Source of the DNA: an uncultured Bacteroidia bacterium
GTDB taxonomy: Bacteria > Bacteroidota > Bacteroidia > Bacteroidales > UBA932
Direction of reading: 5' to 3'
Assembly (NCBI GenBank): GCA_902778855.1
Contig: CACYZM010000008.1
Coordinates: 1 to 51,462 of the forward strand
Length of the DNA stretch: 51,462 nucleotides
A program made the translations under genes and the position numbers. The notes beneath the pieces were generated by a model. That model saw only the letters and a list, made by a program, of their open reading frames with translations, had not been told where the DNA came from and did not search any database. Below, piece after piece: positions 1 to 51,462 of the stretch; position 1 is the first letter of the stretch; the number at the start of each line of letters is the position of its first letter.

Positions 1-94
1 GGCATGTATTGCTACACCCGCTGCCCCTCGACTTGCATGTGTTAAGCCTGCCGCTAGCGTTCATCCTGAGCCAGGATCAAACTCTTCATTGTAT
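1..94 (-). rRNA. rrs: 16S ribosomal RNA, 5' end (partial)
   Basis: Read on the minus strand this is the start of a 16S rRNA. It contains the universal 27F priming region (AGAGTTTGATCCTGGCTCAG, plus positions about 66-85), then GATGAACGCTAGCGGC and the AACACATGCAAGTCGAGGGG block. The latter is typical of Bacteroidota. Only the first ~94 bases are present; the gene runs off the left edge. The exact mature 5' end is estimated by analogy with other 16S genes. The sequence fits Bacteroidales, but too little is visible to name a genus. Confidence 0.97.
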
Positions 95-252
95 AATTTC
101 TATATAACTCAAGCTGGATCCTGCAACTTTCAATTCTTTACCAAAAGAATCAACGCTTCGCTCTCTGATTTTACTAAGTAAAATCGGTACTTGCTTGTAC
201 TTGTTTTCTTCCTATTCTTTCAATGAACTGTCGTTTCTTCCGAAACGGGTCG

Positions 253-283
253 CAAAGGTAAGAACCTTTTTTTAATCTGCAAA
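253..283 (-). promoter_or_regulatory. rRNA operon promoter, proximal (P1)
   Basis: On the minus strand TTTG (283-280) is followed after 19 bases by TACCTTTG (260-253). This is a full match to the Bacteroidota primary sigma-factor consensus (TTTG, 19-21 bases, TAnnTTTG). The predicted start, near 247, leaves a leader of about 150 bases before the 16S gene. A-rich tracts lie around the upstream element. Confidence 0.85.
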
Positions 284-364
284 AAAAATTTGATTTTTTT
301 TGCTTGAGGGCCCTGGAGGGCCGTTTTTCTGCGATTCAATCAACTTGCTTCCCGAACGGGACCG

Positions 365-394
365 CAAAGGTAGACATTATTTTGATAAAACAAA
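365..394 (-). promoter_or_regulatory. rRNA operon promoter, distal (P2)
   Basis: A second minus-strand promoter: TTTG (394-391), 18 bases, TACCTTTG (372-365). The bases just downstream of the box resemble those of the proximal promoter (GCGGTCCCGTTCGG against GCGACCCGTTTCGG), so the two look like a duplicated promoter unit 112 bases apart. Its upstream element lies just beyond the 3' end of the small gene at 412-648. The region 95-411 contains no gene; it holds only these two promoters and the rRNA leader. Confidence 0.8.
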
Positions 395-411
395 CTTTTT
401 TTCGACTTTTT

Positions 412-648
412 TTAAAAAAGTTTGGGATAATTGTCGTCAAGCTGCTGCAGGATGTGCGAAATGACGATATCGCGCATGAAAGCGGAGCGGTTGCGCACCG
501 AAAACTTCTCGCAGTACTGGTCGATCAGCGAGAGTTCCCGCTCGTTGAAAAGGATGACCTTGCGGCGGGAGCGGATCAGCCGGGCACGTTCCTCGCTCCG
601 GAATCCCGGAGCGAGGTTGTGCTTCTTCGATTTCTTTTTACGGGCCAT
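412..648 (-). CDS. Small basic ribbon-helix-helix-like protein
   Basis: A 78-residue protein starting at the ATG at 648-646, chosen because the protein then begins MARKKKSKKHN. The longer open frame adds an unlikely Tyr-rich leader. The first ~30 residues are very basic. The rest (VILFNERE, IDQYCEKF, RSAFMRDIVI) has the strand-helix-helix rhythm of MetJ/Arc/CopG ribbon-helix-helix DNA-binding proteins, with the RS-A-x-RD turn seen in many of them. I infer a DNA-binding or relaxosome-accessory-like fold, not a specific function. It lies between ribonuclease G (same strand) and the rRNA promoters, with its stop only 18 bases from the distal promoter's upstream element. Transcription through it could feed into the rRNA operon. 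Confidence 0.75.
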   Translation of the reverse strand: MARKKKSKKHNLAPGFRSEERARLIRSRRKVILFNERELSLIDQYCEKFSVRNRSAFMRDIVISHILQQLDDNYPKLF

Positions 649-674
649 ACCTATATAATAGTAATAGAAATGGG

Positions 675-2222
675 TTATTCGATGGGCTCGCCGTCGGGCT
701 TGCACCACGTGGCCTGCAGGAGCGAGTAGTCGGTATTGCCCTCGATCTTGATCTTGCAGGAATATTTACGGCACCACTTGCGGCGGATGCTGTTGAAACC
801 TTTGGTCAGGTAGGCCTCGAAGATGGGGCTGACCTTGAGCACGAACGAATTCATGCTCCGTTCCTTGACGTAATAGGCGAGCTGGCGCTCGACGGTCTCG
901 TCAAAGAGGATGGTCGGTCCGACCTTGCCCGTACCGTGGCAGGTGGGGCAGACTTCGGCCGTGTTGATCTCCGTGGCGGGACGGACCCGCTGACGCGTGA
1001 TCTGCATCAGGCCGAATTTGGTCAGGGGAAGGACCGTATGCTTCGCACGGTCGCCGGCCATCAGTTCCTGCATATACTTGAAGAGTTGCTGGCGGTGGTT
1101 GCTGTCGTCCATATCGATGAAGTCGATGATGACGATGCCGCCCATGTCGCGCAGGCGCAGTTGGCGCGCGATCTCTTCGGCTGCATTTTTATTGACCTCG
1201 AAAGCGTTGTTTTCCTGGTCTTTCTGTTTGGCGCGGATACCGCTGTTGACATCGATCACGTGGAGGGCTTCCGTGTGTTCGATGATGAGATAGGCGCCCG
1301 ATTTGATGGAAACGATCTTTCCGAAGGAGCCCTTGATCTGGCGGCTCACCTCGAAATGGTCGAGAATCGGTTCGTTGCCTTTGTAGAGTTTGACGATCTT
1401 CTCCTGTTCGGGAGAGATCATCGTCACATAGTCATCGACCTCCTTGTAGACGGACTCGTCGTTGACGTAGATGTTCGTGAACGAGTCGTTGAGCAGGTCG
1501 CGGAGGATGGTGGTGGTCCGGCTGTTTTCCGTGAAAAGCAGCTGGACGCCCTTGTTCTTGGCAATGCAGGGCCAGGAGTCTTCCCATTTCTTGATCAGGC
1601 TCTTGAGCTCCGCATCGAGCACGGCGGCGCGTTTTCCTTCAGCAGCCGTGCGGATGATGACCCCGTAGTTCGGGGGCAGGATGCTGTAAACCAGCCGCTC
1701 CAGTCGTTTTTTCTCCTCGCGGGAGGCAATTTTCTGGGAGATGCTGACCTTGTCGGCGAACGGCAGCAGGACCAGGTTGCGGCCCGCTATCGAAATCTCC
1801 GCCGTCAGGCGCGATCCCTTGGTCGAGATGGGTTCCTTGACAATCTGGACGGCAATCGGCTGCCCCGGTGAGAGGAAGCGTTCGATTTTGCCTTCTTTTT
1901 CCAGAATGTCATCGATCCGGGTATTCCGGTACAGTTGCGTAAAGTCGCTGTTGGCATTGATGCTTCTGACGAAGTGGTCGAATGCCTTGAAGTTCAACCC
2001 CAGATCGAGGTAGTGTACGAAAGCGTCCTTCTCATCGCCGATGTCCACGAAGGCGGCGTTGAGCGACGGCAAGATCTTTTTGACTCGTCCAAGATAGACA
2101 TCTCCCACACTGAAGCCGCGTCCTTCCGTCTTCTCCCGGTTTAGCTCGATCAAGCGTTTGTTCTCGAGCAGGGCGATCGAAATTTCGGACTGGCCTACAT
2201 CAATGATCAGATCTTTGTCCAT
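675..2222 (-). CDS. rng: Ribonuclease G (RNase E/G family)
   Basis: A 515-residue endoribonuclease that processes rRNA precursors and takes part in mRNA decay. It has an S1-like RNA-binding part (about 38-125), the catalytic core with the two metal-binding aspartates in HVIDVNSG (D324) and IIDFIDMDD (D367), and the zinc-link CPTCHG (C425, C428) that joins subunits in RNase E/G. The large C-terminal scaffold of RNase E is absent, so this is the G type. It lies downstream of HU and a 29-residue basic protein on the same strand. A perfect 13-bp hairpin (2241-2270) sits 19 bases before its start codon. No TAnnTTTG box is visible between hairpin and start, so expression may depend on read-through. 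Confidence 0.95.
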   Translation of the reverse strand: MDKDLIIDVGQSEISIALLENKRLIELNREKTEGRGFSVGDVYLGRVKKILPSLNAAFVDIGDEKDAFVHYLDLGLNFKAFDHFVRSINANSDFTQLYRNTRIDDILEKEGKIERFLSPGQPIAVQIVKEPISTKGSRLTAEISIAGRNLVLLPFADKVSISQKIASREEKKRLERLVYSILPPNYGVIIRTAAEGKRAAVLDAELKSLIKKWEDSWPCIAKNKGVQLLFTENSRTTTILRDLLNDSFTNIYVNDESVYKEVDDYVTMISPEQEKIVKLYKGNEPILDHFEVSRQIKGSFGKIVSIKSGAYLIIEHTEALHVIDVNSGIRAKQKDQENNAFEVNKNAAEEIARQLRLRDMGGIVIIDFIDMDDSNHRQQLFKYMQELMAGDRAKHTVLPLTKFGLMQITRQRVRPATEINTAEVCPTCHGTGKVGPTILFDETVERQLAYYVKERSMNSFVLKVSPIFEAYLTKGFNSIRRKWCRKYSCKIKIEGNTDYSLLQATWCKPDGEPIE

Positions 2223-2224
2223 AC

Positions 2225-2270
2225 TTGTAAAAACGAAAATAATCTAAAGCAGAATGCTCTGCTTTAGATT
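2225..2270 (-). terminator. Hairpin terminator or attenuator ahead of rng
   Basis: On the minus strand a perfect 13-bp stem (arms 2270-2258 and 2253-2241, loop of 4) is followed by a T-rich stretch (ATTTTCGTTTTT). It looks like an intrinsic terminator for the HU/mS38-like transcript. It also ends only 19 bases before the rng start codon, so it may control rng. Confidence 0.75.
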
Positions 2271-2300
2271 AATCGGTGGATAAGAGTACCTTAGACAACC

Positions 2301-2390
2301 TTATTTCTTCTTATGTCTGTTCTTGCGCAGGCGTTTCTTACGCTTGTGCGTGGCCATCTTGTGCCTCTTATGCTTCTTTCCGTTAGGCAT
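2301..2390 (-). CDS. 29-residue mS38/COX24-like ribosome-associated protein
   Basis: An ATG at 2390-2388 opens a 29-residue frame ending TAA at 2303-2301. The protein starts MPNGKKHKRHKMATHKRKKR and ends RHKKK, so about two thirds of it is Lys, Arg or His. I recognise the pattern as the tiny AURKAIP1/COX24-domain (mS38-like) protein annotated in many Bacteroidota, which is thought to sit on the small ribosomal subunit. It is too short for most gene callers. It lies 21 bases downstream of HU on the same strand and ahead of the hairpin at 2241-2270, so it is probably co-transcribed with HU. The identification is from memory of the family. Confidence 0.85.
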   Translation of the reverse strand: MPNGKKHKRHKMATHKRKKRLRKNRHKKK

Positions 2391-2411
2391 AATATATATA
2401 ATTTAAAGGGT

Positions 2412-2693
2412 TTACGCTTCTTTGCTCACCTGGGCGATGAAGGTCTTGGCAGGCTTGAAGGCGGGAACATTGTGGGCGGGGATCACGATGGTCGTGTTCT
2501 TGGAGATGTTCCGGGCCGTTTTCTTCGCGCGGGTCTTCACCGTGAAGCTGCCGAAGCCACGGAGATAGACGTTTTCACCGTTGGCCAGCGAGTTTTTCAC
2601 GCTTTCCATGAAGCCTTCCACAACGCCCTGCACCTTAATTCTTTCAACGCCAGTGCTTTTGGCGATTTCGTTTACAATTTCAGCTTTAGTCAT
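2412..2693 (-). CDS. HU-family DNA-binding protein
   Basis: A 93-residue nucleoid protein. The start at MTKAEIV (ATG 2693-2691) is the standard HU start; nine residues further upstream in frame are AT-rich leader. HU hallmarks are the N-terminal dimerisation helices, the RGFGSF turn, and the basic DNA-binding arm ending in a proline-containing tip (IVIPAHNVPAFKPA). It bends and compacts DNA as a dimer. A strong promoter lies about 55 bases upstream, and the mS38-like gene follows at 2390. No anomaly is seen. Confidence 0.95.
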   Translation of the reverse strand: MTKAEIVNEIAKSTGVERIKVQGVVEGFMESVKNSLANGENVYLRGFGSFTVKTRAKKTARNISKNTTIVIPAHNVPAFKPAKTFIAQVSKEA

Positions 2694-2748
2694 AATAATA
2701 ATGTATATTTTAAGTATCAATCAGTTGAGTCCCTTTTTCAAGGGGTTG

Positions 2749-2779
2749 CAAAAATAGGTCTATTTTTTTAATTATCAAA
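2749..2779 (-). promoter_or_regulatory. HU promoter
   Basis: On the minus strand TTTG (2779-2776) is followed by exactly 19 bases and then TATTTTTG (2756-2749), a full match to the Bacteroidota consensus. It lies 55 bases before the HU start codon in an AT-rich patch. The divergent lon gene starts at 2881. I found no equally good box on the plus strand for lon. Confidence 0.85.
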
Positions 2780-2880
2780 AACAAGTGACTATTTTTTTGC
2801 AATTTTGTTTGGCATAACTATTGACCATTTCTACCGCCGGCCCATTTCGGCCGCACTGACTGACATTTTGACACGAAATT

Positions 2881-5301
2881 ATGGACAACAACGATATTTT
2901 GCAGAAGATTTTTGGCGGTTCCGGAAGTGAAGTCAACATCATTCCGGTCATGAACATGGACAACCCGGGCGGCGAGCTCCGCGAAGTGGACCTTCCCCCC
3001 ACCCTGCCCATCCTCCCGCTCAGGAACGCGATTCTATTTCCCAATACGGTCATCCCCGTTACGGTGGGACGGCCCAAATCCATCCAGCTGATCAACGATG
3101 TCTTCCGCAGCGGAAGGCTCCTCGGTGCCGTCACCCAGCGTGACGCCAAGGTGGAAGACCCCACGCCCGACGACATCTTCCCCATCGGTACGCTCGGACG
3201 CATCGTCAAGACCATCGAGATGCCCGACGACACCATCACGGCCATCATCCAGGGCGTCAGGCGCTTCGACATCCGGCGGATCGACATCACCGCCCCCTAT
3301 ATGATGGCGGAAGTAGCCTATCGGCGCGAGATCATTCCCGCCCCGGGCGATGATGACATGGACGCCCTGACCGGTTCGATCAAGGACGCCGCCATCCAGA
3401 TTGTCAAGCTCTCCCCGCACCTCCCCCAGGAAGCGGGCTACGCCATCAAGAACATCGAAGGCTACGACTTCATCGTCAACTTCATCGCCTCGAGCGCCGA
3501 GATCGATCCTCCGACCGACAAGGTGGCCCTCCTGGAGATCGACAGCCTGAAGGAACGCGCCCTCAAGCTGCTCGAACTGCTGGGCAAACACATCGACCTG
3601 CTCAAGATCAAGGACGACATCCAGAAGAAGGTCAAGACCGAGATCGACCAGCAGCAGCGCGAGTATTATCTGAACAACCAGCTCAAGACCATCCAGGAAG
3701 AGCTGGGCATCAACTCGGAAGAGGAAGACCTCACGCAGTTCCGCGCGCGGGCGAAAGACAAGAAATGGTCTGCCAAGGTGGCGGAGATCTTTGAAAAGGA
3801 ACTCCGCAAGCTGGAGCACACCAACCCCAATTCCGCCGACTACAACGTGCAATACGCCTACGTGGACTTCCTGCTGGAACTCCCCTGGGACGAAGTCTCC
3901 GCCGACAACCTCGACATGAAGAACGCGCAGCGGGTCCTCGACGAGGACCACTTCGGCCTCGAGAAGGTCAAGGAGCGCATCATCGAATACCTGGCCGTGC
4001 TCAAGCTCAAGGGCGACATGAAATCGCCCATCCTCTGCCTCTACGGTCCTCCGGGCGTGGGCAAGACCTCGCTCGGCAAATCGATCGCCCGGGCACTGGG
4101 GCGCAAGTACGGACGGATCTCCCTCGGCGGCCTGCACGACGAGTCGGAAATCCGCGGCCATCGCAAGACCTACATCGGCGCCATGCCGGGCCGTATCATC
4201 CAGACCATCAAGCGTGCCGGCACCTCCAACCCCGTCATCGTCCTCGACGAAGTCGACAAGGTGACGGAAGACGTCCACGGCGACCCGGCCTCCGCCCTGC
4301 TGGAAGCACTGGACCCCGAGCAGAATACCACGTTCCACGACAACTACCTCGACATCGACTACGACCTGTCCAAGGTCCTGTTCATCACCACGGCCAACGA
4401 CATCAGCGGCATCCACCCGGCCCTGAAGGACCGTATGGAAATGATCAATGTGTCGGGCTACCTGGCCGAGGAGAAAGTCTCCATCGCCCAGGGCTACCTC
4501 ATCCCGAAGCAGCGCCAGGCGCACGGCCTGGAAGAGAAGGACTTTCAGCTGACGGTCCCGGCCATCGAGACCATCATCGACCAGTACACCCGCGAATCGG
4601 GCGTCCGCGGCCTCGACAAGCAGATCGCCAAGGCGGCCCGCATCACGGCCAAGAAAATCGCGCTCGAAGAGCCCCTGCCTGCGGAGATCGGTCCCGACGA
4701 GGTGAAGGAATACCTCGGCCTGCCGACCAATTTCCACGACATCCAGGAAGGAAACGAGGCGCCCGGCGTCGTCACCGGCCTGGCCTGGACCCAGATGGGC
4801 GGTGAGATCCTCTTCGTGGAGTGCAGCCCGAGCGAAGGCAAGGGCGTGCTCTCGACCACCGGCAACCTGGGCGACGTGATGAAGGAGTCGGTGACCATCG
4901 CCTACCAGTACATCAAGGCCCATCCGGAACTGGCCGGGACGACCGCGGAAGAACTGGCCAAGAAAGACCTCCACGTGCACGTGCCGGAAGGCGCCATCCC
5001 CAAGGACGGCCCTTCGGCCGGCATCACGATGGTCAGTGCCATGGCCTCCGCCCTCCGTGGCAAAGCCATCCGCAGCCACGTGGCCATGACCGGTGAGATC
5101 ACCCTCCGGGGCAAGGTGCTGCCCGTGGGCGGCATCAAGGAGAAAATCCTGGCCGCCAAGCGCGCCGGCGTCAAGACCATCGTCCTGTCGAAAGAGAACG
5201 AGAAAGACGTCAAGGACATCAAGCCCCTGTACGTCGAAGGGCTCGAATTCCACTATGTCGACCGCATCGACGAGGTGCTCGACTTCGTATTCGCAGAATA
5301 G
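2881..5301 (+). CDS. lon: ATP-dependent protease Lon
   Basis: An 806-residue cytoplasmic AAA+ serine protease that degrades misfolded and regulatory proteins. An N-terminal substrate-binding domain (about 40-240) is followed by a coiled region, then the ATPase with Walker [10 protein letters not shown] (389-397) and Walker [10 protein letters not shown]. The C-terminal protease has the catalytic Ser-Lys dyad: S712 in KDGPSAG and K755 in GGIKEKIL. The length is normal for the family. It is transcribed away from HU and followed two bases later by ung, so the two are probably co-transcribed. No clear promoter box or CIRCE-type operator is visible upstream. Confidence 0.98.
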
Positions 5302-5303
5302 CC

Positions 5304-5972
5304 ATGGACGTCAAGATCGAAGAAAGCTGGAAGCGCGTCCTCGCGCCCGAGTTTGAAAAGCCCTATTTCCAGGAGCTGGCACGCCAGCTGCACGAAGAAA
5401 AGCGCGCCGGGAGGACCATCTACCCGCCCGGCCCGCTGATTTTCAACGCCTTCAATCTCACACCCTTCGACCAGGTAAAGGTCGTCATCATCGGGCAGGA
5501 TCCCTACCACGGGCCGGGGCAGGCCGAAGGCCTGTCCTTCTCGGTTCCGCACGGCATGCCGCTGCCCCCGTCCCTGGTCAACATCTACAAGGAGATTGAA
5601 ACCGATCTGGGCGTGACGCTCCACAAGGACGGCTCGCTGCGCGGCTGGGCGGAGCAGGGCGTGTTCCTGCTCAACGCCGTGCTGACGGTGCGCGCCGGGC
5701 AGCCCACGTCGCACAGCCGGATCGGCTGGGCCGAGTTCACCGACGCAGTGATCCGCACGCTTTCCGACCAGCGCGAGGGGCTGGTGTTCCTGCTCTGGGG
5801 CAATTTCGCCCGCTCCAAGCGGGAACTGATCGACACCGGCCGCCACACCGTGCTGGAAGCGGCCCACCCGTCCCCGCTTGCGCGGGGGGCGTTTTTCGGG
5901 TGCCGCCACTTCTCCCAGACCAACCGGATTCTTCAGTCTCAAGGACTTGCGCCGATCGACTGGACGAAATGA
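5304..5972 (+). CDS. ung: Uracil-DNA glycosylase (family 1)
   Basis: A 222-residue DNA repair enzyme that removes uracil from DNA. The water-activating loop GQDPYHG (64-70, D66 catalytic) and the minor-groove loop HPSPLARGAF (H188) are both intact, and the length is normal. The ATG lies two bases after the lon stop, which implies co-transcription. A strong terminator follows directly. Confidence 0.98.
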   Translation: MDVKIEESWKRVLAPEFEKPYFQELARQLHEEKRAGRTIYPPGPLIFNAFNLTPFDQVKVVIIGQDPYHGPGQAEGLSFSVPHGMPLPPSLVNIYKEIETDLGVTLHKDGSLRGWAEQGVFLLNAVLTVRAGQPTSHSRIGWAEFTDAVIRTLSDQREGLVFLLWGNFARSKRELIDTGRHTVLEAAHPSPLARGAFFGCRHFSQTNRILQSQGLAPIDWTK

Positions 5973-6003
5973 AAAGTGCCTTTCGGCACTTTTTTTGTTT
6001 TTT
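5972..6003 (+). terminator. Intrinsic terminator after ung
   Basis: AAAAGTGCC, loop TTTC and GGCACTTTT form a stem followed by a run of seven T's and more T-rich sequence. It starts at the ung stop codon and ends the lon-ung transcript. Confidence 0.9.
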
Positions 6004-6026
6004 TCCCGCCTGTATGTTTTTTTTTA

Positions 6027-6034
6027 TAAATTTG
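6027..6034 (+). promoter_or_regulatory. Promoter box for the 6.1-15.2 kb operon
   Basis: TAAATTTG matches the Bacteroidota TAnnTTTG box, 60 bases before the start of the OmpA-family gene. No TTTG is seen at the right distance upstream, where the DNA is the T-rich tail of the terminator. The upstream element is therefore unsupported. Confidence 0.6.
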
Positions 6035-6094
6035 TATGATTGTTCGAGTGAAAAACACGATAATCATACATAAACCATTAATCAATCTACTACC

Positions 6095-6784
6095 ATGAAA
6101 AAAGTTTTAGTAGCCCTCATCTGCACGGCCCTCGTTCTTTCCGGCTGTGGCAACATGTCCAATCTGGCCAAAGGTACCGCCATCGGCGGCGGTTCCGGCG
6201 CAGCCCTCGGTGCCGGTGTCGGCGCCCTGATCGGTAAGGATGGCAAGAGCACGGCCATCGGCGCAGCCATCGGTACGGCTGTCGGCGCCGGCGTCGGTGC
6301 CCTGATCGGCAACAAGATGGACAAGAAGGCCGCCGAACTGGCCGCCGCCATGGAAGACGCCAACATCGAAGTGGTGACCGACGCCAACGACCTGAAGGCC
6401 GTCAAGGTGACCCTCGAAAGCGGTATCCTCTTCAACACCAGCAGCTCCACGCTGAACGAAACCTCGAAGATCGCCCTCAAGAAGTTCGCTGCCAACATGG
6501 CCGACATGCCCGACACGGACCTGACCATCCTCGGCCACACCGACAACACCGGTTCCCCCGAGTACAATGACAAGCTTTCCGTGCAGCGCGCCGCTTCCGT
6601 GGCTTCTTACCTGCAGAACTGCGGCATGTCGATCGACCGCATGACGATCGAAGGCCGTTCGTTCCACGAGCCCGTGGCTGACAACAGCACGAAGGAAGGC
6701 CGTCTCCAGAACCGCCGCGTCGAAATCTACATCACCGCCAACGAGAAGATGATCGACCAGGCCCAGAAGGGTACGCTCAACTAA
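6095..6784 (+). CDS. OmpA-family lipoprotein with glycine-zipper region
   Basis: 229 residues. A lipoprotein signal ends at LSGC (C18). Residues about 28-75 form two glycine-zipper segments (GAALGAGVGALIG, GTAVGAGVGALIG), which can insert in or pack against membrane. Residues about 95-220 are an OmpA C-terminal domain with the peptidoglycan-binding pattern LGHTDNTGS and the closing NRRVEIYI. The expected role is anchoring the outer membrane to peptidoglycan, like YiaD/Pal-type proteins. It is the first gene of a tight plus-strand series and is followed after 29 bases by the TMEM43-like gene. Confidence 0.93.
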   Translation: MKKVLVALICTALVLSGCGNMSNLAKGTAIGGGSGAALGAGVGALIGKDGKSTAIGAAIGTAVGAGVGALIGNKMDKKAAELAAAMEDANIEVVTDANDLKAVKVTLESGILFNTSSSTLNETSKIALKKFAANMADMPDTDLTILGHTDNTGSPEYNDKLSVQRAASVASYLQNCGMSIDRMTIEGRSFHEPVADNSTKEGRLQNRRVEIYITANEKMIDQAQKGTLN

Positions 6785-6813
6785 ATCACTGACCGCCCAC
6801 TGACTTAAACGTT

Positions 6814-9789
6814 ATGGCTTTCCAAGAAACTACACGGCAATCCTACGGAAGCAAAGTCAAAGGCTCCTTCCAGGGGATTCTGTGGGGTATCATCCTGATC
6901 CTTGCCGGCACGGTCGTCCTCTGGTGGAACGAGGGCCGTGCCGTCAAGGCCAGTGACGCCCTGAAAGATTTCCAGAAGAATTACGTCGAACTTCCCGACG
7001 TAACGACCGTCGATCCCGCCTTCGAAGGCAAAGCGGTCCACGCTACCGGTGTGGCCACTACCGACGAAATCCTCCGCGACGAAGCCTTCGGCATCGCCGT
7101 CAACGCCATCCGCCTCGCCCGCACCGTAGAATACTACCAGTGGACGGAGAACAGCGAATCCGAAAGCAAGGACAAGCTCGGCGGCAGCACGGAAACGACG
7201 ACGACCTACACCTACGAACCCGCCTGGTGCAGCGAACCGGAGAACTCCAACGAATTCAAGGATCCCGACTACAGGGGCAAGAATTTCGTGTGGCGTTCCA
7301 TCGACGATGCGGAAACCAGCGCGAAGAACGTGACCCTTGGCGCCTACCGGCTCACCGACGGCATTATCGCCCGCATCTCGGGTGAAGAGCCCGCCTATCC
7401 GGCGCTCGATACCGCGATGAAGGCCAAGCTGCTGGCCCAGGTCACCGACTCGACCGTCACGGTCACCGTCACGAACGACCAGGTCTACATCGGCGCCGAT
7501 CCTTCCACGCCGCACATCGGCGACGTGCGGATCACCTTCACCCAGGTGACTTCGCCCAAGACCATCTCCCTGCTGGAGAAAGTGGTCAACGGCACGTTCG
7601 AGAACTACATCGCCAAGAACGGCAAGTCCTTCTCCCGCGTGGAGATGGGCACCGTCAGCGCCGAAAACATGTTCGAACACCAGAAATCGGCCAACAAGAT
7701 GGTACTCTGGCTCTTCCGGGTCCTGGGCATCATCCTGGTCGTCGCCGGCTTCAAGTCCCTCCTGGGCTTCCTCAGCACGATCTTCGCCGTGGTTCCGTTC
7801 ATCCAGCGGATCATCGGCGCAGGCGTCGGCCTCGTGTCCACCGTCCTTGGCCTCGTCTGGAGCCTCATCGTGATTGCGATCGCCTGGGTGGCGCACAGGC
7901 TGGTCCTGGCCATCGCACTGCTGGCCGTCGCCGTCGTCCTGATCGTCTGGCTCGTGGGCCGGTCGCGTAAAAAAAAAACAGCTGACGTAGTCGCCGTCCT
8001 CGTCCTTGTGCTGGCTCTCGGCCTGAGCGCCGGCTGCAAGAACACCGACAACGTAACCCCGCGTGGAGAGAATCCTGAAGCCCAGGATCTCTCCACGGTT
8101 TTTAAAGGCCCCGCCAAATCGATCTTCGTAACTACCTTATACGGGGAAGGCGAACCGTACTACCAGGAGTACCAGTTCGACGAGAAAGGAAAACTGGTCT
8201 CCAAGAAAGAATACTCCCCCTTCGAAGAGGAAGGAGACGGCCTGAACGAGGCGCTGTCGGAAAAGGATGCCCAGGGGCGGTACACGAAAGAAGTCTGGGG
8301 CACCGACGATGAAATCTACAACATCCAATTGACGGAATACACGGCCGACGGCCACATCGCCCGGAACCAATGGCTGGATGGCGACGGAACGGTCCGCACT
8401 ACGACCACCTATCGCTACGACGGAGCCGGCAACCAGACGATGTCGCACACCGAGAACAACTACAACAATTCCACCTACACGAATGTCTACGAATTCGACG
8501 ACCAGAACCGCCTGGTGAAATCCACTTCCTCCTATGACGGACAGGTCAACGACATCCAGACTTACCGCTATGACGTGGACGGTTGGGACCGGGTCTATGA
8601 AACGGAGTGGGTCAACCTCGGCAAAAAATCCGTATCGTATGAAAAGATCGGCAAAGACAGTCTGCTCTTAGCTTCCCGGCGTTATGAAACCGACGAAAAC
8701 GGGACGCGCCTGACCTTCTGCGACACGACTTTCACCGATGCCAGCGGCTGCCGCCACCAACGCAATTATTACAATTACGACAAGGAGTATTCCTACGAAG
8801 GTGTTTACAACAAACAGGGTTATCTGACCCATTGCGAACTGTTTACCGGCAAAAGCACCCGTCCGGCCAAAACGCTCGACCTGGAAATGGCGCCCGACGG
8901 CGAGAGCCTGAAGAGCATCACGTTCCGCACCCAGCAATTCGGCCAGGTGGAGGAGGAAAAATCCAATCACCTCATGGAATTCGACTCGTTCGGCAACTGG
9001 ACCGACCGGACGCTCGGCATGCAATACACCCCGGACCTGTTCTGGAGTGACAAACTGGAAGATTTCGAAGGTTTGCTAACCACCCAGCACCGCACTTTCA
9101 CCTACTACGGCGACGACCAGGGGCAGAACTACGGCTTCGAAGGCAAGAACGGTGACAGCGAGCTGCGTATGCTCTGGACCAATGACAACGGCGTCTTCCG
9201 CGGCGAAGCCTTCCTCGACGGCGACCCGGTGCGTATCGTGGGCCACAAAGACAAGAATTCGACCAGCTGGCACATCGTAGCCTTGGAGAAAGACGGTACG
9301 ATTCCCTGGCATATCTATCTGGATACCGCCGAAAACCCCTGCACGGCCACGGTTGTCAAGGGCATGGACGAGATCAAGATTCCGGTGAACGCCACCCGCA
9401 AAGACCTGAAAACCTACAGTTTCAAGGCCAAGGCCGATGACATCGTAGGCATCTACGAGTACAGCGACAAGGGCGGCGACACGGGCGACGGCTCGCTCAA
9501 CGTCTCCCGCTGCGGCGACAACTGGGAGGACTACCAGTTTGAGATCACCAACAGCGGCCCCGCTCCGTCGTACAACATGGCGACCGACAAGTTCACAAAC
9601 TCCCCCAGCGAGACGCTTGAGTTCTACAACTATCTCTGGGACGACAATTCGGATTCGGGCTTCTCCTACAGGATCCGTTTCTTCGACGACTTTGCCGTCA
9701 TCGAACGCATGAGCGGTTCCCCGATGGGCTTCTTCGGCATGGGTATGACGGTCGAAGGCATTTATGCTAAACTTCCCTCCGTCGGTTAA
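6814..9789 (+). CDS. TMEM43-like membrane protein fused in frame to a YD-repeat lipoprotein-like protein
   Basis: 991 residues in one frame, with two parts. Residues 1-385 look like the TMEM43 (PF07787) family: a membrane segment at about 21-38 (ILWGIILILAGTVVLWW), a large soluble domain, then several hydrophobic segments at 297-383. Residues 386-991 look like a secreted lipoprotein: basic RKKK, hydrophobic stretch, lipobox LSAGC (C408), then YD-type repeats of the RHS kind (YQFDEKGKL, YRYDGAGNQ, YEFDDQNRL) and an unassigned C-terminal part. The joint is an A10 run (7969-7978). With A9 the frame stops at 7988-7990, and with A11 at 7983-7985, giving a normal TMEM43-like protein of about 390 residues. 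An in-frame GTG at 7954 would start a lipoprotein with signal MGRSRKKK plus lipobox. It may therefore be two genes. Confidence 0.75.
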   Translation: MAFQETTRQSYGSKVKGSFQGILWGIILILAGTVVLWWNEGRAVKASDALKDFQKNYVELPDVTTVDPAFEGKAVHATGVATTDEILRDEAFGIAVNAIRLARTVEYYQWTENSESESKDKLGGSTETTTTYTYEPAWCSEPENSNEFKDPDYRGKNFVWRSIDDAETSAKNVTLGAYRLTDGIIARISGEEPAYPALDTAMKAKLLAQVTDSTVTVTVTNDQVYIGADPSTPHIGDVRITFTQVTSPKTISLLEKVVNGTFENYIAKNGKSFSRVEMGTVSAENMFEHQKSANKMVLWLFRVLGIILVVAGFKSLLGFLSTIFAVVPFIQRIIGAGVGLVSTVLGLVWSLIVIAIAWVAHRLVLAIALLAVAVVLIVWLVGRSRKKKTADVVAVLVLVLALGLSAGCKNTDNVTPRGENPEAQDLSTVFKGPAKSIFVTTLYGEGEPYYQEYQFDEKGKLVSKKEYSPFEEEGDGLNEALSEKDAQGRYTKEVWGTDDEIYNIQLTEYTADGHIARNQWLDGDGTVRTTTTYRYDGAGNQTMSHTENNYNNSTYTNVYEFDDQNRLVKSTSSYDGQVNDIQTYRYDVDGWDRVYETEWVNLGKKSVSYEKIGKDSLLLASRRYETDENGTRLTFCDTTFTDASGCRHQRNYYNYDKEYSYEGVYNKQGYLTHCELFTGKSTRPAKTLDLEMAPDGESLKSITFRTQQFGQVEEEKSNHLMEFDSFGNWTDRTLGMQYTPDLFWSDKLEDFEGLLTTQHRTFTYYGDDQGQNYGFEGKNGDSELRMLWTNDNGVFRGEAFLDGDPVRIVGHKDKNSTSWHIVALEKDGTIPWHIYLDTAENPCTATVVKGMDEIKIPVNATRKDLKTYSFKAKADDIVGIYEYSDKGGDTGDGSLNVSRCGDNWEDYQFEITNSGPAPSYNMATDKFTNSPSETLEFYNYLWDDNSDSGFSYRIRFFDDFAVIERMSGSPMGFFGMGMTVEGIYAKLPSVG

Positions 9790-9793
9790 CGCT

Positions 9794-10276
9794 ATGAGAA
9801 CCGCCCTGTTCCCGGGATCGTTCGATCCCTTCACCCTCGGTCATATGGACATCCTCCGCTCCGCGCTTAAGATGTTCGACCGCGTCATTGTCGCCGTGGG
9901 TTACAACAGCGCCAAAAGCGGATTCTTCCATCCCGACCTCCGCGTCCAGATCATCAAGGACGCGGTGGCGGGGATGGAGAACGTGGAAGTGTGTTCCTAC
10001 CGCGGGCTGACCGTTGAATTCTGCAAACAGATGGGCGTGAGCTGCATCATCCGCGGCCTTCGCACCACCACCGACTTCGAAATGGAGAGCGTCATCGCCC
10101 AGGCCAACCGCAAGATGGCCCCCGACATCCTGAGCATCTTCATTCCGGCCGGGCACGAATACTCGTTCATCTCCTCCACGGTCGTGCGCGACGTGCTCAA
10201 CAACGGTGGCAACGCCCGTTGTTTCCTGCCCCAGAACGTGGATATCGACAAATATCTCCAACTGCGGGAAGTCTGA
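9794..10276 (+). CDS. coaD: Pantetheine-phosphate adenylyltransferase
   Basis: 160 residues. It transfers AMP to 4'-phosphopantetheine in coenzyme A synthesis. The start at MRTALFPGSFDP (ATG 9794) is chosen because this is the conserved N-terminus, which places the phosphate-binding GSFDP and the nucleotidyltransferase GH motif (TLGHMD). The C-terminal ISSTVVRD signature is also present. It follows the previous stop by four bases and overlaps the next start codon (TGATG). Confidence 0.97.
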   Translation: MRTALFPGSFDPFTLGHMDILRSALKMFDRVIVAVGYNSAKSGFFHPDLRVQIIKDAVAGMENVEVCSYRGLTVEFCKQMGVSCIIRGLRTTTDFEMESVIAQANRKMAPDILSIFIPAGHEYSFISSTVVRDVLNNGGNARCFLPQNVDIDKYLQLREV

Positions 10277-11769
10277 TGCGACGGGGTCTGATCATCGGTA
10301 TGCTGCTGCTGGGATGTCTGGCCTTCCAGGCCAAGGCCCAGCCGTTCACGCATCCGTCCGTCACGGCCTATCTGCAGACCCTGATCGAAAAGCCGGTCGG
10401 CGCCATCTGTGCGGATGTCGACCGGCTCATCGATTCGGTGGGCAGGCAAAAGCCGGAACTCCAGTCGAAAGTAGCCGGCATCTGCTTCGACTTTTTCACC
10501 GATTCTCCCGTGATGGGGCACGACGCCGTCGCCGTCCACATTGCCGACGACTGGTTCCTCAACGGCAAGCTCAAACTGGAAAACGAGCAGCTCTACCCCA
10601 TCCTGTACACCTATGCCGAATTCAACCGGAGCTCCCTGGTGGGCAAGAGCGCCCCGGCCCTGACGATGGACGATCCGCAGGGCGTTCCCGTCAACATCCG
10701 GGCCGTCTCCGCTGACCACAAGATCCTGTTCTTCTATGATACCGAGTGCGCTACCTGCCGCAAGGAAGCGCCCCTGCTGGCCGACCTGCTCCGCAACTAC
10801 GAGGGCGAAAGGCTCAGTTTCTTCGCCATCTACACCCAAAGCGACCGCGAAGGCTGGGAGCGCTATGCCGGTGAAGTCTTTGCCGGGATCGACAATCCCA
10901 ACGTGAGCGTTTACCACCTCTGGGATCCCGAGGCGGCCACGAACTTCCACAAGCTGTACGGCGTCCTCTCTACGCCGCAACTATTCCTGCTCGACGGCCA
11001 GAACACCATTCTCGGCCGCGGCCTTGACAGCGAAGCGCTCGCCTTCATGCTGGGCGGTGAAAACGCCCGCGCCATTCAGTACAAGAACCTGTTCGACCAG
11101 ATTTTCGGCGCCTTCTCACCACTGACCATCAATGATGTGGAAGGCATCGCCGACGCCTTCGCCGACCGCTCGCGCCACGACGCCGGCATCTACGTGGAGA
11201 TCTTCACGCACCTGTTCAATTACCTTCGCACCAGCGAAGAGTCCCCCAAGCAGCAGGGCGCCCTCTACGTGGCGGAAAAATACATCGCGGCGGAGCCCGC
11301 CTTCTGGTCGGAAGAGTTCCTGGAAACCACCATCCACGCCCTGACCCGCGCCCGGATGAATCCCGTCGGCGCCCACGCGAAAGATCTCACGCTCCGCAAC
11401 CGGCGGGGCCGGCTCGAGTATCTGCTGGAAGGGCGCAGACCCTATACGCTGGTGTTCTTCCACCTGCTCGACTGCAAGCAGTGCCAGGAAGAACTCTCCG
11501 CGCTCCGCCCTCTCGCAACCGACCTGCGGGAGGCGGGCATCAAAGTCAAACTGGTCTACGTCGGCCACGAGCAGGAGGCCTGGCGTAAATTTGCCAGAAA
11601 AGTACCCTGCGGCTGGGTCTGTCTCAGCGACTTTGAGGGAACCAGCGACATGCGGACCCTCTACGACCTGGAATACGTACCGCATCTCTACCTGCTCGAC
11701 AACCACGGCACCATCCTGGCCAAAGACATCCAGGTGGCCGAACTTAAGCAAATGCTTCCCCTATTATGA
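10276..11769 (+). CDS. Exported protein with two thioredoxin-like CxxC domains (TlpA/DUF5106 type)
   Basis: 497 residues with a Sec signal peptide (MRRGLIIGMLLLGCLAFQAKAQ). The N-terminal part resembles the DUF5106 region found ahead of TlpA-like thioredoxins in Bacteroidota. A first thioredoxin-like domain has CATC (C158, C161). A second near the C-terminus has CKQC (C400, C403), with the VYVGHEQEAW and PHLYLLDNHG strands of a TlpA fold. The expected role is thiol-disulfide exchange or reduction in the periplasm; the partner is unknown. The start overlaps the coaD stop and the end overlaps the next start (ATGA), so translation is probably coupled. Two redox motifs in one chain is less common than one. 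Confidence 0.85.
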   Translation: MRRGLIIGMLLLGCLAFQAKAQPFTHPSVTAYLQTLIEKPVGAICADVDRLIDSVGRQKPELQSKVAGICFDFFTDSPVMGHDAVAVHIADDWFLNGKLKLENEQLYPILYTYAEFNRSSLVGKSAPALTMDDPQGVPVNIRAVSADHKILFFYDTECATCRKEAPLLADLLRNYEGERLSFFAIYTQSDREGWERYAGEVFAGIDNPNVSVYHLWDPEAATNFHKLYGVLSTPQLFLLDGQNTILGRGLDSEALAFMLGGENARAIQYKNLFDQIFGAFSPLTINDVEGIADAFADRSRHDAGIYVEIFTHLFNYLRTSEESPKQQGALYVAEKYIAAEPAFWSEEFLETTIHALTRARMNPVGAHAKDLTLRNRRGRLEYLLEGRRPYTLVFFHLLDCKQCQEELSALRPLATDLREAGIKVKLVYVGHEQEAWRKFARKVPCGWVCLSDFEGTSDMRTLYDLEYVPHLYLLDNHGTILAKDIQVAELKQMLPLL

Positions 11770-14603
11770 TCAGCGGCGAATATAAACAGTTCTACGAAGC
11801 GCTCCTGGCGGTCATCCCCAAGGAGCGCATGTTTCATGATGCGCTCAGCACCCTGGCTTACGGCACCGACGCTTCTTTCTACCGGCTCATTCCCAAGCTC
11901 GTGATCCGGGCCCGGGACGAGCGGGACATCGCGGCCATCCTCAGCGAGGCCGACAAGATGAACATCCCGGTGACCTTCCGGGCGGCCGGCACTTCCCTGT
12001 CGGGACAGGCCATCAGCGATTCCGTGCTGGTGATCGTCTCGCACGGCTGGCAGCAGTGGAAAGTCCTGGAAGAAGGCCGGAAGATCCGGCTTCAGCCGGG
12101 CATCCGGGGCGGACGGGCCAACACCTATCTGGTGAAATACGGCCGCAAGATCGGCCCCGACCCCGCCTCGATCGATTCCGCCATGATCGGCGGCATCGCG
12201 GCCAACAACGCCAGCGGCATGTGCTGCGGCACGTCGGAGAACTCCTACAAGACCATTGCCGACATCCGCATCATCCTGCCCGACGGCACCGTGCTCGATA
12301 CGGCCGACGCAGCCTCCTGCGAGGCGTTCCGCCGTTCGCACGCCGACTTCCTCGCGGGCATCTCGGCCATCGCCGCCGACATCGCCGCCAACCCGGAACT
12401 GGCCGCCCGCATCCGCCGCAAATACAAGATCAAGAATACGACGGGTTACTCGCTCAACGCCTTCGTCGATTTCAGCGATCCGATCGACATTGTCAAGCAC
12501 CTGGTCATCGGTTCGGAAGGCACGCTGGCCTTCATCTCCGACATCACCTACAACACGGTGGTCGACCACAAGTACAAGGCGCTGGCGATGATTACCTATA
12601 CGAACATCGCCCTGGCCTGTGAAGCCGTGCAGATCCTCAAGAAACAGGGGCTCGTTTCGGCCGTCGAGCTGATCGACCGCACCGGCGTGCGCAGCGTCGA
12701 CCAGACGCCCGGCATCCCCGAATTCCTGAAGACCATCGGCCCGGAGAGCTGCGTGATCCTGGCGGAAACGCGCGCCGCCTCCGCAGAAGACTTGGACGCC
12801 CGCGTCAAGGCCATCACGGAGGGCATCGCATCCGTTCCCACGGAACTCCCCTTCGCCTTCACGACCGATGCGCGGGAACAGGCCACGATGTGGAAGCTCC
12901 GCAAGGAGATGCTGCCCACGGTCGCGGGCCTGCGCCGAAGCGGCACCACGGCCATCATCGAGGACATCTGCTTCCCGATCGAACATCTGGCCGAAGCTAC
13001 CGTCCGGCTGCGCGAAGTCTTCGCGGCCGACGGCTATGCCGACGCCGTGATCTTCGGGCACGCGCTGGCAGGCAACCTCCACTTCATGTTCAACCAGGAT
13101 TTCTCGACGGCCGCCGAAGTGGAGAAATACAAGAAGTTTATGGACGACATCGTCCGGCTGGTCGTCGACCGCTACGACGGTTCGCTGAAAGCCGAACACG
13201 GTACGGGCCGCAACATGGCTCCGTTCGTGGAGTATGAATGGGGCAAACAGGCCTATGAACTGATGCAGCGGGTGAAGGCCCTGTTCGACCCGAAGGGCAT
13301 CCTCAACCCGGGCGTCATCCTGAACACCGACCCGATGGCGCACATCTCGAACCTGAAGCCCTGCCCGTCCACGAAACAGATCGTGGACAAATGTATGGAA
13401 TGCGGTTTCTGCGAAGGCTATTGCGTGGCCGAAGGGCTCACGCTGTCGCCGCGCCAGCGCGTGGCGGCGTTCCGCGAGATCGAGCGCCTGCGCGCCTCCG
13501 GCGAAGAGCCGCACCGCGCCGCCGAGATGCAGAAACTCTATCATTATGCGGGCGACCAGACCTGCGCCACCGACTCGCTCTGCAACCTGCACTGCCCCGT
13601 CGGGGCCGATGCCGGCAAACTCATCAAGGAACTGCGGCACGAGGGCCACGCGCCGCGCGGCGAGAAGCGGGCGGTGTGGCTGGCCGGCCATATGGCCGGC
13701 GTCACCGCGACGCTCCGCGGCGGCCTGAAGTGCCTCAATGGCCTTCGGACCATCTTCGGCACGAAACTCTTCGGCGCCATGGCCCGCGGCCTCCGCAAAC
13801 TCACGGGCGGCGCCCTGCCGCTTTGGAACGAATATATGCCGACCGGAGCTTCCCGGATCCGCGTTCCCGCCGTTGCGCAGGAACGCGAGCGGAAAGTCGT
13901 TTATTTCCCTTCCTGCATCACCCGGAGCATGGGCACGACGAAAGCTTACAGCCAAGAGAAGGAAGTCACGCAGGTGACGGCGGCGCTGCTGGAGGCCGCC
14001 GGTTTCCAGATCATCTATCCCGAGAAGATGGATGCACTTTGCTGCGGGATGCTCTTCTCGAGCAAGGGCTATGTGGAAGCGGGCCAGAAGGCATCCGATA
14101 CACTGAAGGCCGCCCTGGCCGCCGCCTCCGACGGAGGCCGGATCCCGATCCTCTGCGACATGAGCCCGTGCCTCTATACGATGAAGGCCAATTTCGGCGA
14201 CGAACTGCCGCTGTACGAGCCCACGGAATTCATCGAGAAGTTCGTCCTGGATCACCTGACGCTGAAGCCGGTCGACGAAAAGGTGGCGCTGTTCGCCGTC
14301 TGCTCGGCCAAGAAGATGGGCGTCGATCCGTGCCTGAAGCGCGTCGCGGAGCGCTGCGCGCGCGAGGTCGTGGTTGTCGATTCCAACTGCGACGGCTTCG
14401 CCGGCGACCGCGGTTTCTTCTTCCCCGAACTCAACGAGCACGGCCTGCGCGACCTCAAGCGTCAGGTCGATGGCTGTGACGAAGGTTTCGCCGTGAGCCG
14501 GACCTGCGAGATCGGCCTGTCCCGCAACAGCGGCCTCATCTTCAAGTCGATCGTCTACCTCGTCGCGAGAGCCGCCGGTGTCGAGATCCGGAAGAACGCA
14601 TAA
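11766..14603 (+). CDS. FAD-linked oxidoreductase with Fe-S and CCG domains (D-lactate/2-hydroxyacid dehydrogenase type)
   Basis: 945 residues. An N-terminal FAD-binding type-4 domain (about 40-220, with PVTFRAAGTSLSGQ and GSEGTLAFI) is followed by the FAD-oxidase C-terminal domain. Next come two ferredoxin-like cysteine clusters: CMECGFCEGYC (543-553), and C600, C606, C610 followed by P. The C-terminal region is GlpC-like with a CCG motif (759-761), and a second copy reads NCDGFAGDRGF. This layout matches the fused GlcD-GlpC enzymes that oxidise D-lactate, D-2-hydroxyglutarate or similar acids and pass electrons to quinone. The substrate cannot be told from sequence. It overlaps both neighbouring genes. 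Confidence 0.9.
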   Translation: MISGEYKQFYEALLAVIPKERMFHDALSTLAYGTDASFYRLIPKLVIRARDERDIAAILSEADKMNIPVTFRAAGTSLSGQAISDSVLVIVSHGWQQWKVLEEGRKIRLQPGIRGGRANTYLVKYGRKIGPDPASIDSAMIGGIAANNASGMCCGTSENSYKTIADIRIILPDGTVLDTADAASCEAFRRSHADFLAGISAIAADIAANPELAARIRRKYKIKNTTGYSLNAFVDFSDPIDIVKHLVIGSEGTLAFISDITYNTVVDHKYKALAMITYTNIALACEAVQILKKQGLVSAVELIDRTGVRSVDQTPGIPEFLKTIGPESCVILAETRAASAEDLDARVKAITEGIASVPTELPFAFTTDAREQATMWKLRKEMLPTVAGLRRSGTTAIIEDICFPIEHLAEATVRLREVFAADGYADAVIFGHALAGNLHFMFNQDFSTAAEVEKYKKFMDDIVRLVVDRYDGSLKAEHGTGRNMAPFVEYEWGKQAYELMQRVKALFDPKGILNPGVILNTDPMAHISNLKPCPSTKQIVDKCMECGFCEGYCVAEGLTLSPRQRVAAFREIERLRASGEEPHRAAEMQKLYHYAGDQTCATDSLCNLHCPVGADAGKLIKELRHEGHAPRGEKRAVWLAGHMAGVTATLRGGLKCLNGLRTIFGTKLFGAMARGLRKLTGGALPLWNEYMPTGASRIRVPAVAQERERKVVYFPSCITRSMGTTKAYSQEKEVTQVTAALLEAAGFQIIYPEKMDALCCGMLFSSKGYVEAGQKASDTLKAALAAASDGGRIPILCDMSPCLYTMKANFGDELPLYEPTEFIEKFVLDHLTLKPVDEKVALFAVCSAKKMGVDPCLKRVAERCAREVVVVDSNCDGFAGDRGFFFPELNEHGLRDLKRQVDGCDEGFAVSRTCEIGLSRNSGLIFKSIVYLVARAAGVEIRKNA

Positions 14604-15211
14604 TGATCACGATCATTATCATTGTCGTCACGGCCGTCGTGAGCGTGATCTGCTTCTCGCAGGCGGGGCTGTTCGAGACGCTGAAGTTCAGCGCCTATGA
14701 TGTCTGGCACCGCCGCCAGTGGCACCAGATGCTGACGTACGGTCTGGTGCACGGCGGATGGGGCCATCTGCTGTTCAATATGATCACGCTCTACTGCTTC
14801 GGACGGATCGTGGAGCAGTATTTCGGTGCCGCCTTCGGGGACAAGGGACCGGTTCTGTACGTGGTGTTTTACGTGACGGCGCTGATCGTTTCGACGATCG
14901 GCGACCTCATCAAATTCCGGGACAACCCTTCCTACAGCGCCGTCGGCGCATCAGGCGCCGTGTCGGCCATCCTCTTCGCCGCCATCCTGTTCGAGCCCCG
15001 GATGGGCATCTACATCTACCTGATCCCCATCCCGGTGCCGGCCTACATCTTTGCGCCTTTGTATCTGGTATACTGCATCATCATGGCGCGGAAGAACGTC
15101 GACAACATCGGCCACTCAGCCCACTTCTGGGGCGCCGTCTACGGCCTGTTGTTCCCGCTCCTCCTCCGCCCCGACATTTTCACGCATTTCCTGAACCAGC
15201 TGCACGGATAG
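14603..15211 (+). CDS. Rhomboid-family intramembrane serine protease
   Basis: 202 residues, about six membrane segments. The catalytic serine lies in GASGAVSA (S117) and the histidine in HSAHFWGAVYG (H174, H171 nearby). The early loop WRHxxTYxxxH-type signature is seen as WHQMLTYGLVHGGWGHLLFNM. It would cut single-pass membrane proteins inside the inner membrane; the substrate is unknown. Its ATG overlaps the previous stop (TAATG), making it the last gene of the long plus-strand operon. The LOG gene converges on it three bases later. Confidence 0.93.
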   Translation: MITIIIIVVTAVVSVICFSQAGLFETLKFSAYDVWHRRQWHQMLTYGLVHGGWGHLLFNMITLYCFGRIVEQYFGAAFGDKGPVLYVVFYVTALIVSTIGDLIKFRDNPSYSAVGASGAVSAILFAAILFEPRMGIYIYLIPIPVPAYIFAPLYLVYCIIMARKNVDNIGHSAHFWGAVYGLLFPLLLRPDIFTHFLNQLHG

Positions 15212-15213
15212 CC

Positions 15214-15777
15214 TTACATCCGGCGGACGGCCTCGACGATCTCCTCGATCGTATCGCAGAAGGTAATGGCGCTGGCCATGAAGGGTTTCATGAAGCCGGC
15301 TTCCTGCATATTGGCCAGGAGCTGCTTCAGCGGATCGTAATAGCCCTCGAAGTTGAAGATGAGAATGGGCTTCATATGCTTGTCGATGGCGCGGTTGCAG
15401 GCGTAAGTGAAGAGCTCGTCCAGGGTCCCGAAGCTGCCGGGCAGGACGATGCAGCCGTCGCTGAGGTCTTCCATCACCTGCTTGCGTTCGGCGAAATCAG
15501 CCGTCTCGATGAACTCCGAAAGGCCGTGCTGCACGACCTCCAGGCCGCTTTCGCGGACTTCCTTCGTTCCGAGGAATCCGCGGGGAAAGACGCCAATCAC
15601 GCGGCCACCCGCCGACGCCGCGCCGTCAGCCAGTGCGCCCATCGTTCCTACGGCCGCACCGCCGTAGACGAGCGTCACGCCGGCGCTCGCGATGCGGCAC
15701 CCCAGCTCGTAAGCCAGACCTTTGTAGATTTCTTTGCAACCGGGCGCGGAGCCCAGATATACCGCTACGTTTTTCAT
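15214..15777 (-). CDS. LOG-family nucleoside 5'-monophosphate phosphoribohydrolase (TIGR00730)
   Basis: 187 residues with a Rossmann-like fold. The family signature is present: GGAAVGTMGALA (39-50), the ERK site (97-99) and PGSFGTLDE (113-121), which corresponds to PGGxGTxxE with a serine in place of the second glycine. Members cleave nucleoside monophosphates to base and ribose-5-phosphate; plant homologues activate cytokinins. The bacterial role is mostly nucleotide salvage or is unclear. It lies five bases downstream of the UbiD-like gene on the same strand. Confidence 0.92.
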   Translation of the reverse strand: MKNVAVYLGSAPGCKEIYKGLAYELGCRIASAGVTLVYGGAAVGTMGALADGAASAGGRVIGVFPRGFLGTKEVRESGLEVVQHGLSEFIETADFAERKQVMEDLSDGCIVLPGSFGTLDELFTYACNRAIDKHMKPILIFNFEGYYDPLKQLLANMQEAGFMKPFMASAITFCDTIEEIVEAVRRM

Positions 15778-15782
15778 CCGAT

Positions 15783-17387
15783 TCAGTCTTTCAATAGTTC
15801 TGTCATCCGGGCGACCATTTCCGGATCGTGCGACACGATATCGGGCCAGCGGCGGTGGAAGCCGGGGGCGTTCTTCTTGGAGGTCGCGTCGAGGATCAGG
15901 TGGTCGCGCACGCGACCGTCGCGCACGGGGTCGCAGTTGGCGCCCAGCAGCCAGCGCTTGCGGTAGGGCGTCGCATTCTTTTCATCCGGGTCGTAGAGGA
16001 CCTGGATCACCTGCTCGAGCTTTCGGTCCGCAAAAGGCTTGGCCTTATGGGTCGCGTCGATGCAGAGTTTGCCGCCGAAGCCGGTCTCCGGCGCCGTATG
16101 GTCGAGCACGTCGAGCGGGCCGCGGCTGAAGAGCAAGTCGCGCTGCACGTCCACGTTGCTGCAGATGGCATCCGCCAGGGAATCCCAGTTCCGGATGTCG
16201 ATCTCTCCGTCGACGACCAGGAGGAATTTGTTGAACATCATCTGCCCCGCACCCCACAGGGCGTTGGCCACCTTGAAGGCCTGCCCTTCGTATTGTTTGC
16301 GGATCCGGGCGATGGCAAAGTTGTGGCCCACGCCTTCTTCGGGAAGGTACAGATCCTCGATCTCCGGCGCGATGGCCAGCTTGATGGGCGACAAAAAGAT
16401 CTTTTCCGTGGCTTCCTGGATATATTTGTCCTCCATCGGCGGGATGCCCACCACCGTAGCGGGATAAATGGCGTCAAAGCGGTGCGAGATGCAGGTGACG
16501 TGGAATTTCGGGTACAGGTCTTCCAGCGAATAAAAGCCCGTATGGTCGCCGAACGGCCCTTCGGAGAACTTCTCTTCGCTCTTCTGCACGTAGCCCTCGA
16601 TCACGAAGTCGCAGTCAGCGGGCACCATCAAATCCTGCGTGAAACACTTCACCAGTTCCACGGGCTTGCCGCGCAGGAAGCCGGCCAGCAGGTATTCGTC
16701 GATGCCTTCGGGCAGCGGGGCTGTGGCGGCATAGGTATAGACGGGATCGCCGCCCAGGCACACGGCCACGGGCAGACGGTGCGTACATTCGGACAGGTGT
16801 TTCGCGCCGGTCTTGTGCATATGCCAGTGCATGCCGGTCGTGGCGTCATCGAGCACCTGCATGCGGTACATCCCGACATTGCGCACGCCGGTCACCGGAC
16901 TGGCCGTATTGACGAGCGGCAGGGTGATGAAACGGCCGCCGTCCTGGGGCCAGCATTTGAGGATGGGAAGCTGGCTCAGCTGCGCGGTATACTGCACCAC
17001 ATCCTGGCAGGGCGCGTGGCCCTTGTGCTCGCGGGGAATCCACGAGGCCGCCTGGTTGAGTTTCGGCAGGAGCCGGAGCTTGTCGCGGAAGCCGGGGCCG
17101 GAGCCCAGCACGCTGCCCACCAGTTCGTCGATCTTCGCCCCGATGTCATCGAGGTTGTTCACACCCAGCGCGTAGCGGATGCGCGCCTCGGAGCCCATCA
17201 TATTGGTCAGCACGGGAAAAGCCGTGCCGGTATTCTCGAACAGCAGGGCCTTGCCGCCACCGGGCTTCTTCGATTCGATATCGGTGGCGCAGGCAATTTC
17301 GAGCACCGGATCCACAAACTCCCGGATCCGCCGGAGTTCGCCGCGCTCTTCCAGAAACTTCGTATAATCTTTCAGACTGTTGAACAT
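15783..17387 (-). CDS. UbiD-family prenylated-FMN decarboxylase
   Basis: 534 residues. UbiD signatures are visible: the N-terminal RRIREFVDPVLEIACATDIE, the MHWHMHKTGAKHL segment near the prenyl-FMN site, and EGPFGDHTGFYS with the conserved glutamate. Such enzymes decarboxylate 4-hydroxy-3-polyprenylbenzoate, naphthoates or other aromatic acids and need the UbiX cofactor. No UbiX is in this window. In Bacteroidota they are often annotated as menaquinone-related, but the substrate here is not certain. It heads a two-gene minus-strand unit with the LOG-family gene. Confidence 0.92.
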   Translation of the reverse strand: MFNSLKDYTKFLEERGELRRIREFVDPVLEIACATDIESKKPGGGKALLFENTGTAFPVLTNMMGSEARIRYALGVNNLDDIGAKIDELVGSVLGSGPGFRDKLRLLPKLNQAASWIPREHKGHAPCQDVVQYTAQLSQLPILKCWPQDGGRFITLPLVNTASPVTGVRNVGMYRMQVLDDATTGMHWHMHKTGAKHLSECTHRLPVAVCLGGDPVYTYAATAPLPEGIDEYLLAGFLRGKPVELVKCFTQDLMVPADCDFVIEGYVQKSEEKFSEGPFGDHTGFYSLEDLYPKFHVTCISHRFDAIYPATVVGIPPMEDKYIQEATEKIFLSPIKLAIAPEIEDLYLPEEGVGHNFAIARIRKQYEGQAFKVANALWGAGQMMFNKFLLVVDGEIDIRNWDSLADAICSNVDVQRDLLFSRGPLDVLDHTAPETGFGGKLCIDATHKAKPFADRKLEQVIQVLYDPDEKNATPYRKRWLLGANCDPVRDGRVRDHLILDATSKKNAPGFHRRWPDIVSHDPEMVARMTELLKD

Positions 17388-17489
17388 CGTCCCAATGATT
17401 TCTCAGAAAATGCAATTTAGGGAAAAATTCCGGAAATTGCGTAAATTTGAGAAACGAATCATCCCGGCAGTTGTTTAAACAGAAAATCC

Positions 17490-17497
17490 TATCTTTG
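17490..17497 (+). promoter_or_regulatory. Promoter box for the nitroreductase gene
   Basis: TATCTTTG matches TAnnTTTG and lies 20 bases before the ATG at 17518. A TTG at 17471-17473 is 16 bases upstream, which is a little short. The box lies in the 129-base gap between the divergent UbiD-like and nitroreductase genes. Confidence 0.7.
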
Positions 17498-17517
17498 TGA
17501 AAAATACGCGTATACAA

Positions 17518-18134
17518 TGAAAATCAGAACGATTGTCATAGCGGCGGCGATGCTGCTCAGCCTGATGTCCGTTGCCGGATGTACCGGCGAAGGGACCCAG
17601 CTTCCCTCTTTCAACGATGTGCTTACCTCGCGCCGGAGCATCCGCAGCTACGATGCGACGAAGAAAATCTCCGAAGCGGAAGTCCGGACGCTCCTGACCC
17701 GGACGCAGGAAGCTCCCTCGTGGGCGAACCAGCAGCCCAGCAAGTATTATGTGGCCATCAGCCCCGAGGCCGTCGCAGCCGTGCAGGATATGGTCGGCGG
17801 CAACAAGGAGCGGATCAAGAATGCGCCCGTGCTCATCGTCTCGACCTTCGAGAAAGGCAAGTCGGGATTCTTCCGCGGCCAGCAGACCAACGAGTTGGGC
17901 GACTTCTGGGGCGCCTACGACAACGGCCTGAGCAATGCCTACCTCGTGCTGGTCGCCCGTGCCATGGGCTTCGACACGCTGATCATGGGCATGCGCGACG
18001 CCGATATGATCCGCGACTATTTCCACATCCCGGGCGATGAGATGATCACCGCCGTCATTTCGCTGGGCTACCGGGCCGAAGAGCCGCGGACGCCCGTCCA
18101 CCGCGAACTCGACGAAATCGCGAAGTTCTTCTGA
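17518..18134 (+). CDS. Nitroreductase-family lipoprotein
   Basis: About 205 residues. A lipoprotein signal (SVAGC, C22) is followed by a nitroreductase fold with FNDVLTSRRSIRSYD at the FMN-binding N-terminus. Further matches are the Q-E-A-P-S-W-A-N substrate loop and the C-terminal VISLGYRAEEP. Nitroreductases bind FMN and reduce nitro or quinone compounds with NAD(P)H, and are usually cytoplasmic. A lipid-anchored form suggests periplasmic or membrane-associated work with another electron source. Its stop overlaps the next ATG (TGATG). Confidence 0.9.
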
Positions 18135-18784
18135 TGGCCGGCCGCACGTTCGGAACCTGCTTTTTTGAGCAATATGCGCAAGTCTCGCTTTCCGCGTTGC
18201 TGGGAAGCGGCTTTGACGCGCTGGTGAACCGTGACCGGCCGGACCTGCAGTCGCCAGACGGCAAGAGCATCGGCATCGAGGTGACGCGGGCGATGGAAGA
18301 GAACAAGGCTGCGGAGCAAGCCTTGCTGAAAGACCTCGCCGGCATCTCGACCGGCAACCACACCGACGACTACGACCGGATTCTCGAAAACGGCTACGGC
18401 TTCGGCCTGGAAGGCGGCAAATACATCGGCAAGAAAGAGTTCTTCTACTGGTCGATGGCCCTCCCCTTGCGCCGCATCCTGGAGAGCAAGGTCGCCAAGG
18501 TGGGAAACGGTTTCTACGGCCGTTTCGACGAGATGGGGCTCTTCGTCTTCTCCCGCGAGAACCTGGGGATGGCTGAAGCCGTCAAGGCCATGAACTATAC
18601 CCTCTCCCTGCAGAAGCACCAGGACATCCGCTACAACCGCCTGTACCTGGCCGACGTGGACGACCTGTTCGTCTGCAACCTCGACGACGGGCTCAAAGAC
18701 GACTCCCGGCTCGTCCGCTACCGGGTCTCCCAACAACAACGGCAGGACTTCTACCGGGAAGCCATCGACCGCCAGCGACCATAA
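18134..18784 (+). CDS. Unrecognised protein with a nuclease-like IEVTRA motif
   Basis: 216 residues, no signal peptide or membrane segment. I do not recognise a family. Near the N-terminus D37 (RPDL) is followed by a short loop and GIEVTRA (E49). The spacing resembles the D...(D/E)xK core of restriction-endonuclease-like folds, with T or R where K is expected. Several glycine/aromatic segments follow (GYGFGLEGGKYIGKKEFFYW). The start overlaps the nitroreductase stop and the next gene begins six bases after the stop, so it is co-transcribed with both. The nuclease link is weak inference; it may be a domestic nuclease relative or something unrelated. Confidence 0.7.
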   Translation: MAGRTFGTCFFEQYAQVSLSALLGSGFDALVNRDRPDLQSPDGKSIGIEVTRAMEENKAAEQALLKDLAGISTGNHTDDYDRILENGYGFGLEGGKYIGKKEFFYWSMALPLRRILESKVAKVGNGFYGRFDEMGLFVFSRENLGMAEAVKAMNYTLSLQKHQDIRYNRLYLADVDDLFVCNLDDGLKDDSRLVRYRVSQQQRQDFYREAIDRQRP

Positions 18785-18790
18785 TCCCCT

Positions 18791-19723
18791 ATGCCTGCCA
18801 ACCGCCTCCGATATCATCTGCTTACCCTGGCCGTCGTGGCCGTGTGGGGCGTCACGTTTGTCAGCACGAAAGTCCTGATCGGGGCCGGCATGCATCCGGT
18901 CGCCATCTTCTTTGTCCGCTTTATGCTGGCGTATGCGGGCATCTGGCTGTATATCGCCCTCTCGCGCCAGCCGGCGAAACTCTGGTACGGCGGGAAAGAG
19001 GAACTGGTCTTCCTCCTGCTGGGCGTGTCGGGCGGTTCCCTGTATTTCCTGACGGAAAATCTGGCCCTGGCCTATACGCAGGCCACGAACGTCGCTTTCC
19101 TGGTCTGCTCCGCACCCCTTTTCACGGCAATCTTCACCCTGATTTACCGGCGATTCGGAAAAGGGCGGTTTGTGGACGGGCTGGAACCTGTCCGACTGGG
19201 CTGGCCGCTGGTGGGCGGAACGGTCCTCGCGCTGGCGGGCATGGCGATGGTCGTCTTCGATGGGGCGCGGCTGCAGCTGTCGGCCCGGGGCGACCTGCTG
19301 GCCATCGCCGCTGCGCTGTGCTGGGCGGTCTATAGCCTGTTCATGAGCCAGATGACGCGCGACCACGGAACGGTCACCGCCACCCGGAAAGTGTTCTTCT
19401 ATGGCCTGCTCACCATCCTGCCTTTCCTGGGCGGATACAAGGATTCCTTCGCGCCAGCCATCCTGGGGCAGACGGCCGTCTGGTTCAATCTCCTGTTCCT
19501 GGGCCTGGTCGCCTCCCTGCTCTGCTTCATCCTGTGGAATCTGGCTATGGACAAGCTGGGCAATGTCACCACCACCAATTACGTGTATCTGAACCCGGTC
19601 TTTACCCTGCTCAGCGCGATGGCCCTCCTCGGGGAGCGGATGACGCTCCTCGCCGGCATCGGCTGCGCCGCCATCCTCGCCGGCGTCATCTGGGCCGGCC
19701 AGCGCAGCAATTCTCTGAAATAA
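18791..19723 (+). CDS. EamA-family (DMT) membrane transporter
   Basis: 310 residues with about ten hydrophobic segments in two EamA repeats (roughly 10-145 and 155-305). Conserved features include WGVTFVSTKVLI at the first helix and the late VYLNPVFTLLSAMALLGERMT block. Such carriers export metabolites such as amino acids or purines; the substrate cannot be read from sequence. It is the third gene of the nitroreductase unit. Its stop is five bases before the promoter box of the thiamine riboswitch. Confidence 0.9.
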   Translation: MPANRLRYHLLTLAVVAVWGVTFVSTKVLIGAGMHPVAIFFVRFMLAYAGIWLYIALSRQPAKLWYGGKEELVFLLLGVSGGSLYFLTENLALAYTQATNVAFLVCSAPLFTAIFTLIYRRFGKGRFVDGLEPVRLGWPLVGGTVLALAGMAMVVFDGARLQLSARGDLLAIAAALCWAVYSLFMSQMTRDHGTVTATRKVFFYGLLTILPFLGGYKDSFAPAILGQTAVWFNLLFLGLVASLLCFILWNLAMDKLGNVTTTNYVYLNPVFTLLSAMALLGERMTLLAGIGCAAILAGVIWAGQRSNSLK

Positions 19724-19727
19724 TTGC

Positions 19728-19735
19728 TATCTTTG
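19728..19735 (+). promoter_or_regulatory. Promoter box upstream of the TPP riboswitch
   Basis: TATCTTTG matches the TAnnTTTG box and lies about 24 bases before the riboswitch begins. The upstream element would fall inside the end of the transporter gene, and no good TTTG is visible there. Confidence 0.65.
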
Positions 19736-19757
19736 CATCCAGTCTGCAGGGTGCAGG

Positions 19758-19836
19758 CGAAGGGGTGCTGCGGCGCAAGCTGCGGCTGAGATGATACCCT
19801 CACTACCTGATCGGGGTAATGCCCGCGTAGGAAACC
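19758..19836 (+). promoter_or_regulatory. TPP (thiamine pyrophosphate) riboswitch
   Basis: The conserved THI-box blocks appear in order: AGGGGTGC (19761-19768), GGCTGAGATGATACCC (19784-19799), ACCTGAT (19805-19811), and GGGGTAATGCC followed by GCGTAGGAAA (to 19834). The variable P3 arm is the GC-rich CTGCGGCGCAAGCTGCGG. TPP binding to such elements usually lowers expression of the downstream gene. I see no clear terminator hairpin before the ATG. An SD-like AAGGA lies a few bases before the start codon, so control may be at translation. Confidence 0.95.
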
Positions 19837-19891
19837 GCTATCTTCCCATTTCCCCTTTTTTGTATAAATTATTTACAATTAAGGATTTATC

Positions 19892-22270
19892 ATGAAATTT
19901 CGTTTGATTTGCGCTGCGCTGGCCGCTTGCGGGCTGGCTTTCGTCGCGCACCCCGCCCTCGCGCAGGAACCCGATTCCACGGAGGTTGAACATCTGCAGG
20001 AAACGGTCGTGAGCGCCGTGCGGGCGTCTAAGGACGCGCCGTTTGCCGTGTCGAACATCCGCCGGGCCGAACTGCAGGACTTTTCCAATTCGGGGCGAGA
20101 ACTGCCGATGCTGTTCGCCCGGACGCCGGGCATCATCGCCTGGAGCGAGAACGGCGTGGGCACCGGCACTTCGTACCTGCGCATCCGCGGCGCGGGCGGC
20201 AGCCGCATCAACGTGACGCTCGACGGAGTGCCCCTCAACTCCCCGGAAGACCAGAGCGTCTTCTGGGCCAATATGAACTCTTACGGCAAGCTCCTGAGCA
20301 GCGTGCAGATCCAGCGTGGCGTGGGCACCTCGACCAACGGCGACGGCGCCTTCGGCGGCACGATCGCCCTGGGCATGAAAGCCCCGTCGCTCGTTCCGAC
20401 CGGGGAGATGTCCGTCTCTTACGGCTCCTTCAACACCCTGCACGCCGGCGGCTCGATCTCGTCGGGCCTGATGTGGAACCACGTCATCCTGGACGGCGCC
20501 TGGTATCACACCCGCACCGACGGGTACCTGCCCGGAACCGACGGGCAGTCGGGCAGCTACTTCGCCGGAGTCACCTGGCTGGGCGCCGGCTGGAAGCTGG
20601 GCTACAAACTCGTGGGCAACTATGAGAACACGGGACAGGCCTGGAACGGCGTAACGGCCGGCAACGACGACCTGTCGATCATGGACGGCACCTACGGCGA
20701 GCATACGGGCATCAAGACCTACAAAGACCTGTACAACGCCGGCCTGGGCTTCTACAACTCGCTCTATGAGCAGCTGGTCTTCAACGACGTGATCCAGTAT
20801 CCGAACGCCATCGCCCATACGCAGCGCTACCAGATGAACGACGGCAGCTACTGGCCGCGCACCACCGACAACTTCTGGCAGAACCATCATATCCTGAACC
20901 TGGCGGCGTCGCTCTCCGACGCGCTCGACCTGTCGGTGAGCGCCCACTACACAGGCGGCCACGGCTACTACGAAGAGTTCCGCTATAACAACAAACTGCT
21001 CAAATACGGCATTCCCACCTTCGTGGACGCCGGCGGCAAGACCGTCAAGCGCAGCGACTTCGTGCGGCAGAAGGGCCTCACGCAGCACACCTTCGGCGTC
21101 GTATCCAACCTCACCTATAAGAAAGGACCGTGGGATGCCGTGGCCGGCATCTCCGTCCAGCAGTTCCTGGGCAACCACTACGGATATCTGACCTATGTCG
21201 GCAATCCGGAACTCGCTGCGCGCATCCTCACCAGCGGCAATTACCGGTATTACGACTCCGACGCGGCCAAGTTCGACGGCAGCGCCTTCGTCAAGGCTTC
21301 CTACCGGCTTTCGCCGGACTGGAGCGTCTTCGGCGATGTGCAATACCGCCGCGTGCATTACCGCACCGACGGCTACAACGACAAATACATCGACAACGGC
21401 GACGGCACGGCCAGCAAGCATCTGCTCGCCGTGGACGTCCACTACAACTTCTTCAACCCCAAGGCCGGCCTGAACTTCAGCCACGGCCCGCACCGGGCCT
21501 ACGCTTCTGTGGCGGTCAGCCACCGCGAGCCCGAGCGCAACAACTTCACCGACAACGGAAAATATCCCGCACCGCGGGCCGAGCGGCTCTACGATTTCGA
21601 AGCCGGCTACCAGGTCGGCGGCCGCATCGCGCGGGCCGGCGTCAATCTCTATTATATGCGCTACCGCGACCAGCTGGTGCAGACCGGCGAGCTGAGCGAC
21701 ATCGGCGAAGCGCTCACCACCAACATTCCGGACTCCTACCGCACCGGCGTCGAACTGACGGCAGGCGTAGATCCGACGTCGTGGCTGACGTTCGAAGCCA
21801 ACGCCGCCCTGAGCCGCAACCGGCTGCTCGATTTCGACGAATACGTGGAAGACTGGGACAATGGCACCGCCGTCATCCATTATGACGACGCGGCTCTCGC
21901 CTACTCGCCCGACGCCATCCTCAACGGCTTCGTCAACCTGCATTACAAGGGCTTCCGGGCGCAGTGGCACACGGGCTTCGTGAGCCGGATGTATCTCGAC
22001 AACACGGAGAACGCCGACCGCTCGCTGCCCGCCTACAGCCTGAGCGACCTGTCGCTGGGCTACACGTTCCGCCTGCGCGGCTTCCTGAAAGAGATCGACC
22101 TCGGCGTCGAAGGGAACAACCTGTTCAATGCCCGCGTTGCCCAGAGCGGCTGGGTCTACAGTGCCATCTACGCCAGCGGCGGCCATCCCAACGACCACCG
22201 CTACTACCAGATCGGCTTCATCCCCGTGGCCGGCCTTACCGTCCTGGGACACGTGACCTTGCGCTTCTGA
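19892..22270 (+). CDS. TonB-dependent outer-membrane receptor, probably for thiamine compounds
   Basis: 792 residues. A Sec signal (to about ALAQ) is followed by a TonB-box-like ETVVSAV. The plug domain spans about 55-155, with GVPLNSPEDQSVFW and QIQRGVGTSTNGDGAFGG. A 22-strand barrel region ends in the terminal aromatic VTLRF. It is not a SusC: it lacks the N-terminal carboxypeptidase-like domain and has no SusD partner. The TPP riboswitch 56 bases upstream makes thiamine or a thiamine precursor the likely substrate. The inner-membrane partner (PnuT) and thiamine pyrophosphokinase often found beside such receptors are absent here. Confidence 0.92.
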   Translation: MKFRLICAALAACGLAFVAHPALAQEPDSTEVEHLQETVVSAVRASKDAPFAVSNIRRAELQDFSNSGRELPMLFARTPGIIAWSENGVGTGTSYLRIRGAGGSRINVTLDGVPLNSPEDQSVFWANMNSYGKLLSSVQIQRGVGTSTNGDGAFGGTIALGMKAPSLVPTGEMSVSYGSFNTLHAGGSISSGLMWNHVILDGAWYHTRTDGYLPGTDGQSGSYFAGVTWLGAGWKLGYKLVGNYENTGQAWNGVTAGNDDLSIMDGTYGEHTGIKTYKDLYNAGLGFYNSLYEQLVFNDVIQYPNAIAHTQRYQMNDGSYWPRTTDNFWQNHHILNLAASLSDALDLSVSAHYTGGHGYYEEFRYNNKLLKYGIPTFVDAGGKTVKRSDFVRQKGLTQHTFGVVSNLTYKKGPWDAVAGISVQQFLGNHYGYLTYVGNPELAARILTSGNYRYYDSDAAKFDGSAFVKASYRLSPDWSVFGDVQYRRVHYRTDGYNDKYIDNGDGTASKHLLAVDVHYNFFNPKAGLNFSHGPHRAYASVAVSHREPERNNFTDNGKYPAPRAERLYDFEAGYQVGGRIARAGVNLYYMRYRDQLVQTGELSDIGEALTTNIPDSYRTGVELTAGVDPTSWLTFEANAALSRNRLLDFDEYVEDWDNGTAVIHYDDAALAYSPDAILNGFVNLHYKGFRAQWHTGFVSRMYLDNTENADRSLPAYSLSDLSLGYTFRLRGFLKEIDLGVEGNNLFNARVAQSGWVYSAIYASGGHPNDHRYYQIGFIPVAGLTVLGHVTLRF

Positions 22271-22278
22271 TTTTCGCC

Positions 22279-22286
22279 TATCTTTG
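22279..22286 (+). promoter_or_regulatory. Promoter box directly before phzF-like gene
   Basis: TATCTTTG matches TAnnTTTG and ends four bases before the ATG at 22291. A TTG (22259-22261) lies 17 bases upstream of the box. If used, transcription would start at or very near the start codon, giving a leaderless or nearly leaderless mRNA. Confidence 0.6.
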
Positions 22287-22290
22287 GGCT

Positions 22291-23157
22291 ATGAAACTCT
22301 ACATTGTCGACGCTTTTACGGAAACGCCCTTTGGCGGCAACACGGCCGGCGTAGCGCTCCTCGAGCCGGGCGCCGGATTCCCCGATGACACCTGGATGCG
22401 GCAGCTGGCCGCGGAACTGCGCTATTCGGAGACCGCCTTCGTGCGGCGCGACGGCGTGACGGAATTCACGGTCCGGTATTTCACGCCAGCCGGAGAAATC
22501 GATCTGTGCGGCCACGCCACGATCGCGACTTTCGGCGTATTGTTCCAGGAAGGCCTCGTGCCGGAAGGCGCCCGTTGCCTCAACCATACGAAGGCGGGCG
22601 ACCTGGAAGTCGTAGCGGGAAAAACCGTGATGATGCAGATGGCCTCGCCGAGGCTCGTGCAGACTTTCGACGAGGCGCCGCTGGTGAAAGACCTGCTGGC
22701 GGCCATGGGCGGCCTCACGCGCGAAGCGCTGGGCACGCTCCCGGTCCAGACCTTTTCCACCGGTCTGCCCGACATTCTCCTGCCGGTGCGCGACGTCGCC
22801 ATGCTGCAGGATCTGAAGCCCGATATGGATGCGCTGAATGCGCTCAGCGAGCGGCTCGACGTCGTCGGCGTCCACGCATTCGCCATCAATCCGGTCGACA
22901 GCTATACGGCCCACGTCCGCAATTTCGCACCCCGCTATGACATCCCGGAAGAATCGGCCACCGGCACATCCAATGCCGCGCTGACGGCCTATCTCTTCCA
23001 TCACGGAATCATCCGCGACGGCGGCCGCTGCACGTTCCTCCAGGGCGAAGCCATGGGCCGCCCTTCCCTCATTCAAACTACGGTAGAGCTTCGGGCCGGC
23101 GTCCCCGACATCCGGGTCGGCGGGCCCTGTGCGATTGTCGTCCGGGGCTCAGTTTAA
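22291..23157 (+). CDS. PhzF-family isomerase/epimerase-like protein
   Basis: 288 residues. The start is at MKLYIVDAFTETPFGGN, the standard N-terminus of the family. The open frame extends further upstream, but that part overlaps the receptor gene. The catalytic glutamate is in SETAFV (E47). Other family marks are FTPAGEIDLCGHAT and the second-lobe ESATGTSNAALTAYL. PhzF itself isomerises a phenazine precursor; most bacterial relatives have unknown substrates. The last nine bases overlap the converging TSCPD gene. Confidence 0.93.
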   Translation: MKLYIVDAFTETPFGGNTAGVALLEPGAGFPDDTWMRQLAAELRYSETAFVRRDGVTEFTVRYFTPAGEIDLCGHATIATFGVLFQEGLVPEGARCLNHTKAGDLEVVAGKTVMMQMASPRLVQTFDEAPLVKDLLAAMGGLTREALGTLPVQTFSTGLPDILLPVRDVAMLQDLKPDMDALNALSERLDVVGVHAFAINPVDSYTAHVRNFAPRYDIPEESATGTSNAALTAYLFHHGIIRDGGRCTFLQGEAMGRPSLIQTTVELRAGVPDIRVGGPCAIVVRGSV

Positions 23158-23439
23158 CTGTTTCAGCGCCCGGGCCAGCTGGTCCGGGCAGCTACTGCCC
23201 CGCCCCTTGCAGTTGATGCCGTCCAGCAGGGCGATTACCTCGTCCTTTTTCCTGCCGGCCACCAGCGCCGATAACCCCTGCGTGTTGCCGTTGCACCCGC
23301 CCGTGTAGCGGACGCTCCGGATGGTATCGCCATCCAGTTCAATGTCAATCTGCAACGAGCACACCACATCGCAAGTCTGGAAAGCGGCCTTCCGGATCCC
23401 GCCTTCCATTTCGTCGGATAAAAGCTTTACGTCGAACAT
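23149..23439 (-). CDS. TSCPD-domain protein (TIGR03905 type)
   Basis: 96 residues, starting at MFDVKLLS (ATG 23439-23437). The family marks are a cysteine near TCDVVCS, YTGGCNGNTQGLSALVAGR in the middle, and the C-terminal INCKGRGSSCPDQLA with the CPD motif. A related domain is fused to class II ribonucleotide reductases, and the stand-alone form may bind metal. The function is unknown. It lies downstream of the zinc-ribbon gene on the same strand and is probably co-transcribed. It converges on the PhzF-like gene with a 9-base overlap. Confidence 0.9.
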   Translation of the reverse strand: MFDVKLLSDEMEGGIRKAAFQTCDVVCSLQIDIELDGDTIRSVRYTGGCNGNTQGLSALVAGRKKDEVIALLDGINCKGRGSSCPDQLARALKQLN

Positions 23440-23449
23440 AATCTGGGGT

Positions 23450-23743
23450 TTATTGCTCAGGGGCGTTACTCGCACGCCAGCGTTTCAGATGCGGGAAATA
23501 CAGTTTCATCTGGCCGATGTATTCTTCCTTCGTAATAGGCTTCGGCAGGTTCTTGTTCACCTCATCCACGAACTGCGCGCAGAATTCGATCATCTCGTCC
23601 ATCGTGCATTCCCGGGTGAACGCCCCGTCCTTGTAGCAATAGATGCAATAATCTTCGTTCTTGCTCCCGTCGGCATTCGTGCCGAGGATCTCATCGCTAA
23701 GCGGCATGCCGCAGCTCTGACAGAATTTCATTTCCATGGTCAT
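23450..23743 (-). CDS. Small zinc-ribbon protein
   Basis: 97 residues from the ATG at 23743-23741 (MTMEMKFCQSCGMPL); a second ATG two codons later is equally possible. The CxxC pairs FCQSCG and DYCIYC form a zinc ribbon of the putative zinc-ribbon domain found in many short proteins of anaerobes. The rest is a helical region (CTMDEMIEFCAQFVDEVN, PKPITKEEYIGQMKLYFPHL). The function is unknown; protein or metal sensing is possible. It leads a two-gene unit with the TSCPD protein. Confidence 0.88.
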   Translation of the reverse strand: MTMEMKFCQSCGMPLSDEILGTNADGSKNEDYCIYCYKDGAFTRECTMDEMIEFCAQFVDEVNKNLPKPITKEEYIGQMKLYFPHLKRWRASNAPEQ

Positions 23744-23781
23744 TTGATTTTTCCCTCCAGCCAAAGGAGATCTTTATGATA

Positions 23782-23835
23782 CAAATATAGCGATAAGTGA
23801 CGGTAAGATCATTTTTTTTTGGACCGCTACCGTCA
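23782..23835 (-). promoter_or_regulatory. Promoter and possible operator of the zinc-ribbon gene
   Basis: On the minus strand TATATTTG (23789-23782) is a good TAnnTTTG box about 39 bases before the start codon. Just upstream lies a perfect 8-bp inverted repeat, TGACGGTA (23798-23805) and TACCGTCA (23828-23835), separated by 22 bases including a run of ten A/T. It brackets the position where the upstream promoter element should be, so it may be a repressor or activator site. Confidence 0.55.
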
Positions 23836-24173
23836 AAAAAGGCCCATTCAGCCGCCCGCGCCGTTCTATTTTTCGCTGCAATGCACACATTTGACTATCA
23901 GGAGATTACAAAAGTTGACCCCCTCCATTTTGAGGGGGATCAACTTTCGTAACTAGCTGATTGACTGATGCGTCCGTTCCAGAACAATTTCGATAACCGT
24001 TTTCAGTACTGACAACTTCAATTATCATACGCATCTACCCCGTTCCGTCAAAGTGTCCTCAGCCAACCAGCCCTAAGTGCGTACACTTTGGCGGGAAATA
24101 ATTTCTCAGGGGCCGAACGTCCGATAAGGCAACGCAGAAATGGGAGCTGTTTGGCAGTATGGGCAAAAAGATG
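23836..24173. other. Non-coding stretch with inverted repeats
   Basis: No gene is supported here. The DNA is less GC-rich than the surroundings. It holds a near-perfect 20-bp inverted repeat with a 6-base loop (23906-23925 and 23932-23952; one mismatch, one bulged base). It also holds a pair CAAAGTGT (24049-24056) and ACACTTTG (24083-24090), and GATGCGT (23967-23973) with ACGCATC (24029-24035). It may be the remnant of a small mobile element or a structured RNA. Nothing here encodes a transposase. Confidence 0.5.
23906..23952. repeat. Long inverted repeat (hairpin)
   Basis: The left arm starts TTACAAAAGTTGACC (23906) and runs into CCCTC. The right arm is GAGGGGGATCAACTTT followed by CGTAA (to 23952). 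They pair over 20 bp with an A-C mismatch and one bulged A, and a loop of CATTTT. There is no T-run after either side, so a simple terminator is unlikely. Confidence 0.75.
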
Positions 24174-24181
24174 TAGTTTTG
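24150..24181 (+). promoter_or_regulatory. Promoter of the HAD phosphatase gene
   Basis: TTTG (24150-24153), 20 bases, TAGTTTTG (24174-24181): a full match to the Bacteroidota consensus. The box ends four bases before the ATG at 24186, so the transcript would begin at or near the start codon. Confidence 0.7.
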
Positions 24182-24185
24182 AGGT

Positions 24186-24854
24186 ATGAAAAAAATGATT
24201 TTGTGGGATCTCGACGGGACGCTGATCGATACGCTGGATGATCTGGGGGAAGCGGTGAGCCATACTTTGAGGCTCCGCGGGCTTCCGACTCACGGAAGGG
24301 AGGATTATCGCCGGATGGTGGGGCACGGGGTACGGAACCTGGTGAAACGGGCTTTGGAGGCTTCCGGGGTGCAGATTGAAGACACGCCTGACGGAGATGC
24401 TTTTCTAGATGAAGCCTTGGCCGATTTCAAGGCATATTATTCAGCCCATATTGACGTTTATTCAAAGCCGTATCCCGGCATACCGGAACTGCTTGCGGAA
24501 CTGGACGCCGCCGGGGTGAAACTGGCCGTTGTATCCAACAAATTTCAGGAAGGAACGGATCATCTGATCCGGGAGTTCTTTCCGAAGATCCGCTTCGTGG
24601 CCATCCTCGGGAACCGGCCGGGCTATCCGCTGAAACCGGATCCGGCGATTGTGGAAGAAGCGATTTCACTGGCGGACATTTCGAGGCCCGAAGCACTTCT
24701 TATCGGGGACTCCCCCACGGACATGCACACCGCGGAAAACGGCGGCATCGATTCTTTGGCTGTCAGTTGGGGCTACCGCACCCGGGAAGACCTGGCCGCC
24801 TATCCCATTGTCAACAGTGTAGTTGATTTGCGTAAGACCATTCTGGAACTATAG
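24186..24854 (+). CDS. HAD-family phosphatase (phosphoglycolate-phosphatase-like)
   Basis: 222 residues. Motif I is WDLDGTLID (D8 nucleophile, D10), followed by a helical cap domain. Motif II is VVSNK, motif III the KPDP lysine, and motif IV GDSPTDMHTAENGG. The layout matches Gph-type phosphatases that remove phosphate from 2-phosphoglycolate or other small phosphate esters. By eye the codons are less GC-biased than in most neighbours. The last six bases overlap the converging membrane-protein gene. The start is fixed by the promoter and the conserved MKKMILWDLDG. Confidence 0.92.
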   Translation: MKKMILWDLDGTLIDTLDDLGEAVSHTLRLRGLPTHGREDYRRMVGHGVRNLVKRALEASGVQIEDTPDGDAFLDEALADFKAYYSAHIDVYSKPYPGIPELLAELDAAGVKLAVVSNKFQEGTDHLIREFFPKIRFVAILGNRPGYPLKPDPAIVEEAISLADISRPEALLIGDSPTDMHTAENGGIDSLAVSWGYRTREDLAAYPIVNSVVDLRKTILEL

Positions 24855-25217
24855 CCGGGCGGTCTTTCGGCCGCCGAGGGTGAGCACCAGGCTGAGTGTT
24901 ACAGCGAGAGCGGCGACCGGATAAACCAGATAATGCTTCCAGGTCTCCAGAAAGACCCGGACGCTCTGCAGGAATCCGCCGCCGACGGATTGCAGATCAA
25001 CGGGATACAGAAAAGCTACCGTCGTGGCGAACACGCCCAGGGCGAGGCCGGCGGCCAAGGCGATGATCAGGGCTACGCGGCCATGACTGCGCTGGCGGTC
25101 AACTTCGGCCTTGATGCCTTCCACCTGTTCCAGGCGCCGGCGGGTTTCCAGCAGGAAAGTTGGATCGTCTTTCAACGCGGGCTTGTTCTCACGGAGGAAT
25201 TCATCTATCTCTTTCAT
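24849..25217 (-). CDS. Small two-helix membrane protein, possible anti-sigma factor
   Basis: 122 residues. A charged cytoplasmic N-terminal half (MKEIDEFLRENKPALKDDP, then RRRLEQVEGIKAEVDRQR) is followed by two membrane segments (about 50-70 and 95-115). It lies directly downstream of an ECF sigma gene, with which it overlaps by four bases. The arrangement and topology fit an anti-sigma factor that holds the sigma factor at the membrane. No zinc-binding anti-sigma motif (HxxxCxxC) is present, so this is inference from context. Confidence 0.75.
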   Translation of the reverse strand: MKEIDEFLRENKPALKDDPTFLLETRRRLEQVEGIKAEVDRQRSHGRVALIIALAAGLALGVFATTVAFLYPVDLQSVGGGFLQSVRVFLETWKHYLVYPVAALAVTLSLVLTLGGRKTARL

Positions 25218-25693
25218 AATCGGATATACTGTTTAAGGTGGGTCCGCCCCAGGGAGAGATGGTACTTGACGGTGCCTTGCGGCATATCGAGGATGGAAGC
25301 GATTTCCTTGATGCTCCGGTCTTCGAAGTAAAACAGGGCGATGGCGGCTTTCTCCTTCCCGGGCAACCGTTCCAGGGCTTGATAGAGTTGCTGGTACCGG
25401 AAGGCGGCATCGGTGCTTTCATCGGCCGGGACGGCAAGCGCAGCTTCTACGGGAGCTTCGTCCAGACGGGTTTTCCGATGGTGGTCGATGTAGCAGTTGT
25501 AGGCGATGCGGAAAAGCCAGGTGCTGAACTTGGAAAGTCCCAGGAAAGACCCGGAGGCCACATATGCGCGCACCAGCGCGTCCTGGGCGATGTCATCGGC
25601 CAGGGCAGCATCGCCATTGCACAGCGCAAGCAGGAACCTTCTCAAGGGCTCCTGCTCCACGCGCACGAGGTCGATGAACCGCTCCCGGGTCAT
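25214..25693 (-). CDS. ECF-type RNA polymerase sigma factor
   Basis: 159 residues with the two ECF domains. Region 2 (about 10-80) has ALADDIAQDALVRAY and STWLFRIAYNCYIDHHRK. Region 4 (about 105-155) has LERLPGKEKAAIALFYFEDRSIKEIA and the helix-turn-helix ILDMPQGTVKYHLSLGRTHLK. It directs transcription of a specific gene set, usually under control of an adjacent anti-sigma factor. It sits between a DUF6249-like membrane protein upstream (6 bases) and the two-helix membrane protein downstream (4-base overlap). Confidence 0.95.
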   Translation of the reverse strand: MTRERFIDLVRVEQEPLRRFLLALCNGDAALADDIAQDALVRAYVASGSFLGLSKFSTWLFRIAYNCYIDHHRKTRLDEAPVEAALAVPADESTDAAFRYQQLYQALERLPGKEKAAIALFYFEDRSIKEIASILDMPQGTVKYHLSLGRTHLKQYIRL

Positions 25694-25699
25694 ACGCTG

Positions 25700-26140
25700 T
25701 TACTTCTGCTCTTCCAGTGCCTTCTCCTCAGCTTCAATTTCCTTGGCCAGCATCTTCCTGCTCACGAAGTAGGAGATGAAGAGACCGATACCGACGGCCA
25801 TCATGATTCCTCCCGCAGGCAGCATCAACTCGTCGGGGCCGAATCTGAAAACTTTGAAATCGGGATCCGTGCGGGCAATGATACCCAGGGTAAGGAATAC
25901 CACCCCCAACAACGATACAATGCAGGCTCCGTTAAATTTGTCCAGCATCTCTTTCTTGAGGGATACGGGTGTCTTCTTTTTGCTGAACTGTTCCATATCG
26001 ACGGGGACGCCCGCCTCGATGGCCTTGAGCATGATTTCCGCTTTCTTGTCGGTTTCATGTTTTCTGGCGCGCATGACCATCCAAACAATCAGGACCGGAA
26101 GGATGACGCAAACACAAATCGGTACTAAAATGTCTCCCAT
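25700..26140 (-). CDS. DUF6249-like membrane protein
   Basis: 146 residues. An N-terminal membrane segment (ILVPICVCVILPVLIVWMVM) is followed by a basic stretch with the AEIMLKAIEAGVPVDMEQF helix. Two further membrane segments lie at about 75-90 and 108-128, and the tail is charged (EIEAEEKALEEQK). It resembles the DUF6249 proteins encoded next to ECF sigma factors in Bacteroidota. The function is unknown; it is the first gene of the sigma-factor trio. No convincing TAnnTTTG box is visible upstream. Confidence 0.8.
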   Translation of the reverse strand: MGDILVPICVCVILPVLIVWMVMRARKHETDKKAEIMLKAIEAGVPVDMEQFSKKKTPVSLKKEMLDKFNGACIVSLLGVVFLTLGIIARTDPDFKVFRFGPDELMLPAGGIMMAVGIGLFISYFVSRKMLAKEIEAEEKALEEQK

Positions 26141-26276
26141 AACTATTCTAATATACAGTGTTCAACTTTCCGCCGCTTTCCCGGGCGGTTTCATTCATTA
26201 GACGGAAGTCCCGGCCGAAAGGTTGGAAAATCTTTCGCGAATTTCACAATTATTTTCAAAAAACGGCGATTCATTG

Positions 26277-26284
26277 TAAATTTG
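26277..26284 (+). promoter_or_regulatory. Promoter box of the transaldolase-iorAB-CoA-transferase unit
   Basis: TAAATTTG matches TAnnTTTG, 29 bases before the ATG at 26314. The expected upstream position (about 26250-26257) reads TTATTTTC, an imperfect TTTG. Confidence 0.65.
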
Positions 26285-26313
26285 TAGTATTGACAAATCC
26301 AAACCTTCAAAAT

Positions 26314-26970
26314 ATGAAATTCTTCTTAGACACGGCGAATGTCGACGACATCCGGAAAGCGAATGACATGGGCGTCATTTGCGGCGTAACCACCAACCCT
26401 TCCCTCATTGCCAAAGAAGGCCGCGACTTCAAGCAGGTCGTGGCGGAGATCGCCTCCATCGTGGACGGTCCCATCAGCGGCGAAGTCAAGGCGACCACGA
26501 CCGATGCCGAAGGCATGATCCGCGAAGGCCGCGAAATCGCTGCCATCCATAAGAACATGGTCGTCAAGATCCCGATGACGGTCGAAGGACTCAAGGCCTG
26601 CCACGCCCTGGCTGCCGACGGCATCAAGGTCAATATGACGCTCATCTTCACCGTCAACCAGGCCCTCCTCGCCGCCCGCGCCGGCGCCGCCTTCGTCAGC
26701 CCGTTCGTCGGACGGCTTGACGACATTAGCGTCCGCGGCACCGATCTGATCGCAGAAGTCGCCGAAGCGTTCAAGATCCACAACATCTGCACGGAAATCA
26801 TCGCCGCCAGCATCCGCCATCCGATGCACGTGACGGAGTGCGCCCTCGCCGGCGCCGACATCGCCACGGTCCCCTACAAGGTGATCGAGCAGATGACCAA
26901 ACACCCCCTGACCGACCAGGGCATTGAGAAATTCCGCAAAGACTACGAAGCGGTCTTCGGCAAAGAATAA
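26314..26970 (+). CDS. Transaldolase/fructose-6-phosphate aldolase-like enzyme
   Basis: 218 residues, the short (TalC/FSA) form of transaldolase. The start is at [16 protein letters not shown], the usual N-terminus; 52 further codons upstream are AT-rich and cross the promoter. The Schiff-base lysine is in MVVKIPMT (K85). Other marks are [13 protein letters not shown] and SPFVGRLDD. It moves three-carbon units between sugar phosphates or cleaves fructose-6-phosphate; sequence alone does not decide which. The iorA gene follows 20 bases later. Confidence 0.94.
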
Positions 26971-26990
26971 CACCAACAGTATCACATATT

Positions 26991-28586
26991 ATGGCTGATA
27001 AACAACTTCTCCTGGGTGATGAGGCCGTCGCCCTCGGTGCGCTGCACGCGGGGCTCAGCGGCGTGTATGCCTATCCCGGCACTCCCTCCACCGAAATCAC
27101 CGAATATATCCAAGGTCACCCCCTTACGACGGAACGGCACGTCCACAACGTCTGGTCGAGCAACGAAAAGACGGCGATGGAAGGCGCCCTGGGCATGTCG
27201 TATGCCGGCAAGCGCGCCCTCGTGTGCATGAAGCACGTGGGTATGAACGTCTGCGCCGACCCGCTGATGGGCTCGGCGATGACGGGCGCCAACGGCGGCC
27301 TGGTCGTCACGGCCTGCGACGACCCGTCGATGCACAGTTCGCAGAACGAGCAGGACTCCCGTTTCTGGGGCACTTTCGGCATGATGCCCGTCTTCGAACC
27401 GTCTTCCCAGCAGGAAGCCTACGAAATGACCCGCGCCGCCTACGATTATTCCGAGGAAAACACGATTCCCGTCATCATGCGCCTGACCACCCGTATGGCC
27501 CACTCCCGGGCCGTGGTCACGCCTGCGGAGGACATCCGCCCGCAGAATGAGCTCCATTACCCTGAGTTCCCCAAACGCTGGGTCACTCTGCCCGTGAACG
27601 CCCGCGTCCGCAACCGCGAACTCATCAAACTGTACGCGAAGTGCGAGGCCGATGCCGTGGTCTCCAAGTTCAACCGGCTGACCGACGGCCCCGACCATTC
27701 GATGGGCGTGATCGCCTGCGGCATCGCCTACAACTACCTGATGGAGAACTATCCCGACGGCTGCCCCTACCCGGTGCTGAAGGTCTCGCAGTATCCTTTC
27801 CCGCGGGAGCTTGCCCTGAAGCTCGCCGCCCTGGTTCCGACCATCCTGGTGCTCGAAGAAGGCCAGCCGCTCGTGGAAACGATGCTGCGCGGCGTGTTCC
27901 CCACCCAGACGAAGGTCATCGGCCGCATCGACAATGCCGTGGTCCGCGACGGCGAACTGTCGCCCGACGCCGTCCGCGGCGCCCTGGGCCTGCCCGAACG
28001 CAAGGCCTTCGCACCCGCCCAGGTGCTCGCCCCGCGTCCGCCGGCCCTCTGCCAGGGCTGCGGCCACCGCGACTTCTACACGGCCCTCAACAACGTGCTC
28101 AAGAAAGACTACCCCACCGCCCGCGTATTCAGCGACATCGGCTGCTACACGCTCGGCTATATGGCTCCTTTCAACGCCATCCACACCTGCGTGGAAATGG
28201 GCGCCTCGTTCACTATGGCCCAGGGTGCCGCCTACAGCGGCTGCTGGCCGGCCGTGGGCGTGATCGGCGATTCGACCTTCACCCACAGCGGCATGACCGG
28301 CCTGCTCGACGCCGTCAACGGCAAGGCCGACGTCACCCTCTGCATCTCCGACAACCTGACCACCGCCATGACGGGCGGCCAGGACTCCGCCGGAACGGGC
28401 CGCATCGAAGCCATCTGCGCCGGCCTCGGCGTGGATCCGGCCCACATCCGCACCATCGTTCCGCTGCCGAAGAACTATCCCGACATGGAAAAGGTGATCC
28501 GGGAAGAAATCGAATACCACGGCGTCTCCGTGATCGTCTGCCGCCGCGAATGCATCCAAACCGCCAGAAGACACGCAAAGAAATAA
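26991..28586 (+). CDS. iorA: Indolepyruvate:ferredoxin oxidoreductase, alpha subunit (no ferredoxin domain)
   Basis: 531 residues. It oxidatively decarboxylates aryl pyruvates from aromatic amino acids to arylacetyl-CoA, using thiamine pyrophosphate. The N-terminal pyrimidine-binding domain has LLLGDEAVALGALHAG and YPGTPSTEI. The C-terminal TPP domain has CQGCGHRDFY, GDSTFTHSGM and TAMTGGQDSAGTG. Archaeal and many bacterial IorA chains carry an extra C-terminal 2x[4Fe-4S] ferredoxin domain. Here the chain ends just after VIVCRRECIQ, so a separate ferredoxin must receive the electrons. The beta subunit follows four bases later. Confidence 0.93.
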   Translation: MADKQLLLGDEAVALGALHAGLSGVYAYPGTPSTEITEYIQGHPLTTERHVHNVWSSNEKTAMEGALGMSYAGKRALVCMKHVGMNVCADPLMGSAMTGANGGLVVTACDDPSMHSSQNEQDSRFWGTFGMMPVFEPSSQQEAYEMTRAAYDYSEENTIPVIMRLTTRMAHSRAVVTPAEDIRPQNELHYPEFPKRWVTLPVNARVRNRELIKLYAKCEADAVVSKFNRLTDGPDHSMGVIACGIAYNYLMENYPDGCPYPVLKVSQYPFPRELALKLAALVPTILVLEEGQPLVETMLRGVFPTQTKVIGRIDNAVVRDGELSPDAVRGALGLPERKAFAPAQVLAPRPPALCQGCGHRDFYTALNNVLKKDYPTARVFSDIGCYTLGYMAPFNAIHTCVEMGASFTMAQGAAYSGCWPAVGVIGDSTFTHSGMTGLLDAVNGKADVTLCISDNLTTAMTGGQDSAGTGRIEAICAGLGVDPAHIRTIVPLPKNYPDMEKVIREEIEYHGVSVIVCRRECIQTARRHAKK

Positions 28587-28590
28587 CGCC

Positions 28591-29172
28591 ATGAAAAAAG
28601 ATATCATTCTCGCCGGCGTGGGAGGACAAGGCATCCTCTCCATCGCCACGGTCATCGGATCGGCCGCCCTGGAACAGGGGCTCCACCTCAAACAGGCCGA
28701 AGTCCACGGTATGAGCCAGCGTGGCGGCGACGTCCAGTCGAACCTCCGCCTCTCGTCCGACCCGATCTTCAGCGACCTCATCCCGCGCGGAGGAGCCGAC
28801 CTGGTGGTCTCGCTAGAACCGATGGAAGCCCTGCGCTATATCCCGTTCCTGGCGCCGGACGGCTGGATCATCACCAATACCGTCCCGTTCGTCAACATCC
28901 CCGACTATCCCGCGATGGAAGCCGTGATGGGCGAACTCGACAAACTCCCGCACGTGATCGCCATCGATGTGGACGCCATCGCCAAGGAGGCCGGCTCGGC
29001 CCGCAGCGCCAACATGGTCCTGCTGGGCGCCACCGCCTCCGTACTTGGCATCCTGGAGCCGGAGAAGCTCCGCGACGGAATCCGCCGCATCTTCGGCCGC
29101 AAGGGCGAAGCCATCGTGGAAGCCAATATCAAAGCCTTCGACGCAGGCCTGGCGTCGGCCCAAAAGCAGTAG
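28591..29172 (+). CDS. iorB: Indolepyruvate oxidoreductase, beta subunit
   Basis: 193 residues, the gamma-type domain of 2-oxoacid oxidoreductases. The N-terminus DIILAGVGGQGILSIATVIG binds CoA or phosphate, and KQAEVHGMSQRGGDVQSNLR is the family core. It pairs with IorA encoded just upstream. The next start is four bases after its stop. The length is normal. Confidence 0.95.
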   Translation: MKKDIILAGVGGQGILSIATVIGSAALEQGLHLKQAEVHGMSQRGGDVQSNLRLSSDPIFSDLIPRGGADLVVSLEPMEALRYIPFLAPDGWIITNTVPFVNIPDYPAMEAVMGELDKLPHVIAIDVDAIAKEAGSARSANMVLLGATASVLGILEPEKLRDGIRRIFGRKGEAIVEANIKAFDAGLASAQKQ

Positions 29173-29175
29173 CGT

Positions 29176-30468
29176 ATGAAGTATATGACTGCCGACGAGG
29201 CCGTCCGCCTCGTGAAAAGCGGCGATACCGTCTGTTGCCAGGGCAGCACCTCCGTGCCCGTGATTCTGCAGGAAGCGCTTACCCGCCGTGCCGGCGAACT
29301 GCGCGACGTGCAGATCGTCTCGGGATTCAACATCACGGAAGGCCCGGCCCCGTTCTGCAAGCCCGAGTACAAGGATTCGTTCCTGGTCAACAGCATTTTC
29401 CTGTGCGCCGACCAGCGCAAGCACGTGGCCGAAGGCTACGGCTCGCTGACGCCCTGCTTCCTGAGCGAAGTGCCGGCCCTCTTCCGCAAGGGGGAACTGC
29501 CCATCGACGTGGCGTTCATCAACTGCTCGCTGCCCGATGAGAACGGCTTCTGCAGCTACGGCATCGGTTGCGACATCTCCGTCGCGGCCGTGGAAACGGC
29601 GCGCGTGGTCATCGCGCAGGTCAACGAAGCCATCCCATACCTCTATGGCGGCTGCCTGATCCACGAATCCAAGATTACCGCCGCGGTCCGCTGCAACGTG
29701 CCGCCTATCGCGATGCAATTCGGCGAACCCACGGAGATCGAGAAGGCCATCGGCGCCAACGTGGCGGCCGAAATTCCCGACGGCGCCTGCCTGCAGATCG
29801 GCGTCGGCGGCATTCCGAACGCCATCCTCAACGGCATCAAGCACCACAAGCACCTGGGGCTCCATACCGAGGCCATGACCGACGGCGTGATCCGGCTGAT
29901 GAAGGAAGGCGTCATCGACAACTCCCTGAAGAAAGTCCACCCCGGCGTGAGCATCGCCGCACTCGCCCTGGGCTCCAAGGAGATGTACGAATACATCGAC
30001 CACAACAAGACGATGGAATTCTACGACGTAGCCTACACCAACAACCCGTTCCTGATCGCCCAGAACCCGAAGGCCTGCGCCATCAACTCCGCCCTCGAGG
30101 TAGACCTCACCGGCCAGATCTGCGCCGACTCCATCGGCGAGATGATCTTCTCGGGCGTCGGCGGTCAGCACGACTTCATGTACGGCTGCTCGCTGTCGGA
30201 AGGCGGCAAGTGCTTCATCGCACTGCCTTCGCGCACGAACAAAGGCAAAGGGAAAATCGTCCCGACGCTGACACCCGGTGCCGGCGTGGTAACGACCCGC
30301 TTCCAGACTCAATACGTAGCCACGGAATGGGGAATCGCCTACCTGCGCGGCAAGAACCTGGCGCAGCGGGCCAAGGCGCTGATTGCCATCGCCCATCCCG
30401 ACGACCGGGAAGAACTGGAGAAAGCCGCTTGCAAACGCTTCGGCTACAGTTTCTTAAGATTGAAATAA
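29176..30468 (+). CDS. Acetyl-CoA hydrolase/CoA-transferase family protein
   Basis: 430 residues in two CoA-transferase domains. The catalytic glutamate is in LHTEAMTDG (E232), with the oxyanion-side GVGGIPNAI and the C-terminal GVGGQHDFMYG and TPGAGVVTTR. Relatives are 4-hydroxybutyrate CoA-transferase and succinyl-CoA:acetate CoA-transferase. Next to iorAB it could move CoA from arylacetyl-CoA to acetate, so that the energy is kept as acetyl-CoA. That is an inference from context; a general acetate/succinate exchange is the alternative. Confidence 0.9.
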   Translation: MKYMTADEAVRLVKSGDTVCCQGSTSVPVILQEALTRRAGELRDVQIVSGFNITEGPAPFCKPEYKDSFLVNSIFLCADQRKHVAEGYGSLTPCFLSEVPALFRKGELPIDVAFINCSLPDENGFCSYGIGCDISVAAVETARVVIAQVNEAIPYLYGGCLIHESKITAAVRCNVPPIAMQFGEPTEIEKAIGANVAAEIPDGACLQIGVGGIPNAILNGIKHHKHLGLHTEAMTDGVIRLMKEGVIDNSLKKVHPGVSIAALALGSKEMYEYIDHNKTMEFYDVAYTNNPFLIAQNPKACAINSALEVDLTGQICADSIGEMIFSGVGGQHDFMYGCSLSEGGKCFIALPSRTNKGKGKIVPTLTPGAGVVTTRFQTQYVATEWGIAYLRGKNLAQRAKALIAIAHPDDREELEKAACKRFGYSFLRLK

Positions 30469-30482
30469 AGGAGACGGCCCTG

Positions 30483-32393
30483 CTAGCGGTGAATCCGCAG
30501 GCAGAGCATCGTCAGATCATCGCTCGCCTCAGCGCCGGCCACGTGGGAAGCCACGGCCTCGCTGAGGCGGTCGATTAAGGAGCGGGCGTCCAGGAACGGA
30601 CCGTCGCCCAGACAGGCCAGCATCCGGTCGTTGCCGAACTGTTCGTGGTCGGCATTCTCCGCTTCATTGAGACCGTCGGTATAGAGGAACAGGATCTTGC
30701 CGCGCATATCGTCGACCCGCTGCCCTTCATAGTCGAAACCGCTCTCGATGCCGAGTGCGGTGTTGGACAAGCAATCGAGGAAGGCGGGCGCCTTGTCCGG
30801 GCCGGGGAACAGCACGGGAGCGTTGTGCCCGCAATTGCAGTATTCCATCACGCCGGTTTTCAGGTCGACGGCCGCCAGGAACATCGTCACGAAAATCATC
30901 TGGTCGTTCTTCTCCGACACCGTATCGTTGATCCGCCGGGCGATTTCAGCCGGCGCAAGGCCCTGCCGTGCCACAACACGGAACATGGCACGTGCCACCG
31001 ACATAAACAGGCTGGCCGGGACCCCCTTGCCGCTCACATCCCCGATGCACAGATAGAGTTTGTCGTCCTGGACAAAACAGTCGTAGAGGTCACCGCCCAC
31101 CTCACGGGCCGGGACCATCGAGGCATACAGATCCACTTTCTTGCCCAGATCGAAATCGTGCGGGACCATGCCCATCTGGATGTTGCGCGCGATCTGGAGT
31201 TCCCGCTCCATCCGCTCGCGCGAAGCGGTGGACTCCGTCAATTCCTGGATATGCCGGACCAGCGAAGACTGCATATGCACGAACGACTGGCTCAGCACGC
31301 CAATCTCGTCGTTTCGCTTCCGGACAGGCATCGGACGGTCGAAATTGCCCGAGGCGATAAAGTCGGCCTCTTCCGCCAATTTCGCGAGCGGTGCCAGCTG
31401 GTGGCGGATCAGGAGCACGGACAGGAGGAACACCAGGGCCAGGCCGGCGAGCAGACTCCACAGGATTTTACGCTGCAGACGGTCGTAGCCGCCGTAAATA
31501 TCGCTCTCCGGGCAGAAGATGGCGATGTTCCATCCCGTTGTCGGAACGGGCCTGTAGAAGACATAGTAGTGCTGACCGTTCAGGAAGAGTTCCTGTTCCC
31601 CCCGTTCCTGTTTTTCCATGGATTCTCCCAACTTGACCAACTCGGGAACGGCCAGTTCCTCCGCATCCGAATAGATGGAATGGGTCATCAGCTTGTCGGA
31701 GTCCGGATGGACCAGATACTTTCCCCCTTCCCCGATCAGGATACAATAGGCGTTCGGGTAAGGCCTGACATTATAGAGGGCTTCGGAAAGCTGCTTCAGC
31801 GAGAGGTCGAGGGTAATCGCGCCCACAAAAACGCTGGTACTGTCAAAGACCGGGGTGCAGTACGAAATCAGCATTTCGACTCCCTTCCCGGCAATGCCCG
31901 TCGTGTCGAGGTACGGCTCCGTCCAGCAGTCATACCCCAGCTGCTTGGAATACAGATACCATTCTTTCTCGTAATAGCGGTAATCGTCGGCGCCCTCCTG
32001 CTCCCATTCAATTTTATCGTTCTCACCCGGCCAGGAAAAGATGGAGTAGTACTCACCTTTCGACGGATAATACCCGGGTTCGAAGGAAATGGAGCAGCCG
32101 CTCAGGGCCGAATTATAGCGAATGGTGTTGTTCGAATGGCTCACCATCATATCCGGCTTGTCCAGGTCGCGGACGACGAACCGGTACAGGACGGAGGCGG
32201 TACGCTCGACATCGTCGAGGATGTCATCCAGGCGCAAGACGGCATTGTCCAGAACCTGGGCGGCGTCCTTGTCCACTTCAGCGCGGACACCGGTACGCCA
32301 TACCCTGGACAAAGAAATGATCATCGAGAGGAGCAGCAGGGCTGCGACCAGGACGATCCAGAAACTCAGTCGGGCGGAAAGAGATCGGCGCAT
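30483..32393 (-). CDS. Cache-HAMP-PP2C (SpoIIE-type) sensor phosphatase
   Basis: 636 residues. A membrane segment (about 10-32) is followed by a large extracytoplasmic Cache-like sensor domain (about 40-290, with YYEKEWYLYSKQL and PVFDSTSVFVGAITLDLSL). A second membrane segment (about 312-332) leads to HAMP and coiled coil (ELQIARNIQMGMVP). The C-terminal PP2C/SpoIIE phosphatase has GGDLYDCFVQDD, CIGDVSGKGVPA and LFLYTDGLNEAENADHEQFG. It would sense a small ligand outside the inner membrane and dephosphorylate a serine/threonine target such as an anti-sigma antagonist. No target is encoded beside it. Confidence 0.93.
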   Translation of the reverse strand: MRRSLSARLSFWIVLVAALLLLSMIISLSRVWRTGVRAEVDKDAAQVLDNAVLRLDDILDDVERTASVLYRFVVRDLDKPDMMVSHSNNTIRYNSALSGCSISFEPGYYPSKGEYYSIFSWPGENDKIEWEQEGADDYRYYEKEWYLYSKQLGYDCWTEPYLDTTGIAGKGVEMLISYCTPVFDSTSVFVGAITLDLSLKQLSEALYNVRPYPNAYCILIGEGGKYLVHPDSDKLMTHSIYSDAEELAVPELVKLGESMEKQERGEQELFLNGQHYYVFYRPVPTTGWNIAIFCPESDIYGGYDRLQRKILWSLLAGLALVFLLSVLLIRHQLAPLAKLAEEADFIASGNFDRPMPVRKRNDEIGVLSQSFVHMQSSLVRHIQELTESTASRERMERELQIARNIQMGMVPHDFDLGKKVDLYASMVPAREVGGDLYDCFVQDDKLYLCIGDVSGKGVPASLFMSVARAMFRVVARQGLAPAEIARRINDTVSEKNDQMIFVTMFLAAVDLKTGVMEYCNCGHNAPVLFPGPDKAPAFLDCLSNTALGIESGFDYEGQRVDDMRGKILFLYTDGLNEAENADHEQFGNDRMLACLGDGPFLDARSLIDRLSEAVASHVAGAEASDDLTMLCLRIHR

Positions 32394-32464
32394 TTGCGTA
32401 TATTTTTGTAAATATACGAATAATTCTGAAAAACCGTATAATCAGTTGCTTCCCGAGGCCCCGC

Positions 32465-33922
32465 CTACTCTTTCCAGCGGACCGACTGGATGGCCATCGG
32501 CGGCACCTTGCAGGTGACGGAGTGGCGGTCGGTGGTAAACACGACCTTGGCCTCCACCGCATTCTCATTCAGCAGCAGCACGCCGTAGGATCCGTCGGGA
32601 TTGCGGTACCACTGGTACGTGAGGCCGCGGTTGGTGTAGCCTTTCGTGCCCAGCCGCACGGCGCCGGGATCCAGGACCTTGGAGCAATGCGCCACCTGAT
32701 AGTATTGCGAGCTGCGGTCGATCGAGCCGTAGGAATAGGTCGAAGAGGAGATGGTCACGCCGCCGTAGCAGGTGGAGCAGCCGCCGGGGCGGTACGGGCT
32801 GCGCTTGTCGTCGAGCATCAGATTCCAGTAGGTGACGCCTTTCCCCCAGCGCGAGAGCGTACCCAGGAAAATCTCGCGGAAATCGTCGATCAGGCAGCGC
32901 TCGTAGTTGTAGTTCCAGGTCCCGATGGAGGCTTCGGTAAAGAAGATGTCCTTGTCGGGGAACTGCTCGTGGACGCGGTCCAGCGTGCTCACGCTGCCGC
33001 CGTAGTTGTGCCAGGCGGTGCCGGCGGCATATTTTGCGGCGGCCGGGTCTTCGAGGATGTGGAGCGGATAGTTGACCTGCGATGCGATGTTGTCGAAGTT
33101 ATAGTTGTGGTCGAAGAGCAGGACCTTGGTCTTGAGGCCGGCGGCGGCAAGCGCCGGGCCAACGGCGTCGCGCAGGAAGTCACGCTGCTCCTCCCACGAC
33201 ATATACAGCGACATGGAATTGCCCCGGTTCAGGGGCTCGTTCTGCAGGGTAATCGCATAGATGGGATAGCCCCGCTTCTCCATCTCGCGGATCCAGAGGG
33301 CGAAGTAATTCGCATATTCCTGGTAGCACACGGGATTCAGACGGCCGGAGGTCCAGCTGTCGAACGGCGTGCGGCCGTTGTCGTCCATCTTCATCCATTT
33401 CGGGCAGCTCCACGGCGAAGCGATGATCTTGACCTTCGGATTGATGGCGAAGATCTCGTCGAGGATCGGGAACAGATACTGCTCGTCGAGCGGATGGACG
33501 GCGAAATTGTCGAGCCCCTGCTTGTCGCACCAGGTAAACTCGTCGAGCGAGAAATCGGAGCCGCCGATGCACACACGGATCAGCGACGAGCCCAGCCCCT
33601 TCTCGCGGCTGAACATTTCGGTCAGGAACTGCTTGCGGTCGGCTTCCGGCATCCGGAGCAGATTGAAGCAGCTGGCCTGCGTGATGGCGAAGCCGAAGCC
33701 CTCCACCGTCTGTAAGGTCTCGCCCGTCAGCAGGACGCTGAAATCGCTCTTTTCGGCCGCTTCCAGCGCCACGCTGCTCTCCTGGAAGCGGAGGCCGGAC
33801 GTATTGGTGGTATACACCTTGACGGCGCCCTCTTCCGGCACGGGTTCGGGCTGGACGGGCGGATTGCAGGAAAACGCCGCACAGAACGCGGCCAGGAGGA
33901 AGATGGCGATTCTGGTTTTCAT
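32465..33922 (-). CDS. GH30 family beta-glycosidase (probable beta-1,6-glucanase), lipoprotein
   Basis: 485 residues. The start at the ATG 33922-33920 is chosen because it gives a lipoprotein signal (MKTRIAIFLLAAFCAAFSC, C19). The frame stays open further upstream only inside the CotH gene. A GH30 barrel follows, with GFGFAITQASCFNLL, the acid/base glutamate in LQNEPL (E229) and the nucleophile in FFTEASIGTW (E330), plus the usual C-terminal beta domain. GH30_3 enzymes cut beta-1,6-glucan; subfamily assignment is by context. Its ATG overlaps the CotH stop. It is the last gene of the utilisation locus. Confidence 0.9.
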   Translation of the reverse strand: MKTRIAIFLLAAFCAAFSCNPPVQPEPVPEEGAVKVYTTNTSGLRFQESSVALEAAEKSDFSVLLTGETLQTVEGFGFAITQASCFNLLRMPEADRKQFLTEMFSREKGLGSSLIRVCIGGSDFSLDEFTWCDKQGLDNFAVHPLDEQYLFPILDEIFAINPKVKIIASPWSCPKWMKMDDNGRTPFDSWTSGRLNPVCYQEYANYFALWIREMEKRGYPIYAITLQNEPLNRGNSMSLYMSWEEQRDFLRDAVGPALAAAGLKTKVLLFDHNYNFDNIASQVNYPLHILEDPAAAKYAAGTAWHNYGGSVSTLDRVHEQFPDKDIFFTEASIGTWNYNYERCLIDDFREIFLGTLSRWGKGVTYWNLMLDDKRSPYRPGGCSTCYGGVTISSSTYSYGSIDRSSQYYQVAHCSKVLDPGAVRLGTKGYTNRGLTYQWYRNPDGSYGVLLLNENAVEAKVVFTTDRHSVTCKVPPMAIQSVRWKE

Positions 33923-35496
33923 TACAGGTTCTTTTGAATGACCGACAGACGCTCCTCGTAATTCGCACGGAGCCGGGCCACGGCGTCGTGGAAACTCATG
34001 TTCTCGTCGCCGTTGATGATATGTCCGCCGTTCTGCGAGGCGTCTTCGGCCGGATTCCAAAGCTTGAAGTTTTCCTGGGCGGATAGCGCCAGTTCTTTTT
34101 CCAATTCGTCGATATAGGCGGGAATCGTCTGGAGCTGAGGCAACAGTTCGTTGAAACGGGTGCGGACCCGCGCGGCGAAAGCCGGATCTTCGAACAGACG
34201 CGCATACCAGCAGGCGCCCCGGTTGATCAGGCCGCTGCGGGCCTGCGGTGAAGTGTAGTACGAGAGCACGCCCCAGTCGAAATCCCAGCACGGGCCGGCC
34301 ACCAACTTGCCGCCGGGTTTGCAGTGGTAGTACACGCTGCCGGGATTGCCCAGCTCGTGGTTGCCCATCACTTCGAAAATGATCCAGTAATCGATAAACG
34401 AATCCACGTCGATATACGCGGCATAGCCTTTCTCCGGATCGCGGAAATCCGGTCCATAGACGGCCTTCGCCGTCCGTGCGATGATATCCTTGCCGGTCTG
34501 GATCTGATCGGGCGTGATGTCGTCGGAATCGGGCGACTTGATTCCGAACGGAATGCCGTCGCTGAACTGGACACAGCGTCCGTGCCAATCCATCCACTGG
34601 ATCTCGTTGTCATAATGGAAATCCGATTCGAACAGGTAGCCGTCGTCACCGACGTTCACCCGGTTCTTGTCGACGCGGACCTGCTCGATGAGCAGATAGT
34701 AGCCCTGATGCACGCCGTTGAGCACCAGCTCGACGCTGTGACAACGCGGCGTCCAGGCCAGCGAAGTCATCGAGGAGACCTTCATCGCCACCAGGTTGCG
34801 CATCATCGTGCGGTCCATGAAATTGGCCAGCAGCACCCAGCGCTTGTGCGCCGGGAACCCGAAGAACGAAACCTTGCTGTCGAACTTGAGCAGATAGGGT
34901 TTCTTGGGCCACCACCAGGTTGTATTGCCCCGGCCGCGGACGTTGCACGGCAGGGCTTCCGAAAGGCTTCCCCCGTCTTCCAGGGTGATCGTCGCCTTGA
35001 CATAGTCTTCCTTCGACACGATTTTGGCACCGTCCTGCGTATCGACGTACAGGAGGGGCAGACCGGTCTTTCGGGCGCGCCCCATGGGGCCGGCGTATTC
35101 ACCGGTACAGAGGAACGTATTGGACAGTTTGAAATGGCCCTCCGGCAGACGGACGCCCAGGCATACCTCCGAACTATAATCATCGTGCTTGCCGGTATCG
35201 CTGACATACGCGCGATAGCGGCCCGGGACAGTATCTTTCTCGACCCGGCTCAGGAAGAAATCTTCCGAAGCGAGGAACTGGCCCTTCGCCAAGTAGAGGA
35301 CGACGTCCTTTGCCAGATCGAAAGCATAGTCCGCCTCATCGACCGTAAAGAGAAACTCGGCCGTACCCGAAACGGGCAGGACGAGCGTTTCCAGGTCGAC
35401 GGAAACGGAGCGCAAGGCTGCTTTCGGAGGCTCCTCACAGCCTGCCGAAAGCAGCAGCACGCTCAACAATACAATTAACCTAAAAACACGCCTCAT
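33922..35496 (-). CDS. CotH-like protein kinase, lipoprotein
   Basis: 524 residues with a lipoprotein signal (LLSAGC, C20), a beta-rich N-terminal domain (about 28-130) and a CotH kinase domain. The marks are VRGRGNTTWWWPKKPYLLKFD, in which the lysines lie near the ATP site, LLANFMDRTMMRN, YLLIEQVRVD, and the metal-binding GPCWDFDWGV. CotH phosphorylates spore coat proteins in Bacillus. Bacteroidota do not make spores, and many copies lie in glycan-use loci with unknown roles. It overlaps GH3 by four bases and GH30 by one, so it belongs to the operon. Confidence 0.9.
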   Translation of the reverse strand: MRRVFRLIVLLSVLLLSAGCEEPPKAALRSVSVDLETLVLPVSGTAEFLFTVDEADYAFDLAKDVVLYLAKGQFLASEDFFLSRVEKDTVPGRYRAYVSDTGKHDDYSSEVCLGVRLPEGHFKLSNTFLCTGEYAGPMGRARKTGLPLLYVDTQDGAKIVSKEDYVKATITLEDGGSLSEALPCNVRGRGNTTWWWPKKPYLLKFDSKVSFFGFPAHKRWVLLANFMDRTMMRNLVAMKVSSMTSLAWTPRCHSVELVLNGVHQGYYLLIEQVRVDKNRVNVGDDGYLFESDFHYDNEIQWMDWHGRCVQFSDGIPFGIKSPDSDDITPDQIQTGKDIIARTAKAVYGPDFRDPEKGYAAYIDVDSFIDYWIIFEVMGNHELGNPGSVYYHCKPGGKLVAGPCWDFDWGVLSYYTSPQARSGLINRGACWYARLFEDPAFAARVRTRFNELLPQLQTIPAYIDELEKELALSAQENFKLWNPAEDASQNGGHIINGDENMSFHDAVARLRANYEERLSVIQKNL

Positions 35497-37745
35497 TCCT
35501 TCTTCTCAACTTGAAACGACAACGGTTCTCCCGAAGCGCTGTCGGCAGCAACCCAGAGCTGGAAATCTCCGGGTTCCACTTTCTTGACGCCGTCCAGGCC
35601 ATAGAAGGCCAGGTCGGCCACCGGGATCCGCACGTTCAGACGGCGGCTCTCGCCGGCCTTGAGGGCGACCCGTTCAAAAGCTTTCAGTTCCTTCACCGGA
35701 CGGGTGACGGAACCCACCAGGTCGCGGACATAGACCTGCACGGTCTCCGTGCCGTCGCATTCCCCGGTGTTGGTCAGGGTGAACGAAACGTCAATCGTTC
35801 CGTCTTCCGCATAGACTTCCCGGTCGAGGGCGATGTCCGAATAGCGGAAGGTCGTATAGCTCAGGCCATAGCCGAAGGGGAAGAGCGGATAGGCGCCATA
35901 GTCCAGATAATAGGACGTATTGCCCAGGGACGTCTGTCCCGCCTCGGCGCCGATCTCGGACAGCAGCATTTCGCCGTTGTAAGGACGTCCGGTCCTGTTG
36001 TGCGCATAATAGAGCGGCGCCTGTCCTACGGTGCGGAGGAACGTGACCGGCGTTTTGCCGGAAGGATTCACGTCGCCGAAAAGCAGGTTGGCCAGCGCCG
36101 GGCCGCCCATCGTACCGGGATGGAAGGCATAGAGCAGGGCGCGGCAGTTGGACAGGTCGCGCTCGATGGTGAGCGGCCGGCCGGCCATCACCGTAGCGAC
36201 CACGGGCTTCCCGGTCGCCTTCAGGGCGGCCAGCAGTTCGCTCTGGGAGCCCATCAGATTCAGGTCGGCCAGGCAGTGCGCTTCGCCCGAGAGGATCGCT
36301 TCCTCGCCGAGGAAGGCCAGAACCACGTCGGCCCGGCGGGCCGCAGCCACCACGTCGTCGAAACGTGTACGGACTTCGCGGCTGTTTCGCAGGCCCTGTA
36401 CGTAGATGACCTTGCCCGGGAAACGCTCCTGCAGGGCTTTCAGCGGCGTGACCGTATGGTCTTTCTGGCCGTCGAAACTCCAGGTGCCCAGCTGGTCGTG
36501 CGGGGCGTCGGCCATCGGGCCGGTGACCAGGATGGTGCGGACCTTGTCGGCCCGGAGCGGCAGCACACCGTCGTTCTTCAGCAGGATGGCCGACGCTTCC
36601 GCCGCCTTGCGGGCGGCATCCAGGTGAGCCGGGGCGTATTGCACGGCCGCGGCGGCCTCGACATCGACATACGGATGCTCGAACAGACCGAGGAGGATCT
36701 TCACGCGGAGGATCCGGCGGACCGCCTCGTCGATGACAGACTCCTTGACACAACCGCTGGCTACGAGTTCTTCGAGGTGGGAGATGAACCCGAAGGTCAT
36801 CATATCCATATCGACGCCCACGTTGGCGGCTTTGCAGGCGACGTCCTTGCGGTCGACGCCGAAACCGTGGGCGATCATCTCGCCCATCGAATTCCAGTCG
36901 GTCACCACCAGGCCGTCGAAGCCCCATTCGCCCCGGAGCACGTCCTGGAGGATGAAGGCGTTGCCGGTCGACGGCACGCCGTCGTTGTCGTTGAAAGATG
37001 TCATCAGCGTCATCGCGCCGGCCTTGACGGCCGCCTCGAACGGCGGCAGATAGACGTTGCGCAGCTGGCGTTCCGTCAGGAACGTGCTGTTGTAGTCACG
37101 GCCGCCTTCGGCTGCGCCGTAGCCCACGAAATGCTTGATGCAGGCCGCCATCGAAGTGGTGTCGAGCACCGGCCCCTGATAGCCGCGCACCATGGCCTCG
37201 GCCATCCGGGCATCCAGCCAGGGGTCTTCCCCGCTCCCTTCGGCCATGCGGCCCCAGCGGGGGTCGCGGGCGATGTCGAGCATCGGCGAGAAGGTCCAGC
37301 GGACGCCCTGCGCCGTCGCCTCCAGCGAGGCGATGCGGGCGCCTTCCTCCACCAGCGCCGGGTCGAACGTGGCCGCCAGACCCAGCGGGATCGGGAAGAT
37401 GGTGTGGAAACCGTGGATCACGTCGCGGCCCACCAGCAGCGGAATGCCCAGCCGGGACTCTTCCACGCAGATACGCTGGTATTCATTGAGCTTGACCGGA
37501 TCCACCTCGTTGAGGATGGAGCCGATCTGGCCTTTGCGCAACGCTTCGGCATAATGGGAGATATCGCCGCCCACGGAGACCTGGTTCATCTGACCGATCT
37601 TCTCAGAAAGGGTCATCCGGGCCAGCAGCTGGTCGATGCGCTTTTCAATCGCGGCATCGGAACCCACCGTTGAAGGCCGCTGCTGCGAACAGGCGGGCAG
37701 CAGGGCGATCATCAACGCCAGGATCAGGGTTCTCGTATGGTTCAT
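35493..37745 (-). CDS. GH3 family beta-glucosidase
   Basis: 750 residues with a signal peptide (MNHTRTLILALMIALLPACS; a lipobox-like LPAC is present). The N-terminal barrel carries KHFVGYGAAEGGRDYN and the nucleophile aspartate in VVTDWNSMGE (D283). The second alpha/beta domain has the acid/base region FLGEEAILSGEA. A C-terminal fibronectin-III-like domain has FGYGLSYTTF. It is the BglX type and removes terminal glucose from beta-glucan oligosaccharides in the periplasm. It is followed by the CotH gene with a 4-base overlap. Confidence 0.96.
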   Translation of the reverse strand: MNHTRTLILALMIALLPACSQQRPSTVGSDAAIEKRIDQLLARMTLSEKIGQMNQVSVGGDISHYAEALRKGQIGSILNEVDPVKLNEYQRICVEESRLGIPLLVGRDVIHGFHTIFPIPLGLAATFDPALVEEGARIASLEATAQGVRWTFSPMLDIARDPRWGRMAEGSGEDPWLDARMAEAMVRGYQGPVLDTTSMAACIKHFVGYGAAEGGRDYNSTFLTERQLRNVYLPPFEAAVKAGAMTLMTSFNDNDGVPSTGNAFILQDVLRGEWGFDGLVVTDWNSMGEMIAHGFGVDRKDVACKAANVGVDMDMMTFGFISHLEELVASGCVKESVIDEAVRRILRVKILLGLFEHPYVDVEAAAAVQYAPAHLDAARKAAEASAILLKNDGVLPLRADKVRTILVTGPMADAPHDQLGTWSFDGQKDHTVTPLKALQERFPGKVIYVQGLRNSREVRTRFDDVVAAARRADVVLAFLGEEAILSGEAHCLADLNLMGSQSELLAALKATGKPVVATVMAGRPLTIERDLSNCRALLYAFHPGTMGGPALANLLFGDVNPSGKTPVTFLRTVGQAPLYYAHNRTGRPYNGEMLLSEIGAEAGQTSLGNTSYYLDYGAYPLFPFGYGLSYTTFRYSDIALDREVYAEDGTIDVSFTLTNTGECDGTETVQVYVRDLVGSVTRPVKELKAFERVALKAGESRRLNVRIPVADLAFYGLDGVKKVEPGDFQLWVAADSASGEPLSFQVEKKE

Positions 37746-37750
37746 CTGTG

Positions 37751-39109
37751 CTATTTTTTATAAACCCGGACATAGTCGACCTTCATCGTGCAGGGGAGCG
37801 CGTTTTCATCGACGCCGGCGTAGCCGCCCCAGTCACCGCCCCAGGCCAGGTTCAGGGTCAGGTAGAACTTCTTGTTGAACGGCCAGGTGCTCTCGCGCCC
37901 CGACTTGTCGTTGGGGAATTCCAGCAGCAGGATGCCGTCCACATACGTCTTGATATAGTCCGCCGTCCATTCGAGGGCATACACGTGGTATTCGTTCTCG
38001 GCGCCCGCCGTCTTCCGGCTGGCCGTCTTCTGCGTGTTCTTCACGTGGTTGTACGCCTCGCAGTGGATGGACGAAGAAGTGATGTTCGCATCCACGCCCA
38101 CTTCTTCCATGATGTCGATCTCGCCGCAGGCGGGCCAGCCCTTGGACTGGTCATCGGGCATCATCCAGAAAGCAGGCCAGGTGCCTTTTCCTTTCGGCAG
38201 CCAGATGGCCGCCTCGAAATAACCGTACAGCCAGGATTCCCGGCTGTTCATGCGCGCCGAGATCACCTGTCCGCCGTCCTTGCGGGCGACGATGTACAGG
38301 GCGCCGTCTTGCGTATAGGAGGTGCGGCGGTCATCGGGCACGTAGCGCTGGAGTTCGTGGTTCACGAAGCCGGGCGCCCAATTTTCAAAGCGCCACAGCT
38401 TGATCAGGTCGGAAGAGGCTTCCGAGAAGTCGTCCTGCCACACCAGCTGGTAACCCGCCGGCACATAAGCGCCAGGTTCAACGGGCGTACCCTCTTTCTG
38501 GGTCAGGTTCAGGGTCTTCACGTGGTCGCCGCTGTGGAATCGGACCTGCGCGGAACGCTTCTGGGCCACATAGCTGCGGTTGAAGGTCACTTTCAGTTCG
38601 CCTTCGCCCCGGGTAATCGTTTTCGGCGACACCGAGAACCAGAAGTCCAGGTCGCTTTCATCCACGGTCCAGGTGGCGTTGGACGTCGTCTTGACGACGA
38701 CTTCGCCGCCATTCCCTTCCCCGGTCGCCTCGCCCGGCGCGAAACTCAGATCCGGGACGAAAAAGGCCTGGGAAAGTTTGAGCGTGACGGTTTTCGCCCC
38801 GCTCTTGAAACTGAGCGTCGCCGTACGGGCCGACGCGGTGAAATTGGGCTCCGCCGTAATTTTCAGGATGCTCTCACCCGCATAGACCTGCGACGACGAG
38901 GCCAGCCGATACCAGGCCTGGCCGTCGGTCGTCACGCTCCAGGTCGTGGACGCCGTCACCTTGAGGGAGGCGTCGCCTCCCTCGGGGTTGACGGTCAGTT
39001 CACTGGCGGAGAAGCCGATGACCGGCTCCGGCTCCGGTTCCGGGGTCGGAACCGGATTGCACGAAACCAGCATAAAGAGGAGTGACAGCAAGTACAACAT
39101 CCTGTCCAT
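37751..39109 (-). CDS. GH16 family beta-glucanase (laminarinase-like) with two BACON domains, lipoprotein
   Basis: 452 residues. A lipoprotein signal (MLVSC, C17) is followed by a proline-glutamate linker, then two BACON-like domains (about 30-115 and 118-205; note STTWSVTTDGQAW and NATWTVDESDLDFW). BACON domains hold the catalytic part away from the surface. The GH16 domain (about 215-452) has the signature GEIDIMEE, with nucleophile E330, D332 and acid/base E335. The form with an extra residue (ExDxxE) is typical of laminarinases (beta-1,3-glucanases). It shares a TAATG overlap with the upstream glycan-binding gene. Confidence 0.94.
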   Translation of the reverse strand: MDRMLYLLSLLFMLVSCNPVPTPEPEPEPVIGFSASELTVNPEGGDASLKVTASTTWSVTTDGQAWYRLASSSQVYAGESILKITAEPNFTASARTATLSFKSGAKTVTLKLSQAFFVPDLSFAPGEATGEGNGGEVVVKTTSNATWTVDESDLDFWFSVSPKTITRGEGELKVTFNRSYVAQKRSAQVRFHSGDHVKTLNLTQKEGTPVEPGAYVPAGYQLVWQDDFSEASSDLIKLWRFENWAPGFVNHELQRYVPDDRRTSYTQDGALYIVARKDGGQVISARMNSRESWLYGYFEAAIWLPKGKGTWPAFWMMPDDQSKGWPACGEIDIMEEVGVDANITSSSIHCEAYNHVKNTQKTASRKTAGAENEYHVYALEWTADYIKTYVDGILLLEFPNDKSGRESTWPFNKKFYLTLNLAWGGDWGGYAGVDENALPCTMKVDYVRVYKK

Positions 39110-41001
39110 TACTGAATGTACTCCTGAAGCACGAAATCGGTCACCGTGATTTTGGTGCCGGCCGGCGTGCGGCCGAAGTCGAAGATCAGCATCGCCGCCT
39201 CGGCATCCGCGGAAGCGGGTTTGATGCCGGCCTTGCGGACCTTCACCGTACCCTCGGTCATATTGAGGGCATTGTCGTAGAAGCAGACCTTGGCGTCGTC
39301 CTCGGGATCGTTCGTCAGTTTCATCGTGAACTGCGAACCGTTCGTGGCCGTGACGTTGCAGGAGAACTCATACTCGTGCGAAGCGAACAGTTCGATGTCG
39401 GTGTGGAGGGCGAACTGGCCCATCCATTCCGAACCGCCGACTTCCGGCACGGTCAGCTCGAAGCCGTTGCCCTCGAGCATCGTGAACTCGGGCGTCAGCA
39501 GACCGTCCCAGGCGGGACCGCTGAACCAATAGGTGGTGGTCACGTTGGCGGAGGGCCACAGGTTCACGACCTCGGGTTTGTCGCTCAGCGGAATGTGTTT
39601 CTGGAGGCACAGGTCGGAAAGCGTGATCACCGTACCGGCTGGGAAGCGGCCGAAGTCGAAGACCAGCAGGATGCTTTCCGTATCCTTGTTGAGCATATGG
39701 TCGGCCGACTCGAACAGCGTGGCGCCGTTGACGCCGACATTGCCTTCATAGAAGAACTCGTCGTCGCCCGGGTCGTCGGCCGCCGTCATCTTGACCGTGG
39801 CGGTGCCGGGGTTCGTCGCCGCAATGTTGCAGCTGAAGTCGAAGCGCTCGCGGGCCGCAGCCGGGATGTGGGTGCGGATCTTGAACTGACCCATCCACTC
39901 GCCGCCGCCGATGCCGTCGGGCACCGTGATGGTGATGTTGTTCTTCACGGAGATACCCGGTTCCAGGCCACCGGCCCAGTCGGCGCCGCTGAACCAGCTC
40001 TCATAGTCGACGGCCGTGCGGAGCAGGTTGGTTTCCGCGTTGGGACGGAACCAGGCCTCTTCCGGCTCCGGTTTCGGCTCCGGCGGGGTGACCGGTTCCG
40101 GATCGGGTTCCTTCAATTCGTCCTTCGGGACAAGGATGAAGTACCAGGCGTTGCCGGGTTCGGCGGCACTGCCGCACCAGACGTACATCTCGTGCTCGGT
40201 CAGGCGGATGATCCGGTAGACGCTGTCGCCGGTATAGAAACCGAAGAAGGCGTTGCCGCTGAGGGTCAGGGTCATGTTGTCTTCGTCGAGGGCGAAGGTC
40301 AGGTTGTCGGCGGGCACGTAGGGCACGTCGAAGTCACCGACGTTCGGGTTGGGCGTGCCGCCCATGCCCAGGTGGTTCATACCGTTCTCGTTGGTGTAGA
40401 TGTAGCCCTGGTTCTTCCAGATGAGCTTGGTGCCTTTCTGGATGAAGGTGTACTCGTTGTCATAGAGCGAGCAGCCTTCCTTGCCCTTGGGGTCGCACTG
40501 CCACCAGGCCGGACCGTTCACTTCCGGAGCGGCGTTGACGTCGCCCACGCCGAAGTGGCCGCGGGTGTAGCGGGCGAAGACCCAGGTCTTGCCCTCGGTG
40601 GCGTCGGCGCCGCCGGTCAGGGCGTTGAAGCCGGGCGTGTCGAGGAGACCGTAATCGTCGTCGGCGATGTTGACCACCTTCGAGATGGTGGCGCTGCCGC
40701 CCTGCGTATAGAGCGACATGGCGATCGTGTAGTCACCCTTGAAAGGATAGGAAACAGACACCTCGTCACCTTTGGCGGTGGTGCCGTTGCCCAGGTCCCA
40801 CAAGGCCACGCCGGCGGCCGCAGAGGTGTTCTTCAGCACGATGATGTTCGGCGTGCTGGCGGAAGGCGTAGCGGTGAAGGAGAGCTGGCTCTCGCTCACG
40901 GGCTCGCCGAGCTTGTACGCATCCTTGTCCAGCGGAGCGCAGGAGAAGAGGAAGGCCCCCGCTATGGCAAGGATCAGGCTGACTTTGAAAATATTTTTCA
41001 T
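39109..41001 (-). CDS. Surface glycan-binding lipoprotein (SusE-position) with PKD-like and two similar C-terminal modules
   Basis: 630 residues. The start at MKNIFKVS (ATG 41001-40999) gives a lipoprotein signal (LFSC). A PKD-like domain (about 30-110, with LWDLGNGTTAKGDEVSVSYPF) is followed by a middle region of unknown fold (about 110-300) and a Pro-Glu linker. Two similar C-terminal modules follow, each with WFSG and GGxEWMGQF segments (about 335-480 and 490-630). They look like CBM-type beta-sandwiches. It takes the SusE/SusF place after SusD and should bind beta-glucan on the cell surface. There is no strong overall similarity to SusE that I can name. Confidence 0.85.
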   Translation of the reverse strand: MKNIFKVSLILAIAGAFLFSCAPLDKDAYKLGEPVSESQLSFTATPSASTPNIIVLKNTSAAAGVALWDLGNGTTAKGDEVSVSYPFKGDYTIAMSLYTQGGSATISKVVNIADDDYGLLDTPGFNALTGGADATEGKTWVFARYTRGHFGVGDVNAAPEVNGPAWWQCDPKGKEGCSLYDNEYTFIQKGTKLIWKNQGYIYTNENGMNHLGMGGTPNPNVGDFDVPYVPADNLTFALDEDNMTLTLSGNAFFGFYTGDSVYRIIRLTEHEMYVWCGSAAEPGNAWYFILVPKDELKEPDPEPVTPPEPKPEPEEAWFRPNAETNLLRTAVDYESWFSGADWAGGLEPGISVKNNITITVPDGIGGGEWMGQFKIRTHIPAAARERFDFSCNIAATNPGTATVKMTAADDPGDDEFFYEGNVGVNGATLFESADHMLNKDTESILLVFDFGRFPAGTVITLSDLCLQKHIPLSDKPEVVNLWPSANVTTTYWFSGPAWDGLLTPEFTMLEGNGFELTVPEVGGSEWMGQFALHTDIELFASHEYEFSCNVTATNGSQFTMKLTNDPEDDAKVCFYDNALNMTEGTVKVRKAGIKPASADAEAAMLIFDFGRTPAGTKITVTDFVLQEYIQ

Positions 41002-41027
41002 CTTGATTGACAGTTTTGGGGTTGCCA

Positions 41028-42587
41028 TTAATAACCGGGGTTCTGCTTGAGTTCGAATTCGCCCGTACCGGCGGTACGGCTCAGTTCGCTCTGCGGAATC
41101 GGGAGATACTTGTCCTTGGAAGGATCGAAGGTACGGACACTCTGGAACTCGACATCGTTCTCGGTGAGCACGCTGGCGGCGTCACCCCAGCGGATGAGGT
41201 CCCAGAAACGCATGCCCTCGCCCACGAACTCCTTGCGGCGTTCGGACTTGAGGTTTTCGGCGGTCAAGGGGATGGAACCCAGACCGGCGCGGGCGCGGAT
41301 CTGATCGAAGCAATCCTGGGCGGAAACACCGCCGGCAGGCGCGGCTCCCTGCAGGCCGACGAGCTCGGCGTAGTTGAGCAGCGTCTCGGCGTAGCGGAAG
41401 AGGATCAGGTTGTTCGGATAGTTGAGGTCCACGGTGCCGATCGGCGAACGGAGCGCCGTACGGGCGGCATACTTCTTCTGGAAGAGGCCGGTGTTCTGGA
41501 AACGCGGGCCGTAGGTGCCGTCGGCGAACTTGTTGATGGAACCTTCGCGGCGGACGTCGCCTTCCTCATACATATCCCAGGTGGCCTTGCGGACCGGGCC
41601 GAAGCCCCAGCCGCCGCAGAACACGGGATCGCTGAGTTCGTTGGGCGAGATGTAGGCCGGCAGGTTGGTACCGCAGCCGGTCCAGGCGCTGCCCCAGTCA
41701 CGCTTGCCATCGGAGATCTGGTTGCTCTCGAAGATCGACTCCGGGGTGAAGTCGTTCTCGTCTGCACCCGTCCAGAGGGCGTCGAAAGCGATCAGGCCGT
41801 AACGGCCGCTGGTGATGATGGCCGCCATGTTGGAGGCGACTTCACCGTACTTGGAAGCGTCGTTCTGATACATCACCACGCGGGCCTTCAGCATATAGAG
41901 GGCGGCCAGGTTGGCGCGGGCCTGCTTGGCGGTGCCGTTGGTGTACATCGGGAACTCGTCGCCGGCTTCGCCCGCGGCCTTCTCGGCGGCGGCGATATCG
42001 GTCATGATGTCCTGATAGATCTCATCGGCGGTCTTCTGACGGGCCATGAAGGGATCTTCGAGCGGCTCGGTGAAGAAAGGAATGTTGCCGAAGAGTTTCC
42101 ACAGGTGGTGGAGGTAGTAGGCGCGGAGGAAGTGGGCCTCGGCCTTGTAGCCGGCGAGCTTGCGCTTGGCGGCGTCGCTGTCGAAACCGACGGCGTTGTC
42201 GATAGCCATCAGCGTGTTGTTGGCACGGGCGATGGCGGTGTAGTAGAGCGACCAGATGCCGGTCGGGCTTTCCGAAGCGGGAATCTGGAAGAGGGACATA
42301 TGGTACATCCAGGACTGGTCGCCGGCGTCGCCGCCGCCTTTGTAGACGTCGTCGGAACGGAGGTCGGACAGCAGGAGGATGTGGTTATAGTTGTAGTTCG
42401 CGTAGGAGTCCATCAGCAGCGGCTGGTAGGTCGCCGTCAGGTAGGACAGGATCGCACTTTCGGTAGCGGCCGCGCCGGCAGCGCCCTGATGGGTCGTGTG
42501 GGACGTGAGGAATTCTTCACCGCAGCTGGTCAGAACCAGACCGGCAATCGCGACAACTGCAAAGAATCTATTGAGTTTCATATTCAT
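41028..42587 (-). CDS. SusD/RagB-family glycan-binding lipoprotein
   Basis: 519 residues. A lipoprotein signal (GLVLTSCGEEFL) is followed by the SusD tetratricopeptide scaffold and C-terminal RagB/SusD domain (ERRKEFVGEGMRFWDLIRWG). It forms the lid on the SusC channel and delivers oligosaccharides. The ATG at 42587 gives MNMKLNRF; the ATG two codons on (42581) is equally likely. It follows susC by 13 bases on the minus strand. Confidence 0.96.
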   Translation of the reverse strand: MNMKLNRFFAVVAIAGLVLTSCGEEFLTSHTTHQGAAGAAATESAILSYLTATYQPLLMDSYANYNYNHILLLSDLRSDDVYKGGGDAGDQSWMYHMSLFQIPASESPTGIWSLYYTAIARANNTLMAIDNAVGFDSDAAKRKLAGYKAEAHFLRAYYLHHLWKLFGNIPFFTEPLEDPFMARQKTADEIYQDIMTDIAAAEKAAGEAGDEFPMYTNGTAKQARANLAALYMLKARVVMYQNDASKYGEVASNMAAIITSGRYGLIAFDALWTGADENDFTPESIFESNQISDGKRDWGSAWTGCGTNLPAYISPNELSDPVFCGGWGFGPVRKATWDMYEEGDVRREGSINKFADGTYGPRFQNTGLFQKKYAARTALRSPIGTVDLNYPNNLILFRYAETLLNYAELVGLQGAAPAGGVSAQDCFDQIRARAGLGSIPLTAENLKSERRKEFVGEGMRFWDLIRWGDAASVLTENDVEFQSVRTFDPSKDKYLPIPQSELSRTAGTGEFELKQNPGY

Positions 42588-42600
42588 CAGCCTTTAAGGA

Positions 42601-45600
42601 TTAGAAAGTGATGGAAGCGCCGACCGTGATGGTACGGGCCTGCGGGTAGATGCCGCGGTCCACGCCGATGGTCGTATAGCCGTCGGAGGCCATTTCCGGG
42701 TCGAAACCTTCGTACTTCGTGAACGTGAGGAGGTTCTCACCGGCCACATACACGCGGAAGTTCTTGATGAAGATGGTCTTGAGGAGCTTGGCGGGAAGCG
42801 TGTAACCGAGCTGGGCGGTCTTCAGGCGGACAAAGGAGCCGTCTTTCACCCAGAGGTCGGAAGAACGCCAGTTCTGGTTGGGGTTGGCATTGGTCATGCG
42901 CGGAATCTTGTTCGAGGTTCCCTCGCCGATCCAGCGGTCCAGCACCCAGCCGGGACGGTTCTGCGCGGGGATGTCACCACGCATGCAGTAGTCGAAAATC
43001 TGGTTGCCGAAGGAGCCCTGGAAAAACAGGGCGGCGTCGAAGCCTTTCCAGTCGGCGGTCATGGTCAGACCCGCAGTCCAGTCGGGCATGCCTTTACCGA
43101 TCTTCGTACGGTCGTCATCATTCACATAACCGTCTTTGTTGAAGTCCACGAACCGGACGTCACCCGGCTGTGCATTGGGCTGCATCAGGCCGCCGTCCTT
43201 GTTCTTGTAGGCGAAGACCTCGTCCCAGTTCTGGAAGATGCCGTCGGTCTTCATACCATAGAAGTACGGCCAGACCTCGCCGTTGGAACCTTTCACATAG
43301 TCGCCGATACCGGAAGCACCGTTGCTTTGGTACACCGCTTCACCCGACTCGTTGCCGAGGTTGATCAGGCGGTTGCGGAGCAGGGAGGCGTTGGCGTTGA
43401 TGGAATAGTGGAAGCCGCCGACCTGGTGCTGCCAGCCGAGTTCGAACTCGTGGCCCCAGTTGCGCATGTCACCGAGGTTGGACATCGGAGCGCCCTGACC
43501 CACATAGGACGGGATCGGCTTATCCATCAGCATGCCGTTCGTACGCTTGTTGTAGAAGTCGTAGCCGAAGCTCAGCCGGTCGTTGAAGAGGCGGGCGTCG
43601 AAACCGACGTCGACCTGTTCGGATTCCTCCCAGCGGATGGTCGGGTTAGCCAGCGCGGCGGGAGAAGCGCCCGAATACATATTGCCGTAGGCGGCGCTGC
43701 CGATACCGAAGTAGTATTCCTGGCCGGTATCCATCAGCGAAGCGTAGCGGAAGTTACCGATGTTCTCGTTACCGTTGCGGCCCCAGCTGGCGCGGAGCTT
43801 GAGCTGGTTGATCCAGTCGGGACGGCCGTCACGGAACCAGGGCTCGTTGGTCACGTTCCAACCGGCGGAGACGGCCGGGAAGGTCGCCCACTTGTGGCCC
43901 GGGCCGAAACGGCTGGAACCGTCGCGGCGGATCGTGAACTCGAGCATATAGCGCTCGTCGAAGTTGTAGTCGAAGCGGAAGAAGTAGGAAGCCAGGCGCT
44001 GGTAGTCATAGCCGCCCGTGCCGCCGCTCGTGCGTTCGTCGTCGGTGCTGCCGATGGCCGAATCGATGTAGGCCATGGCCGGGTTGGTTTCCTTGAGGTT
44101 GTAGTCGGTGCCCGACACATACGTATAGGAATAGCTCATGGCCGACTGGCCGAGGACCGCCGTGAAGCTGTGGCGGCCGACCTGCTGGTTGTAGGTGAAG
44201 TAGTTTTCAACCTGCCAGCGGAGGCCTTCGTTCATCCCCATGTTGACCCAGCTGGTGAGCGTCTGGTTCATCGAGCTCTTGTACTGCTCGAAACCGTAGC
44301 CACGGTTGCGCCAGAACGACAGGTCGGTGCCGAAGCTGCTCTTGAACTTCAGGAACGGGAGGATCTGCAGTTCCGCACCGAAGTTGGTCACGAACTTATG
44401 GGTCTTGTAGAGGGTGTTCGAGGGGGTGTCGAGGTTGGCCACCGGGTTGGTGAGTTCCTGGTAGCCCGTCGGCGGCAGCGAGTAGACGCGGCCGTCGGCG
44501 GCGACGATGGCGGTCGGATGCTCAGCCAGGATGCGGGCGGCCGTCGCCTCGTCGGCGAACACCGGAATCGCGGGATTGAAGCCCACGGCGGAACCCAGCA
44601 CCGAACCGAACTCGGAGTTCGTGGTGATGCCGGTCGCGTTGATGTTGGAGTAGGCGATGTTCGCCGACAGCGTGAGCTTGTTCAGGAAGTTGCGCTCCTT
44701 CGTCTCAAAAGGAATATAGGTATTGTTGGAGCGGAGGGAGAGGCGGTCGTAGTTGGACTTGCCGTAGTTGCCGCCCACGATACCGTCCTGCTTGAAGTAA
44801 CCGACGGAGACGAAATACGTGGCTTTGTCAGTACCGCCGCTCACGGACAGCTGGTGCTGCATGATGGGCGCATTATAATAGAAGGTCTCGTCCTGCCAGT
44901 CGGTGCCGACACCGGCGGCGGCGATTTCAGCTGCGGAGTAGAGCGGAGCGCCGCCGTCGTTGATGCGGGCTTCGTTCATGATCACCATATATTCCTTGGC
45001 ATTGAGGACTTCCTTCTTGCGCCAGGGATTCTGCCAGCCGTAGCTGCCGTTGTAGTTGATGGTGGCCTGTCCCTTGTCGCCGTTGCGGGTCGTCACGAGG
45101 ACGACGCCGTTGGCGGCGCGGGCGCCGTAGATGGCGGCGGAAGCCGCATCCTTCAGAATCTCAACCGACTGGATGTCGTTGGGGTTCAGGTAGTCGATAC
45201 CGCCGTCGACCGGCATGCCGTCCACGATGTAGAGCGGATCGGAGTTGTTCACGGAACCGATACCGCGGATCTTGATCTGCGAACCGGAACCCGGCTGGCC
45301 GGAAGCCTGGGTGATCTGGACACCGGAGACTTTGCCTTTGATGGCGTCGTTGACGGTAGAGGCGCGCACCTTGTTGAGGGCATCGCCGTCCACTTTGGAG
45401 ATGGATGCGGTCACGACGCTCTTCTTCTGGACACCGTAACCGACCACGACCGTCTCGTCGAGCATCTCCATGTCATCCTCGAGGATGATTTCCAGATGCT
45501 GGGCCTGCGAGACCGTGACAGTCCGGGTCACATAGCCGATGCAGGATACTTCCAGCGTGGCGCCCGCGGGTACGCGAAGGGTGAAGTCACCGTCCACGCC

Positions 45601-45756
45601 TGCGGCTGTGCCGTTGCTGGTTCCCTGCTCAACTACGAAAGCGCCGACAATCGGCTGGCGCGCTCCGTCGAGAACGACACCCGTTACGGTGATGTTCTGC
45701 GCGAAGGCCGCCAGGGTCAATCCTAATGCAAGGATCAATGCAGCTAATCTTTTCAT
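42601..45756 (-). CDS. SusC/RagA-family TonB-linked outer-membrane transporter
   Basis: 1051 residues. A signal peptide (to FAQ) is followed by the N-terminal carboxypeptidase-like domain (about 22-105, with GVVLDGARQPIVGAFV and VDGDFTLRVPAG). The TonB box region is DETVVVGYGVQKK. The plug has PLYIVDGMPVDGG and SVEILKDAASAAIYGARAANG, and a 22-strand barrel ends ITVGASITF. It imports beta-glucan oligosaccharides together with SusD. It is the first gene of the eight-gene locus apart from the regulator. Confidence 0.97.
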   Translation of the reverse strand: MKRLAALILALGLTLAAFAQNITVTGVVLDGARQPIVGAFVVEQGTSNGTAAGVDGDFTLRVPAGATLEVSCIGYVTRTVTVSQAQHLEIILEDDMEMLDETVVVGYGVQKKSVVTASISKVDGDALNKVRASTVNDAIKGKVSGVQITQASGQPGSGSQIKIRGIGSVNNSDPLYIVDGMPVDGGIDYLNPNDIQSVEILKDAASAAIYGARAANGVVLVTTRNGDKGQATINYNGSYGWQNPWRKKEVLNAKEYMVIMNEARINDGGAPLYSAAEIAAAGVGTDWQDETFYYNAPIMQHQLSVSGGTDKATYFVSVGYFKQDGIVGGNYGKSNYDRLSLRSNNTYIPFETKERNFLNKLTLSANIAYSNINATGITTNSEFGSVLGSAVGFNPAIPVFADEATAARILAEHPTAIVAADGRVYSLPPTGYQELTNPVANLDTPSNTLYKTHKFVTNFGAELQILPFLKFKSSFGTDLSFWRNRGYGFEQYKSSMNQTLTSWVNMGMNEGLRWQVENYFTYNQQVGRHSFTAVLGQSAMSYSYTYVSGTDYNLKETNPAMAYIDSAIGSTDDERTSGGTGGYDYQRLASYFFRFDYNFDERYMLEFTIRRDGSSRFGPGHKWATFPAVSAGWNVTNEPWFRDGRPDWINQLKLRASWGRNGNENIGNFRYASLMDTGQEYYFGIGSAAYGNMYSGASPAALANPTIRWEESEQVDVGFDARLFNDRLSFGYDFYNKRTNGMLMDKPIPSYVGQGAPMSNLGDMRNWGHEFELGWQHQVGGFHYSINANASLLRNRLINLGNESGEAVYQSNGASGIGDYVKGSNGEVWPYFYGMKTDGIFQNWDEVFAYKNKDGGLMQPNAQPGDVRFVDFNKDGYVNDDDRTKIGKGMPDWTAGLTMTADWKGFDAALFFQGSFGNQIFDYCMRGDIPAQNRPGWVLDRWIGEGTSNKIPRMTNANPNQNWRSSDLWVKDGSFVRLKTAQLGYTLPAKLLKTIFIKNFRVYVAGENLLTFTKYEGFDPEMASDGYTTIGVDRGIYPQARTITVGASITF

Positions 45757-45824
45757 ACGATTAATGAATTAGTTGGGCGTTTTTTGTTAAATAATTGATC
45801 GTAAAACTGATTATTCACTTCAAT

Positions 45825-45849
45825 TTGACAAGTCGTCAATACAAAATTA
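45825..45849 (-). promoter_or_regulatory. susC promoter box with adjacent short palindrome
   Basis: On the minus strand TAATTTTG (45849-45842) matches TAnnTTTG and would start transcription about 80 bases ahead of susC. No TTTG lies at the expected distance upstream, as is common for activator-dependent promoters. A small palindrome TTGAC-N5-GTCAA (45825-45839) covers the expected start site. The remaining DNA between susC and the regulator (45757-45980) holds no gene. Confidence 0.55.
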
Positions 45850-45885
45850 GACAGATTATCAACCCCTCGCGCACGCAAGAAAATA

Positions 45886-45932
45886 AAAGTAGTGGAATAG
45901 AAAAGTCAACCGACTGTTTTACAGCCGGTTGA
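45886..45932 (-). terminator. Terminator after the DUF6377 regulator
   Basis: TCAACCGACTG (45906-45916) pairs with CAGCCGGTTGA (45922-45932) over 11 bp with one mismatch and a 5-base loop. On the minus strand a T-rich CTTTTCTATT follows. It separates the regulator from the susC promoter. Confidence 0.7.
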
Positions 45933-45980
45933 TTCTTAACATAGGGCAGGAAAAAGTAGTGATTGAGGAAAGCGGAAACG

Positions 45981-47618
45981 CTACTTTCCGATCCTTTTCA
46001 CGCAATCTTCGAACGTGTCGCGGTCCACGGCCGCCTGATTCTTGACGGCGACCTTATAATTATAGATCGTGCTGAGGGAATAGTCGAGCATCGAGGCGAT
46101 GCGCTTCGAATCGTCCACGCCCAGCCGGATCAACGCGAAGATGCGCAGTTCCGTGGTCAGCCTTCCTTCCGGCGGACAGATGCGGGCTTCCTCCTTGAGG
46201 AGTTCATTGAAACGGTCCACGAAGTCCGGATACATCGCCAGGAAGGTTGTGTCGAAGGTGCGGTAGAACTCTTCGCGCGCTTTCTCAGAACGCTCGGAGA
46301 AGGCCGCATCCTTGAGCAGGAGGTCCGCCCTGCCCCGCTTGACCAGATTGCGCAGCCGGTTGTCTTCCGCCCGGAACGAATGGATCTGCCCGGAGAAGTT
46401 CTCCAGGAACGAAACGATGAACCCTTCCTTCACCTTGTCGGCATTGGAGATCTCGCGGTTGAGCACGTTCAGCCGCTCGTTCGCCTCCGTCAGACGGGCG
46501 TTGCTTTCTTCCAGCCGCTGCCGCAGTTGGGTAAGCTTCCGGGAACGGGATACGTAGAACCAGGTAACCACTGACAGCGCGACAGCCAACAGACCGAGCA
46601 GGATGGCCGCGATGTCGGCCAGTTTCTGCATCTGCGCCTGCCGGCCGGCGTAGGCGTCCTGCACTTCGATCAGGAAGCGGGAAATCTGCCAGGGCCGGAG
46701 TTTGGCATTGTAGAACAGGGCGTCTTCCTGCGCGATGCGCAGATAGCGGAACGAGCGGTCCACGTCGGCCGGCAGGATGCTCTGGGCGACCATCGTCAGC
46801 GACGCGTAGTCCTTGACGGCATTGATCAGGTCGCTCTCCGCGGAGCGCACGAGCCAGGCCATGCGCTCGGAAGAATTCCCCATCCGGTCGGCGATGTCGG
46901 CCAGATAGAAAGCGTAGATGGCGTAGGCGTGTTCTTCCGGACGGGTGCCGGCCAACAGCAAGTGGCCGACGCTGTCGGCCTGCGCATACCGGCCTTGCGC
47001 AAAGAGTTCGTCGCGAAGGATATTGCGCCAGGTTTCGGAATCGCGGGGAATGCGTTCATACAGGATCGGACGGAAAGACGCCGCATCCGCGATCCGCAAC
47101 TGCTCCACCATCCCGGAATTGCCCGCCAGGTCGAGGCTGAAATCGTAGAGCGCCAGCAGGTATTCCGTCATCAGCGCGGGCGTCAGCGAAGCCGTATCGA
47201 TCTGCTGATAGAGCAGGTTGTAGGCTTCCATATAGCTGCCGGCCTTGGCGTACAGATGACCCAGCCGGATGGAGGCCTCATTGAAGCGGTCGCGGTCTCT
47301 CAACCGTTCGGCGGCGATTTCCTGACAGTGTTTGAGGTAATGCTGCGTCGAGTCGAAACTAAAGGAGAAATAGGCGTCGGCGATGCTCATCTCCGTCTCG
47401 AAACGCAGCGCCGGATCGGAAATGGACTGGGCCATCTTCCGGAGCGCCTCCATCTGGTCGAGCTTGTGGGCCACATAGACCTCGCGGGCGGAGACATAGC
47501 CGTCCAGTTCGGTAAGCAACTGGCGCGTGGACCGGTCCAAAACGGCCGTACGGCCGCAAGCGCAGGAAAGCGCCAGGGCGGCCAACGACAACAGTATGAG
47601 GATTCGGCCCCGTCTCAT
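45981..47618 (-). CDS. DUF6377-type membrane regulator of the utilisation locus
   Basis: 545 residues. An N-terminal signal or anchor (ILILLSLAALALSC) is followed by a tetratricopeptide-like helical region (about 30-330) with ALRFETEMSIADAYF and RLGHLYAKAGSYMEAYNLL. One membrane segment (about 337-358) leads to a coiled coil (LTEANERLNVLNREI). The C-terminal DUF6377 part ends in a LuxR-like helix-turn-helix (LGVDDSKRIASMLDYSLSTIYNYK). Such one-protein sensors couple periplasmic signals to DNA in Bacteroidota, as SusR does. It lies directly upstream of susC and probably activates it. The ligand is inferred to be a beta-glucan fragment. Confidence 0.88.
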   Translation of the reverse strand: MRRGRILILLSLAALALSCACGRTAVLDRSTRQLLTELDGYVSAREVYVAHKLDQMEALRKMAQSISDPALRFETEMSIADAYFSFSFDSTQHYLKHCQEIAAERLRDRDRFNEASIRLGHLYAKAGSYMEAYNLLYQQIDTASLTPALMTEYLLALYDFSLDLAGNSGMVEQLRIADAASFRPILYERIPRDSETWRNILRDELFAQGRYAQADSVGHLLLAGTRPEEHAYAIYAFYLADIADRMGNSSERMAWLVRSAESDLINAVKDYASLTMVAQSILPADVDRSFRYLRIAQEDALFYNAKLRPWQISRFLIEVQDAYAGRQAQMQKLADIAAILLGLLAVALSVVTWFYVSRSRKLTQLRQRLEESNARLTEANERLNVLNREISNADKVKEGFIVSFLENFSGQIHSFRAEDNRLRNLVKRGRADLLLKDAAFSERSEKAREEFYRTFDTTFLAMYPDFVDRFNELLKEEARICPPEGRLTTELRIFALIRLGVDDSKRIASMLDYSLSTIYNYKVAVKNQAAVDRDTFEDCVKRIGK

Positions 47619-47646
47619 ACCGTAAAGTTACAAAAAAAACTGATAC

Positions 47647-48951
47647 TCAGCAGCCTTTCGAAGTCATGATGCGCAGCACCATCTCGTCGGTGATGCACAT
47701 CGCGTCGGCGCCGATGGCGGTCAGGTTGTGGATGGAGCGGTCGATATCGTCGTCCACGATGCCTTCCTGCGAAGTGACGCACTTGCCTTCCATCGCCAGC
47801 AGGGCGGAAAGGATGGCCGTCGAAACGCCGGAAGTGAGTTTCAGCGAGCACGACGGCTTCGCGCCGTCGCAGATCATGCCCGTGAGGTTGGCCACCATAT
47901 TCTTGACGGCCGCGCAGCAACGCGCATAATCGCCGCCCATCAGATAGGTCACGCCCACACTGCTGCCGGTACTCGCCACCACGCAGCCGCACAGGGCCGA
48001 AAGCTTGCCCAACGACTGTTTGATGTAGATGGCGGTCAGGTGGCTCAGCGTCAGGGCCCGGATCAGTTCTTCTTCCGTATTCTCGTTTTCCTCGGCATAG
48101 ACGCACACCGGGTTGGTGGCGCAGATGCCCTGGTTGCCGCTGCCGGAGTTGCTCATCACGGGGATCATCGCACCGCCCATCCGGGCGTCGCAAGCGGCGG
48201 CCGTGCGGGCGATCATCCGGGAATAGATGCTGTCGCCCAGGATGCCCTTGGCGAGCGGCCGGTCGATGCTCTTGCCCAGGTTGTGCCCGTAGTTGCCCTT
48301 GAGGGCTTCGCGGGCCGCACGCATATTGTATTCCTTGGTTTCGAGGATAAAGCGGATTTCGTCAAGCGGCGCCGTGGTGGCGAAGTCGTAGACGAGTTTC
48401 AGGTTCAGGGCGATGTCCGCATCGTCCGCATTGCCGGTGTCGGCGCAGGAAGGCAGAATCTTCTGCAGCGTCGCATCGTCGAGCCGCCCGTCGGCCACGT
48501 GGATGAAGCCTGTGTGGCTGCGGGCGATGACGGCCGTGGCCTGGCGGTCGCCAGCAGAGGCGATGATCTCGATATACAGTTTTTCCGTAATCCCTTTCTT
48601 CAGCTGGATGTCGATGCGGTTCTCCGAGACATACTGTTTTCCTTCCGCGAGCGTTTCGGGCGTCAGGTCGCGCAGCACTTCGAGACGGTATTCGCTCTTG
48701 CCGATGAGCGCGCCCAGGGCGATGGCGATCGGCAGGCCGGTCATTCCCGTGCCGGGGATGCCCACGCCCATCGCGTTCTTGAGGATGTTCGCGCTCAGCA
48801 GCGCTTCGATCTTTTCGGGCTGGCAGCCCAGCTGCTCGACGGCGCGGGCCGTACACAGGGCGACAGCCATAGGTTCGGTGCAGCCGATGGCCGGCACCAC
48901 TTCCTTGTGAATCAGCGCAAGGATACGTTCTCGAATATGCGGATCGATCAT
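47647..48951 (-). CDS. cyuA: L-cysteine desulfidase/UPF0597 family protein
   Basis: 434 residues of the CyuA (YhaM)/serine dehydratase-alpha-like family. Conserved cysteines for a [4Fe-4S] cluster lie in PAIGCTEP, LCGCVVASTG and CDGAKPSC. NSGSGNQG and GIPGTGMTGLPIA are further family marks. It likely degrades L-cysteine to pyruvate, ammonia and sulfide. It is the first of two minus-strand genes, with 28 bases before the regulator, and may be co-transcribed with it. The upstream region has only an imperfect box (TTATTTTG, 48986-48979). Confidence 0.92.
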   Translation of the reverse strand: MIDPHIRERILALIHKEVVPAIGCTEPMAVALCTARAVEQLGCQPEKIEALLSANILKNAMGVGIPGTGMTGLPIAIALGALIGKSEYRLEVLRDLTPETLAEGKQYVSENRIDIQLKKGITEKLYIEIIASAGDRQATAVIARSHTGFIHVADGRLDDATLQKILPSCADTGNADDADIALNLKLVYDFATTAPLDEIRFILETKEYNMRAAREALKGNYGHNLGKSIDRPLAKGILGDSIYSRMIARTAAACDARMGGAMIPVMSNSGSGNQGICATNPVCVYAEENENTEEELIRALTLSHLTAIYIKQSLGKLSALCGCVVASTGSSVGVTYLMGGDYARCCAAVKNMVANLTGMICDGAKPSCSLKLTSGVSTAILSALLAMEGKCVTSQEGIVDDDIDRSIHNLTAIGADAMCITDEMVLRIMTSKGC

Positions 48952-49022
48952 TTCAGTACGTTTTGAACATTAAATATACAAAATAAACGGCCGTTTCCCG
49001 TATCACCCACGGAAAAAAAATG

Positions 49023-49030
49023 TAAATTTG
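49023..49030 (+). promoter_or_regulatory. Promoter box of the EF-hand/LEA-like gene
   Basis: TAAATTTG matches TAnnTTTG, 26 bases before the ATG at 49057. No TTTG is seen 18-21 bases upstream. Confidence 0.65.
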
Positions 49031-49056
49031 TCCAAACGATTCAAAACCCTACTGCT

Positions 49057-49359
49057 ATGTGTGAAGAAACCCCCAAGGATCCCAGAGATCTCAACGGTGA
49101 CGGCAAAGTGACGCTCTCCGAGAAAATCCAGTACAAGGCCGACCAGGCGAAAGACAAGATCGAAGCCGCGCTGAAAGACGCCAAGGAGGATGCCAAGGAA
49201 CTCTACGCCAAGGCTTCCGTGAAAGCCAAAGAGTTTGGCGAAAAAGCGAGCGAGAAGTCCAAAGAGGTCGTCGAGAAAGCCAAGGACGTCTATGCGGACG
49301 CTTCCGCCAAAGCCAAGGAAAAAATCGACGACTTCAAGAACAAGGAAAAGAAAGCCTAG
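49057..49359 (+). CDS. Small EF-hand plus LEA-like helical protein
   Basis: 100 residues with no signal peptide. Residues 11-22 (DLNGDGKVTLSE) form a complete EF-hand/dockerin-type calcium loop, with ligands at D11, N13, D15, K17 backbone and E22. The rest is a long amphipathic Lys-Ala-Glu helix with 11-residue-like repeats (KAKEFGEKASEKSKEVVEKAKD, in part), as in LEA and YtxH-like stress proteins. A role in stress protection or membrane/nucleoid association is possible; none is shown. It is monocistronic and convergent with the fucosidase gene four bases away. Confidence 0.8.
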   Translation: MCEETPKDPRDLNGDGKVTLSEKIQYKADQAKDKIEAALKDAKEDAKELYAKASVKAKEFGEKASEKSKEVVEKAKDVYADASAKAKEKIDDFKNKEKKA

Positions 49360-49362
49360 CCC

Positions 49363-50733
49363 CTATCGGCTGGCAAATTTCAAGGCCACAGGCTCGTCGG
49401 CCAGCCCTTTGGGCAGCCGGATGGTGACGACACCGTCGGACGAGACCTGTGCCTTGACTTTTTTACCCGTGTTGAGCACGATCACCTTCCCGGCAGGCAG
49501 GTTGCCCGTCCACGTCAGGGTTTCAGGCAGAGTTTCTCCGTCGGGCAGGGCGTACACGGCATAGCGCGTCGCGCCGTCTTTCGAAGCCGTGAACCAGATG
49601 TTGCCGTCCTGATAGCGCTCCGTGATGCGCGTGGCGTAAATCGCCTCGCCGCAGCGGCGGAGCCAGCCGCCGATTTCCCGCAGGATCACCGCGGCCTTCT
49701 CCTCGATGATGCCTTCCGGCGTCGGACCGACACCCAGCACCAGACAACCACCCTTGGCCGTGATCTCGGCCAGGATGCCGATCACGCGGCGGGCGCTCTT
49801 GTAGCGGGCACGGGGCGTCCAGCCCCAGTCGGTGCCCAGCGTCACGCAGGACTCCCAGGGATGGTCGATCTGCCGGTTCGGAACGGACTGTTCGGGCGTC
49901 TGGTAGTTCTCGTTCGGGCCCTGGATGGTCCGGTCGACGGAAATCAGGCCGGGACTCACCTTCCGGGCTTCCACGAGCACTTCGTCGAGCCCCACCTGGT
50001 CGCCGCGGATCCAGCCGCCGTCGAGCCAGAGGATGTCGAGTTGGCCGTAGCGGCCGCCCGTCAGTTCCCCGAGCTGGTTCTTCGTGAAGGTGACATACTT
50101 CTCCCACCAGTCGGGATGCATGTTTACCTTATAGTTGATGTGGCGGTTCGGCGTCGCATAATAGGGATTCCAGAACCACGGGCAGTGCCAGTCGGGCTTC
50201 GAAAAATAGGCGCCGATCATAAAGTCCTTCGCCCGGAAGGCGTCGAAGACGTGCCGGGCGATATCCTTGCGGGGGTCGCTGGCGAAAGGCCCGGCCTTGG
50301 CAATCGAGAAATCGGTGTATTCGGTATCGAACATACAGAAGCCGTCGTGGTGCTTGGTCGTGAAGATCATATATTTCATACCCGCGTCGGCGAACACGTC
50401 GGCCCACTGCGCCGGGTTGAAGTCCACGGGGTTGAAGGTCTCGGCGAAGCCCCAATACCACTTTTTATAGCCTTCGTACGTCGATCCTTCCGGCCGGACG
50501 ATCCAGTCCTCATTGCAGAGATTCCAGGACTCGACGATCCCCGGTACGCTGTAAAGGCCCCAGTGCATCAGGACGCCGAATTTCAGATCCTGCCATTGCG
50601 CCAGTTTCTCCAGCACGAGCGGGTCGTCGGGCCACTGATAGCCGTCAGATTTTTCGTGGACGTAACTGTTCTGCGCCCAAAGGGCCGGGGCGGCCAGACA
50701 GCAGGCCGCCAGAAGGATCATCAATCGTTTCAT
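49363..50733 (-). CDS. GH29 family alpha-L-fucosidase
   Basis: 456 residues with a Sec signal (to LWAQ). The GH29 barrel has FGVLMHWGLYSVPG, YMIFTTKHHDGFCMFD and the nucleophile aspartate in ILWLDGGW (D238), followed by a C-terminal beta domain. It releases L-fucose from host or plant glycans in the periplasm or at the surface. No other fucose-use gene is in the window. It follows the outer-membrane protein gene by three bases on the same strand and is probably co-transcribed with it. Confidence 0.95.
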   Translation of the reverse strand: MKRLMILLAACCLAAPALWAQNSYVHEKSDGYQWPDDPLVLEKLAQWQDLKFGVLMHWGLYSVPGIVESWNLCNEDWIVRPEGSTYEGYKKWYWGFAETFNPVDFNPAQWADVFADAGMKYMIFTTKHHDGFCMFDTEYTDFSIAKAGPFASDPRKDIARHVFDAFRAKDFMIGAYFSKPDWHCPWFWNPYYATPNRHINYKVNMHPDWWEKYVTFTKNQLGELTGGRYGQLDILWLDGGWIRGDQVGLDEVLVEARKVSPGLISVDRTIQGPNENYQTPEQSVPNRQIDHPWESCVTLGTDWGWTPRARYKSARRVIGILAEITAKGGCLVLGVGPTPEGIIEEKAAVILREIGGWLRRCGEAIYATRITERYQDGNIWFTASKDGATRYAVYALPDGETLPETLTWTGNLPAGKVIVLNTGKKVKAQVSSDGVVTIRLPKGLADEPVALKFASR

Positions 50734-50736
50734 CGG

Positions 50737-51312
50737 TTAAAAGACATATTTGATACCGCCGCAGGGGCCCTGCGCGCCATAGCCGATCTCCACGAAGCCG
50801 CGGAAATGTGCGCCCCCGAAATCGACGCAGACCGGCGATAACTGAAAAGCGATAATGAACTGGTGCCCGGGATCGCCTCCAACGAAATCCGACACGCCCG
50901 CCCCGATCTTGGAATACATCCCGACGTGCTCATAGTTGAACCAGGACAACTTGACCGTAGGCAGGGCTGAGAAGACCGTCATGGTATAGTCGGCCGACTG
51001 CCCGTCATTCACGGTCGATGTCATATGGTCGCCCGTCGCCAGCAAGCCCAATCCAACCCACCGGCCCACCCAATGGGTATACTCCAGGCTGAACTGTCCC
51101 AACATCCGGGTATCCTGCGGCTTGAAATTGCCCATACTCAACGCCACGCCGAGGACTTCGCCGAGCACATAAATGGTCTGCGGAAAACTGATCTGGCCAT
51201 ACGACACGGCCAGTTCATTCTGATGCAGCCGCCCCAGGGACTCCGCCCGGGAAGGCGCGGCCAGCGAAAGGGTCAGCGACACCGCCAGCAAGAAGGACAG
51301 GTATTTGTTCAT
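50737..51312 (-). CDS. Outer-membrane beta-barrel protein of unknown function
   Basis: 191 residues. The start at MNKYLSFLLAVSL (ATG 51312-51310) gives a clean signal peptide ending SRAES. The mature part alternates hydrophobic and polar residues in strand-like runs (LGQFSLEYTHWVGRWVGLGLL, in part) and ends in an aromatic (GGIKYVF). That is the pattern of small outer-membrane barrels. I do not recognise a specific family. It is the first gene of a unit with the fucosidase. Confidence 0.82.
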   Translation of the reverse strand: MNKYLSFLLAVSLTLSLAAPSRAESLGRLHQNELAVSYGQISFPQTIYVLGEVLGVALSMGNFKPQDTRMLGQFSLEYTHWVGRWVGLGLLATGDHMTSTVNDGQSADYTMTVFSALPTVKLSWFNYEHVGMYSKIGAGVSDFVGGDPGHQFIIAFQLSPVCVDFGGAHFRGFVEIGYGAQGPCGGIKYVF

Positions 51313-51339
51313 AACTTGTTCTGATTTCATTCGTTCTTA

Positions 51340-51347
51340 CAAAGATA
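51340..51347 (-). promoter_or_regulatory. Promoter box of the barrel-fucosidase unit
   Basis: On the minus strand TATCTTTG (51347-51340) matches TAnnTTTG, 28 bases before the start codon at 51312. No well-spaced TTTG is seen upstream. Confidence 0.7.
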
Positions 51348-51364
51348 CGCATTTTCTATTTGAC

Positions 51365-51372
51365 TATTTTTG
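51365..51372 (+). promoter_or_regulatory. Promoter box of the gene at the right edge
   Basis: TATTTTTG on the plus strand, 28 bases before the ATG at 51400. It shares the short divergent region with the barrel-protein promoter, with 17 bases between the two boxes. Confidence 0.5.
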
Positions 51373-51399
51373 CAAAAAATAATCAACAACAGATACGCT

Positions 51400-51462
51400 A
51401 TGACTACTGGTAACGTCCGCCCTGCGACAATGGAGCGAATCACGACGGCCGAACTGGCCCAA
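51400..51462 (+). CDS. Start of an unidentified gene (partial)
   Basis: An open frame from ATG 51400 runs off the right edge after 21 codons, beginning MTTGNVRPATMERITTAEL. The GC-rich codons after an AT-rich leader and the promoter box upstream make a real gene start likely. Too little is present to name the product. A second ATG at codon 11 is an alternative start. Confidence 0.55.
   Translation, partial: MTTGNVRPATMERITTAELAQ

Follow-up and report, generated by a model that had tools for sequence, protein, structure and literature searches.

Slippage that shortens a protein has its cellular model in Thermus dnaX. As set out in two papers, the T. thermophilus gene has a run of nine A's, gives the full-length product in frame 0 and a short product about half of the time, and has stops in both other frames (PMC1088944, PMC5009743). 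Passages of the same papers describe Shigella mxiE and spa13, where homopolymer slippage decides which of two products forms (PMC1088944, PMC5009743); slippage gives the longer product there, whereas it would give the shorter one in the gene reported here. Our gene resembles dnaX, as those passages present it, in having a run of at least nine A's within a single ORF, a full-length product in frame 0, and stops just after the run in both other frames. It differs in that dnaX encodes polymerase subunits, whereas this Bacteroidales gene joins a membrane protein to a lipoprotein, carries a conserved hairpin downstream, and is predicted from its sequence to undergo slippage. A second parallel is Bradyrhizobium fbcH, which encodes cytochrome b/c1 as a polyprotein in which a polytopic membrane protein and an exported protein form one chain with an internal signal. 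In fbcH the chain is cut by signal peptidase I, whereas a lipobox is present here, and fbcH is not known to have a slippery run.

The window, meaning the whole 51,462-nucleotide stretch analysed, has a G+C content of 60%. The fused gene lies between lon, ung and an OmpA-like lipoprotein gene upstream and coaD downstream, and has the following features.

6814..9789, + strand: fused frame of 991 aa, TMEM43-like protein plus YD/RHS-like lipoprotein
6814..7977, + strand: TMEM43-like part, residues 1-388, with the C-terminal end RKKK (Pfam PF07787, E 2.1e-65)
7969..7978, + strand: putative slippery run A10 with three AAA codons at 7969-7977; AAA AAA AAA in 13/13 fused genes, including that of the window
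7983..7985, + strand: TGA reached by one extra A or a -1 shift, giving a 390-aa short product; stop at the same codon position in 13/13
7988..7990, + strand: TAG reached by one A fewer or a +1 shift, giving a 391-aa short product; stop within the first to eighth codon in 13/13
7978..8037, + strand: predicted internal lipoprotein signal after RKKK, with lipobox LSAGC and the Cys408 codon at 8035-8037; G or S before Cys in 13/13
8062..8097, + strand: covarying RNA hairpin of 15 pairs, with one G and then T5 (8099-8103) behind it
8035..9786, + strand: predicted mature lipoprotein module, all-beta, 584 aa (AF2 mean pLDDT 84)

The original prediction had described the frame, the A10 run, an in-frame GTG at 7954 and the two stops reached with one A more or one A fewer, and all were located as described. 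Its proposal that a TMEM43-like protein ends and a lipoprotein signal starts at the run was borne out as well, by the Pfam TMEM43 match and by the RKKK, hydrophobic stretch and Cys found in every fused gene. The TMEM43 match covers residues 107-362 at 221 bits, far above the curated cut-off of 23.3. The C-terminal part has a weak RHS_repeat match (PF05593) of 24.2 bits, just above the cut-off of 22, and no other Pfam domain at E up to 0.001. At E up to 0.01, RHS_repeat was matched in 11 of 13 rows (12 fused proteins and a free-standing copy). No toxin domain was among the Pfam matches behind the repeat core, yet the greater share of the C-terminal part has no match to any family. Foldseek returned Rhs, teneurin and Tc-shell matches for this all-beta part, and these are only local because the TM-scores are 0.09-0.25 by query length. 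The AF2 model of the full-length fusion is poor (pLDDT 61) and supports no conclusion. Across the whole 2.4 Mb genome there are 19 separate A or T runs of at least nine, three of which are flanked on each side by 150 or more open codons in some frame; the two besides the run described here (L077 and L086) lie in candidate genes. The window also holds an A8 run at 47632-47639.

Whole-genome searches of 40 genomes of the genus, mostly drafts and one per species, revealed matches in 27, of which 13 carry the fused gene and 14 an unfused TMEM43; the remaining 13 genomes had no match. Twelve of the fused frames are complete and one is cut by a contig end. The fused proteins share 52-99% pairwise identity, and as two of them (L006 and L031) are 99% identical, the 13 represent about 12 distinct genes. 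The 13 genomes share ancestry, and counts over them are not independent. The original prediction had allowed that a one-base assembly error might hide two overlapping genes, and A10 is indeed error-prone in reads, but the same frame is kept in all 13 fused genomes, down to 52% identity. Sequencing or assembly error is ruled out by this agreement, and we regard its probability as negligible. As to the check on homologues proposed there, separate lipoprotein genes do exist beside unfused TMEM43 genes in relatives, and 13 of the 40 genomes have the fusion. Relatives with the same fused frame and no A-run, which would have counted against slippage, were absent, as the run occurs in 13/13 fused genes.

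Among the other strong matches of an order-wide PF07787 search of 393 genomes, no fused TMEM43 was found. The domain was matched in ten of these at E up to 0.001, eight of them above the cut-off including the window's own; six further strong matches lie in open frames of 379-442 aa, and one weak match just above the cut-off (G682, 24.6 bits) lies in a frame of 732 aa. In a family search of 398 genomes, the open frames of TMEM43 matches outside the genus reach at most 493 aa. The junction arrangement is more than chance, given that the fused frame recurs and that 13/13 retain the run together with the stop on either side of the frame choice, TGA or TAA after one A more and a nearby stop after one A fewer.

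The junction reads CGN AAA AAA AAA in every fused gene, and the run is A9 in three, A10 in nine and A11 in one. All 39 run codons are AAA, although these genes have a GC3 of 0.68-0.81 and prefer AAG overall (408 AAG and 285 AAA among pooled Lys codons, so that AAA makes up 41%). Defining conserved Lys columns as those with Lys in at least 12 of the 13 genes gives 23 columns, three of them inside the run; of the 20 outside, 17 are mixed, three are all AAG and none is all AAA. On the TMEM43 DNA tree there are no codon changes in the run, against 0-5 in each other conserved Lys column. Thus a run of at least nine A's in the ORF is kept by synonymous choice in 13/13, as in dnaX. Thirteen of the 14 unfused relatives have a longest A-run of 3-7 within the final 120 nt of TMEM43; in the fourteenth (G017, a broken gene) it is 5 within the stretch checked. 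One unfused gene, L032, encodes the same RKKK peptide as AGG AAA AAG AAA.

The stops are kept as well. With one A more, or a -1 shift, translation would end exactly two codons later in 13/13, at a product length of 390 residues; with one A fewer, or a +1 shift, the product would have 388, 391 or 395 residues, again in 13/13. Among 851 gap-free columns, the -1 property is present in all 13 genes at three and the +1 property at one, and both together occur at a single column, the junction. Codon 390 ends in T in 13/13, yielding TGA or TAA in the -1 frame, while the amino acids at this site vary (TAD, ISD, LNN, LSD, MNN, AAN). GCT, TCT and AAT at codon 390 are minor codons, and a naive product of codon frequencies, which ignores relatedness, is 4e-13. 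Stops in both non-zero frames just past the run, the second dnaX-type feature, are therefore found in 13/13.

A plain gene fusion, with the AAA codons retained by chance or mutational bias, would be compatible with some of these observations: relatedness reduces the weight of the 39/39 count, AAA accounts for 41% of Lys codons, and three other columns are uniform too. Those three are all AAG, however, no other conserved Lys column is all AAA and they change up to five times on the tree, no other of the 851 columns has the double stop, and the run is interrupted in unfused relatives. We give this explanation very little credence.

We consider it quite probable that the A-run is a programmed slippage site of one gene that makes two products. 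Where RNA polymerase copies the run faithfully, ribosomes would read through to give the 991-residue precursor; where it adds or drops A's, translation would stop at once and yield the TMEM43-like protein alone, with 390 or 391 residues. As the run and the nearby stops in both other frames have been kept by evolution, this one gene probably supplies the cell with the short as well as the long protein in these gut Bacteroidales. Among the options raised in the original prediction, a slippage switch with a fused product is thus the best supported, and neither an error nor a separate lipoprotein started at the GTG fared as well. What we observe directly is that frame, run, lipobox and the two stops are conserved; slippage itself, polymerase as its agent and cleavage of the precursor are what we infer from it. 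Baranov et al. (PMC1088944) caution that comparison alone can hardly prove slippage whose product is truncated. Literature searches on transcriptional slippage, including that in Bacteroidetes, and on frameshifts at runs gave nothing like this gene by title or abstract, which is no proof of absence, and a word search of the main text of the GeneTack survey (PMC3711429) did not return TMEM43.

The same early stop could be reached if ribosomes, rather than polymerase, shifted or slid on AAA AAA AAA. One study reports that E. coli ribosomes slide on homopolymeric AAA and stop out of frame (PMC4363877), and sliding of the kind described there would leave a similar comparative signature (PMC4363877). 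The -1 stop is also kept more exactly than the +1 stop. A -1 ribosomal shift requires only about seven A's, however, and the first of the three AAA codons is kept in 13/13 as well. Frameshift stimulators act at 5-9 nt, whereas the consensus fold has no helix starting within that distance and the hairpin begins at +61 to +103. Stops in both directions also fit insertions and deletions in the mRNA. Ribosomal shifting is therefore the less likely route, and we judge it fairly unlikely; slippage by RNA polymerase is most likely, because of the three AAA codons, the two-sided stops and the lack of a frameshift stimulator at the usual distance.

Slippage might instead take place in DNA, with replication altering the run length and switching the lipoprotein on or off in cell lineages. 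Runs of A9-A11 are long enough for replication slippage, and cells out of frame would make TMEM43 alone. Against such phase variation, all 13 genomes (one per species) are in frame, the lengths 9, 10 and 11 arise by flanking substitutions (CGT to CGA, or a next codon starting with A) and not by indels, and nearby stops would not be needed. We find it very unlikely.

Lipoprotein signals consist of a basic n-region, a hydrophobic h-region and a lipobox Cys. Compared by eye with this general pattern, all 13 fused genes have RKKK, followed by a hydrophobic stretch and then by a Cys with G or S just before it; in the precursor these would together act as an internal lipoprotein signal. By the positive-inside rule, basic residues lie on the cytoplasmic side; RKKK would be cytoplasmic, so the lipobox would face the periplasm and the fused chain could be lipidated and cut there. 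We suggest that the precursor is probably cut at this conserved internal lipobox; lipidation and cleavage at Cys408 would release TMEM43 and a beta-rich lipoprotein from one chain. The objection that a natural fusion is hard to reconcile with lipobox cleavage is softened in principle by the signal order kept in 13/13, but literature searches gave no report of an internal lipobox being cleaved when it follows several membrane helices.

Alternatively, the lipoprotein could be made separately by internal initiation, with the A-run serving as an A-rich ribosome-binding region. A-rich leaders favour translation initiation in Bacteroidota, a GTG lies five codons upstream of the run in 8/13, an ATG immediately follows the run in L009, and a GTG or ATG occurs 13 or 15 codons past the first AAA in 13/13. 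However, the remaining five genes have ATA, ATC or GTA in place of the upstream GTG, so the start at 7954 put forward in the original prediction was rejected as a general route. The starts at +13/+15 sit within the hydrophobic stretch, 5-9 residues ahead of Cys, which we judge too late for a signal peptide. The free-standing copy in genome G011 has an ATG and no run, and internal initiation leaves the two stops and the keeping of the frame in 13/13 unexplained. This makes it highly unlikely overall. We think that the lipoprotein is produced mainly via the fusion, because GTG occurs in only eight genes and the other starts lie inside the hydrophobic stretch near Cys. Our guess at its role is a scaffold in the envelope, made in a dose that is set relative to its partner TMEM43.

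The lipoprotein module also exists outside the fusion. G011 has both the fusion and, in tandem beside it, a free-standing copy (L025, complement of 1498-3282) with its own ATG and lipobox MRNTFFLSALLILGLLLSSGC, which shows that the module can occur as a normal lipoprotein. Six related loci with unfused TMEM43 (L018-L021, L032, L033) were inspected downstream of that gene, and in five a separate gene with an ATG of its own encodes a lipoprotein of 406-409 aa; for L019 no separate ORF was found there, yet the genus search matched the lipoprotein. The genus search matched these separate lipoproteins in six genomes, at 27-30% identity, and in G017 at 23%. In G017 (L024, L026), TMEM43 is apparently broken into two frames.

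On trees, the fused genes and those with coaD directly after TMEM43 (L013-L015) separate from other TMEM43 genes; two family rows in wrong frames (L037, L040) were disregarded in the first tree, and the outgroup of the second consisted of two genes only. L013-L015 have no A-run at the TMEM43 end. As they fall inside the fused group on a weakly supported tree read by eye, requiring at least three changes, there was probably more than one loss of the lipoprotein, each taking the run with it. The genus search found no other lipoprotein copy in these genomes, which are 60-86% complete. The two halves of the fusion differ in history: between L001 and L002, residue identity is 79% for TMEM43 and 94% for the lipoprotein. 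At the nucleotide level, identity rises or drops sharply close to the run and signal (L001 compared with L002, L005 and L008; window 8035-9786). The lipoprotein module seems to have been swapped between species, with the boundary at the junction.

The covarying hairpin inside the coding sequence after the lipobox is new here. It begins 61-103 nt past the lysine codons in 13/13 fused genes. We folded the junction alignment of 12 of them (L006 was omitted as a near duplicate of L031), and the consensus contains a stem in which both strands carry changes. In the zone 60-148 nt past the third AAA, the best window of 46 nt ranks 0-4 among 850-983 gene windows in 13/13 and ranks 0 in nine. When the region was recoded synonymously 300 times with pooled codon use, the recodings reaching the observed energy numbered 0, 0, 1, 0, 8, 0, 1, 7, 11, 14, 1, 12 and 15 (L001-L005, L031 and L006-L012 in order). 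With each gene's own codon use and the zone set from Cys, the count was 0-28 of 300, and at most 13 in 10/13 genes. The inner 12 nt of the arms pair at a mean of -19.3 kcal/mol with their own partner and -10.6 kcal/mol when swapped. Foreign arms paired better than the gene's own in none of the comparisons for 8/13 genes and in one to six for 5/13, as expected within sub-clades. The hairpin is well supported, and it is mostly beyond synonymous expectation.

Outside the fused genes the hairpin varies. In the free-standing copy it reaches only -15.2 kcal/mol (19/300 recodings), and in five separate lipoprotein genes 11, 53, 85, 168 and 249 of 300 recodings reached the energy. A pattern survey of lipoprotein genes gave 29 ORF rows, 25 after removal of four nested starts: 12 were the OmpA-like gene, six separate downstream lipoproteins, and 11 (nine genes) others. 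The post-Cys region was in the top 0.5% of windows in none of the nine other genes and in three of the six separate lipoproteins, with weak energies of -13.9 to -18.4. The OmpA-like neighbour was rejected as another selected hairpin, as 70-187 of 200 recodings reach the energy in 15 genomes. One separate small lipoprotein-like ORF of 181 aa after TMEM43 (L023) has a hairpin of -32.4 kcal/mol after Cys (4/300 recodings). This ORF is unfused and lacks an A-run, and because it has an excess hairpin without the fusion, the tie between hairpin and slippage is weakened.

An intrinsic terminator at the hairpin was also considered and rejected. L001-L004 have four or five T's at the end of the stem or directly behind it and the other nine genes do not, so a simple terminator is not general, and a terminator scan of 5900-10400 did not call the hairpin, perhaps owing to its bulge. 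Rfam gave one match below the cut-off (E 0.74) at 8178-8233 and none at the hairpin. The consensus fold of the 12 fused genes also shows a five-pair stem before the run (window about 7948-7961); it has no two-sided changes and may reflect only the conserved peptide.

That the hairpin works with the run is a guess, and aid to membrane insertion or protection of the message are equally open. We regard it as unlikely that run and hairpin form one switch, in which slippage is coupled to attenuation inside the coding sequence. Ribosomes stopping early in a slipped frame would leave the RNA past the run bare, the hairpin would fold, and it would block, terminate or trim the lipoprotein part of the message, while translating ribosomes would protect faithful mRNAs.

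In combination, synonymous conservation, double stops and matched unfused relatives make a strong comparative case in gut Bacteroidales for slippage of the kind modelled by dnaX. The locus also suggests a bacterial precursor in which an internal lipobox links a lipoprotein to a protein of the inner membrane. If the run and hairpin do act as one switch, slippage-coupled attenuation would let the cell set the ratio of membrane protein to lipoprotein.
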